A stretch of 37,645 bases of DNA, from NCBI GenBank assembly GCA_016790475.1, contig JAEUOX010000434.1:1-37645 (forward strand), written 5' to 3'. The notes under the pieces are model-generated. The model was not told the origin of the DNA. It did not search any database and saw only the letters and a program-made list of their open reading frames with translations. The stretch comes from Rhodoferax sp. Its GTDB lineage: Bacteria; Pseudomonadota; Gammaproteobacteria; Burkholderiales; Burkholderiaceae_C. The position numbers were made by a program, and so were the translations under genes. Below, one piece after another: positions 1-37,645 of the stretch (position 1 is the first letter of the stretch; each line of letters begins with the position of its first letter).

Positions 1-1475
1 TCCGCCGCGCGCAGCAGGGCGCGGGCCTTGGCCTCGGTCTCCTTCCATTCGAGCTCCGCAACCGAATCGGCCACGACGCCGGCCGCCGCCTGCACATACA
101 GCATGCCGTCCTTGACGATGCCGGTGCGGATCGCGATGGCCACGTCCATGTCGCCGGCATAACTCAGGTAGCCGCAGGCGCCGCCGTACAGGCCGCGCTT
201 GCTGGGTTCGAGCTGGTCGATCAGCTCCATCGCATGCACCTTCGGCGCACCGGTCAGCGTGCCGGCAGGGAAGGTGGCACGCAGCACGTCCATGCTGCGC
301 ATGCCGTCCTGCAGCAGGCCCTCGACGTTGCTGACGATGTGCATCACATGGCTGTAGCGCTCCACCGCGAAGGCCTCGGTGACCCGCACCGTGCCGGTCT
401 TCGCGATGCGGCCGATGTCGTTGCGTGCCAGGTCGATCAGCATCACATGCTCGGCGCGCTCCTTGGGGTCGTTGACCAGCTCGGTCTCGATCGCCTTGTC
501 GCGCTCCGGCGTGGCGCCGCGCGGCCGCGTGCCGGCCAGCGGGCGGATCGTGATCTTCTGGCCTTCGTCGGTATGCTCCTGGCGCACCAGGATCTCCGGG
601 CTGGCTCCGACGACATGGAAATCGCCGAAATGGTAGTAGTACATGTACGGACTTGGATTCAGCGAACGCAGCGCCCGGTACAGCGACAGCGGCGACTCGG
701 TGTAGCGCTTGCGGATGCGCTGGCCGACCTGCACCTGCATGAAGTCCCCGGCCTCGATCAGCCGCTTGGCGCGCTCGACGGCGGCCAGGTAGTCCGCCTT
801 CGGGAACTCCCGCTCCGCCGGGTGGCTCTGGGTCGCCTTGACGACCGGCGCGCTGACCGAGTACTTGAGCTGCTCGCGCAGGCCGCGCAGGCGCTTCTTG
901 GCGTTGCTGTAGGCCTCCGGCTGGGCCGGGTCGGCATAGACGATCAGGTACAGCTTGCCCGACAGGTTGTCGATGACGGCCAGCTCCTCGCACTGCAGCA
1001 GCAGGATGTCGGGGCAGCCCAGCGTGTCGGGCGGGCAGGTGCCGACCAGCTTGCGCTCGATGTGGCGCACCGTGTCGTAGCCGAAGTAGCCAGCCAGCCC
1101 GCCGCAGAAGCGCGGCAGGCCCGGCCGCAGCGCCACCTTGAAGCGCTGCTGGTAACGCGCGACGAAGTCCAGCGGGTTGCCACGGTCTGTCTCGGTGACG
1201 ACGCCGTCGGTGACGACCTCGGTCATGGCCTCGTCGCCGAAGCCGCGGGTGCGCAGCAGCGTGCGCGCCGGCAGGCCGATGAAGCTGTAGCGGCCGAAGC
1301 GCTCGCCGCCGACGACGGACTCCAGCAGGAAGCTGTAGGCGCCGCCGCCCTTGGCATGCGCCAGCTTCAGGTACAGCGACAGCGGGGTTTCCAGGTCCGC
1401 GAAGGCTTCCACCATCAGCGGTATGCGGTTGTAGCCCTGGGAAGTCAGGCTCTTGAATTCAAGTTCGGTAATCAC
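1..1475 (-). CDS. trpE: Anthranilate synthase component I (3' end cut by window edge)
   Basis: TrpE makes anthranilate from chorismate, using ammonia supplied by the TrpG glutamine amidotransferase. It is the first step of tryptophan synthesis. About 491 residues are visible. The frame runs off the left edge at a segment (ELEWKETEAKARALLRAA) that is normally within a few residues of the C terminus. Near residue 50 the LLES motif, the known site of tryptophan feedback inhibition, is followed by GGERFGRYSFIG. The chorismate-binding core shows PSPYMYYYHFGDF, PLAGTRPRG (about residue 310), DLARNDIGR and FPAGTLTGAPK. I chose the GTG at 1475 because the product then starts like other TrpE proteins (ITELEFKSL) and a GAAAGG lies upstream. 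Downstream trp genes would lie outside the window. The candidate leader peptide at 1627-1731 suggests control by tryptophan supply. Confidence 0.96.
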   Translation of the reverse strand, partial: MITELEFKSLTSQGYNRIPLMVEAFADLETPLSLYLKLAHAKGGGAYSFLLESVVGGERFGRYSFIGLPARTLLRTRGFGDEAMTEVVTDGVVTETDRGNPLDFVARYQQRFKVALRPGLPRFCGGLAGYFGYDTVRHIERKLVGTCPPDTLGCPDILLLQCEELAVIDNLSGKLYLIVYADPAQPEAYSNAKKRLRGLREQLKYSVSAPVVKATQSHPAEREFPKADYLAAVERAKRLIEAGDFMQVQVGQRIRKRYTESPLSLYRALRSLNPSPYMYYYHFGDFHVVGASPEILVRQEHTDEGQKITIRPLAGTRPRGATPERDKAIETELVNDPKERAEHVMLIDLARNDIGRIAKTGTVRVTEAFAVERYSHVMHIVSNVEGLLQDGMRSMDVLRATFPAGTLTGAPKVHAMELIDQLEPSKRGLYGGACGYLSYAGDMDVAIAIRTGIVKDGMLYVQAAAGVVADSVAELEWKETEAKARALLRAA

Positions 1476-1626
1476 GGCTCGGGCCTTTCGACGCACCGGT
1501 CGCCCGCCGTCGCGGACAGGGTGCATGCAGGTTCTCGGGGTGCCCCGGGGGGCGGACGGTGCGTGCGGGTAGCCGGTAAGCCGGCGCCTTGCCGCATGCG
1601 GGCCCGCGCGGGGCCCCGTGCCGGAA

Positions 1627-1731
1627 TCAGGCGAAGACGGGTGCCGCGCAGGCAGGCAGGTCAGTCAGCGGACGCCAGGGCCAGGCTCCCCGGTCGCTGC
1701 AACCTGTGATGCTGATGCGGTGAATGAACAT
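1627..1731 (-). CDS. Candidate tryptophan-rich leader peptide (trpL-like)
   Basis: A 34-codon frame, ATG at 1731 and TGA at 1627-1629, lies 151 bases upstream of trpE on the same strand. Its middle reads GAWPWRPLTDLP, with tryptophan codons 17 and 19 separated by one proline (TGG at 1681-1683 and 1675-1677). Tryptophan is rare, so two in three codons directly before trpE is what an attenuation leader would show. There is no clear ribosome binding site. A TACACT box at 1738-1743 would put the transcript start at or near the ATG, giving a leaderless mRNA, as is known for trpL of Sinorhizobium meliloti. No T-rich terminator is seen between this frame and trpE, so the mechanism is open. The frame and its tryptophans are seen directly; the role is inference. 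Confidence 0.5.
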   Translation of the reverse strand: MFIHRISITGCSDRGAWPWRPLTDLPACAAPVFA

Positions 1732-1737
1732 GCCCGA

Positions 1738-1743
1738 AGTGTA
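1738..1743 (-). promoter_or_regulatory. Candidate -10 box for the trpL-like/trpE transcript
   Basis: TACACT on the minus strand matches the sigma-70 -10 consensus at four of six positions. It ends seven bases before the ATG of the leader frame. No convincing -35 box is found 16-18 bases upstream (CCGGGC at 17), so the call is weak. Confidence 0.3.
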
Positions 1744-1799
1744 GCCGACCTAGAATCCGCGCCCGGCGCCGTAGATTTGTGACTGGAAAGGCGAATCCC

Positions 1800-2387
1800 A
1801 TGCACTCTTGGACCCCCATTCTGCTGGCCCTGTGCCTGACGCTGTCAGCGACAGCCAGCCCGGCCGCGCCGGTCGAACTGTCCGGCGTGCGGCTCGAGGA
1901 CAGCATCCAGACTTCCGGCAGCCGTCTGCTGCTCAATGGCGCCGGCATCCGCTACCGCACCGTGTTCAAGGTCTACACGGCCGGCCTGTACCTGAGCCGC
2001 AAGGCGTCGACGCCGGAGGAGGTGCTGGCTGCCCCCGGCCCGAAGCGCATGTCGGTGACGATGCTGCGCGAGATCGATTCCGCGGAGCTCGGGCGCCTGT
2101 TCGCCCGCGGCGTCGAGGACAACCTGGACAAGGGCAGTTTCGCCCGGATCGTGCCAGGCATCCTGCGCATGGGGCAGATCTTCGCGGAGCACCGCAAGCT
2201 CGCCCCCGGCGACAACTTCCTGATCGACTGGATCCCCGGCGTCGGCACGGTGATCACGGTCAAGGGCGTCCCGCAGGGCGAGGCCTTCAAGGAGCCGGAG
2301 TTCTTCAACGCGCTGATGATGATCTGGCTCGGCCGCGCACCGGCGGACTGGCGCCTGAAGGAGCAGCTGCTCGGCAAGCCGGTCTGA
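1800..2387 (+). CDS. Exported chalcone-isomerase-like protein
   Basis: A 195-residue protein with a signal peptide (MHSWTPILLALCLTLSATAS, then PAAPVELSG) and one domain of the bacterial chalcone-isomerase-like family. Family hallmarks visible are the LNGAGIRYRTVFKVYTAGLYL segment near residues 45-65 and the C-terminal FFNALMMIWLG (about residues 170-180). Despite the name, bacterial members are not known to act on flavonoids; they are periplasmic proteins of unclear role that bind small lipophilic ligands in some cases. I chose the ATG at 1800 over an in-frame GTG at 1779 because GGAAAGG sits nine or so bases before it and the signal peptide then starts cleanly. The gene converges with the GGDEF-EAL gene, six bases apart. 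Confidence 0.85.
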   Translation: MHSWTPILLALCLTLSATASPAAPVELSGVRLEDSIQTSGSRLLLNGAGIRYRTVFKVYTAGLYLSRKASTPEEVLAAPGPKRMSVTMLREIDSAELGRLFARGVEDNLDKGSFARIVPGILRMGQIFAEHRKLAPGDNFLIDWIPGVGTVITVKGVPQGEAFKEPEFFNALMMIWLGRAPADWRLKEQLLGKPV

Positions 2388-2393
2388 GGCCGG

Positions 2394-5174
2394 TCAGGGC
2401 GCGGGCGCGCCGGACTGGATCCAGCGCACCAGTTCCGCGTGCTCCATCGGCGCACCGAACAGGTAGCCCTGCCCCTTGCCGCAGCCCAGTGCACGCATCA
2501 GATCCGCCTGCCCCTGCGTCTCGATGCCTTCGGCGACGGTCGCCATGCCCAGCGTCTCGGCCACCAGGATCGTGGCCTCGATCAGCACGCGGTGGTAGTC
2601 GCTGGTCTGGGCCATGCTGACAAAGGCCCGGTCGATCTTCACGGTGTGGATCGGCAGCTCGTGCAGGCAGGACAGCGAGGAGTAACCGGTGCCGAAGTCG
2701 TCCAGCGCCAGCGCCACGCCGAGGGCCTGGATCTCGCCGAGCTTGCTCTGCACCATCTGGTCCTGCGCCGCGAGGCTCTCGGTGATCTCGAGCTGCAGCT
2801 GGGCGGCGTCCAGCCCGTGCGCACGCAGCGCGTCCTGGATGCCGGAGACCAGCGCGGGCTCGCGCAGCTGGGCCCGCGACAGGTTGACCGATACGCTGGG
2901 TGGCGCCATCGGCCCGAGCTCCGCCTGCAGCTGCGCGAGTTCGGCACAGGCGGTGCGCAGCACATGCTCGCCCAGCCGCCCGATCAGGCCGATGGCCTCC
3001 GCCACCGGGATGAACTCCACCGGTGACACCAGGCCGCGCTGCGGGTGGCGCCAGCGCACCAGCGCCTCCATGCCGGTGAGCGTGCGGGTGGCCAGATCAA
3101 CCAGCGGCTGGTACACGACAAACAGCTCGCCCTTGGCCATCGCCTCGCGCAGGTCGTTCTCCAGCGAGACGTCGTCCCGCACGCGGCGGTGCATCGCCGG
3201 CTCGAACATCACATAGCAGCCACGGCCGGTGCGCTTGGCCTCGTACATCGCGATGTCCGCATCCCGCAGCACCGCATCCACGTCATCCACCGCATGCGTC
3301 GCGGTCACCACGCCGATGCTGACGCTGGAGTTCACGACATGCTCGCCGATCCGGTAGGGCTCCGCGAGCAGCTCCAGCAGCCGGCTGGCCACGATCTCGG
3401 CATCCAGGTCCCCGCGGATGTCGTCCAGCACGACGACGAACTCGTCCCCCCCAATGCGCGCGGCCATCTGGCCGAAGTCGCTGGTGCGCACGAAGGCGTC
3501 CCCCGGCCGCAGGCCGTTCTGCAGTCGCCCGGCGATCTGGCGCAGCAGTTCGTCCCCGACGCCATGGCCCAGCGTGTCATTGACCTGCTTGAAGCGGTCG
3601 AAGTCCATGAACAGCACCGCGAAGTGGTAGCCGGGCTGCGCGCGGTGGCGCTCCAGCGCCGCGCGGATGCGGTCGGTCACGACCACCCGGTTGGGCAGCA
3701 GCGTCAGATCGTCGGTGCGGGCGCTGTCGCGCAGCTTCTGCTCCAGCTGCTTTTGCCGCGTGACGTCGACGAAGCAGGCCACCACGCCCTCGATCGTGCC
3801 CGACTCGTCGATCAGCGGCTCGGTGTTGACCATGAACCAGGACACCTCGGTCGGGCTGCGCAGGAAGCCGACGGACTCCCCCCGCAGGCCCTGGCCGGTG
3901 CGCAGCGTGCGCTGCACCGGGCGCTCCGCATTGGCATAGTCGCTCATGTCCTCGCGCACCGCGCGGCCGAAGGCCCGCATCGCCTGGTCCAGCGTCCTGC
4001 GGTCGGGCAGCGGATCGCCCTCCGCGATGCCCAGCATCTGCCGCCCGGCGTTGTTGATCTCCTGGACATGGCCGCTCTTCGCATACACCAGCACGCCGGT
4101 GGGCATGGCCTCGAACAGCGCACGGCGCTGCTGGCGCTGGCGCACCTGCTCGTCGATGTCCGCAGCCACGACGACCCAGCCGGTGACCGTGCCGGCCACG
4201 TCGTGCAGCGGCTGCATGTCGATCGACACCCAGGTCTCCCGTCCTCCCTTGGCCCGGACCCGGATGTCGCCACGCAGCGCGCCTTCCGCATCGAGGCGGG
4301 CCCGCAGCGTATCCAGGCTGCCGCGGTCCATGCCCTCGACCGCCAGGGCCTCGGCGATCGGCCGTCCGCGGACCTCCGCGAGCCGGAAGCCGGTCATGCG
4401 TGTCACGCTGTCGTTGATCCACTCGATGCAGCGCCGGACATCCAGGATCAGCACCGCATTGGACGTGTGTTCGGCCACCAGCGCCAGCCGGCGCACCTCC
4501 TCGGCCTGGGCCTGCAGCAAAGCGTGCTGGCGGGCCACGAAGCGCGCTGTCGGCTCGGCGACCGCAAAGGCCAGCAGCACGATCAGCAGGATCACCAGCC
4601 CGATCGTGGCCAGCAGCAGCCGCGAGGCCGAGCGCGCATGGGCCTGCTCCGACAGGCGCGCCTGGCGGGACAACTCCCCAGTGGCGGCCAGAAACGGCCC
4701 GGCCAGCGCCCGGACCTGTGCGGCGGACCGCGTCAGCTGGGACAGGTCGGCGCTGCGCAGCCCCAGCAGGTGCTCGGCCACGCTCTGGAGGAAGGTCTCC
4801 CGCTGGCGCGACCAGGCCTCGGCAGCCTCGCGCACCGCGTGGGCCGAGCGGCCATCTTCCGAGCGCTCGTGTTCCGCCAGCAGCTGCTCCAGCCGCTGGG
4901 CCTGCAGGCGCGCCTCGTCCAGGGCCCGCTGCAACTCGTCGGCGGCAGATTTTTCGGCCGCCTGGGCGACCAGCAGGGCCAGCCGCTGGCTGTGCACCCG
5001 CTGCGCGCTGGCCAGCGTCTGGACTTCGGCATCGGAGTCGCGCAGGCGCTCCGCCTCCAGCACCTGCCAGCCCTGGACCAGCAGCACCACCGCGATCAGC
5101 GCCAGCGCACCGAGCATGGACCAGCGCACCCGCCGCGCTGCGACCGCGTCGATGCGGCGGTCCGGCTCGGCCAT
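2394..5174 (-). CDS. Membrane GGDEF-EAL protein with two PAS domains
   Basis: A 926-residue inner-membrane protein that would make and/or break down cyclic di-GMP. Order of parts: a membrane helix (about 19-40), a periplasmic helical region rich in Q, A and R that resembles the PilJ/NarX-type sensor, a second helix (about 185-206), PAS (about 232-335), PAS (about 352-470), GGDEF (about 480-650) and EAL (about 665-920). The cyclase site is intact (ARIGGDEFVVVLDD). The phosphodiesterase site also looks intact: MEALVRWRHP, VNLSRAQL, LEITES, ALDDFGTGYSSL, VKIDRAF and VAEGIETQ. The I-site-like RTSD is eight residues before GGDEF, whereas five is usual, because of an FGQ-like insertion. The start is two bases after the rpe stop, so the two are probably co-transcribed. 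Both enzymatic directions are possible; the net activity cannot be told from sequence. Confidence 0.93.
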   Translation of the reverse strand: MAEPDRRIDAVAARRVRWSMLGALALIAVVLLVQGWQVLEAERLRDSDAEVQTLASAQRVHSQRLALLVAQAAEKSAADELQRALDEARLQAQRLEQLLAEHERSEDGRSAHAVREAAEAWSRQRETFLQSVAEHLLGLRSADLSQLTRSAAQVRALAGPFLAATGELSRQARLSEQAHARSASRLLLATIGLVILLIVLLAFAVAEPTARFVARQHALLQAQAEEVRRLALVAEHTSNAVLILDVRRCIEWINDSVTRMTGFRLAEVRGRPIAEALAVEGMDRGSLDTLRARLDAEGALRGDIRVRAKGGRETWVSIDMQPLHDVAGTVTGWVVVAADIDEQVRQRQQRRALFEAMPTGVLVYAKSGHVQEINNAGRQMLGIAEGDPLPDRRTLDQAMRAFGRAVREDMSDYANAERPVQRTLRTGQGLRGESVGFLRSPTEVSWFMVNTEPLIDESGTIEGVVACFVDVTRQKQLEQKLRDSARTDDLTLLPNRVVVTDRIRAALERHRAQPGYHFAVLFMDFDRFKQVNDTLGHGVGDELLRQIAGRLQNGLRPGDAFVRTSDFGQMAARIGGDEFVVVLDDIRGDLDAEIVASRLLELLAEPYRIGEHVVNSSVSIGVVTATHAVDDVDAVLRDADIAMYEAKRTGRGCYVMFEPAMHRRVRDDVSLENDLREAMAKGELFVVYQPLVDLATRTLTGMEALVRWRHPQRGLVSPVEFIPVAEAIGLIGRLGEHVLRTACAELAQLQAELGPMAPPSVSVNLSRAQLREPALVSGIQDALRAHGLDAAQLQLEITESLAAQDQMVQSKLGEIQALGVALALDDFGTGYSSLSCLHELPIHTVKIDRAFVSMAQTSDYHRVLIEATILVAETLGMATVAEGIETQGQADLMRALGCGKGQGYLFGAPMEHAELVRWIQSGAPAP

Positions 5175-5176
5175 GC

Positions 5177-5851
5177 TCAGGCCAGGGCAGTGCGCATGCG
5201 CTGGATCACTGCCGCATAGTCGGGCTGGCCGAAGATCGCACTGCCGGCCACGAAGGTGTCGGCGCCGGCATCCGCGACCCGGCGGATGTTGTCCACCTTG
5301 ATGCCGCCGTCCACCTCCAGCCGGATGTCCTTGCCCGACGCACGGATGCGCGCGCGGGCGGCCTCCACCTTGCGCAGGGCACTGTCGATGAACCCCTGGC
5401 CGCCGAAGCCCGGGTTGACGCTCATGATCAGGATCAGGTCGATGTCGTCGATGATCCAGTCCAGCACGTCCAGCGGCTCGGCCGGATTGAAGACCACCCC
5501 GGCCTTGCAGCCGGCCGCACGGATCGCCTGCACGCTGCGGTGCACATGGGTGCTGGCGTCCGGGTGAAAGCTGATCAGGTCGGCCCCCGCCTGCGCGAAG
5601 GCCGTGGCCAGCGCATCGACCGGCTGCACCATCAGGTGCACGTCGATCGGGACCGGCGTGCCGGCGGCGGTGCGCGCATGCGACCGGAGCGCCGAGCAGA
5701 TCATCGGGCCGAAGGTCAGATTGGGCACGTAATGGTTGTCCATCACGTCGAAGTGGATCCAGTCGGCGCCGGCGGCGATCACCTGGCGGACCTCCTCGCC
5801 CAGGCGCGCGAAGTCGGCAGACAGCAGGGAGGGGGCGATGCGGTAGGTCAT
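5177..5851 (-). CDS. rpe: Ribulose-phosphate 3-epimerase
   Basis: Rpe interconverts D-ribulose 5-phosphate and D-xylulose 5-phosphate in the pentose phosphate pathway and, where present, the Calvin cycle. The 224-residue product has the usual length of the family. Visible hallmarks are [17 protein letters not shown] at the N terminus, [18 protein letters not shown] (metal and substrate site), the DVHLMV motif, [15 protein letters not shown] and [13 protein letters not shown] chose the ATG at 5851 ([11 protein letters not shown]) over an upstream in-frame start because family members begin there. It is divergent from apaG with 61 bases between, and its stop is two bases before the GGDEF-EAL gene. 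The phosphoglycolate phosphatase gene gph, often next in Burkholderiales, is absent. Confidence 0.97.
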
Positions 5852-5912
5852 GGTGGTGGGGGTTTCCGGGTGCGGGCAGGTTGCGGCGCATTTTCGCAGG
5901 TAGCATCGGGCC

Positions 5913-6305
5913 ATGGCCAAGTACCAGTTCCGCGTAGAGGTGGTTCCCCGTTATCTGCCCGACCAGTCGGCCCCTGCCCAGGGGCACTATGTGTTCGCCT
6001 ACACCATCACGATCACGAACACCGGGGACGTGGCGGCCCAGCTGATCTCCCGCACCTGGAACGTGAACGATGCCCAGGGACACACCGAGAAGGTCAAGGG
6101 CCTGGGCGTCGTGGGGCACCAGCCGCTGCTGCAGCCTGGCGAGAAGTTCGAGTACACCAGCGGTACCCGGCTGCGCACGCCTACCGGCACGATGCACGGC
6201 AGCTACTTCTGCGTGGCCGAGGATGGCGAGAAGTTCGAGACCGACATCCCGATGTTCGTGCTCGACGCACTCAGCGAAGACGGCGGCGCCCGCACGCTGC
6301 ACTGA
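5913..6305 (+). CDS. apaG: ApaG protein
   Basis: ApaG is a small beta-sandwich protein (fibronectin-III-like fold) found across Proteobacteria; mutants are known for altered cobalt resistance and magnesium efflux, and its molecular role is unsettled. The 130-residue product has the usual length. Hallmarks are [20 protein letters not shown], the WNVNDAQGH segment and [19 protein letters not shown]. This order, beginning with the strand-rich VEVVPRYLP, fits the whole domain. It is divergent from rpe, a pairing common in Burkholderiales, and is followed 16 bases later by the Gcr-type gene on the same strand. Confidence 0.96.
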
Positions 6306-6321
6306 GCCCGGCCTCCGCCCG

Positions 6322-8304
6322 ATGCGCGACCTGCCGGCGCTGCTGAGCTCCCTGGATCCGGCCGCCAGCCGGGTCGAGCGCCACCTGTGGCTGATGGACC
6401 TGCTGCGCTGGATCCGCGGGCCGCAACCCGCGGTGGACGGTGCGCTGGCACGCTTGCGGCTGCTGCTCGACGCACTGCAGGCGGCCCCGCACCACGCGAT
6501 GCGTCTGCGCCAGTGCTGGCAGGCGTTGCACCAGGAGCTGGACATCGCGGTGCTGCTGGCGGAGTACGGCTTCTCGTCCCGGCACGCATTCGTCAGCGAG
6601 TTTGCCGAACGGCTGCGCCAGCGCCTGCTGCCGGCCACTCCGGACACCGCCGACGCCGCCGAGCTGTTTTCGCTGGTGCTGGACGACCCGATCGACGCGC
6701 AGTGGCTGGCCGCGCTGGATGCCGATCTGCTGGCGCGCATCGCGGCCGCCCTCGCTCCCGGGGAGCCGGAAGCCCCCGGCGCCGCCTGGCAGGACAGCGT
6801 GCTGGAGGCGATCACGATCTGCACGAGCCAGGTCCGGGCCAACGGCTTTGCGCCGGAGCTGCGGCTGCGCATGAGCAGCCAGGCGCGCCAGACCGCACCG
6901 TTCCACGCGCTCGCCGCCGACGCGGACGCGCTGCAAGCCAGCCAGCACGCCAACAGCGCCGGCCGCGAGGCCGCGCTGCAGCAGTTCCGCGCCCGGCTGG
7001 AGGCCTGCCGCGGCGCCGTGGCGTCGGTCTACGCGCATCTGGACGAGCACGGCATCTCGGTCGGCCTGGTGTTCCGCATCCGCCAGGTACGCGAGCGCAT
7101 CCTGCGCATCCGCGCGCTGATCGACTGCCTGCAGGAGCCGGCGCCCGGCGTGGCCGCCGCGCGGCTGCTGGCACAGATGGCGGCGCTGCGCCAGGACCGG
7201 CGCAGCCTGCGGGCCCTGATCGCGTCCAACTCCTCGATGCTAGCCGCCAAGGTCACCGAGCGCAGCTCGGAGGTCGGCGAGCACTACATCACGCGCGACC
7301 GCGCTGCCTACCGGACGATGCTGCGCCAGGCCGCTGGCGGCGGCGCGCTGACCGGCCTGACGACGCTGATGAAGTTCGGCGTGATGGCGCTGGGCCTGTC
7401 GGCCTTCTGGAACGGATTCTGGTCGGGTGTGGTGTATGCGGGCAGCTTCGTGCTGATCCAGCTGCTGCACTGGACGCTGGCCACCAAGCAGCCCGCCATG
7501 ACCGCCCCGGCGATGGCCGCCAAGCTGAAGGACCTGGATGCACCGGACGCGTTGACCAGCTTCGTGGACGAGGTCACCCACCTGGTGCGCTCGCAGGCCG
7601 CGGCGGTGCTGGGCAATGTCGGCATCGTGGTGCCGGTGGTCGTTGTGCTGTGCCTGCTGCTGCAGGCGCTCACCGGTCGGCCGCTGCTGGACGCGCAGGG
7701 CACCGCCTACGTGCTGCATTCGCTGACACTGGCCGGCCCGAGCGCGCTGTTCGCGGCCATCACCGGCGTGCTGCTGTTCGCATCCAGCATCATCGCCGGC
7801 TGGGTGGAGAACTGGTTCGTGTTCAACCGGCTGGACTCCGCGCTGCGCTACAACCCGGCCTTCACGCGCCGCCTTGGTGCGGCGCGTGCCGACCGCTGGG
7901 CCCGCTTCCTGCGCCAGAACATCTCCGGCTTTGCGGCCAACATCTCGCTGGGCTTCCTTCTGGGGCTGGTGCCGGCCTTCGCCGGCTTCCTGGGCCTCGG
8001 TCTGGAGCTGCGGCACGTCACGCTGTCGGCCGGGCAGCTGGCCGCCGCCGGGGCCTCGATCGGCTGGAGCGTGCTGCGCGAGCCGGCGCTGTGGTGGTGC
8101 GTGGCCAGCATTCCGGTGATCGGCGTGCTGAACATCAGCGTGAGCTTCTACTGCGCGTTCCGGTTGGCCCTGCTGTCCCACAACGTCGGCGCACTCGACC
8201 GCTCCCGCATCCGCCAGGCGATCTGGCAGCGGCTGCGCCAGCGTCCGCTGGATTTCCTGTGGCCGGTCCGCGAGGCCGCGGCGCCTGCATCGACCCGGGC
8301 CTGA
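6322..8304 (+). CDS. Gcr-family membrane protein ('site-specific recombinase')
   Basis: A 660-residue protein of the family called site-specific recombinase Gcr after a neisserial gene. The first half is soluble and helical, rich in Ala, Leu and Arg. The second half carries five or so hydrophobic segments, at about residues 340-390, 426-450, 466-500, 538-565 and 588-620, for example VGIVVPVVVVLCLLLQ and SLGFLLGLVPAFAGFLGL. I see no tyrosine- or serine-recombinase motif, so the family name should be read with care; a membrane role looks more likely. The ATG at 6322 gives MRDLPALLSSLDP. The frame is open further upstream, but that part overlaps apaG and is not convincing. It is followed five bases later by thiL on the same strand. 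Confidence 0.85.
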   Translation: MRDLPALLSSLDPAASRVERHLWLMDLLRWIRGPQPAVDGALARLRLLLDALQAAPHHAMRLRQCWQALHQELDIAVLLAEYGFSSRHAFVSEFAERLRQRLLPATPDTADAAELFSLVLDDPIDAQWLAALDADLLARIAAALAPGEPEAPGAAWQDSVLEAITICTSQVRANGFAPELRLRMSSQARQTAPFHALAADADALQASQHANSAGREAALQQFRARLEACRGAVASVYAHLDEHGISVGLVFRIRQVRERILRIRALIDCLQEPAPGVAAARLLAQMAALRQDRRSLRALIASNSSMLAAKVTERSSEVGEHYITRDRAAYRTMLRQAAGGGALTGLTTLMKFGVMALGLSAFWNGFWSGVVYAGSFVLIQLLHWTLATKQPAMTAPAMAAKLKDLDAPDALTSFVDEVTHLVRSQAAAVLGNVGIVVPVVVVLCLLLQALTGRPLLDAQGTAYVLHSLTLAGPSALFAAITGVLLFASSIIAGWVENWFVFNRLDSALRYNPAFTRRLGAARADRWARFLRQNISGFAANISLGFLLGLVPAFAGFLGLGLELRHVTLSAGQLAAAGASIGWSVLREPALWWCVASIPVIGVLNISVSFYCAFRLALLSHNVGALDRSRIRQAIWQRLRQRPLDFLWPVREAAAPASTRA

Positions 8305-8309
8305 CGACG

Positions 8310-9299
8310 ATGCAGCCGAGCGGCGAGTTCGACCTGATCGCACGCCACTTCCGGCGCCCGCCGCGCCGCGCCATCGTCGGCATCGGCGATGACTGCGCGG
8401 TGCTGCAGCCGTCGCCCGGATGCCGGCTCGCGATCTCGACCGACATGCTGGTGGCCGGCCGGCATTTCTTCCCGGATGCCGATCCGCACTGGCTGGGCCA
8501 CAAGGCGCTGGCGGTGAACCTCAGCGACCTGGCCGCCTGCGGCGCCCGGCCGCTGGCCTTCACGCTGGCGCTGGCGCTGCCACAGGCCGACGATGCCTGG
8601 CTGGCACCTTTCGCGCGCGGCCTGTTCGCGCTGGCGGACGCACACGACTGCGAGCTGATCGGCGGCGACACCACGCGCGGCCCGCTGAACATCTGCATCA
8701 CGGTGATGGGCGAAGTGCCCGGTCCGGGGCAGCACGGCGGCGCACTGCTGCGTTCCGGCGCCCGGCCGGGCGACGACCTGTATGTCAGCGGCACGCTCGG
8801 CGATGCCCGGCTGGCGCTGGACGCGCTGCAGGGCCGGCTGAGCCTGCCGCCCGAACAGCTGGCCCGGGCCCGCCAGCGGCTGGATGCGCCGACGCCGCGC
8901 GTCGCGCTGGGACAGGCTCTGCAGGGCCTGGCCAGCGCCGCGATCGACCTGAGCGACGGCCTGCTCGGCGACGTGCAGCACCTGCTGGACGCGTCGGGCG
9001 TCGGCGCCGATGTGCATGCCGATGCCGCGCTTTCGCTGCTGGCGCATGGCCGCCAGCCGGGCGATGCCGCGCTGCCCCGGCCGACCCTGCTGGCCTGCGT
9101 GCTGTCCGGCGGCGACGACTACGAACTCGCGTTCACCGCCCCGCCCTCGCTCCGGGACGCGGTGCAGGTCGCCGCGCTGCGCAGCGCCACGCCGGTCACG
9201 CGCATTGGCAGCATCGCGGCGCGGCCCGGTCTGCAACTGCTGGATGCACAGGGCCGTGTGCTGACTGACCGCTTCCCGTCCTTCGACCACTTTGCCTGA
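8310..9299 (+). CDS. thiL: Thiamine-monophosphate kinase
   Basis: ThiL phosphorylates thiamine monophosphate with ATP to the cofactor thiamine diphosphate. The 329-residue product has the family length. Hallmarks are GEFDLIARHF at the N terminus, VGIGDDCAVL (about residue 27), STDMLVAGRHF, the metal-binding KALAVNLSDLAACGARP, LIGGDTTRG, and the late AIDLSDGLLGD and SGGDDYELAFT motifs. Its start is five bases after the Gcr-gene stop, which suggests one transcript. In many Proteobacteria pgpA directly follows thiL; here a deaminase, an EamA exporter and a hydrolase lie between them. Confidence 0.97.
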   Translation: MQPSGEFDLIARHFRRPPRRAIVGIGDDCAVLQPSPGCRLAISTDMLVAGRHFFPDADPHWLGHKALAVNLSDLAACGARPLAFTLALALPQADDAWLAPFARGLFALADAHDCELIGGDTTRGPLNICITVMGEVPGPGQHGGALLRSGARPGDDLYVSGTLGDARLALDALQGRLSLPPEQLARARQRLDAPTPRVALGQALQGLASAAIDLSDGLLGDVQHLLDASGVGADVHADAALSLLAHGRQPGDAALPRPTLLACVLSGGDDYELAFTAPPSLRDAVQVAALRSATPVTRIGSIAARPGLQLLDAQGRVLTDRFPSFDHFA

Positions 9300-9308
9300 G
9301 GGCCTGCC

Positions 9309-9806
9309 ATGGCAACACCTTCGATCACCGAATCCCTGCTGCAGGCGGCCGTCGCCGCGGCGCGCCACAGCCCGAACCGGGTCCGGCATGTCGGTGCGGT
9401 GCTGGTCAGCGCCGACGGCCGCACGCAGATCAGCGCCTGCAACACCTTCCCGCGCGGCGTGTTGGACACCGCAGAACGCCATGAAGGCAACGGCCGGCTG
9501 GTCTGGATGGAGCATGCGGAGCGCAATGCGATCTTCGCGGCCGCGCGCACCGGCCTGGCCACCGAGGGCGCCACGCTGGCGGCGAGCTTCTTCCCCTGCC
9601 TGGACTGCGCCCGCGCGATCGTGCAGGCCGGCATCCGGCACCTGCACACGCTGCCGCCCGCCTACGACGACCCGGTCTGGGGCGCGTCCTTCGGGCCGTC
9701 GCGCGCGATCCTCGAGGAAGGCGGCGTGGCGCTGCATTTCTCGCACCAGGACCCGCAGGCCGTGCATGCGGCCACGATGGCGGCGCCCGGCACGCCGCTG
9801 CCCTGA
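9309..9806 (+). CDS. Cytidine/deoxycytidylate deaminase family protein
   Basis: A 165-residue zinc deaminase of the cytidine/dCMP deaminase superfamily. The zinc site is clear: EHAERNAIF supplies the His and the catalytic Glu (about residues 66-74), and FFPCLDCARAI supplies the two Cys in a PCxxC arrangement (about residues 94-104). The N-terminal part (VRHVGAVLVSADGR) is the usual first strand of the fold. The substrate cannot be told; dCMP, cytidine or a modified base are all possible, and similar proteins are often annotated dCMP deaminase-like. It starts nine bases after the thiL stop behind a GAGGG-like site and so is probably co-transcribed with it. It converges with the EamA gene five bases away. 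Confidence 0.88.
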   Translation: MATPSITESLLQAAVAAARHSPNRVRHVGAVLVSADGRTQISACNTFPRGVLDTAERHEGNGRLVWMEHAERNAIFAAARTGLATEGATLAASFFPCLDCARAIVQAGIRHLHTLPPAYDDPVWGASFGPSRAILEEGGVALHFSHQDPQAVHAATMAAPGTPLP

Positions 9807-9811
9807 ATGGC

Positions 9812-10690
9812 TCAGGGCGGCACGGCGATGTCGCGCACCTTCTCGCGCCGGATCAGGTAGATCCCGCTGCCAATGATGATGGCGCCGCCGACGAGGGTAT
9901 AGGCGTCGGGCACGATGTGCCAGATCGTGAAGTCCAGCAGGATCGCCCAGGCCAGCGCCGAGTACTCGAAGGGCGCCACCGCCGACGCGTTGCCGTGCCG
10001 GAAGGCCTCGGTGATCGCCAGCTGGCCGAGGAAGCCGGTCACGGCCAGCGCCACCAGCAGGCTGCCGTGGGCCGCCTGCACCGGCACCCAGGCCGGCCAG
10101 GCCAGCACGCTGGCGCCCACGGCCCACATCGCGGTGGTCCAGAACACCAGCGTCACGGCCGCATCGGTGCGGCTCAGCACGCGGCCGGCGATCGCCGAGA
10201 TCGCGTAGAACGCCGCCGCCACCAGCACCGCCACCGCGCCCAGCGAGAAGAACGCGTCCTGGTCCGGACGCAGCGCCACCACGACGCCGCACAGCCCCAC
10301 CGCGATGGCCGCCCAGTGCCGCCCCGAGACGCGCTCCTGCAGCACCGGGATCGCCAGCACGGTGATGATCAGCGGCGAGACGAAGAAGATCGTGTAGGCC
10401 TCCGCCAGACCGAGCTCGCGCAGCGAGAAGGAGAACAGCGCCAGCATCGCGATGCCCAGCACGCCGCGCAGCAGATGCAGCGGCCAGCGCACCCGCAGCA
10501 GCAGGTGCACCTCGCGGCGCCAGGCCACGTAGAGGCAGACCAGCGGCAGCGAGGTCAGCCCGCGCAGCGCGGCGACCTGCATCGACGGGTAGGAGCCGGA
10601 CAGCGTCTTGAGCACCGCGTCCATCAGCGAGAAGGAGCCCATCGCCGCCAGCATCGCCAGGATGCTGCGCAGGTTGCCCGTCATCGGCAT
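9812..10690 (-). CDS. EamA-family (drug/metabolite) transporter
   Basis: A 292-residue integral inner-membrane protein made of two EamA repeats, ten predicted helices in all. The first repeat starts around residue 8 (SILAMLAAMGSFSLMDAVLK) and includes the family-typical LRELGLAEAYTIFFVSPLI and RVSGRHWAAIAVGLCGV; the second covers about residues 150-280 and ends in the VGGAIIIGSGIYLIRRE tail. Members move small organic compounds, usually outward, and the substrate is unknown here. The stop of the hydrolase is ten bases before its start, which points to one transcript. An ATG six bases downstream (10684) is an equally possible start. Confidence 0.9.
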   Translation of the reverse strand: MPMTGNLRSILAMLAAMGSFSLMDAVLKTLSGSYPSMQVAALRGLTSLPLVCLYVAWRREVHLLLRVRWPLHLLRGVLGIAMLALFSFSLRELGLAEAYTIFFVSPLIITVLAIPVLQERVSGRHWAAIAVGLCGVVVALRPDQDAFFSLGAVAVLVAAAFYAISAIAGRVLSRTDAAVTLVFWTTAMWAVGASVLAWPAWVPVQAAHGSLLVALAVTGFLGQLAITEAFRHGNASAVAPFEYSALAWAILLDFTIWHIVPDAYTLVGGAIIIGSGIYLIRREKVRDIAVPP

Positions 10691-10700
10691 GCCGCGCGTC

Positions 10701-12020
10701 CTACTGCGGCCGGCGCTGTTCCAGCCGCAGCCCGACCGCCGTGCGGTTCGCGAAGCCCTTCCAGTAGGTGTGGTCGGCCTTGAAGCTGCCGTTCGCCTCG
10801 GCGGACCACTTGCCGTCGCGCGCGTTCTCCAGCAGCTGCAGGTAGGGGTCCATCGCGGCGTCGTTCTTCAGGTAGCGGCCCAGGAAGGCCGTCACGAAGT
10901 GCTGCGCGATGTTGTTCATGCGCACGTTGTCCCAGACCGCATCGATGTAGTGCTCGGCCGGCGAGAAGCGCAGCCCTGGCACCATCGCCCAGGTCTCCCG
11001 CGGCGCGGGCATCGGCGCGGCCGCATTGTGGTTGGCGTTCTCGAAGGTCAGCAGGTAGCGCTGCGCATTCACGCTGGCCTCGAAGATGTTGCGCACGCCC
11101 GGCGCATAACCGGACACGTCGTCCACGCTGCCGGCCACGAAGAACACCGGCGTGCGGATGCCGGCCAGGCCGGCGGCGTCCCAGAAGCCGGCGTTCCAGC
11201 CCCAGGGCGCGAACGCCACCGCCGCCTTGATGCGCGGGTCCATCGAGGCGACATAGGCCGGCTGGCCGGCCTGGCGCACCGCCAGGGCCCCGTTGGGGGT
11301 GCCCCAGGGGAAGGCCACGCTGGCGGCGGTGAATCCGCCGCCGATCGTGTTGACCACGCCATACCCGCCCATCGAGTAGCCGATCAGCGCGGTCTGGTCG
11401 GCATTGACCAGGCCCTGCAGCGTGCCGGACGGGTCCGACGCGCCCAGGCGCGCCATCTCGCGCAGCACGAAGAGCTGGTCCAGCGGACGGTTCAGCAGCG
11501 TGCTGCCGAAGGCCGCCTGGTCGTTGTAGGTGCTGTCGGTGTGGTCGATCGAGGCCACCACATAGCCCTTGCTGGCCAGGTTCTCGGCCAGGTGGCTCAG
11601 CAGGAAGCGGTTGCCGGGGTAGCCATGCGACACGATCAGCAGCGGGTAGGGGCCGCCGGCGCGCTGGGGTGCCGCGTCGCGCAGCGCGCGGCCGGTCAGC
11701 GTGACCTCGGTCTTGCCGTCGCGCGTGAAGACGCGGTACTGGCCGTTGCCGGTCGCGCCGGGTGCGGCCGGGTACCAGACCTCGACCGTCAGCGGACGGT
11801 CGTAGGTCGGCATCGGCGCACCCGCCTTGAACTTGACGATGTCCGCCTGGCCGGGATGGACCAGCTGCAGCGTCTTGACGCCCACCGCATGGGTGCCATG
11901 GCGCGCCAGTTCCGGTGCATCCGGGCGGATCGTGTCGATCCGGTTGTCCTGCGCCAGCACGATGCCGGCGGTGAAGGCCAGTGCCGCGCAGGCCGCGCGC
12001 AGCAATCGGTGAAAAGCCAT
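10701..12020 (-). CDS. Exported alpha/beta hydrolase (dienelactone hydrolase/PAF-acetylhydrolase-like)
   Basis: A 439-residue secreted serine hydrolase. A signal peptide (MAFHRLLRAACAALAFTAG, cut after VLAQ) precedes an alpha/beta-hydrolase fold with the oxyanion strand PLLIVSHGYPGNR (about residues 125-140), the nucleophile elbow IGYSMGGYG (about residue 220), an acidic residue in VFFVAGSVDDVSG and a His in ENANHNAA. The layout (LTVEVWYPA before the domain) recalls the predicted dienelactone hydrolase and platelet-activating-factor acetylhydrolase-like groups; the substrate is not known. I chose the ATG at 12020 because AAGAGG lies seven bases before it. The gene is followed ten bases later by the EamA transporter and is divergent from pgpA. 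Confidence 0.85.
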   Translation of the reverse strand: MAFHRLLRAACAALAFTAGIVLAQDNRIDTIRPDAPELARHGTHAVGVKTLQLVHPGQADIVKFKAGAPMPTYDRPLTVEVWYPAAPGATGNGQYRVFTRDGKTEVTLTGRALRDAAPQRAGGPYPLLIVSHGYPGNRFLLSHLAENLASKGYVVASIDHTDSTYNDQAAFGSTLLNRPLDQLFVLREMARLGASDPSGTLQGLVNADQTALIGYSMGGYGVVNTIGGGFTAASVAFPWGTPNGALAVRQAGQPAYVASMDPRIKAAVAFAPWGWNAGFWDAAGLAGIRTPVFFVAGSVDDVSGYAPGVRNIFEASVNAQRYLLTFENANHNAAAPMPAPRETWAMVPGLRFSPAEHYIDAVWDNVRMNNIAQHFVTAFLGRYLKNDAAMDPYLQLLENARDGKWSAEANGSFKADHTYWKGFANRTAVGLRLEQRRPQ

Positions 12021-12128
12021 GTGTCGCCTCTTGGTGGAATTCATTCGGGGCCGCCGGAGCGGAAGGCGCCAAGCATACCCGGGGGCGGGCGACCCGGTGC
12101 CCGCAGGGCTGTCGCGGATAATCCCGCG

Positions 12129-12671
12129 ATGCCCGGTTCCGGCGCCCCCCTCTCCCGCCCCACGGTCGGCTTCCTGCTGGCCCACCCGGCGCACTTCATC
12201 GCGCTCGGTTTCGGCGCCGGCCTGAGTCCGATCGCCCCCGGCACCGCCGGCACGCTGTGGGCCTGGCTGGCTTTCCTAGTGCTGCAGCTGTGGCTGACAC
12301 CGCTGCAACTCGCGATCGTCGTGGGCCTGGCGCTGCCGGTCGGCTGGTGGGCCAGCACGGTGACGGCCCGCCACCTGCACATCCTGGACCCGGGCCAGAT
12401 CGTCTGGGACGAAGTGGCCGCGTTCTGGATCGTGCTGTGGCTGGTGCTGCCGGCCGGGCTGCTGGCCCAGGCCATCGCGTTCGGCCTGTTCCGTTTCTTC
12501 GATGCCGTGAAGCCGGGGCCGGTAGGCTGGGCCGACGCGCTGTTCCACGGTGTCGACCCGCAGGGCGACCGGCACGCCTGGACCAAGGCGGGCTTCGGCA
12601 TCATGCTGGACGATCTGGTGGCGGCCTTTTGCACGCTGCTGGTGATTGCGTTGTGGACGGCCCTGGTGTGA
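12129..12671 (+). CDS. pgpA: Phosphatidylglycerophosphatase A
   Basis: PgpA removes the phosphate from phosphatidylglycerol phosphate in the inner membrane, giving phosphatidylglycerol. The 180-residue product matches the family. Hallmarks are LGFGAGLSPIAPGTAGTL (about residues 26-43), the IVWDEVAAFWIVLW motif, FFDAVKPGPVGWAD and the C-terminal GIMLDDLVAAF, each with the acidic residues expected of the metal site, between four hydrophobic segments. The ATG at 12129 follows the 108-base divergent gap with the hydrolase. The stop overlaps the GTG start of pncC by three bases, so the two are translationally coupled. Confidence 0.96.
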   Translation: MPGSGAPLSRPTVGFLLAHPAHFIALGFGAGLSPIAPGTAGTLWAWLAFLVLQLWLTPLQLAIVVGLALPVGWWASTVTARHLHILDPGQIVWDEVAAFWIVLWLVLPAGLLAQAIAFGLFRFFDAVKPGPVGWADALFHGVDPQGDRHAWTKAGFGIMLDDLVAAFCTLLVIALWTALV

Positions 12672-13141
12672 CGGACGCGCTGTGCGCCCAGCTCGCGCAG
12701 GCGCTGGCCGCCCGGGGATGGTCCCTGGCCACCGCGGAGAGCTGTACGGGCGGCATGATCGCCGCCGCCTGCACCGCGCTCAGCGGCTCCAGCGTGTGGT
12801 TCGAGCGCGGCTTCGTGACCTACTCGAATGCCGCCAAATCCGAATGCCTGGACGTGCCGGCGGCGCTGATCGACACGCATGGCGCCGTCAGCGAACCGGT
12901 GGCCCGGGCCATGGCGGCCGGCGCCGTGCAACGCTCCCGTGCGCAGGTGGCCGTGGCCGTGACCGGGGTCGCCGGCCCGACCGGCGGCAGTGCGGCCAAG
13001 CCGGTCGGCACGGTCTGGTTCGGCTGGTCGGTGCAGGGCGTGGTGCACAGCGAGATGCGGCATTTCCCGGGGGACCGCGCGCAGGTGCGTGCAGCCACCG
13101 TGACGCATGCGCTGCAGCGGCTGCTGCAGCTGATCGGCTGA
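12668..13141 (+). CDS. pncC: Nicotinamide-nucleotide amidase (CinA C-terminal type)
   Basis: PncC deamidates nicotinamide mononucleotide to nicotinate mononucleotide in the pyridine-nucleotide salvage cycle. The 157-residue product is the stand-alone CinA C-terminal domain. The nucleophile serine is in TAESCTGGMIAAACT (about residue 28), followed by FVTYSNAAKSECLDV, the VAVAVTGVAGPTGGSAAKPVG loop and the late FGWSV. The start is a GTG whose bases overlap the pgpA stop (GTGA). The same pairing with pgpA is common in Burkholderiales. It converges with the Tat-exported nitroreductase-like gene 18 bases away. Confidence 0.95.
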   Translation: MTDALCAQLAQALAARGWSLATAESCTGGMIAAACTALSGSSVWFERGFVTYSNAAKSECLDVPAALIDTHGAVSEPVARAMAAGAVQRSRAQVAVAVTGVAGPTGGSAAKPVGTVWFGWSVQGVVHSEMRHFPGDRAQVRAATVTHALQRLLQLIG

Positions 13142-13159
13142 GGCGCTGCGGCCCGCGAC

Positions 13160-14401
13160 TCAGCTGCGCAGGAAGGTCTCGAGCGGACGGCGCGGCGTGT
13201 GCTGCTGCTCGGCGCAGTAGCCGATGCGGCAGAACATCTGCACCGTCTCCTGCTCCGCCGGCTGCCCCAGCAGCAGCTGGTGCAGCCGGTCGTACCAGGG
13301 CTTCATCTCCGGAAACTCCTGCGGCGCCTGGCTCATCGGGTGCATCTGCAGACCCAGTGCCGTGGCACGCAGCTGCAGGCGCAGGTAGGCCCGGCCGGCC
13401 TGCACCTCCGCATGGCGGGTCATGCCGGCCGCGGCATGCCGCGCGGTCGGGGTGGACAGCCACACGAATCCCATCGCCGTGCGGCTGTGGCCGCTGAAGC
13501 GGGCCATCACCTGGTCGAAGGCGGTGCTGCCCTCGGCCGGCGGCTGGCTGCGGTCGTACAGACCCACCGCACTGGCCAGGCGCAGCATCGGGCTGTTGAT
13601 GCTGATGCCGTCGCGGTGGCGCGCAATCTCCTGCGGGCCGACCCGGGTGAGCTGCGCACTCTCCATCACGGTGCGCGGCGTGCGCAGCTCCACGCGGGCG
13701 GACTCCTCGCACAGCTGGCGCAGCGCCTGCAGCCGCGCCGGTTCCAGCGTCGCACCGAAGCGCACGCCCGGATCCACCAGGCCGCTCTGCAACGCTTGGA
13801 TGGCCTGTGGCAGGACCGGCCGGCTGGTGTCGTAGTCCACCTTGGCAGTGTGGCGGCGCAGCAGGAACGGGAACAGGGGGTCGCGGGCGTCGCCGGACTC
13901 GGGCCGGGTCCAGGTGATGCGGGCCACCGGGCGGTCGTCCACCGCACGCGGCGCGAAAGCGCCCTGCGGGAACATCTCCACCCGGGCCTGCTGGCCGCGC
14001 TGCGCCAGCGCCATCACCAGCGCCTCCAGGAAGGTGCCCTGGCTCACCAGGATCTGGCGGAACCAGGGGTCGGTCATCGGCAGCAGCCGCTCGCGGTCCA
14101 CCCGCAGGAGGATGGTGTCGGGCTCGCGCAGGTCGACCAGCCAGGGCTGCCGGTTGTGGGAGTTCGGCGCCAGGATCGCATGCGCGACCGCCCAGCGGCG
14201 CAGTTCGGCATCCGCCGGCGGCCCGCGCCAGGCCTCCAGCGCCTCGGACGGAAAGGCGTCAGAGCAGCCCCCCAGCCCGGCCGTCCCGGCCGCGGCCAGC
14301 ACGCCGCCACCGGCCAGCCGGATGAAGCCTCGTCGGGTCGGCGCAACACCGGAGGGCGGCGGCGTGGTGGGCTGCAGGGCACGGGGTGGTGTTTGTTCCA
14401 T
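13160..14401 (-). CDS. Tat-exported nitroreductase-like lipoprotein
   Basis: A 413-residue protein with a twin-arginine signal (TRRGFIRLAGGG, about residues 22-33) ending in a lipobox-like LGGC (about residue 46), so it is probably exported folded and may be lipid-anchored. The rest resembles the nitroreductase/Acg family that binds FMN: NSHNRQPWLVDL (about residues 75-90), RRHTAKVDYD (about 187), then a second half with MGFVWLSTP and GRAYLRLQLRATALGLQMH. Export in folded, cofactor-loaded form is what a Tat signal would serve. The reaction and partner are unknown. The ATG at 14401 is used; a TTG in the same frame at 14452 is less likely. No clear ribosome binding site is seen. Confidence 0.8.
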   Translation of the reverse strand: MEQTPPRALQPTTPPPSGVAPTRRGFIRLAGGGVLAAAGTAGLGGCSDAFPSEALEAWRGPPADAELRRWAVAHAILAPNSHNRQPWLVDLREPDTILLRVDRERLLPMTDPWFRQILVSQGTFLEALVMALAQRGQQARVEMFPQGAFAPRAVDDRPVARITWTRPESGDARDPLFPFLLRRHTAKVDYDTSRPVLPQAIQALQSGLVDPGVRFGATLEPARLQALRQLCEESARVELRTPRTVMESAQLTRVGPQEIARHRDGISINSPMLRLASAVGLYDRSQPPAEGSTAFDQVMARFSGHSRTAMGFVWLSTPTARHAAAGMTRHAEVQAGRAYLRLQLRATALGLQMHPMSQAPQEFPEMKPWYDRLHQLLLGQPAEQETVQMFCRIGYCAEQQHTPRRPLETFLRS

Positions 14402-14571
14402 GCGGCTATTGTCGAAAGCGGCCCGCCCCACCACAATGGCCGGAATTGGCAAGCCAGAATTTCAATAATGCATACCTGCCTGCGGCCGCAGCCTGCGGTC
14501 CGCTGCCGCGCCCCTGCGGCGCCCGGCGGCCGTCCGGCCTCCGTCCTCTGCCCGCCTGAACCACCCGCCCC

Positions 14572-15075
14572 ATGCACCCGCACGCCCAGACCCTGAACCG
14601 CTTCTACCAGTCCTTCGCCGCGCTCGACCCGCGCGGCATGGCCCCCTGCTACGCACCGCAGGTGCGCTTCCGCGACCCGGTGTTCTCGCTGAACGGGCGC
14701 GACGAGGTCATGGGCATGTGGCGCATGCTGTGCGACGCAGTCCGCACGCAGGGACGCGCCGACTGGAAGCTGGAGTACAGCGGCATCACGGCCGACGACA
14801 ACGGCGGGCAGGCGCACTGGGACGCGCAGTACCGCTTCAGTGCCACCGGCCGCCTGGTGCTGAACCGGATCGACGCGCAGATGCGCTTCGACCCGGACGG
14901 CCTGATCATCGAGCACGAGGACCGGTTCGACTTCTGGCTCTGGTCGCGCCAGGCCCTGGGCACACCGGGGCTGCTGTTGGGCTGGACCCCGCTGCTGCGC
15001 CGCCAGGTCCAGGCCCGCGCCAAGGCCGGTCTGCGCCGCTACCTGGCCCAGGGCGGCCCGTCCGGCGCCACCTGA
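14572..15075 (+). CDS. NTF2-like (SnoaL-type) protein
   Basis: A 167-residue protein of the nuclear transport factor 2-like cone fold, seen in the pattern of the N-terminal helix (HAQTLNRFYQSFAALD), VRFRDPVFSLNGRDEVMG, the central strands (AHWDAQYRFSATGRLVLN) and the strand-rich C-terminal third (EHEDRFDFWLWSRQALG). The fold is used by enzymes and by binding proteins, so no activity can be assigned. The 170 bases before it are divergent from the nitroreductase-like gene. It is followed 26 bases later by the glutamate-synthase-like gene and is probably in one transcript with it. Confidence 0.82.
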   Translation: MHPHAQTLNRFYQSFAALDPRGMAPCYAPQVRFRDPVFSLNGRDEVMGMWRMLCDAVRTQGRADWKLEYSGITADDNGGQAHWDAQYRFSATGRLVLNRIDAQMRFDPDGLIIEHEDRFDFWLWSRQALGTPGLLLGWTPLLRRQVQARAKAGLRRYLAQGGPSGAT

Positions 15076-15101
15076 ACCGCATCACCCCGGAGGACGCGCC
15101 G

Positions 15102-16769
15102 ATGTTCCACACGCTGAACCAGTGGTACCCGATCCGCTACACCGTCTTCGGCCTGTGCGTGCTCAGCCTGGCGGCGGCCCTGCTGCAATGGGTCCAGGCC
15201 GGCGTCGGACTGCCCTGGGTGCTGCTGGCGCTGGCGCTGGTCGCGGTGGGCGTGCACGACGTGGTGCAGGCGCGCCGCTCGATCCTGCGCAACTACCCGG
15301 TCATCGGGCATCTGCGCTTCATGCTGGAGTACGTGCGCCCGGAGATCCGGCAGTACTTCCTGGAGAACGACACCGAGGCCATGCCGTTCTCGCGCGCGCA
15401 GCGCTCGCTGGTCTACCAGCGCGCCAAGGGCGACTCCGACAAGCGGCCCTTCGGCACCCAGCTCGACGTGCATGCGCAGGGCTACGAGTGGATGAACCAC
15501 TCGATGGTGCCCACCATGGTGGCCTCGCACGATTTCCGCGTCTGGATTGGCGGCACGCCGGACACGGTGGCGCTGCTCGGCGAGGACACCGACCAGTGCA
15601 CGCAGCCCTACCACGCCAGCGTGTTCAACATCTCGGCGATGAGCTTCGGCTCGCTCAGCGCCAACGCGATCAAGTCCCTGAATGCCGGTGCGCGCAAGGG
15701 TGGCTTCGCCCACGATACCGGCGAGGGCTCGATCTCGGTGCACCACCGTGCGCACGGCGGCGACCTGATCTGGGAGATCGGCTCGGGCTACTTTGGCTGC
15801 CGCAACGAGGACGGCAGCTTCAACGCGGAGCGCTTTGCCGAGAACGCGCGGGACCCGCAGGTGAAGATGGTCGAGATCAAGCTCAGCCAGGGCGCCAAGC
15901 CGGGCCATGGCGGCGTGCTGCCGGGCCCGAAGGTCACGCCGGAGATCGCTGCGGCGCGCGGCGTGCCAGTCGGTGTCGACTGCATCTCGCCGGCCGCCCA
16001 CAGCGCTTTCGGCACGCCGCTGGAGATGATGCACTTCATCGTGCGCCTGCGCCGGCTCTCCGGCGGCAAGCCGGTGGGGTTCAAGCTGTGCATCGGCCAC
16101 CCGTGGGAATGGTTCGCGATCGTCAAGGCGATGCTGGCCACCGGCATCACGCCGGACTTCATCGTCGTGGACGGTGCGGAGGGCGGCACCGGCGCGGCAC
16201 CGCTGGAGTTCACGAACCATGTCGGCTCGCCATTGCAGGAGGGCCTGCTGCTGGTGCACAACACGCTGCGTGGCGTGGGCCTGCGCAACCGCATCCGGAT
16301 CGGCTGCGCCGGCAAGGTCGTCAGCGCCTTCGACATCGCGCGGATGATGGCGCTGGGCGCCGACTGGTGCAACAGCGCGCGCGGCTTCATGTTCGCGCTG
16401 GGCTGCCTGCAGGCCCAGAACTGCCATACCGGCGAATGCCCGACCGGCGTGGCCACGCAGGATCCGCTGCGCCAGCAGTCACTGGTGGTGGCCGACAAGA
16501 CGCAGCGCGTGTACAGCTTTCACCACCTGACGCTGCACGCGCTGAAGGAGCTGGTGCAGGCCGCCGGCCTGACGCACCCGTCGGACATCACCGCGCACCA
16601 CATCGTGCGCCGCACCAGCGACCAGAAGGTGAAGTCGCTCGCGCAGTCGATCCTGACGCAACTGCCCGACGGCGCGTTGCTGCAGCCCGACCTGCGCGGC
16701 CTGCCGCTGATCTACCAGCAGTCCTGGCCGCAGGCCAGCGCGCAGAGTTTCCAGCTGCAGCCGGTCTGA
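15102..16769 (+). CDS. Membrane-anchored FMN-binding glutamate-synthase-like protein
   Basis: A 555-residue protein that joins an N-terminal membrane region (two hydrophobic stretches at about residues 15-55) to the FMN/iron-sulfur barrel found in the middle of GltB. Visible parts: FNISAMSFGSLSANAIKSLN (about residue 175), the HDTGEGSIS motif, KPGHGGVLPGPKV, GVDCISP, IVVDGAEGGTGAAPLEF and the cluster cysteines in CHTGECPTGVATQDP (about residues 443-450). The amidotransferase domain and the GltD partner of a true glutamate synthase are absent, so the electron donor and substrate are unknown; relatives are usually only called FMN-binding glutamate synthase family. A strong site, GGAGG, is at 15089-15093. 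It converges with nanK, 17 bases apart. Confidence 0.9.
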   Translation: MFHTLNQWYPIRYTVFGLCVLSLAAALLQWVQAGVGLPWVLLALALVAVGVHDVVQARRSILRNYPVIGHLRFMLEYVRPEIRQYFLENDTEAMPFSRAQRSLVYQRAKGDSDKRPFGTQLDVHAQGYEWMNHSMVPTMVASHDFRVWIGGTPDTVALLGEDTDQCTQPYHASVFNISAMSFGSLSANAIKSLNAGARKGGFAHDTGEGSISVHHRAHGGDLIWEIGSGYFGCRNEDGSFNAERFAENARDPQVKMVEIKLSQGAKPGHGGVLPGPKVTPEIAAARGVPVGVDCISPAAHSAFGTPLEMMHFIVRLRRLSGGKPVGFKLCIGHPWEWFAIVKAMLATGITPDFIVVDGAEGGTGAAPLEFTNHVGSPLQEGLLLVHNTLRGVGLRNRIRIGCAGKVVSAFDIARMMALGADWCNSARGFMFALGCLQAQNCHTGECPTGVATQDPLRQQSLVVADKTQRVYSFHHLTLHALKELVQAAGLTHPSDITAHHIVRRTSDQKVKSLAQSILTQLPDGALLQPDLRGLPLIYQQSWPQASAQSFQLQPV

Positions 16770-16786
16770 GCGGCGGGGCAGACGGT

Positions 16787-17680
16787 TCAGTCGCTGGCGT
16801 CCGGCCGGTCCTGCAGCCAGCAGGCCATGCCGCGCAAACCCGCGTCGGGTCCCAGACGCGCCGCGTCGACGGGGACCCGGAATCGCGCCGGCAGCGCCAG
16901 CATGGCCCGCTGGACCCCCTGCAGGAAGCGCGGGTGCAAGCCCAGCCCACCGCCCAGCAGCACGCCGTGCAGATCCAGCAATGCATGGGCATCCGCGATC
17001 GCCTCCGCCACGGCACGGGTCGCCCGGTCGAGCCAGTCCTGCACGGCCGGATGGTCCTGATGCGGCGCAGCCATCCAGGCACGTGCGGAGCGCAGGCCCA
17101 GCCCCAGCGCAGCCAGATCGCGAGCCATGGCGCTGCCGGACGCGCGCCACTCCAGGCAGTCTCCGCGCCCGCAACTGCAGGCGCTCCCCGGCGCCTGGCC
17201 CCCGCCGGCCGCCCGTGCACCGCCATGACCGAGATGACCGGCCAGGCCGGTGGAGCCACTGCGCAGGCGTCCGTCCAGAACGATGCCGGCCCCGATGCCG
17301 GTGGACACGGTGACGAACAGGAGGTCTGCCGGCGCATCCGCACGCGCGCGATACTCACCCCAGGCGGCAGCCTGCGCGTCGTTGAGCAGCCACGCGGGAA
17401 CGCCCAGCAGCTGCTCCAGGTGCTCCGCCAATGGCAGACCGTCCCAGCCGCCGATCATCTGGCGGTTGAGCACACCGACCCGCCGGCCATCGGTGACACC
17501 GGTGACGGCGGCGCCCACGCACTGCACCGGCGGCCCGCCTGACAGCATCCTCGCCAGCTGCTCCAGCAAGGCCGGTGCATCCCCGGCCGTCGGTTCTTCG
17601 CGCCGCTGCAGCAGCAACCCGCCCTGCCACCAGGCGGCGGCGGTCTTGGTGCCGCCGATGTCCAGCGTCAGACAGTCCAT
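16787..17680 (-). CDS. nanK: N-acetylmannosamine kinase (ROK family)
   Basis: NanK phosphorylates N-acetylmannosamine with ATP to ManNAc-6-P. The 297-residue product starts with the phosphate-loop motif DIGGTKTAAAWW and continues with LNDAQAAAWGE (catalytic Asp), TVSTGIGAGIVLDG and the family's zinc site, GHLGHG followed by CSCGRGDCLEW (about residues 155-180). ROK kinases are related to each other, so the substrate is taken from context: the start codon directly follows the nanE stop with no base between. NanK is the last gene of the TRAP-nan run. A different N-acyl-hexosamine is also possible, given the altered residues in the transporter and aldolase of this locus. Confidence 0.87.
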   Translation of the reverse strand: MDCLTLDIGGTKTAAAWWQGGLLLQRREEPTAGDAPALLEQLARMLSGGPPVQCVGAAVTGVTDGRRVGVLNRQMIGGWDGLPLAEHLEQLLGVPAWLLNDAQAAAWGEYRARADAPADLLFVTVSTGIGAGIVLDGRLRSGSTGLAGHLGHGGARAAGGGQAPGSACSCGRGDCLEWRASGSAMARDLAALGLGLRSARAWMAAPHQDHPAVQDWLDRATRAVAEAIADAHALLDLHGVLLGGGLGLHPRFLQGVQRAMLALPARFRVPVDAARLGPDAGLRGMACWLQDRPDASD

Positions 17681-18364
17681 CTAGCGAGGGCGCAGGGCCT
17701 GCACGAACCACTGCGTGATGTGTTCGACGCGGGTGATGGCGGAACCGATCGTCACGCACAAGGCGCCACTGTCGAGTGCTTCGGCAGCCTGCTGCGGCGT
17801 GCGGATGCGGCCTTCGGCCACGACCCGCACCCCCTGCAGGGCCAGCGCACGGATCAGGCCGAAGTCGGGCGGTGCATCTTCCGCCACCGCCGTGTCGGCG
17901 GTATAGCCGCTCAGGGTAGTACCCACCAGTTCGCAACCGGCCTGCCAGGCCTGCAGTCCGTCGGCCAGGGTGGCGCAATCAGCCATGGCACCCACGCCGC
18001 AGGCATGCGCGGCATCCGCAAGCGCCGGCACGGTGCTCGGGCGCGTTCGCTGCGTGGCATCGAAGGCGACGACGGCTGCGCCCGCCGCGGCCAGCGCCCG
18101 GACATCCTCGGCGACCGGCGTGATGAACACCGGAGAACCGGGAACCGGGCGCTTGACAATGCCCACCACCGGGATGGCCAGGCTGCGCGCCACGAGCGCC
18201 ACCCGCTGCACACCTTCGATCCGCACGGCGCTGGCGCCGGAGGCCGCCGCAGCCTGCGCCATCGCCAGCACGATGTCGTCCCGGTCCAGCGGTCCGGCCA
18301 CGACAGGTTGGCACGACACGATCAGGCCGCGGGACCAGACGCCTTCCCAGTCGCTCGTGCGCAT
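17681..18364 (-). CDS. nanE: N-acetylmannosamine-6-phosphate 2-epimerase
   Basis: NanE converts ManNAc-6-P to GlcNAc-6-P, which then enters amino-sugar metabolism. The 227-residue product has the family length and its main motifs: GLIVSCQPV near the N terminus, RIEGVQRVALVARSLAIPV, VVAFDATQRTRP, MADCATLADG, GTTLSGYTADTA (about residues 145-156) and VAEGRIRTPQQAAEALDSGA. The fold is a TIM barrel, and these motifs form its phosphate site and catalytic lysine or glutamate set. It lies five bases after the aldolase and its stop touches the nanK start. The pair nanE-nanK is the strongest sign that the locus handles a nonulosonic acid. Confidence 0.94.
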   Translation of the reverse strand: MRTSDWEGVWSRGLIVSCQPVVAGPLDRDDIVLAMAQAAAASGASAVRIEGVQRVALVARSLAIPVVGIVKRPVPGSPVFITPVAEDVRALAAAGAAVVAFDATQRTRPSTVPALADAAHACGVGAMADCATLADGLQAWQAGCELVGTTLSGYTADTAVAEDAPPDFGLIRALALQGVRVVAEGRIRTPQQAAEALDSGALCVTIGSAITRVEHITQWFVQALRPR

Positions 18365-18369
18365 GCGTC

Positions 18370-19299
18370 TCAGGCAGCCAGCAGGCCGTGCGCGACGAGG
18401 TGCTGACGCACCCGTTCCACGGCAGCCGGTGGCAGCGGGCGATTGGGCCGGGCCATGTGGTGGCTGCGCGCCAGGCCCATCAGCTTCAGCGCCGTCTTGA
18501 AGCTGCCCACGCCGGAGGCGCCGGCACTCAGGTCCTGCGCCGCAAAGAACACCATCTGGAACAGGCTGATCAGGCGCTCCTGCTCGGCGCGTGCCTCGGA
18601 CCACCGGCCCGCACGGGCATGGTCATACAGGCGCACATAGCCCCGCGGATCCACGTTCGCCAGGCCGGGCACGATGCCGTGGGCGCCACCCAGCAGGGCC
18701 GCATCGCAGACGATCTCGGAGCCGGTGAAAAGTGCGAAGTCCGGCAGGTCCGCCAAATCCCGCAGCAGCATGCGGAAGTTGCCTTCGTCGCCGCTGCTGT
18801 CCTTCAGGGCCACCACGACGTTTTCGCGGGCCAGCGTGTTCACCGTGTCCCGCGCCAGCTTGATGTTGACACACACCGGGATGTCGTAGGCGATGACCGG
18901 CAGATCGACCGCGTCGCGCACGTAGCGGAAATGGTCCTGCGTCTCGGCCTGGTTGGTACGGGTGTAGTACGGCGCCGTCAGCACCAGCGCCTGTGCGCCC
19001 AGTGCGCGCGCCTGGCGGCCGTGGGCGATGCAGTGGTCGGTGGTGGCATCCATCACGCCGGCCACCACCGGCACGCGGCCCTGCGCAACCTCCACCGCGA
19101 TGCGGACCACTTCCGCACGCTGGGCGGCCGTCAGGAACACGCACTCGCTGGTGGACCCCAGCACGAACAGCCCATGCACGCCACCGTCCAGCAGGTGGCG
19201 CAGCACCCGGCGCAGGCTGTCCGGATCGATCTGCCCTTGCGGGTCGTACGGCGTGGCAACCGGCGGGACGATGCCGTGCAGGTGAAGCGGTGGAGTCAT
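18370..19299 (-). CDS. NanA/DapA-family aldolase of the nonulosonate-type locus
   Basis: A 309-residue class I aldolase-fold protein. The expected role is cleavage of a sialic-acid-like sugar to an N-acyl-mannosamine and pyruvate. The Schiff-base lysine is in VVALKDSSGD (about residue 168), the catalytic tyrosine in VIAYDIPV and the carboxylate site in LGSTSECVF (NanA has GSTGE). By my alignment from memory with E. coli NanA, the glycerol-reading residues Asp191, Glu192 and Ser208 look replaced by Glu, Ile and Gly. The DapA-typical arginine after the tyrosine is absent, so it is unlikely to be a dihydrodipicolinate synthase. I chose the ATG at 19299 (MTPPLHLHG); a TTG three codons earlier is possible. 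It follows the TRAP large subunit by 15 bases. I leave the symbol empty because the substrate is unproven. Confidence 0.82.
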   Translation of the reverse strand: MTPPLHLHGIVPPVATPYDPQGQIDPDSLRRVLRHLLDGGVHGLFVLGSTSECVFLTAAQRAEVVRIAVEVAQGRVPVVAGVMDATTDHCIAHGRQARALGAQALVLTAPYYTRTNQAETQDHFRYVRDAVDLPVIAYDIPVCVNIKLARDTVNTLARENVVVALKDSSGDEGNFRMLLRDLADLPDFALFTGSEIVCDAALLGGAHGIVPGLANVDPRGYVRLYDHARAGRWSEARAEQERLISLFQMVFFAAQDLSAGASGVGSFKTALKLMGLARSHHMARPNRPLPPAAVERVRQHLVAHGLLAA

Positions 19300-19314
19300 G
19301 GGAGTCAAGGAAGG

Positions 19315-20592
19315 TCAGGACATGAACAACTGGGGCAGCGCTGTCACGATGGGTGGGTACAGGATCATCGCCAGCAGCACCAGGACAAGGGGAATGAGCC
19401 AGGGCATCGTGGCACGGATCAGTCGATGCATCTCGACGCCATGGCTCTTGGAAACGACGAACAGGATCATGCCCATCGGCGGCGTGAGCGTACCGATCAT
19501 CAGCGTGAAGATGATCACGACGCCGAAGTAGACCGGATCGATCTGCATGGCCTGGGCCAGCGGAATGAACGAGGGCACCAGCACCAGCAGCAGCGCCAGT
19601 ACCTCGATGAAGCAGCCCAGGATCAGCAACAGCGCGCACACGGCGAAGACGAACTCCGTCGGCGTGCTGGCCACCGACATCAGCAGACCCGCGATCTGCT
19701 CCGGCGCCTTCTCACGTGCCATCACGATCCCCATCATCGACACGCCGCCGATGATCAGCGCGATCGTGGAGGACATCACGGCGGTCTCGTAGATCGCGTC
19801 CCAGAGCTTGCGCCAGGTGAGCTCGCGGTAGAACAGCAGATCGATCAGGATCGCGTAGAGCACCGTGACCGCCGCCGCCTCGGTGGGCGAGAACACGCCG
19901 CTGAAGATGCCGCCGATGATGACCACGGGTGTCATCAGGGCCGGGAACGATCGGATGAAGGTGCCGCGGACCTCTGCCATCGTGGCGCGCGGATGGACCG
20001 GCAACTGCACCCGACCGGCAACGATGTACAGCATGACCATCATGGCCAGCGTGCACAGCACACCCGGCACGATGCCCCCGAGAAACAGGCCGCCGATCGA
20101 CGCGCCCGACACGACGCCGTACACGACCATCGGGATGCTCGGCGGCACCAGCGGCCCCAGGATGGAGGAGACCGCGGTCAGCGCCGCAGCCAGGTCGTGC
20201 GGATACCCGGCCTTCTGCATCGCCTCGGCTTCGATCTTGCCCAGGCCACCCGCGTCGGCCACCGCGGAACCGGACATGCCGGAGAAGAACAGGCTGGCCA
20301 GGATGTTCACATGGCCCAGCCCGCCGCGGACATGCCCGACCAGCGCGGTCGCGAAGCCGAACAGGTTGCGCGTGATGCTCGATGAATTGAAGATGCTGGC
20401 GGCCAGGATGAACAGTGGCACCGCGATGATCGGAAAGCTGTTGAGTCCGTCCACCACGCGCTGCGCGGCGAAGTTGATGCCGATGCCGGTGTACAGGAAG
20501 TAGCCGATCGAGACCACGAACATGGCCACGGCGATCGGGATGCCGATGAAGATCAGCAGCATCCAGGTGCCGATGAACACCAGGAAGGTCAT
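19315..20592 (-). CDS. TRAP transporter large membrane subunit (SiaM/DctM type)
   Basis: The 425-residue membrane subunit of a tripartite ATP-independent periplasmic (TRAP) transporter, driven by a sodium or proton gradient. It has a dozen or so hydrophobic helices and the family motifs VPLFILAASIFNSSS, FSGMSGSAVADAGGLGKI (about residues 93-110), PPSIPMVVYGV and FSPTEAAAVTVLYA, followed by TLTPPMGMILFVV near residue 370. The ATG overlaps the stop of the small subunit by four bases (ATGA), which is usual for this pair. It works with the small subunit and the binding protein upstream. The gene is followed by the aldolase in the same run. Confidence 0.94.
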   Translation of the reverse strand: MTFLVFIGTWMLLIFIGIPIAVAMFVVSIGYFLYTGIGINFAAQRVVDGLNSFPIIAVPLFILAASIFNSSSITRNLFGFATALVGHVRGGLGHVNILASLFFSGMSGSAVADAGGLGKIEAEAMQKAGYPHDLAAALTAVSSILGPLVPPSIPMVVYGVVSGASIGGLFLGGIVPGVLCTLAMMVMLYIVAGRVQLPVHPRATMAEVRGTFIRSFPALMTPVVIIGGIFSGVFSPTEAAAVTVLYAILIDLLFYRELTWRKLWDAIYETAVMSSTIALIIGGVSMMGIVMAREKAPEQIAGLLMSVASTPTEFVFAVCALLLILGCFIEVLALLLVLVPSFIPLAQAMQIDPVYFGVVIIFTLMIGTLTPPMGMILFVVSKSHGVEMHRLIRATMPWLIPLVLVLLAMILYPPIVTALPQLFMS

Positions 20593-21059
20593 GCCGGCTC
20601 CCCTAACGGGGGCTGTCGGCGGCCCGCCACCCGCAGGAACAGCCGCAGCGCCCACAGCACGGCACCCACCGGGAGCGCCGCGTACAGCACCGCATCGGAC
20701 ATGTACAGCGTGACGGACTCGTCGTTCCAGGTGCGCAGAACGCCCTTGCCACCCAGCCAGGCCATGTAGAGCGCGAGCACGCCGGTGCCGGCGTCGATCA
20801 CGGCATACACGGCCCGCCGCAGACGGGCGGTCCACAGCGCAGGCAGCATTTCCATGCGCAGGTGCTGCTGCATCCGCTCGGCCTCCGCCACGCCCAGCAT
20901 CGCCAGCCAGACCCAGATCCAGCGGATCAGTTCCTCGGTCCAGACCTGTCCGGCGAGGAACCCGAGCCGGCTGGCGATCTGGAACAGGATCAGCGCCATC
21001 ATCAGCGCCAGCAGCGCAGCGCTGACGATGCCCTCCGCGGAATAGCGACCCGGCGTCAT
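20589..21059 (-). CDS. TRAP transporter small membrane subunit (SiaQ/DctQ type)
   Basis: A 156-residue, four-helix inner-membrane protein of the DctQ family. The helices are about residues 12-35, 40-58, 80-102 and 120-142. The family motif is VWTEELIRWIWVWLAMLGVAEA, giving the ARxxHLR-like EAERMQQHLRMEML region. The small subunit is needed for the large one to fold and work. A GAGGGAG site precedes the ATG at 21059; the start is 25 bases after the binding-protein stop, and its stop overlaps the large-subunit start. The small and large subunits are separate here, whereas in some sialic acid TRAP systems they are fused. Confidence 0.9.
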   Translation of the reverse strand: MTPGRYSAEGIVSAALLALMMALILFQIASRLGFLAGQVWTEELIRWIWVWLAMLGVAEAERMQQHLRMEMLPALWTARLRRAVYAVIDAGTGVLALYMAWLGGKGVLRTWNDESVTLYMSDAVLYAALPVGAVLWALRLFLRVAGRRQPPLGEPA

Positions 21060-21084
21060 GGAAGGCTCCCTCGCTGGCACTGGT

Positions 21085-22050
21085 TCACCTGGTCGCCATG
21101 ATGCGCTGGATCTCTCCGGCGCCGAGCTCGGCCTCGAGCGTGTCGTAGTAGGGCTTCATCGCGGCACGGAACGGCGCCGTGTCCACCGTGGTCACGCCCA
21201 GGCCCTTGGACTTGAAGAAGGCCACGAGCTCGGCCTCGCGGGCCATCACGCCGGCCGTGGCGACCTTGCCGCCGGCGACGATCGCGTCCTCCAGCCACTG
21301 CTTCTGCTGCGGGTTGAGCTTCTTGAGCGCCTTGTCGCCCACCAGGATCGCCGAGCTGGCGATGAAGTGGCCGGTCAGCGCGATGTGCTTCTGCACCTCG
21401 TAGACCTTGGTGGCCTCGATGGTGGGCAACGGGTTCTCCTGGGCATCCACCTGCTTGGTCTGCAGCGCCAGGTAGAGCTCGGCGAAGGCGACCGGCGCCG
21501 GCGTGGCACCCACCGCACTGGCGTAGGCAATCAGGAAGGGCACGTTGGGCGTGCGCATCTTCAGGCCCTTCAGGTCGGCCATCGAGTTGATCGGCTTGTT
21601 GGCGGTGGTGTGGCGGGTGCCTTCGTACCAGACGTCCATCAGGTGCATGCCCTTCTCGCGGAACTTGGCATCCATGCGCTGCCCGTAGGGGCCCTTCACG
21701 ACGGCCTTCAGATGGTCGTAGCTGGAGACCACGTAGGGCGCACCGATCAGCTTGAGCTCGGGAATGATGTAGCTCATGTCCGGGTAGCCGGTCATCGCGA
21801 TATCCAGATCGCCCGCCTGCGCCTGGCCCACCATGGCCTTGAAGTCGCCCAGCTGCGCGCCAGGGAAGGTCTTGATGCTCATGCTGCCCTTGGAGTTCTC
21901 CTCCAGCTTGCGCTTGACCTCCAGGATGCCCTTGTAGACCACATGGGTCTCGGGCAGCTGGGTGCCGAAGCTCAGCGTCAGCGTCTGCGCCATGGCTGAC
22001 ACGGAAGCGCACAGCGTCAATCCGGCAGCGAGTGATTTCCACAGTTTCAT
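21085..22050 (-). CDS. TRAP transporter substrate-binding protein (SiaP type)
   Basis: A 321-residue periplasmic binding protein with signal peptide MKLWKSLAAGLTLCASVSAM, cut after AQ. It resembles Haemophilus influenzae SiaP: YEGTRHTTANKPINSMADLK, KMRTPNVPFLIAYA, AFAELYLALQT and DAQENPL occur in the same order. The residues I recall as binding the sialic acid carboxylate and neighbours (Arg127, Arg147, Asn150, Phe170, Asn187 of the mature protein) are present. Those reading the other side of the sugar (Asn10, Asp49, Glu67) appear replaced. The region TQLPETHVV and QLGDFKAM shows this. The alignment was done by eye and needs checking. A GAGGAG site precedes the ATG at 22050. It follows the regulator by 41 bases. 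Confidence 0.92.
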   Translation of the reverse strand: MKLWKSLAAGLTLCASVSAMAQTLTLSFGTQLPETHVVYKGILEVKRKLEENSKGSMSIKTFPGAQLGDFKAMVGQAQAGDLDIAMTGYPDMSYIIPELKLIGAPYVVSSYDHLKAVVKGPYGQRMDAKFREKGMHLMDVWYEGTRHTTANKPINSMADLKGLKMRTPNVPFLIAYASAVGATPAPVAFAELYLALQTKQVDAQENPLPTIEATKVYEVQKHIALTGHFIASSAILVGDKALKKLNPQQKQWLEDAIVAGGKVATAGVMAREAELVAFFKSKGLGVTTVDTAPFRAAMKPYYDTLEAELGAGEIQRIMATR

Positions 22051-22091
22051 CGGGTGTCTCCTCAAGTTGGAAAGGGCCTACGGGTGCGGGG

Positions 22092-22832
22092 TCACGGGGA
22101 TAGGGAAGACGGGTCCGCCAGCACCTCTTCGGGCGGACCATCGGTGTCCAGGGAACGCAGCCGCCTGGAGATCTCGTCGAAATGCTGGCGATGGGCCTGC
22201 TCCAGCGCCTGCACATCACCGGACTCCAGCATGTCGACCACCCGCAGGTGGTCCAGCGCGGTGGCGCGTTGCGCCGCCTGATCGGGCGCAGGCAGGCGGT
22301 CGGCCAGGCGGGTGAATACCTGCCAGAACAGGTCCACCAGGCTCAGCAGGAAGGCGTTTCCCAGGCAGCGGAACAGTGCTGCATGGAACGCACGGTCCTC
22401 CTCGGCGAAGCTCTCGCCGCGCTCGCTGCGCTCGAGCATGCGCCGCGCCAGCTGGCGCAGCGCGGCCACGTCCGCCGGGCCGACGCGCTGCGCGATCTGC
22501 GCCACCATGCCGACCTCCAGCGCGGCGCGCACCTCGAGCAGTTCGCGCAGGCTGGCGCCCTGCGCGGCAATGGAGTAGGGCAGGTTGTGGACGATCGGGT
22601 CGAATGAGAAGTGCGCCACGAACACGCCTTCGCCATGCCGGGTGCGGATGATGCCCAGGGATTCGAGCGCCTTGAGGCCCTCGCGCAGCGAGGCGCGGGA
22701 CATGCCCAGTTCCTGGCACAACGTGGCCTCCGAGGGCAGCGGGTCACCACCCGCCAGCCGGTGCGCCTCGATGTAGCGCTTCACTTCGGTGGCGGCGAGC
22801 TTGTAGGCAGGCTGACGGCTGGAAGTCTTCAC
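22092..22832 (-). CDS. GntR-family regulator of the FadR/FCD type
   Basis: A 246-residue transcription factor with an N-terminal winged helix (about residues 10-75: LPSEATLCQELGMSRASLRE, LGIIRTRHGEGVFVA) and a C-terminal FCD ligand domain (about 90-225). Likely metal or ligand residues of FCD are seen in EEDRAFHAALF, LDHLRVVDMLESGD and AHRQHFDEI. The ligand may be a sugar of the pathway, such as a sialic acid or an N-acyl-mannosamine derivative. It is the first gene of the minus-strand run and ends 41 bases before the transporter gene, so it would also control itself. A candidate operator at 22865-22873 lies in the divergent promoter. Confidence 0.93.
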   Translation of the reverse strand: MKTSSRQPAYKLAATEVKRYIEAHRLAGGDPLPSEATLCQELGMSRASLREGLKALESLGIIRTRHGEGVFVAHFSFDPIVHNLPYSIAAQGASLRELLEVRAALEVGMVAQIAQRVGPADVAALRQLARRMLERSERGESFAEEDRAFHAALFRCLGNAFLLSLVDLFWQVFTRLADRLPAPDQAAQRATALDHLRVVDMLESGDVQALEQAHRQHFDEISRRLRSLDTDGPPEEVLADPSSLSP

Positions 22833-22858
22833 GGGCGATGGAAGCAGAATGCGCAGAG

Positions 22859-22887
22859 TTCAGATGTCAGACAAGTACTAGCATTAT
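22859..22887 (+). promoter_or_regulatory. Candidate divergent promoter of the second aldolase gene
   Basis: On the plus strand TTCAGA at 22859-22864 and CATTAT at 22882-22887 are separated by 17 bases and match the sigma-70 -35 and -10 boxes at four positions each. They lie 49 bases before the ATG of the DapA-family gene. On the minus strand TTGTCT with CATTCT (17 apart) is a weaker pair for the regulator-led operon. The operator candidate sits inside this arrangement. Confidence 0.4.
22865..22873. promoter_or_regulatory. Candidate operator for the GntR/FCD regulator
   Basis: TGTCAGACA is a perfect palindrome around one central base. On the other strand the extended form reads TTGTCTGACAT, which fits the TNGTCNGACNA-like pattern bound by several FadR-type regulators. 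It begins at the base directly after the -35 candidate and lies in the only gap between the divergent genes. A bound repressor there could block both promoters. The site is seen directly; binding is inference. Confidence 0.5.
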
Positions 22888-22935
22888 TGGCAGCACCCGG
22901 GCCGGCGCCCATGGTGTTTTCCCTGAGGAGGACCG

Positions 22936-23862
22936 ATGACCGCACCTGCACTCGACCTGCCGCGTGGCCTGTGGGGCACCATCCTGCTGCCGGTCGACGC
23001 CCGCGACCAGATCGATTGGTCCGCCCTGTCCGACGAGCTGGACCTGCTGGTGCACAGCGGACTGCACGGCATCTACGCCAACGGAACCGCCGGTGAGTTC
23101 CACAACCAGACCGACGCCGAGTACGAACGCCTGGTCGATCTGGTGGCCCGCAAGGCACGGGGCGCCGGCATGCCGTTCCAGATCGGCGTATCGTGCACGA
23201 ACGCCCGCGTGGCACGGGAGCGCCTGCGTGCGCTGCGGGATGTGCGGCCGTCCGCAGCGCAGTTCATCCTGCCGGACTGGTGGGCGCCCTCGCAGCCCGA
23301 GCTGCACGCCTTCCTGGCCGGCATGCAGGAGGTCGCCTGCGGCATTCCCCTGGTGCTGTACAACCCACCCCAATCCAAGCTGCGCCTGGATCTGGACCAG
23401 ATCGCGGCGTTGCGGGCCCAGTACCCGCTGCTGGTGGGGGCCAAGCTGCCGGGTGGCGATGCCGGATGGTATGCCCGGCGCCGTGCACTGTTGCCCGGCT
23501 TCTCGGTCTTTGTACCCGGGCACACGGTCGCATTTGGTCGGCCGCTGGGCGCCGACGGCGCGTATTCGAACGTGGCCTGCCTCGGGCCGCGTGGCGCGCT
23601 GCTGCACTGGCAGCTGAGTGCAGAGTCTCCCGAGCGCGCGGGCGAGCTGGAGAGCCGCATCCAGCAGTTCATGGCCCGGTACGTGCTGCCGCTCGTGCAG
23701 ACCCACGGACTGGCCCATCCCGCCCTGGACAAGATGATGGCCGAAGTGGGCGCCTGGGGTCCGGTGCGCGCACGGATGTTGTGGCCGCATGCCAGCGCTC
23801 CCGATGCCGCCATTCGGGACGCCCGCGCGGCCTTGCGCGACATGCTGCCGGAGTTTTGCTGA
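22936..23862 (+). CDS. Second DapA-family aldolase/lyase, divergent from the regulator
   Basis: A 308-residue class I aldolase-fold protein distinct from the one at 18370-19299. The Schiff-base lysine is in LVGAKLPGGD (about residue 178), the tyrosine in PLVLYNPPQSK and the oxyanion loop in IYANGTAGEFHNQ. It also has the unusual DWWAPSQPELHAF segment. The similarity to NanA and DapA is limited to the fold and catalytic residues, so it is probably a separate branch. It may act on another keto-acid sugar or on a side product. A strong AGGAGG site is at 22925-22930. It converges with the PIN gene two bases away. The divergent regulator gene and shared promoter gap tie it to the same pathway. Confidence 0.82.
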   Translation: MTAPALDLPRGLWGTILLPVDARDQIDWSALSDELDLLVHSGLHGIYANGTAGEFHNQTDAEYERLVDLVARKARGAGMPFQIGVSCTNARVARERLRALRDVRPSAAQFILPDWWAPSQPELHAFLAGMQEVACGIPLVLYNPPQSKLRLDLDQIAALRAQYPLLVGAKLPGGDAGWYARRRALLPGFSVFVPGHTVAFGRPLGADGAYSNVACLGPRGALLHWQLSAESPERAGELESRIQQFMARYVLPLVQTHGLAHPALDKMMAEVGAWGPVRARMLWPHASAPDAAIRDARAALRDMLPEFC

Positions 23863-23864
23863 AT

Positions 23865-24293
23865 TCAGGGCACCGGCTCGGCGCGCACCGCCGCCACCCG
23901 GACGCCCTGTGCAGCCAGACGCTTGTGCATCCGAAGCACCAGCCGGTCCCGGCTGAGCAGTTCCGCACGATGCGCCCAGGCCAGATCGACAAAGATCTGA
24001 TCGTCCGGATCCCCACAGCGCCACGGTGCGCGGGCCGCTGCAGGCACGCGATGGCTCAGGGCATCGAACTGCGCCATCACGGCGCCCGGCGCCAGCGCCC
24101 GCTGCGCCAGCCGCCGCGCGATCTGCGGGTAGCCCAGCACGCGCTGGAGTTCCTCCCGCATCGCGGTGGTGGCGAGCCAGCGCAGGCGTCCGCGCGCCAG
24201 GGCATCGCGCAGCGGCGCACTGGCCGGATCCTCGAAGACCAGCAGGTCCAGCACGACATTCGTATCGATGACGACCGGGCCGGCGGTCTGCAC
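23865..24293 (-). CDS. PIN-domain nuclease, COG1569-type
   Basis: A 142-residue protein of the PIN ribonuclease fold, here of the type annotated putative toxin-antitoxin system toxin. Acidic residues of the metal site appear in VIDTNVVLDLL (Asp), MREELQRVL (Glu), GDPDDQIFVDLAW (Asp) and LSRDRLVL (Asp). Such domains cut RNA. The start is a GTG at 24293, ten bases after the stop of the RNA methyltransferase, so the gene is probably read with it. No antitoxin-like partner is seen on either side, which makes a toxin role uncertain; a role in RNA processing, suggested by the neighbours, is an alternative. Confidence 0.82.
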   Translation of the reverse strand: MQTAGPVVIDTNVVLDLLVFEDPASAPLRDALARGRLRWLATTAMREELQRVLGYPQIARRLAQRALAPGAVMAQFDALSHRVPAAARAPWRCGDPDDQIFVDLAWAHRAELLSRDRLVLRMHKRLAAQGVRVAAVRAEPVP

Positions 24294-24303
24294 GGCGCGC
24301 CCT

Positions 24304-25542
24304 TCAGGCGGCCGGCGACGGGCCGGCGTCGGATCGGGCCGAGCCCCGCACCATGTCGAAGCGGAACAGCCGGCACTCGATCGGGCCGTTCCACATCGGG
24401 ATCTTGCGCGACTCCTTCAGCCGCATCTTGCCGGGCAGCTTGCGGTCGGGCGTGAGCACCCAGGCGCTCCAGCCGGCATAGTGCTTCTTCCAGTGCGCGG
24501 CCAGCTGCGTGAAGAAATCGCCGCCCTCCGGGGCCAGGGCCTGCTCGCGCGCGCGGCTGCCGGCCACGCCACCGGCCTCGATGCGTTCGCCGTAGGGCGG
24601 GTTCAGCAGCAGGATGCCGGGGGCCGCGCACGGCGGCATGCGCTGCAGCGCGTCGCCGCCGCGGAACTCGATGGCATGCGCCACGCCGGCGCGCTGCGCA
24701 TTGCGCTGCGCGAAGTCCACCATCCGGTGCGCCAGGTCGCTGCCGAAGATGGTCGGCCGCGCACCGGCAGGCGGCAGCTGCTGCGCCCGCAGAGCCTCCT
24801 GGCGGATCGCCTCCCAGACATGGGCCTGGAACGGCAGCATCTTCTCGAACGCGAAGCGGCGCAGGCTGCCAGGCGCGATCTGGCAGGCGATCTGGGCGGC
24901 CTCGATCGCGATCGTGCCGCTGCCGCAGCAGGGGTCGTACAGGGGCACCGACGGATCCTGCGCCCAGCCGCAGGACGCGATCATCGCCGCGGCCAACGTC
25001 TCCTTCAGCGGCGCCTCGCCCCTGTCCTCACGCCAGCCGCGCTTGAACAGCGCCTCGCCGGAGGTGTCGATGTACAGCGACACGGTGTCGGTCGTCAGGT
25101 GCGCGTAGATCCGGATGTCCGGCCAGCGGGTGTCCACATCCGGCCGCACGCCGCCGGCCCGGGCACGGAAGCGGTCGCAGATCGCGTCCTTGATCTTCAG
25201 CGCGGCGAAGTTCAGGCTGTTCAACGGGCTGTGCTGTGCCGTCACCTCGACCTTCATCGACTGCCGCGGCGTGAACCAGATCTCCCAGGCCACCTCGCTG
25301 GCGGCGCGATAGAGATCCTGCTCGTTGCGGTAGGGCGCATGGAACAGCTGCACCAGCACGCGCTGGGCCAGCCGGCTGTGCAGGTTCAGCAGCAGCGCGT
25401 CGCGCCAGGCACCCTCGATCAGCACGCCGCCACGCTGGCGCCGCACGCCGTCGAGCGTGCCGCCGGTGATGAACGCGGCCTCGTGGGCCAGCATGTCCTC
25501 CACGCCGGCGGCGCAGGGCAGGAACAGCTGCAGCTGGTTCAT
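24304..25542 (-). CDS. THUMP-domain RNA methyltransferase (RlmL/YcbY N-terminal type)
   Basis: A 412-residue SAM-dependent methyltransferase with an N-terminal THUMP RNA-binding region (about 45-160) and a Rossmann methyltransferase domain. It resembles the RlmL half of E. coli RlmKL, which makes m2G2445 in 23S rRNA. The SAM motif is YDPCCGSGTIAIEAAQIA (about residues 200-217) and the catalytic motif is LLLNPPYGERIE (about residues 311-322). The tail holds KIPMWNGPIECRLFRFDM, as in RlmL. The RlmK half is absent, so this is a single-domain version and the target base is likely but not proven. It starts ten bases after rpoN. Confidence 0.9.
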   Translation of the reverse strand: MNQLQLFLPCAAGVEDMLAHEAAFITGGTLDGVRRQRGGVLIEGAWRDALLLNLHSRLAQRVLVQLFHAPYRNEQDLYRAASEVAWEIWFTPRQSMKVEVTAQHSPLNSLNFAALKIKDAICDRFRARAGGVRPDVDTRWPDIRIYAHLTTDTVSLYIDTSGEALFKRGWREDRGEAPLKETLAAAMIASCGWAQDPSVPLYDPCCGSGTIAIEAAQIACQIAPGSLRRFAFEKMLPFQAHVWEAIRQEALRAQQLPPAGARPTIFGSDLAHRMVDFAQRNAQRAGVAHAIEFRGGDALQRMPPCAAPGILLLNPPYGERIEAGGVAGSRAREQALAPEGGDFFTQLAAHWKKHYAGWSAWVLTPDRKLPGKMRLKESRKIPMWNGPIECRLFRFDMVRGSARSDAGPSPAA

Positions 25543-25552
25543 GGCCGGGCCG

Positions 25553-27142
25553 TCAGAGGGCGCGCCGCAGGCTGGCCGGGGCGATCTTGAGCCCCTCGCG
25601 GTACTTGGCCACGGTGCGCCGCGCGCAGGCGATGCCCTGCTCCTTGAGCATGTCGGACAGCTGGCTGTCGCTCAGCGGCTTGGCGCTGGATTCGGCCTCG
25701 ATGAACTGCTTGATCAGCGCCCGCACCGCGGTGCTGGACGCATTGCCGCCGGTCTCGGTGCCCAGCCCGGAGCCGAAGAAGTACTTGAGTTCGAAGGTGC
25801 CCATCGGTGTGGCCATGAACTTGGCCGTGGTCACCCGGCTGATCGTCGACTCGTGCAGCCCCAGCTCGTCGGCGATCTCGCGCAGCACCAGCGGGCGCAT
25901 CGCCAGCACCCCGTGCTGGAAGAAGCTCTTCTGGCGCTCGACGATCGCGGTGCTGACGCGCAGGATGGTGTCGAAGCGCTGCTGGATGTTCTTGATGAAC
26001 CAGCGCGCCTCCTGCAGGCGCTGCTGCAGCGCCGCGTAGTTCGACGCGTCGGAGCCGGTGCTGCGGTGCTGCTTGAGCGCGTTGGCGTAGATGTCGTGCA
26101 CGCGCAGCCGCGGCATCACCTCGGGGTTGATCTGCGCCCGGAAGCGCGCGTTCGCGCCCTTGCCCACCTGCACCACCAGCACGTCCGGAATGACGATGTT
26201 GCGCTCCACGTTCACGAAGCGGCGGCCGGGCTTGGGCTCCAGCCGCGCGATCACCGCGATCGCCTCGCGCACCAGGGCGTCGGTGGTGCTGCACAGCTGC
26301 ACCAGGCGCTTGATGTCGCGCCGGGCGAGCAGGTCCATCGGCTGGTTGCAGATGCGCATCGCGACGGCCAGCACGCGCTGGTGCGGGTCTTCTGCCGGCC
26401 GCTGGCGGCGCAGCGCGCGCAGTTGCAGCCGCAGGCACTCGCCCAGGTTGGCAGCGCCGACGCCGACCGGCTCGAAGTCCTGCAGGATGCGCAATGCCAC
26501 CGTCAGGTGGTGCACCAGCTGCTCGGCCTGCTCCTCGTCCTGCGGACCGAGGCCCTCGGCCAGCGACTGCAGCGAGTCCTCCAGGTAGCCGTCGTCGTTC
26601 AGCGATTCGATCAGGAAGCGCAGCGCGACCCGGTCCTCCTCGCTCAGGCGCACCGCCAGGGCCTGGCGATGCAGGAAGGACTGCAGTGACTCCTGCGTGC
26701 GGGCCAGTTCGCCGGCGTCGACGTCGTCCTCGGTGCCGAGGTTGTTGCCGTGGGCCTTGGCCTCGCCGCCCCACTCGTTGTCGTCCGGCGCCATCTCGAC
26801 TGTGCCGTCACCCTCCCAGCTCTCGGCATCGGCCGCCGACAGCGGCGTGACCGCGTCCTCGCTGACCGGGCCGCTGGACTCGCTGGCGTACTCCACCGTG
26901 CTGGACACCGCCATCTCGGCCTCCCGGTCGCCCAGCGGCACCGGCGTGTCGAGCTGCGGCAGGCCGAACTCCTCCGCTGGCGCGGCTTCCTCGGAGACCT
27001 CCAGGAATGGGTTGTCGTCCAGCATCTGGTTGACTTCCTGGCTGAGCTCCAGCGTCGAGAGCTGCAGCAGCCGGATCGACTGCTGCAGCTGCGGCGTCAG
27101 CGCCAGGTGCTGGGAGATGCGGAGCGACAGCCCCGGTTTCAT
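25553..27142 (-). CDS. rpoN: RNA polymerase sigma-54 factor
   Basis: RpoN directs RNA polymerase to -24/-12 promoters and needs an enhancer-binding activator. The 529-residue product has the usual order: the Gln- and Leu-rich N terminus (SLRISQHLALTPQLQQSIRL), an acidic region II (about residues 60-150), the core-binding region, the helix-turn-helix (about residues 430-460) and the RpoN box ARRTVAKYRE close to the C terminus. The ATG at 27142 (MKPGLSLRIS) matches the family start; an ATG at 27148 is in the same frame. The stop of lptB is seven bases before that alternative, so rpoN is read with lptB. The gene after it is the RNA methyltransferase, not hpf-ptsN as in many relatives. Confidence 0.95.
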   Translation of the reverse strand: MKPGLSLRISQHLALTPQLQQSIRLLQLSTLELSQEVNQMLDDNPFLEVSEEAAPAEEFGLPQLDTPVPLGDREAEMAVSSTVEYASESSGPVSEDAVTPLSAADAESWEGDGTVEMAPDDNEWGGEAKAHGNNLGTEDDVDAGELARTQESLQSFLHRQALAVRLSEEDRVALRFLIESLNDDGYLEDSLQSLAEGLGPQDEEQAEQLVHHLTVALRILQDFEPVGVGAANLGECLRLQLRALRRQRPAEDPHQRVLAVAMRICNQPMDLLARRDIKRLVQLCSTTDALVREAIAVIARLEPKPGRRFVNVERNIVIPDVLVVQVGKGANARFRAQINPEVMPRLRVHDIYANALKQHRSTGSDASNYAALQQRLQEARWFIKNIQQRFDTILRVSTAIVERQKSFFQHGVLAMRPLVLREIADELGLHESTISRVTTAKFMATPMGTFELKYFFGSGLGTETGGNASSTAVRALIKQFIEAESSAKPLSDSQLSDMLKEQGIACARRTVAKYREGLKIAPASLRRAL

Positions 27143-27155
27143 GGCCATCGGGCGG

Positions 27156-27935
27156 TCACATCTTGAAGTGTTCGCCCAGGTACACCCGGCGAACGTCGGC
27201 ATTCGCGACGATCTCGGCCGGCGTGCCCTGCGCCAGCACATGGCCGTCGCTGATGATGTAGGCGTGGTCGCAGATGCCCAGCGTCTCGCGCACGTTGTGG
27301 TCGGTGATCAGCACGCCGATGCCGCGCGACTTCAGGAAGTTGATGATGCGCTGGATCTCGATCACCGCGATCGGGTCGATGCCGGCGAAGGGCTCGTCGA
27401 GCAGGATGAAGCGCGGCTGGGTGGCCAGCGCGCGGGCGATCTCGACGCGGCGGCGCTCGCCGCCGGACAGGGCCAGCGCCGGGGAGTCGCGCAGGTGGTC
27501 GACCCGCAGGTCCTTCAGCAGGCCGTCCAGGCGCTCCGCGATGACGGCCGGCGCGAGCGGCTGGCCGGTGGCGTCGGTCTGCAGCTCCAGCACGGCGCGC
27601 ACGTTGTCCTGCACGTTGAGCTTGCGGAAGATCGACGCCTCCTGCGGCAGGTAGCTCAGGCCCAGCCGCGCGCGGCGGTGGATCGGCATGTCCTCGACCG
27701 AGCGGCCGTCGATCGTGATGTCGCCGGCGCTGGCGCGCACCAGCCCCACGATCATGTAGAAGGAGGTGGTCTTGCCGGCGCCGTTCGGGCCGAGCAGCCC
27801 GACGACCTCGCCCTTGCCGACGGTCAGCGAGACGTCCTTGACGACGGTGCGGCTGCCGTAGGACTTCTGGAGATGCCGCGCCTCCAGCCGGCTGGCCGGC
27901 CCGTCGGCGCCGTTGCCCGGAGCCGCCTCCGTCAC
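27156..27935 (-). CDS. lptB: LPS export ABC transporter ATP-binding protein
   Basis: LptB is the ATPase of the LptBFGC complex that drives lipopolysaccharide from the inner membrane to the periplasmic bridge. The 259-residue product has Walker [16 protein letters not shown] (about residues 48-62), the Q-loop [14 protein letters not shown], the signature [17 protein letters not shown], Walker [12 protein letters not shown] and a late His in [12 protein letters not shown]. The ATG overlaps the lptA stop by four bases (ATGA), and the stop is a few bases before rpoN. The N terminus has an extra 15 or so residues rich in Gly and Ala. Confidence 0.96.
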
Positions 27936-28579
27936 TTCTGCACGCCCACGGTCGAGGAGCGGCGCAGGGCCGGCGCAGCGGGCGCAGGCGTGGCGGCGGG
28001 CGCAGCCGCGCCCGCCGGGCGGGCCTCGTCATTGCGCGGCGTCAGCACCGCACGCACGCGCGGGGCGGTGCCGTCCGGCATGGTCTTGGCCGGGCCGCCG
28101 TCCACCGTCAGCACACTGGTGGTGTTGTCATAGACGATGACGACCCCGGTCATCTCGTCGTTCAGCGTGGTGCCCAGATAGCGACGCAGCTCGGCGCGCT
28201 GCAGGAAGCGCACGGTGTCGGCCTTGCCGTCGTACTCGATGACCTCGGCCTCGCCTTCCATGTATTCGTCCACTGCGCCAGGCCGGGTGTCCCGCTTCTG
28301 GCGGAAGAACGCCCGCTTGCCGGGCTCGGCCTTCAGCACGCCGAACTGGTTGCCGGCGTTGTCCTGCCGCACATCGAGCTGGGCGCCCCGCATCACGATG
28401 CTGCCCTTGGTCACGACGACGCGGCCGGTGAACACGCTGGTCTGCTTGGCATCGTCGTAACGCAGCGTGTCCGACTCGATGTTCATCGGCTTGGTGCGGT
28501 CGGCCCGCTCGGCATGGGCGGCCCCCGCAAGCACGACGCATGCCAGCGCAAGGTGAAGAGGGATGCGGAAGGATTTCAT
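27932..28579 (-). CDS. lptA: LPS transport periplasmic protein
   Basis: LptA forms the periplasmic filament that carries lipopolysaccharide to the outer membrane. The 215-residue product has a signal peptide ([20 protein letters not shown], cut after AHA) and the OstA-like beta-jellyroll domain: [17 protein letters not shown] (about residues 30-46), [19 protein letters not shown] and [20 protein letters not shown]. The last 45 residues are rich in Ala and Pro, beyond the usual end. It overlaps lptB (ATGA). The gene lptC, usually directly upstream, is not there; dsbA is 100 bases upstream instead, so lptA probably has its own promoter. Confidence 0.94.
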
Positions 28580-28614
28580 AGAGGCACGAATCTTGCAGAA
28601 AACCCTGCCGATTC

Positions 28615-28641
28615 ATTGTAGCCCGGGCATTGCACCCGGGC
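28615..28641 (-). promoter_or_regulatory. Hairpin and candidate -10 box upstream of lptA
   Basis: On the minus strand GCCCGGG and CCCGGGC (seven-base perfect arms, seven-base loop, 28621-28641) are followed directly by TACAAT at 28615-28620, a good -10 box. The start of lptA is 36 bases further. No good -35 box is seen; the hairpin itself would occupy that place. No run of T follows the hairpin, so a terminator for dsbA is less likely than an operator or an RNA structure. Confidence 0.4.
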
Positions 28642-28679
28642 ACCCCACCGGCGGCTGCCGGCGGGACGGTCACCGCCGG

Positions 28680-29330
28680 TCAGCGCCCGGCGCGGACCTC
28701 GGCCACCAGGTAATCGACGATCTGCAGCGCCCGCGGCATGTTCCGCGCCAGCGTGCCATCGGTGTAGAAGCGTCCGGCCACACCCAGCGCCGGCACCCCC
28801 TCCACCCGGTAGGCGTTCTGCAGCTGCGTGGCCTTGCTGGCCTTGGTGGCCACCGAGAAGGAGTTGTACTGCTCCATGAACTTGGCGCGGTCGACACCCT
28901 GCTTGGCGACCCAGTCGGCGATGGCCTCGCCCTTCACCAGCTGCTGCTTCTCGGCATGGATCGCGGCGAACACCTTGCCATGCAGCTTGTCGACCAGGTC
29001 CATCGCCTCCAGCGTGTAGTACAGGCGCTGCTGCGGGACGAAGTCGTCGCGGAAGCCCACCGGCACGCGGCGCACATGCACATCCTTCGGAACCCGCTTG
29101 ATCCAGGCCTCCAGCGTCGGCTCGAAGGCATTGCAGTGCGGGCAGTTGTACCAGAAGAACTCCACCACCTCGATCTTGCCGGCAGGCGCCTCGACCGCGG
29201 TGCGCTTGTCCAGCACCAGGTAGTCGGCACCGGATTCGGGCTTGGCCACCTGGGCCTGCGCAACCTGCAGCAGCCCCGGGCCTCCGACGGCGGCGGCGAC
29301 GGTGGCCACGGCGAAATCACGACGTTTCAT
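28680..29330 (-). CDS. dsbA: Thiol:disulfide interchange protein DsbA
   Basis: DsbA oxidises cysteine pairs of exported proteins in the periplasm. The 216-residue product has the catalytic CPHC in VEFFWYNCPHCNAFEP (about residues 55-70), a thioredoxin fold with helical insert, and the cis-proline loop YRVEGVPALGVAGRFY (about residues 180-195). The signal region is MKRRDFAVATVAAAV, with a pair of arginines that recalls a Tat signal, then cleavage after VAQA. The AGGAGAGAAACA site lies before the ATG at 29330. It follows the SPOR-domain gene, an order seen in related Burkholderiales. Confidence 0.95.
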   Translation of the reverse strand: MKRRDFAVATVAAAVGGPGLLQVAQAQVAKPESGADYLVLDKRTAVEAPAGKIEVVEFFWYNCPHCNAFEPTLEAWIKRVPKDVHVRRVPVGFRDDFVPQQRLYYTLEAMDLVDKLHGKVFAAIHAEKQQLVKGEAIADWVAKQGVDRAKFMEQYNSFSVATKASKATQLQNAYRVEGVPALGVAGRFYTDGTLARNMPRALQIVDYLVAEVRAGR

Positions 29331-29386
29331 TGTTTCTCTCCTGAAAAAATCCATTCCCGTTTCCGACCGGGCGCGCCGCCAATAGT

Positions 29387-30034
29387 TCAGCGCTGCACGC
29401 GGACCAGCGCGACATCCATGCCCAGCCCTTCCAGCCGGTCCTTGGTGCGGTCCGCGTCTTCGCGCTTCTCGAACGGGCCGACGCGCACCCGGTACACATT
29501 GCGTCCGGACTGCTCGCGCTCGGACACCCGCGCCTCGACGCCGGCCAGCGACAGCTTGGCGCGCTGCGCCTCGGCATCCTCCGGCGTACGGAATGCGCCC
29601 ACCTGCACAAAATAGGTAAACGGATCGGCACTCGCGCCGGATGACCGGGCCTTCGCCAGGTCGCCCAGCGGGTCCCCGGTGACTGCGGGCTTGACCTCGG
29701 CCTTGGCTTCGGAGGCCGGGCGCACCGGTGCGGCGGCCATCTCGGCACCGCCGGCCGGTGCCGATGCGGCCGATGCCGGTGCCGCCGGACGGGCCGGGTT
29801 CTTGCCGTACAGCGGCGCGTTCGGATCCCAGTCCTTGTTCTTGCGCGCTTCGGCCGCGTCCTGCTCGACCGAACGGCTCTGGCCCTTGTTGACGAAGGGC
29901 ACAGGCACCTTCGTGACGTAAACGGCCACTGCGAGGGCGATGCCCAGACCGATCACCAAGCCGATGATCAGGCCCAGCAATGTGCCTCCATGCTGCGTGT
30001 GCATGCGCCTTCCTGGAACGGGTTGGTCCGTCAT
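29387..30034 (-). CDS. SPOR-domain protein (FtsN-like)
   Basis: A 215-residue inner-membrane protein with one N-terminal membrane helix (TLLGLIIGLVIGLGIALAVA, about residues 18-38), a long low-complexity linker rich in Ala, Pro and Glu, and a C-terminal SPOR domain (about residues 135-212: YFVQVGAFRTPEDAEAQRAK and YRVRVGPFEKREDADRTKD). SPOR domains bind denuded peptidoglycan at the division site, so a role in cell division like FtsN is likely, though a separate function is possible. The ATG at 30034 gives MTDQPVPGRR. It starts 23 bases after argS and is followed 56 bases later by dsbA. Confidence 0.9.
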   Translation of the reverse strand: MTDQPVPGRRMHTQHGGTLLGLIIGLVIGLGIALAVAVYVTKVPVPFVNKGQSRSVEQDAAEARKNKDWDPNAPLYGKNPARPAAPASAASAPAGGAEMAAAPVRPASEAKAEVKPAVTGDPLGDLAKARSSGASADPFTYFVQVGAFRTPEDAEAQRAKLSLAGVEARVSEREQSGRNVYRVRVGPFEKREDADRTKDRLEGLGMDVALVRVQR

Positions 30035-30057
30035 GGCTGGATTGTGCAGCGTGTTGG

Positions 30058-31731
30058 TCACATTTTCCGGGGCGCATCGACGCCCAGGACGGCCAGGCCG
30101 TTGCGCAGGACCTGGGCGGTGGCCGCCACCAGCGCCAGCCGGGCCAGCCGCACCGGCGCATCGTCGACCAGGATGCGCTCGGCATCGTAGTAGCTGTGGT
30201 AGGCCGCCGCCAGGTCCCGCAGATAGAAGGTCACGTCGTGCGGCGCAAAGTCCTGGGCCGCGGCGGTCAGCATCTCCGGGTACTTGGCCAGCGCCAGCAT
30301 CAGCGCCTGCGCCGGCGGGCTGGCCAGCGCATCGAGCGGCACGCCGGCCAGCTCCGCAACATCGCCACCCCAGCCAGCCAGCACCGAGCAGATGCGTGCA
30401 TGCGCGTACTGCACGTAGTACACCGGGTTGTCGTTGTTCTTGGCCAGCGCCAGGTCGACATCGAACACGTATTCCGTGTCCGGCTTGCGGCTCAGCAGGA
30501 AGAAGCGCACCGCATCCTTGCTGGTCCATTCGATCAGGTCGCGCAGCGTGACGTAGGAGCCCGAGCGCTTGGAGATCTTGACCTCGGTGCCGCCACGCAT
30601 CACCCGCACCATCGTGTGCAGCACGTAGTCCGGGTAGCCCGGCGGGATGCCGACGCCGGCGGCCTGCAGCCCGGCCCGCACCCGCGCGATCGTGCCGTGG
30701 TGGTCCGTACCCTGGATGTTCACGACGCGCGTGAAGCCACGCTCCCACTTGGTGATGTGGTAGGCCACGTCCGGCACGAAGTAGGTGTAGGTGCCGTCGC
30801 TCTTGCGCATGACGCGGTCCTTGTCGTCGCCGTACGCGGTCGAGCGCAGCCACAGCGCGCCGTCCTGCTCGAAGGTCTTGCCGGCGGCCTGCAGCCGGGC
30901 GACCGCGGCATCGACCTTGCCGCTGGTGTACAGGCTCGACTCCAGGTAGTAGTTGTCGAAGCGCACTGCAAAGGCCTGCAGGTCCAGGTCCTGCTCGCGG
31001 CGCAGGTAGGCCACCGCGAACGCGCGGATCCCGTCCAGGTCCTCGATGTCGCCGCTGGCCGTCGTGCTGCGGTCGTCCGCATGGACCGTCTTGCCGGCCA
31101 GGAAATCGGCGGCGATGTCGGCGATGTAGTCCCCGTTGTAGGCCGCCTCCGGCCAGCCTTCATCGCCCGGCTTCAGGCCCCGGGCCCGCAGCTGGGTGCT
31201 CTGGGCCAGCGTTGCAATCTGCACGCCGGCATCGTTGTAATAGAACTCCCGGTAGACCTCCCAGCCCTGGGTGGCGTGCAGGTTGCAGATGGCATCGCCC
31301 AGCGCGGCCTGCCGGCCATGGCCCACATGCAGCGGGCCGGTCGGGTTGGCGGACACGAACTCCACCATCATGCGCTCGCCGCGGGACGGCTGGTGGCCGA
31401 AGGCGTCGCCGGCCTGCAGCACCTCGCGCACCACCTCCTGCTTGGCCGCCGGCAGCAGCCGGATATTCAGGAAGCCGGGGCCGGCGATGTCGATGTCCGA
31501 CACCCAGCGTGCATAGGCCGGCTGGGCCAGCAGCAGCGCCCGCAGGCGCTCGGCCACCTGGCGCGGGTTCAGCTTGAGGGGTTTGGCGAGTTGCATCGCG
31601 GCGGTGGATGCGAAGTCCCCGTGCGCGGCCACCTTGGGGGATTCGAACATCGCACGCACGGTGGCGTCCGGTGCGAGTTCGCGCAGGGCCTGCCCGAGGG
31701 CTTCCTGCAATTCCTGTTTGATCTTGAGCAT
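30058..31731 (-). CDS. argS: Arginyl-tRNA synthetase
   Basis: ArgS charges tRNA-Arg with arginine using ATP. The 557-residue product is of usual class I length. The N-terminal domain (about residues 1-110) is followed by the HIGH-like motif [20 protein letters not shown] (about residue 135), the [10 protein letters not shown] region, and the KMSKS-like site [13 protein letters not shown] (about residue 387). The C-terminal helical anticodon-binding domain includes [18 protein letters not shown] and ends in [17 protein letters not shown]. The ATG at 31731 ([12 protein letters not shown]) is well supported. It is first in a run with the SPOR gene and dsbA, and divergent from the PsiF-like gene. 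Confidence 0.97.
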
Positions 31732-31895
31732 AGGCGCCGATTCTAGGAGGGCCCGCCCCGGCGGCCGGCGTAGCGGCGCTGTCGTGGTTGCGACATCCGG
31801 ACGGGTCTACACTGCGCCCGCGGGCCGTCCCGGCCGGGGCCGGACGGTCCGCGTGTCAGCCGCTTGCCGATCCGGCGCGTTAGAGGTATCGGATC

Positions 31896-31910
31896 CGCAA
31901 ACGGTTTGCG
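31896..31910. promoter_or_regulatory. Perfect 15-base palindrome upstream of the PsiF-like gene
   Basis: CGCAAACGGTTTGCG is symmetric around one central base and lies 32 bases before the ATG of the PsiF-like gene. Its central AAACGGTTT resembles the half-site pattern of LacI-type operators, but it could equally fold as an RNA hairpin in the leader. A weak -10 box, TACACT, is at 31808-31813, so the palindrome would be in the transcribed leader. Confidence 0.45.
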
Positions 31911-31942
31911 TCGTCCGTTCCCAACCTTCTGGAGTTCCCACC

Positions 31943-32236
31943 ATGCACAAACTGCTCTCCCTCGCTGCCGCCGTCACGCTGGCTTTCTCGTTCGGCGCCG
32001 CCCAGGCCCAGGACAAGCCGGCCACGGCCCAACAGAACAAGATGGCCACCTGCAACAAGGAAGCCGGCGACAAGAAGGGTGACGAGCGCAAGGCCTTCAT
32101 GAAGACCTGCCTGAGCGCCAAGAAGGAAACCCAGCAGAGCAAGATGACCACCTGCAACAAGGAAGCCGGTGACAAGAAGGGTGACGAGCGCAAGAAGTTC
32201 ATGAGCGAGTGCCTGAAGGCCAAGCCGGCGGCCTGA
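31943..32236 (+). CDS. Secreted PsiF-repeat protein
   Basis: A 97-residue periplasmic protein: signal peptide MHKLLSLAAAVTLAFSFGAA, cut after QAQ, then two copies of a PsiF repeat. Each copy has the pattern MxTCNKEAGDKKGDERKxFM followed by a Cys near the end (TCLSAK, ECLKAK), four cysteines in all and an excess of Lys. PsiF of E. coli is a phosphate-starvation-induced protein of unknown function; the family is widespread in Proteobacteria. A GGAG site is before the ATG. The repeats are nearly identical in DNA, which suggests a recent duplication. It is divergent from argS and converges with the LysR gene. Confidence 0.9.
   Translation: MHKLLSLAAAVTLAFSFGAAQAQDKPATAQQNKMATCNKEAGDKKGDERKAFMKTCLSAKKETQQSKMTTCNKEAGDKKGDERKKFMSECLKAKPAA
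32041..32205 (+). repeat. Direct repeat within the PsiF-like gene (102-base spacing)
   Basis: Two 63-base copies at 32041-32103 and 32143-32205 differ at about six positions (57 of 63 identical by my count). The offset is 102 bases, 34 codons, so the reading frame is kept. The copies encode the two PsiF repeats of the protein. Third-position changes are few, which fits a recent tandem duplication or gene conversion. Confidence 0.85.
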
Positions 32237-32242
32237 TCCCCG

Positions 32243-32252
32243 CCCCCCCCCC
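32243..32252. repeat. Ten-base C homopolymer
   Basis: A run of ten C lies seven bases after the stop of the PsiF-like gene, in the 41-base gap before the convergent LysR gene. It is the longest homopolymer I notice in the window. It is outside both genes, and it is a place where sequencing error is likely. Confidence 0.8.
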
Positions 32253-32277
32253 GGGCGCGCAGGCGGGCAGGCCGTGA

Positions 32278-33228
32278 TCAGGCCTGCCAGTAGTCGGCGC
32301 GCCCGTAGTGCTGCCGCAGGAAATCGATCCACAGCCGCACCCGCAGCGGCAGGTGCTTGCGCTGCGGCACCACGGCATAGATGCCGTTCGGCGGCGCCGC
32401 ATAGGCCTCCAGCACGGCCACCAGCTGCCCGCTGGCCACCTCCGCCTCCACCTCCCAGCTGCTGCGCCAGGCAATGCCATAGCCGGCCAGGCACCAGTCA
32501 TGCAGCACCTGCCCGTCGGAGCAGTCCAGCGGGCCGTCCGGCTTCAGGTACACCACCTCGAACGGCTCCTGCGGCTGGGCCGGGCGCCGGGCCCCGGCGG
32601 CAGCGGCCGGCACACGGAAGGCCCAGCCCCGCGTCTGCGAGGCATCGCTGGACAGCGTCAGGCAGTCGAAGCGCACCAGATCCTGCGGATGCTCCGGCTG
32701 CCCGTGCCGCTGCAGATAGCGCGGCGTGGCCACACAGAGCCGGCGGTTGTCGGCCATGCGCACGCTGACCAGCGAAGAGTCCGGCAGGTCGCCGACCCGG
32801 ACCGCGCAGTCGAAGGCTTCGCCGGCGATGTCGACGACCCGATCACTGAGGTTCAGCGAGATGCGCACCTCCGGGTGCAGTTCCCGGAAACGCGGCACCA
32901 GCGGCGCCACGTGCCTGCGGCCGAACCCGGCCGGCGCGGTGATGCGCAGATGGCCGCTGGCCCGGACCCCGCCCGCCGACACGCTGGCCTCGGCCTGCGC
33001 CACGTCGGCCAGCACCCGCTGGCAATCCTCCAGAAAGGCGGTACCTTCATGCGTCAGCGTGATGCGCCGGGTCGTGCGGATCATCAGCTTCACGCCGAGC
33101 CGGGCCTCCAGCGCGTCCAGCCGGCGCCCCATGATCGCCGGGGCCACCCCCTCGGCCAGCGCGGCGGCCGTCAGGCTGCCGCGTGTGGCCACCGACACGA
33201 AGGAGGCGAACTGCTTGAATTTGTCCAT
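32278..33228 (-). CDS. LysR-family transcriptional regulator
   Basis: A 316-residue regulator. The N-terminal winged helix-turn-helix spans about residues 3-60 (FASFVSVATRGSLTAAALAE, RRLDALEARLGVKLMIRTTR). The C-terminal substrate-binding domain starts near residue 88 with SGHLRITAPAGFGRRHVAPL and contains RISLNLSDRVVDIAGEAFDC and VRVGDLPDSSLVSVRM. The pattern is of the CrgA/DsdC-like subgroup common in Burkholderiales. The inducer and targets are unknown. No divergently placed partner gene abuts it; the upstream neighbour is the DUF1631 gene on the same strand, 83 bases away. The stop converges with the PsiF-like gene. Confidence 0.93.
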   Translation of the reverse strand: MDKFKQFASFVSVATRGSLTAAALAEGVAPAIMGRRLDALEARLGVKLMIRTTRRITLTHEGTAFLEDCQRVLADVAQAEASVSAGGVRASGHLRITAPAGFGRRHVAPLVPRFRELHPEVRISLNLSDRVVDIAGEAFDCAVRVGDLPDSSLVSVRMADNRRLCVATPRYLQRHGQPEHPQDLVRFDCLTLSSDASQTRGWAFRVPAAAAGARRPAQPQEPFEVVYLKPDGPLDCSDGQVLHDWCLAGYGIAWRSSWEVEAEVASGQLVAVLEAYAAPPNGIYAVVPQRKHLPLRVRLWIDFLRQHYGRADYWQA

Positions 33229-33311
33229 GCCGCAGATTAGCGGCAGGAATGTCAAAGATCAACCGCCATTCCGGCGAATTGCGTTCAGATTGGTCTCAAG
33301 AATGGGCCTGG

Positions 33312-35672
33312 TCAGGCGAGCTGCAGATCCAGCTCGCCGCCGACGCCCATGATCTGCTCGATCGCCCGGGCGACGATCGGCTGCTGGTCGAGCACCCGCA
33401 GCCGGCCCGTGCGCAGCAGCTCCGCCACCTCCCGCTCGGTGCGCACGAAGGCCTCGAAGCCGTCGCGGTTGGTGAACAGCAGCCGGGTGCGCTGCGGGCT
33501 GACCCAGCCCAGCCGGTAGCGCCGCGGCCCGGCCTCCGGGTCGTCGAAGTCGAACCACAGCCCGCGCTCCAGGCCGCGCGCCTGCACGTCGTAGGCATCG
33601 AGCTCCAGCACCTCGGACTGCCGGGCACGGCGCGCCTCCAGGGCCTTCAGGGCCATCCGACTGGCCGGGGTCTCCAGCGGCGCGGCGCCGGAGTCCAAAG
33701 GCATCATCGCTGAGCGGCTGGTGCGCACCGCCTTCATGTGCGTGTCGATCAGCTGGCGCGTGAATTCGGCGCGCTCCTCGCCCTCCCAGCCGATGCCGTC
33801 CAGCCCGATGTTGATGCGGCGGACCAGGTCCGGCAGCACGGCCACCAGACGGCCGCGCTCGGAGGCGTCGGCCATCGGCTGCGTCGACCAGATCATCTCG
33901 TCCAGCGTCTGCAGCGCCTGCTCCCAGCCGCCCGGCACGGCCTGCCGGTTCATCCAGGCATGGGCCATGACCTCGCGCCACTGCGTGGTCAGGAAGGGCA
34001 CCATGAACGGCCGCAGCGCATCGCGCTCGCTGGCCGTCGCGATGCTCTGGTGCATTACCTCGTCGGCATGGGCCAGTGCGGCTTCGTGCCGCTCGGTGGC
34101 CGTCTGGCGATGCGCGACCGGCTCGATCTGCACCTGGGCCTGCTGCTCGATCTCGGCGACGAAGGCCTCGAAATCCGCCAGCAGTTCGCGGAACAGCGCC
34201 AGGTCGTTCTCGAAGCGGTTGAGCACCTGCAGCACCGTGGACTGGATGCGCACATACAGCGGATCGGACTCGCCCTTCTCCGGCAGCCAGCCCACCGCCG
34301 CAGCGGCCAGCGCATCGACGAGCTTGCGCGCCGGATGCTCACCCGACAGGAAGAAGTCCCGGTCGATCATCGCGGCCTTGAGCACCGGGATCTGCAGCCG
34401 GCCGATCACGTACTTCAACTGGATCGGGATGGCCGGGTCAGCAAACACGAAATCGAAGACCTCAGCCAGCGCATCGATCGTGCCGCGGTCGAGCTCCGGC
34501 GCGCGGCGGACCTCGTCGCGCTCGCGCATCTGGCGCAGCAGGTTGTGGCCGCTGAGGTCCTGCCCCTCGACCCAGGCCACCGGAGGCAGCGACACGCCGG
34601 TGCCGGCCTGCAGCCCGCCGAGGAAGCCCATCAGGTCCGGATCGACCGGGGCATGGGAACCGCCGCCCGAGGCATCGCCGGCACCACCGGAACCGCCGCC
34701 TCCGGCCCCGCTACCACCACCGCCGCCGCCACCGCCCCCCGCACCGCCGGCGGCCCGTCCGAAGCCGAGCTTCTGCAGGAAGTCGCGGGCGCGCTCGGCC
34801 ATGCTGCGCGGTGCGGTGGACTCGCCGGAAAGTGCCGCCGCCTGCGAGGGGCTGCCACCGGACTCGATGCCGCCATGGGCCGACGCGCCGAAGGGCGGAC
34901 GGGTGGTGGCTGCGCCGTCGCGCGCATCCTGCAGCGGCGCATGCCCGGAGTCCCCCCCGGCACTGCGCTTGATGCGGTGCACCGGCCGGGCGGTGAATCC
35001 GGCGCGCACCAGTGTCTCGGTCAGTGCGGAATACAGCGGTGCCCAGTCGACCCCATGGCGGGGGTCCAGCACCCCCAGGAAATCCTCCGCCGCCAGCGGA
35101 TCGAAGCCGCTGGCATGCCAGGCCAGCGAATATGCCTTGATCAGCGTGGCCGGCCGGAACGGGTTGTCGGACAGGGCCAGCTGCTCCTGGTCGAGCAGCA
35201 CGCCGACCGCCAGATTCAGCGGCTTGAGCACCGCGTCATAGGCCGCATTGAAGCGCTGCGCGACCCGGTCCACCAGCAGGTGGCGCTCGATCTCGTCCAC
35301 GTCGAGCAGTGCCATGCTCAGCGGCCCGCTGGATTGCCCGCTGTCGTCCGCCGGCCGCAGCAGGCGCAGCACCCCGGGCATCACCGCCTCCAGCTCGTCC
35401 TCGATCGCCTCGCGCAGCGCGGCCTGGAAGAAACCCTGGAAGGTCGCGGCCTGGCGGTCGAGCATCAGCGCCGCGGTACGCAGGTTCTGCGACTGGGTGG
35501 TGTTGGGGCGCGCGTCGAGCAGCTCGAACAGGTGGGCGCGCAGGTTCTTCAGGTGCGGCTCCTGCCGCTCCGCAAAGAAGGCCTGCGTGCGTGCGATCAG
35601 CGTCTGCACATGGCGAAGCACCGCAGCCCGCTGGGCCGGGTCATTCAAGGAGGAGGGGCTGCCTGGTTTCAC
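33312..35672 (-). CDS. DUF1631 family protein with polyglycine linker
   Basis: A protein of about 786 residues of the DUF1631 family, whose role is unknown; some relatives carry an old, wrong thymidine-phosphorylase label. The N-terminal part is helical ([35 protein letters not shown]). A glycine-rich linker lies at about residues 305-337. After it come [20 protein letters not shown] and [16 protein letters not shown], and a strand-rich end with [20 protein letters not shown], which recalls PilZ-like tails but lacks the RxxxR motif. The start is not certain: I use a GTG at 35672 ([14 protein letters not shown]); the frame is open for 77 more codons, but these look non-coding. Confidence 0.82.
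34668..34758 (-). repeat. Glycine-rich codon tract in the DUF1631 gene
   Basis: A low-complexity stretch of GGC and GGT codons on the minus strand, encoding runs of up to nine glycines broken by Ser and Ala. It forms a flexible linker between the two halves of the protein. Tracts of this kind can change length by slippage in steps of three bases. Confidence 0.75.
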
Positions 35673-35890
35673 GCTGGGGCTGGTGCACTGGAGGGGAGAT
35701 TCTCGCCGCGGACGGCGGTGTCCGGCCGGGTTGTAACGCAACTGTGGGCTCCAGTGCCACGATACGACAGCGGAATCTGTGCACAAGTTGGCCTGGATGC
35801 ACCGGGTACGACATGCCAGGCGCCTCCCTGCCGACGGCGGGCCGTCAGCCCGGCTCTTCCAGGATGTCGGCCGATTAGCTACTTTTATGT

Positions 35891-35901
35891 GATGAATCAT
35901 C
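35891..35901. promoter_or_regulatory. Palindrome in the malate synthase promoter region
   Basis: GATGAATCATC is a perfect palindrome around one central A. It is flanked by ATGT on the left and, after two bases, ACAT on the right, which extends the symmetry imperfectly. It lies 19 bases before the candidate -35 box TTGTCA and may be an operator. Confidence 0.4.
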
Positions 35902-35919
35902 AAACATTCGACCCATCAA

Positions 35920-35948
35920 TTGTCAATCAGGTATCGAATAAAGTATGT
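35920..35948 (+). promoter_or_regulatory. Candidate promoter of the malate synthase gene
   Basis: TTGTCA (35920-35925) matches the -35 consensus at five of six positions. GTATGT follows after 17 bases (TATGTC after 18), a poor -10 box. The transcript would begin about 75 bases before the ATG at 36030. The AT-rich setting in a GC-rich genome supports a promoter here. Confidence 0.35.
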
Positions 35949-36029
35949 CCATGCGCGGTGGCGACTGCCTTGTCCCTCGGCTGCACCGCCACCCTCCCAT
36001 GCATCGTCGACCTTGAACCAGGAGCCCCC

Positions 36030-37645
36030 ATGACCGCACGCACGACCCTCCACCGCCTGCAGGTGGCCACCGAACTGCAGCAGTTCATCGACCAGCAGGT
36101 CCTGCCCGGCACCGGCATCGACCGCGATGCCTTCTGGAATGGCTTTGATGCCATCGTGGCCGATCTTGCGCCGAAGAACCAGGCGCTGCTGGCCGAGCGG
36201 GACCGCCTGCAGACCGCGCTGGACCAGTGGCACCAGGCCCGCCCGGGCCCGATCCGCGGCATGAAGGGCTACCGCGCCTTCCTGGAAAAGATCGGCTACC
36301 TGGTGCCGGTGCCCACCGGCGTGCGCGCCACGACGCGCAACGTCGACGCCGAGCTGGCCACCCAGGCCGGCCCGCAGCTGGTGGTGCCGATCCTGAACGC
36401 CCGCTATGCGCTGAACGCCGCGAATGCCCGCTGGGGCTCGCTGTACGACGCGCTGTACGGCACCGACGCGATTCCCGAGAGCGACGGCGCCCACAAGGGC
36501 AGCGGCTACAACCCGGTGCGCGGCGCGAAGGTGATCAACTACGCGCGCCATGTGCTGGACCGCACCGCGCCGCTGAAGAAGGGCTCGCATGTCGACGCCA
36601 CCGGCTACGCGGTGCAGGGCGGCCAGCTGGAGGTCACGCTGGCCGGCGGCGCGCGTACCACGCTGCGCAGCGCGAAGCAGCTGGTCGGCTACCAGGGCGC
36701 GGCGGCCAGCCCGTCGTCCGTGCTGCTGCAGCACAACGGCCTGCACCTGGACATCCGGATCGACCGCAGCACCCCGATCGGCGCCAGCGACCCGGCCGGT
36801 GTCTGCGATCTGGTGCTGGAGGCCGCGCTGTCGACGATCCTGGACCTGGAGGACTCGGTGGCCTGCGTCGATGCGCAGGACAAGGTGCTGGGCTACAGCA
36901 ACTGGCTCGGCATCCTGAAAGGCACGCTGACGGAGGAAGTGACCAAGGGCGGGCGCACCTTCCAGCGCGGCCTGAACCCGGACCGCCTCTACACCGCCGC
37001 CGACGGCCGCGGCGAGGTGCGCCTGCATGGCCGCTCGCTGATGTTCGTGCGCAATGTCGGCCACCTGATGACCAACCCGGCCATCCTGTACACCGGCGCG
37101 GACGGCGTCGTGCGCGAGATACCCGAGGGCATCATGGACGCGGTGGTCACCACCACCATCGCGCTGCACGACCTGCAGGGCCATGGCGCCAACGGCATCC
37201 GCAACTCGCGCAAGGGCTCGGTCTACATCGTCAAGCCCAAGATGCACGGGCCGGCCGAGGTCGCCTTCGCCAGCGAGCTGTTCGGCCGCGTCGAGCGGCT
37301 GCTGGGTCTGAAGGACAGCACCGTCAAGCTCGGCATCATGGACGAAGAGCGCCGCACCAGCGTGAACCTCCAGGCCTGCATCGCCGCCGCGGCCAGCCGC
37401 GTCGCGTTCATCAACACCGGCTTCCTGGACCGCACCGGCGACGAGATGCACACCTGCATGCAGGCCGGGCCGGTGATGCGCAAGGGCGACATGAAGTCCA
37501 GCGCCTGGATCCAGGCCTACGAGAAGAACAACGTGCTGGTGGGCCTGGCCTGCGGCCTGCGCGGCCGCGCGCAGATCGGCAAGGGCATGTGGGCCATGCC
37601 GGACCTGATGGCCGAGATGCTGCGCCAGAAGATCGGCCACCCGAA
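36030..37645 (+). CDS. glcB: Malate synthase G (3' end cut by window edge)
   Basis: GlcB condenses glyoxylate and acetyl-CoA to malate in the glyoxylate route, used on acetate or glycolate. The first 538 residues are visible; E. coli GlcB has 723, so about a quarter is missing, including the region of the catalytic Asp near 631. The start [16 protein letters not shown] is preceded by AGGAG. Visible motifs: the N-terminal [20 protein letters not shown], the [19 protein letters not shown] signature (about residues 270-288), [14 protein letters not shown] (the active-site Arg, about residue 334), [12 protein letters not shown], and the metal-binding [12 protein letters not shown] (about residue 435). 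The long form with this N-terminal insert identifies G rather than A. Confidence 0.96.

Follow-up and report, generated by a model that had tools for sequence, protein, structure and literature searches.

The described systems that stand closest to the locus analyzed here are the SiaPQM TRAP transporters of V. cholerae, H. influenzae, P. profundum and F. nucleatum, the N-acetylneuraminate lyase of C. glutamicum (CgNal) and the E. coli nan operon (nanR-nanA-nanT-nanE-nanK-nanQ). For SiaP (H. influenzae numbering), PMC4089482 describes a contact of the Asp49 equivalent with O7 of Neu5Ac, reports a measurement of Glu67 relative to the hinge asparagine and a water molecule, and finds the Asn10 contact in the H. 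influenzae protein but not in its F. nucleatum and P. multocida counterparts. Acidic residues conserved among SiaPs are close enough to the glycerol tail for hydrogen bonding (PMC9971032). According to PMC4646407, the Arg147 equivalent is a general feature of DctP substrate-binding proteins (SBPs). As for the lyases, the C. glutamicum enzyme lacks Asp191, Glu192 and Ser208 of E. coli NanA yet cleaves Neu5Ac, with a Km of 33–88 mM, roughly tenfold the value for other lyases (PMC5380162).

Gene content of the run and of the host genome

The window, by which we mean the whole 37,645-nucleotide stretch of Rhodoferax sp. DNA analyzed, contains a run of seven minus-strand genes in the order GntR/FCD regulator, DctP-type SBP, DctQ, DctM, aldolase, NanE and ROK kinase. 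The best Pfam E-value per gene ranges from 7.7e-22 to 9.1e-104 and the assignments are therefore not due to chance, which bears out the genes and coordinates of a preliminary description (regulator, TRAP P, Q and M subunits, aldolase, nanE and nanK-like). First in the run is the regulator (22092..22832; GTG start), with PF00392 and PF07729 over cut-off and NanR as its top NCBIfam model by score (96 bits, under the 260-bit cut-off). It is followed by the TRAP substrate-binding protein, here assigned to a rare SiaP-like subtype (21085..22050; PF03480, 249 bits), the small permease DctQ (20589..21080; PF04290, 78 bits) and the SiaM-like large permease DctM (19315..20592; PF06808, 348 bits), which scores 408 bits against PDB 7qha_B, presumably P. 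profundum SiaM, and 223 bits against the isethionate DctMQ. Next come the DHDPS-family aldolase (18370..19308; TTG start, with an ATG three codons further in) and NanE, the predicted ManNAc-6-P 2-epimerase (17681..18364), which exceeds the curated cut-offs of both Pfam (PF04131, 224.5 bits, cut-off 27) and NCBIfam (NF002231, 268 bits, cut-off 189). The last gene encodes a ROK-family kinase and probable ManNAc kinase NanK (16787..17680; PF00480, 164 bits), which falls under both NCBIfam ManNAc kinase cut-offs (218.6/283 and 205/450 bits). Judging from the predicted proteins, the run probably represents an operon for sialic acid import and catabolism, with a gene set that is largely, not wholly, complete.

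As the preliminary description stated, no sialidase, nagA or nagB was present among the window frames scanned with Pfam (8 + 3 + 20, a subset). Elsewhere in the host draft genome, which is 89.8% complete, a nagA profile search returned nothing over cut-off, and a weak match was set aside, its frame reading as that of a putative different amidohydrolase; a search for BNR_2 sialidases in the same genome gave no match. A NagB-like PF01182 protein was found on another contig. It stays below the NCBIfam cut-offs, and GlcN-6-P deaminase models score best (151/326 bits) compared with 64/124 bits for 6-phosphogluconolactonase, an assignment that we dropped because the deaminase models score higher, all of them below cut-off. 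The check for these two genes outside the window thus yielded a sub-threshold candidate for nagB and none over cut-off for nagA.

The binding-protein pocket and its relatives

Among solved structures, SiaPs come nearest to the binding protein, by a clear margin over other DctP proteins: its best 22 PDB matches score 195–244 bits and the next one 143 bits. Seventeen of these 22 are named as sialic or N-acetylneuraminate binding, and the five under other names we take to be SiaPs as well. The carboxylate-side residues Arg127, Arg147 and Asn187 are kept as R146, R166 and N206 (precursor numbering), in agreement with the preliminary description. They are, however, not specific to SiaP and say little, because the Arg147 equivalent is described as general to DctP SBPs and all three are also kept in four SBPs adjoining aldonate-type genes (idonate, mannonate or gluconolactonase-type). 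This last observation is what could be said for an aldonate (or other sugar acid) transporter that the nan-like genes adjoin by chance. Against it, the aldonate-linked SBPs carry Glu/Gly/Phe at positions 49/67/70 (4/4) instead of Phe/Gly/Asp and form a separate tree group (support 100/100), and NanE and a NanK-type gene accompany the window's subtype in 5/5 loci, window included (one via a presumed contig link); we consider such a chance arrangement very improbable.

At the opposite end of the pocket, five SiaP residues are replaced. Asp49 is exchanged for Phe70 (codon 21841..21843, minus strand) and Glu67 for Gly88, both in a part where the alignment with V. cholerae SiaP runs without gaps; Arg70 is exchanged for Asp91 (codons Gly88 to Asp91, 21778..21789, minus strand), and Asn212 and Asp213 of hinge 2 for Ala231 and Ser232 (21355..21360, minus strand). 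The preliminary description had listed Asn10, Asp49 and Glu67 as lost. The alignment upholds the latter two and adds Arg70 and the hinge pair, absent from that list. The exchange of Asn10 for Gln is real, but we rejected it as a marker, since V. cholerae SiaP likewise has Gln and the contact is missing in the F. nucleatum and P. multocida proteins. With Phe, Gly and Asp in place of the tail-side Asp49, Glu67 and Arg70, the protein is therefore filed as a SiaP-like subtype and not as a standard SiaP.

All five replacements recur in the four close relatives (5/5 with the window protein) and are therefore not a sequencing error; the set occurs in 0/10 of the other aligned proteins. The alignment comprised 15 sequences, of which 14 entered the final tree, Abras_L053 having been dropped for a very long branch that upset the first topology. 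At the level of aligned residues, the acid-end residues are kept and the far end of the pocket is rebuilt, as was proposed earlier, and the five-residue signature marks, on the same basis, a rare SiaP-like subtype within a known pathway. In the rebuilt domain I and hinge-2 pocket, the glycerol tail is probably packed differently. A predicted structure of the binding protein (two-sequence alignment) reached a pLDDT of 36, too poor for fold comparison.

The four relatives belong to two loci of one genome of the same family as the host (G163) and to two Rhodobacterales plasmids. Both G163 loci combine the same SBP subtype and aldolase type with NanE, NanK and NagA; one adds NanM (PF24996, 346 bits) and the other a NagB-II-like SIS protein, the second G163 locus spanning two contigs that we infer to be continuous. 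On the plasmids, the SBP subtype is accompanied by a NanA-type lyase, NanE and a ROK protein, and in one case nagB and nagA follow at a distance of a few genes. Across the relatives, nagA is thus found in 3/4 loci; one locus has nagB, a different one NagB-II (one link presumed), and the subtype occurs with two distant aldolase types. Annotation names were rejected as evidence, as PLSDB attaches 'SiaP' to aldonate-linked SBPs. A search with the binding protein among 398 genomes of the phylum (E <= 1e-75) returned one match, the window's own genome, and one among 385 genomes of the class of genome G245 (E <= 1e-70, run without a positive control) returned none. In the open literature searched, we found nothing that links Alphaproteobacteria or Comamonadaceae to TRAP transport of sialic acid, and met no description of a SiaP-like clade with a replaced tail-side set.

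The aldolase and a second DHDPS-family protein

The best PDB match of the aldolase is 5c54 (242.6 bits; 44% identity), which we take to be CgNal; the next different protein scores 156 bits and other chains named N-acetylneuraminate lyase at most 109.6 bits. Identity to E. coli NanA is 26%, both NanA model cut-offs are missed (114/382 and 123/281 bits), and the enzyme does not qualify as E. coli-type. The catalytic Tyr141 and the Schiff-base Lys169 are kept, and Asp191, Glu192 and Ser208 of E. coli NanA correspond to Glu198, Ile199 and Gly215, just as the preliminary description had it. Of the features of the C. glutamicum type, the aldolase has the lysine, the tyrosine and 5c54 as closest solved relative, and lacks the GXXGE motif, reading GSTSE where C. 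glutamicum has GSSGE; it would therefore work like the C. glutamicum type at most and is not a plain member. It further departs from CgNal in an Asp for the Asn beside the catalytic Tyr and an Ile for Thr at the Glu192 position. GSTSE, Tyr-Asp and Ile are common to G163 and two rhizobial homologues (Rhizobium N324, Phyllobacterium), and not found in C. glutamicum.

The preliminary description had read both proteins as signs of a new substrate. Loss of Asp191, Glu192 and Ser208 was rejected as an independent sign, the characterized C. glutamicum Neu5Ac lyase sharing it; as the aldolase that accompanies the SBP subtype on the Rhodobacterales plasmids moreover retains the E. coli NanA motif GxDE, the window aldolase is weak at best as a second sign, and it is the binding-protein half of the claim that stands.

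Homologues of the aldolase (54–57% identity) lie in rhizobial ABC-transporter operons. In one such operon, the binding protein was not closest to PDB 5yyb and its kin, presumably the sialic acid binder SatA (101 bits vs 149 for the best match), and the genomes G245 and G450, which have both this aldolase and the second DHDPS-family protein, yielded no NanE. In the window, this second protein is encoded divergently from the regulator (22936..23862, plus strand; PF00701, 56.6 bits) and keeps Tyr142 and Lys170. One homologue is part of a nanR-TRAP-nanA run in S. meliloti, others neighbour rhizobial relatives of the window aldolase, and the gene is possibly an accessory one. Its predicted structure (single sequence) had a pLDDT of 50, too poor for fold comparison.

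Substrate, pathway and relation to known systems

We infer transport and each enzymatic step from gene content, residues, conservation and the relatives' neighbourhoods. The rare-subtype TRAP transporter would import a Neu5Ac-class sialic acid, which the C. glutamicum-like lyase would split into pyruvate and ManNAc; NanK would phosphorylate ManNAc at O6 and NanE convert ManNAc-6-P to GlcNAc-6-P. De-acetylation would need nagA, which was not found in the draft genome, and deamination could fall to the NagB-like protein on another contig. This operon reading is supported because NanE exceeds its cut-offs, the SBP is nearest to SiaPs and the permease to sialic acid TRAP permeases, because the replaced aldolase residues resemble those of a Neu5Ac-cleaving lyase, and because other members of the subtype adjoin nan/nag genes in G163 and the Rhodobacterales plasmids. 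It is weakened because aldolase, kinase and regulator all score below the NanA, ManNAc kinase and NanR cut-offs, because the aldolase departs from CgNal (GSTSE, Asp, Ile), whose own Km is high, because its rhizobial homologues sit in ABC operons with NanE not found in G245 or G450, and because nagA was not found in the host genome.

The preliminary description had suggested a different acidic sugar. A wholly different one is unlikely, because the linked genes (NanE/NanK-type and, in some relatives, nagA, nagB/NagB-II and nanM) point to ManNAc/GlcNAc-6-P chemistry; what survives of the proposal is a tail-modified sialic acid that yields ManNAc. For KDN, legionaminic or pseudaminic acid, one may cite the rebuilt tail pocket, several bacterial nonulosonates differing at C7–C9. 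Yet both NanK and NanE require that the 6-OH of ManNAc be free; this group corresponds to O9 of sialic acid and is absent in 9-deoxy nonulosonates, and KDN would give mannose, requiring neither NanE nor NagA (assuming that the enzymes act as named). With nagA, nagB and NagB-II distributed among the relatives as described (one link presumed), we regard another nonulosonic acid as improbable, and the context speaks for a sialic acid that releases ManNAc and not for a 9-deoxy nonulosonate.

A special case of the operon reading is that the subtype takes a tail-altered sialic acid, for instance 2,7-anhydro-Neu5Ac, in which O7 is no longer free, or a form substituted at O7 or O8, converted to Neu5Ac or ManNAc after uptake. 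The changed residues lie at the tail end, in keeping with the O7 contact of position 49 and the Glu67 measurement (PMC4089482) and with the acidic SiaP residues that reach the glycerol tail (PMC9971032). Moreover, all five changed together in 5/5 members, window included. On the other side, no Gfo/Idh-type gene, to which we take the YjhC/NanOx kind to belong, was among the window frames scanned, none of the YjhC/NanOx kind is named around the two plasmid loci (PLSDB gene tables, incomplete), and NanM in one relative fits ordinary Neu5Ac. We hold this special case to be a minority prospect, and Neu5Ac itself to be, with some preference, the main ligand. At slightly lower confidence still, we speculate that a SiaP-like clade with a replaced tail-side set may be tuned to a naturally modified or bridged sialic acid (environmental or bacterial), with the GSTSE lyase and the second DHDPS-family protein as adapted or not-yet-placed pathway enzymes.

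If the subtype binds Neu5Ac, the accepted SiaP recognition set is not the sole solution, and genomes whose SiaP lacks it should not be counted as sialic acid non-users; if it binds a modified sialic acid, free-living bacteria would have TRAP transporters for a new class of ligand. Either way, Phe49, Gly67, Asp70, Ala212 and Ser213 (H. influenzae numbering) provide an easy recognition signature.

Overall, the P and M subunits of the window find their top PDB matches among the SiaPQM systems. The window SBP shares with them Arg127, Arg147, Asn187, Asn150, Phe170, Glu186 and His209, and DctM keeps the acidic residue of the permease site (Glu330, aligned with Glu329 of P. profundum SiaM), Q and M being separate proteins as in P. 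profundum; unlike in these systems, SBP positions 49, 67, 70, 212 and 213 are consistently replaced. The aldolase resembles CgNal in the catalytic Tyr/Lys and in Gly-Ser-Glu and Pro-Gly replacing the E. coli sugar-recognition residues, and differs in GSTSE, Tyr-Asp and Ile for GXXGE, Tyr-Asn and Thr. With the E. coli nan operon, the run has in common NanE, a NanK-type kinase, a DHDPS-superfamily lyase and a GntR-family regulator, whereas TRAP replaces NanT, the lyase is distant and no NanQ is among the seven genes. Finally, the S. meliloti nanR-TRAP-aldolase-nanA run also contains a SiaP-like SBP with Phe at position 49 and a homologue of the second DHDPS-family protein (51%), but its SBP has Pro/Gly/Gln/Asp at 67/70/212/213, its NanA is of the E. 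coli type, and no nanE or nanK is among the annotated genes of that stretch.

Gene content and genomic setting of the locus

The Rhodoferax draft genome (4.77 Mb in 517 contigs, 89.8% complete) contains the window as one entire contig, G000:C363. On its minus strand we found the regulator-to-kinase gene run announced in the preliminary description, arranged compactly and encoding a GntR/FCD regulator, a DctP-type binding protein, DctQ, DctM, a DHDPS-family aldolase, NanE and a ROK kinase. Because housekeeping genes (sigma-54 factor, arginyl-tRNA synthetase and an anthranilate/chorismate-binding enzyme) share this contig, the locus is probably chromosomal. On the plus strand, the frame of a glutamate synthase-like protein (15120–16769; PF01645, 273 bits) runs towards the kinase gene, the two ends lying 17 bases apart, and a large protein (6070–8304) matches SpecificRecomb (PF10136, 737 bits), a family named for site-specific recombinases.

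The preliminary description had called for a search for nagA and nagB elsewhere in the genome. A NagB-like protein is encoded on contig C47 (PF01182, 73 bits; best NCBIfam model GlcN-6-P deaminase, under its cut-off at 151 of 326 bits), and nagA was not found in this draft, the best match (20.4 bits, cut-off 225.65) sitting in a frame read as another amidohydrolase. BNR_2, the sialidase family searched, had no match in this genome or in G163, a genome of the same taxonomic family. In a 90% complete draft, the absence of nagA and BNR_2 is a weak indication.

A SiaP-like binding protein subtype and its gene contexts

Searches with the binding protein (21085–22050, minus strand) matched 2 of 200 genomes of the family (E ≤ 1e-60), namely its own genome and G163, the latter carrying two copies, only the window's own genome among 398 of the phylum (E ≤ 1e-75), and, in a search run without positive control, none of 385 genomes from the class to which genome G245 belongs (E ≤ 1e-70). 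Plasmid searches (E ≤ 1e-40) returned 252 records, two of them outstanding at 61% and 57% identity, the others, among up to 60 listed matches sampled along the ranking, at no more than 42%.

In G163, locus A (L014) encodes NanM, GntR, the binding protein, DctQ, DctM, a window-type aldolase, NanE, NanK and a NagA truncated where the contig stops. Locus B, spread over two contigs whose link is inferred (L015 and L043), encodes GntR, the binding protein, DctQ, DctM, aldolase, NanE, NanK, NagA (247.6 bits, cut-off 225.65) and a SIS protein nearest NagB-II (224 of 430 bits). This draft appears to hold two near-complete operon copies, one with NanM and one with the NagB-II-like SIS protein. On the Qingshengfaniella plasmid (L022), a NanA-type lyase with a GFDE motif (248 of 281 bits, under the NanA cut-offs) is followed by regulator, binding protein, DctQ, DctM, NanE and ROK genes; the Limimaricola plasmid (L023) carries the same set plus one extra regulator gene, its lyase scoring 255 of 281 bits with the NanA model, and nagB and nagA lie a few genes further. 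NanE and a NanK-type gene accompany the subtype in all five loci (window included, one via the inferred contig link), and the contexts in G163, Qingshengfaniella and Limimaricola pair one binding protein subtype with two distant lyase types (about 20–25% identity).

Among solved structures, the 22 top PDB matches of the binding protein scored 195–244 bits and the following one 143 bits; 17 bear names that denote binding of sialic acid or N-acetylneuraminate, and the five named otherwise are presumably SiaPs too. The proposed alterations at positions 49 and 67 (H. influenzae SiaP numbering) were borne out in a gap-free stretch of the alignment with V. cholerae SiaP that also contains a change at position 70; the hinge changes (212/213) fall in the next stretch, a single one-residue gap separating the two. 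Comparing positions 49/67/70/212/213 in 15 aligned binding proteins, we found Asp/Glu/Arg/Asn/Asp in all four of the V. cholerae, Cetobacterium, P. multocida and Fusobacterium proteins. Phe/Gly/Asp/Ala/Ser was present in the window, both G163 copies, Qingshengfaniella and Limimaricola (5/5), and in none of the ten other rows. The S. meliloti protein reads Phe/Pro/Gly/Gln/Asp, one Azospirillum brasilense protein Asp/Asp/Arg/Leu/Ile, and four proteins adjoining aldonate-type genes Glu/Gly/Phe at 49/67/70. In a tree of 14 of these rows (the long-branched A. brasilense row left out), a branch supported at 91/89 separates the five subtype proteins from the rest, which is suggestive of a grouping, not strong. 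In PLSDB, the binding proteins of L050, L051, L052 and L054 are named 'sialic acid SiaP' although their neighbours are genes of the idonate, mannonate or gluconolactonase type, an overly wide use of the name.

According to two structural papers, O7 is contacted by Asp50 of F. nucleatum SiaP, the counterpart of Asp49, and the hinge asparagine has measured distances to a water and to Glu67 (PMC4089482), and acidic residues of P. profundum SiaP lie at hydrogen-bonding distance from the glycerol tail (PMC9971032). The joint change of Glu67 and Asn212 in all five proteins would fit the rebuilding of one network. Retention of the arginines is a general trait of the DctP family: the four proteins adjoining aldonate-type genes keep them too, and PMC4646407 presents the Arg147 equivalent in this way. 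A description of the SiaP-like subtype was not found in the accessible parts of the open literature, including PMC5380162, PMC5867624, PMC8141875, PMC10570557, PMC8754123, PMC11364026, PMC4646407, PMC4089482, PMC11801797 and PMC9971032.

Substrate, permease and a second DHDPS-family protein

The preliminary description had suggested that the pathway may use a different acidic sugar, perhaps a modified nonulosonic acid. The position at which NanK and NanE act, the 6-OH of ManNAc, corresponds to O9 of sialic acid, so that 9-deoxy nonulosonates and KDN fit poorly, assuming that the enzymes act as their families do. The locus probably represents a known pathway, that of sialic acid, equipped with a rare SiaP-like subtype.

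The closest structure to the window DctM is 7qha_B (408 bits), which we take to be P. profundum SiaM; an isethionate permease scored 223 bits. PMC9971032 reports an acidic residue (P. profundum Glu329) in all sialic acid TRAPs surveyed. Glu330 of the window DctM aligns with it (column counted by hand), but is not discriminating, because the isethionate permease also has Glu in this column.

A second DHDPS-family protein (22936–23862, plus strand), absent from the preliminary description, is encoded divergently from the regulator, 103 bases away, and retains Lys and Tyr in the alignment. A homologue (51%) lies in an S. meliloti run with nanR (312.7 bits, cut-off 260), TRAP genes and nanA (376.9 bits, cut-off 281), and others adjoin a window-type aldolase (54–57% identity, where compared) in rhizobial ABC-transporter operons (Rhizobium, Phyllobacterium). 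Within the phylum, the second protein occurs in 4 of 398 genomes (E ≤ 1e-40), all among the five with the window-type aldolase (E ≤ 1e-60); the window aside, these genomes belong to a single family. The G163 stretches did not show the second protein. NanE exceeded its cut-off in two of four genomes searched of that family, with a strong match in G308, but on a different contig from the aldolase, and a marginal, partial one in G462. The second protein may be an accessory enzyme for the use of sialic acid or a related keto acid. The rhizobial operon (L027 1755–9903, L045, L046) comprises a FadR-type regulator, an ABC transporter of the oligopeptide type and two DHDPS-family proteins, one for each of the window's two types; the regulators of L046 and L045 are 39.7–40.2% identical to the window regulator, and the L045 and L046 stretches gave no match to NanE or NanK.

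The aldolase compared with known lyases

Among solved structures, the aldolase (18370–19308, minus strand) best matched 5c54 (242.6 bits), which we assume to be the C. glutamicum N-acetylneuraminate lyase, the remaining chains of that name reaching at most 109.6 bits; it shares 44% of its residues with 5c54 and 26% with E. coli NanA. As previously described, the Schiff-base Lys (Lys169) and Tyr (Tyr141) are retained, and E. coli Asp191/Glu192/Ser208 are replaced, here by Glu/Ile/Gly. The C. glutamicum lyase has Glu/Thr/Gly in our alignment; PMC5380162 likewise reports the lack of all three residues, with Val212, not Gly, aligned to Ser208, together with a kcat on Neu5Ac of 44 per second (pH 8.5), a Km of 33.5 mM (pH 7.5) or 87.7 mM (pH 8.5), and DHDPS activity. 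The aldolase observation is correct but precedented, because this lyase, with the same lack and itself weak on Neu5Ac, cleaves it.

The GSTSE/Tyr-Asp aldolase clade comprises the window protein and those of L014, L027 and L029, the superfamily motif being GXXGE. Both features occur in 4 of the 13 aligned rows: the window protein and its homologues from G163, Rhizobium N324 and Phyllobacterium. The C. glutamicum and E. coli lyases keep GXXGE, whereas the window aldolase reads GSTSE, and the catalytic Tyr is followed by Asp instead of Asn; these two differences count against a plain C. glutamicum-type identification of the enzyme.
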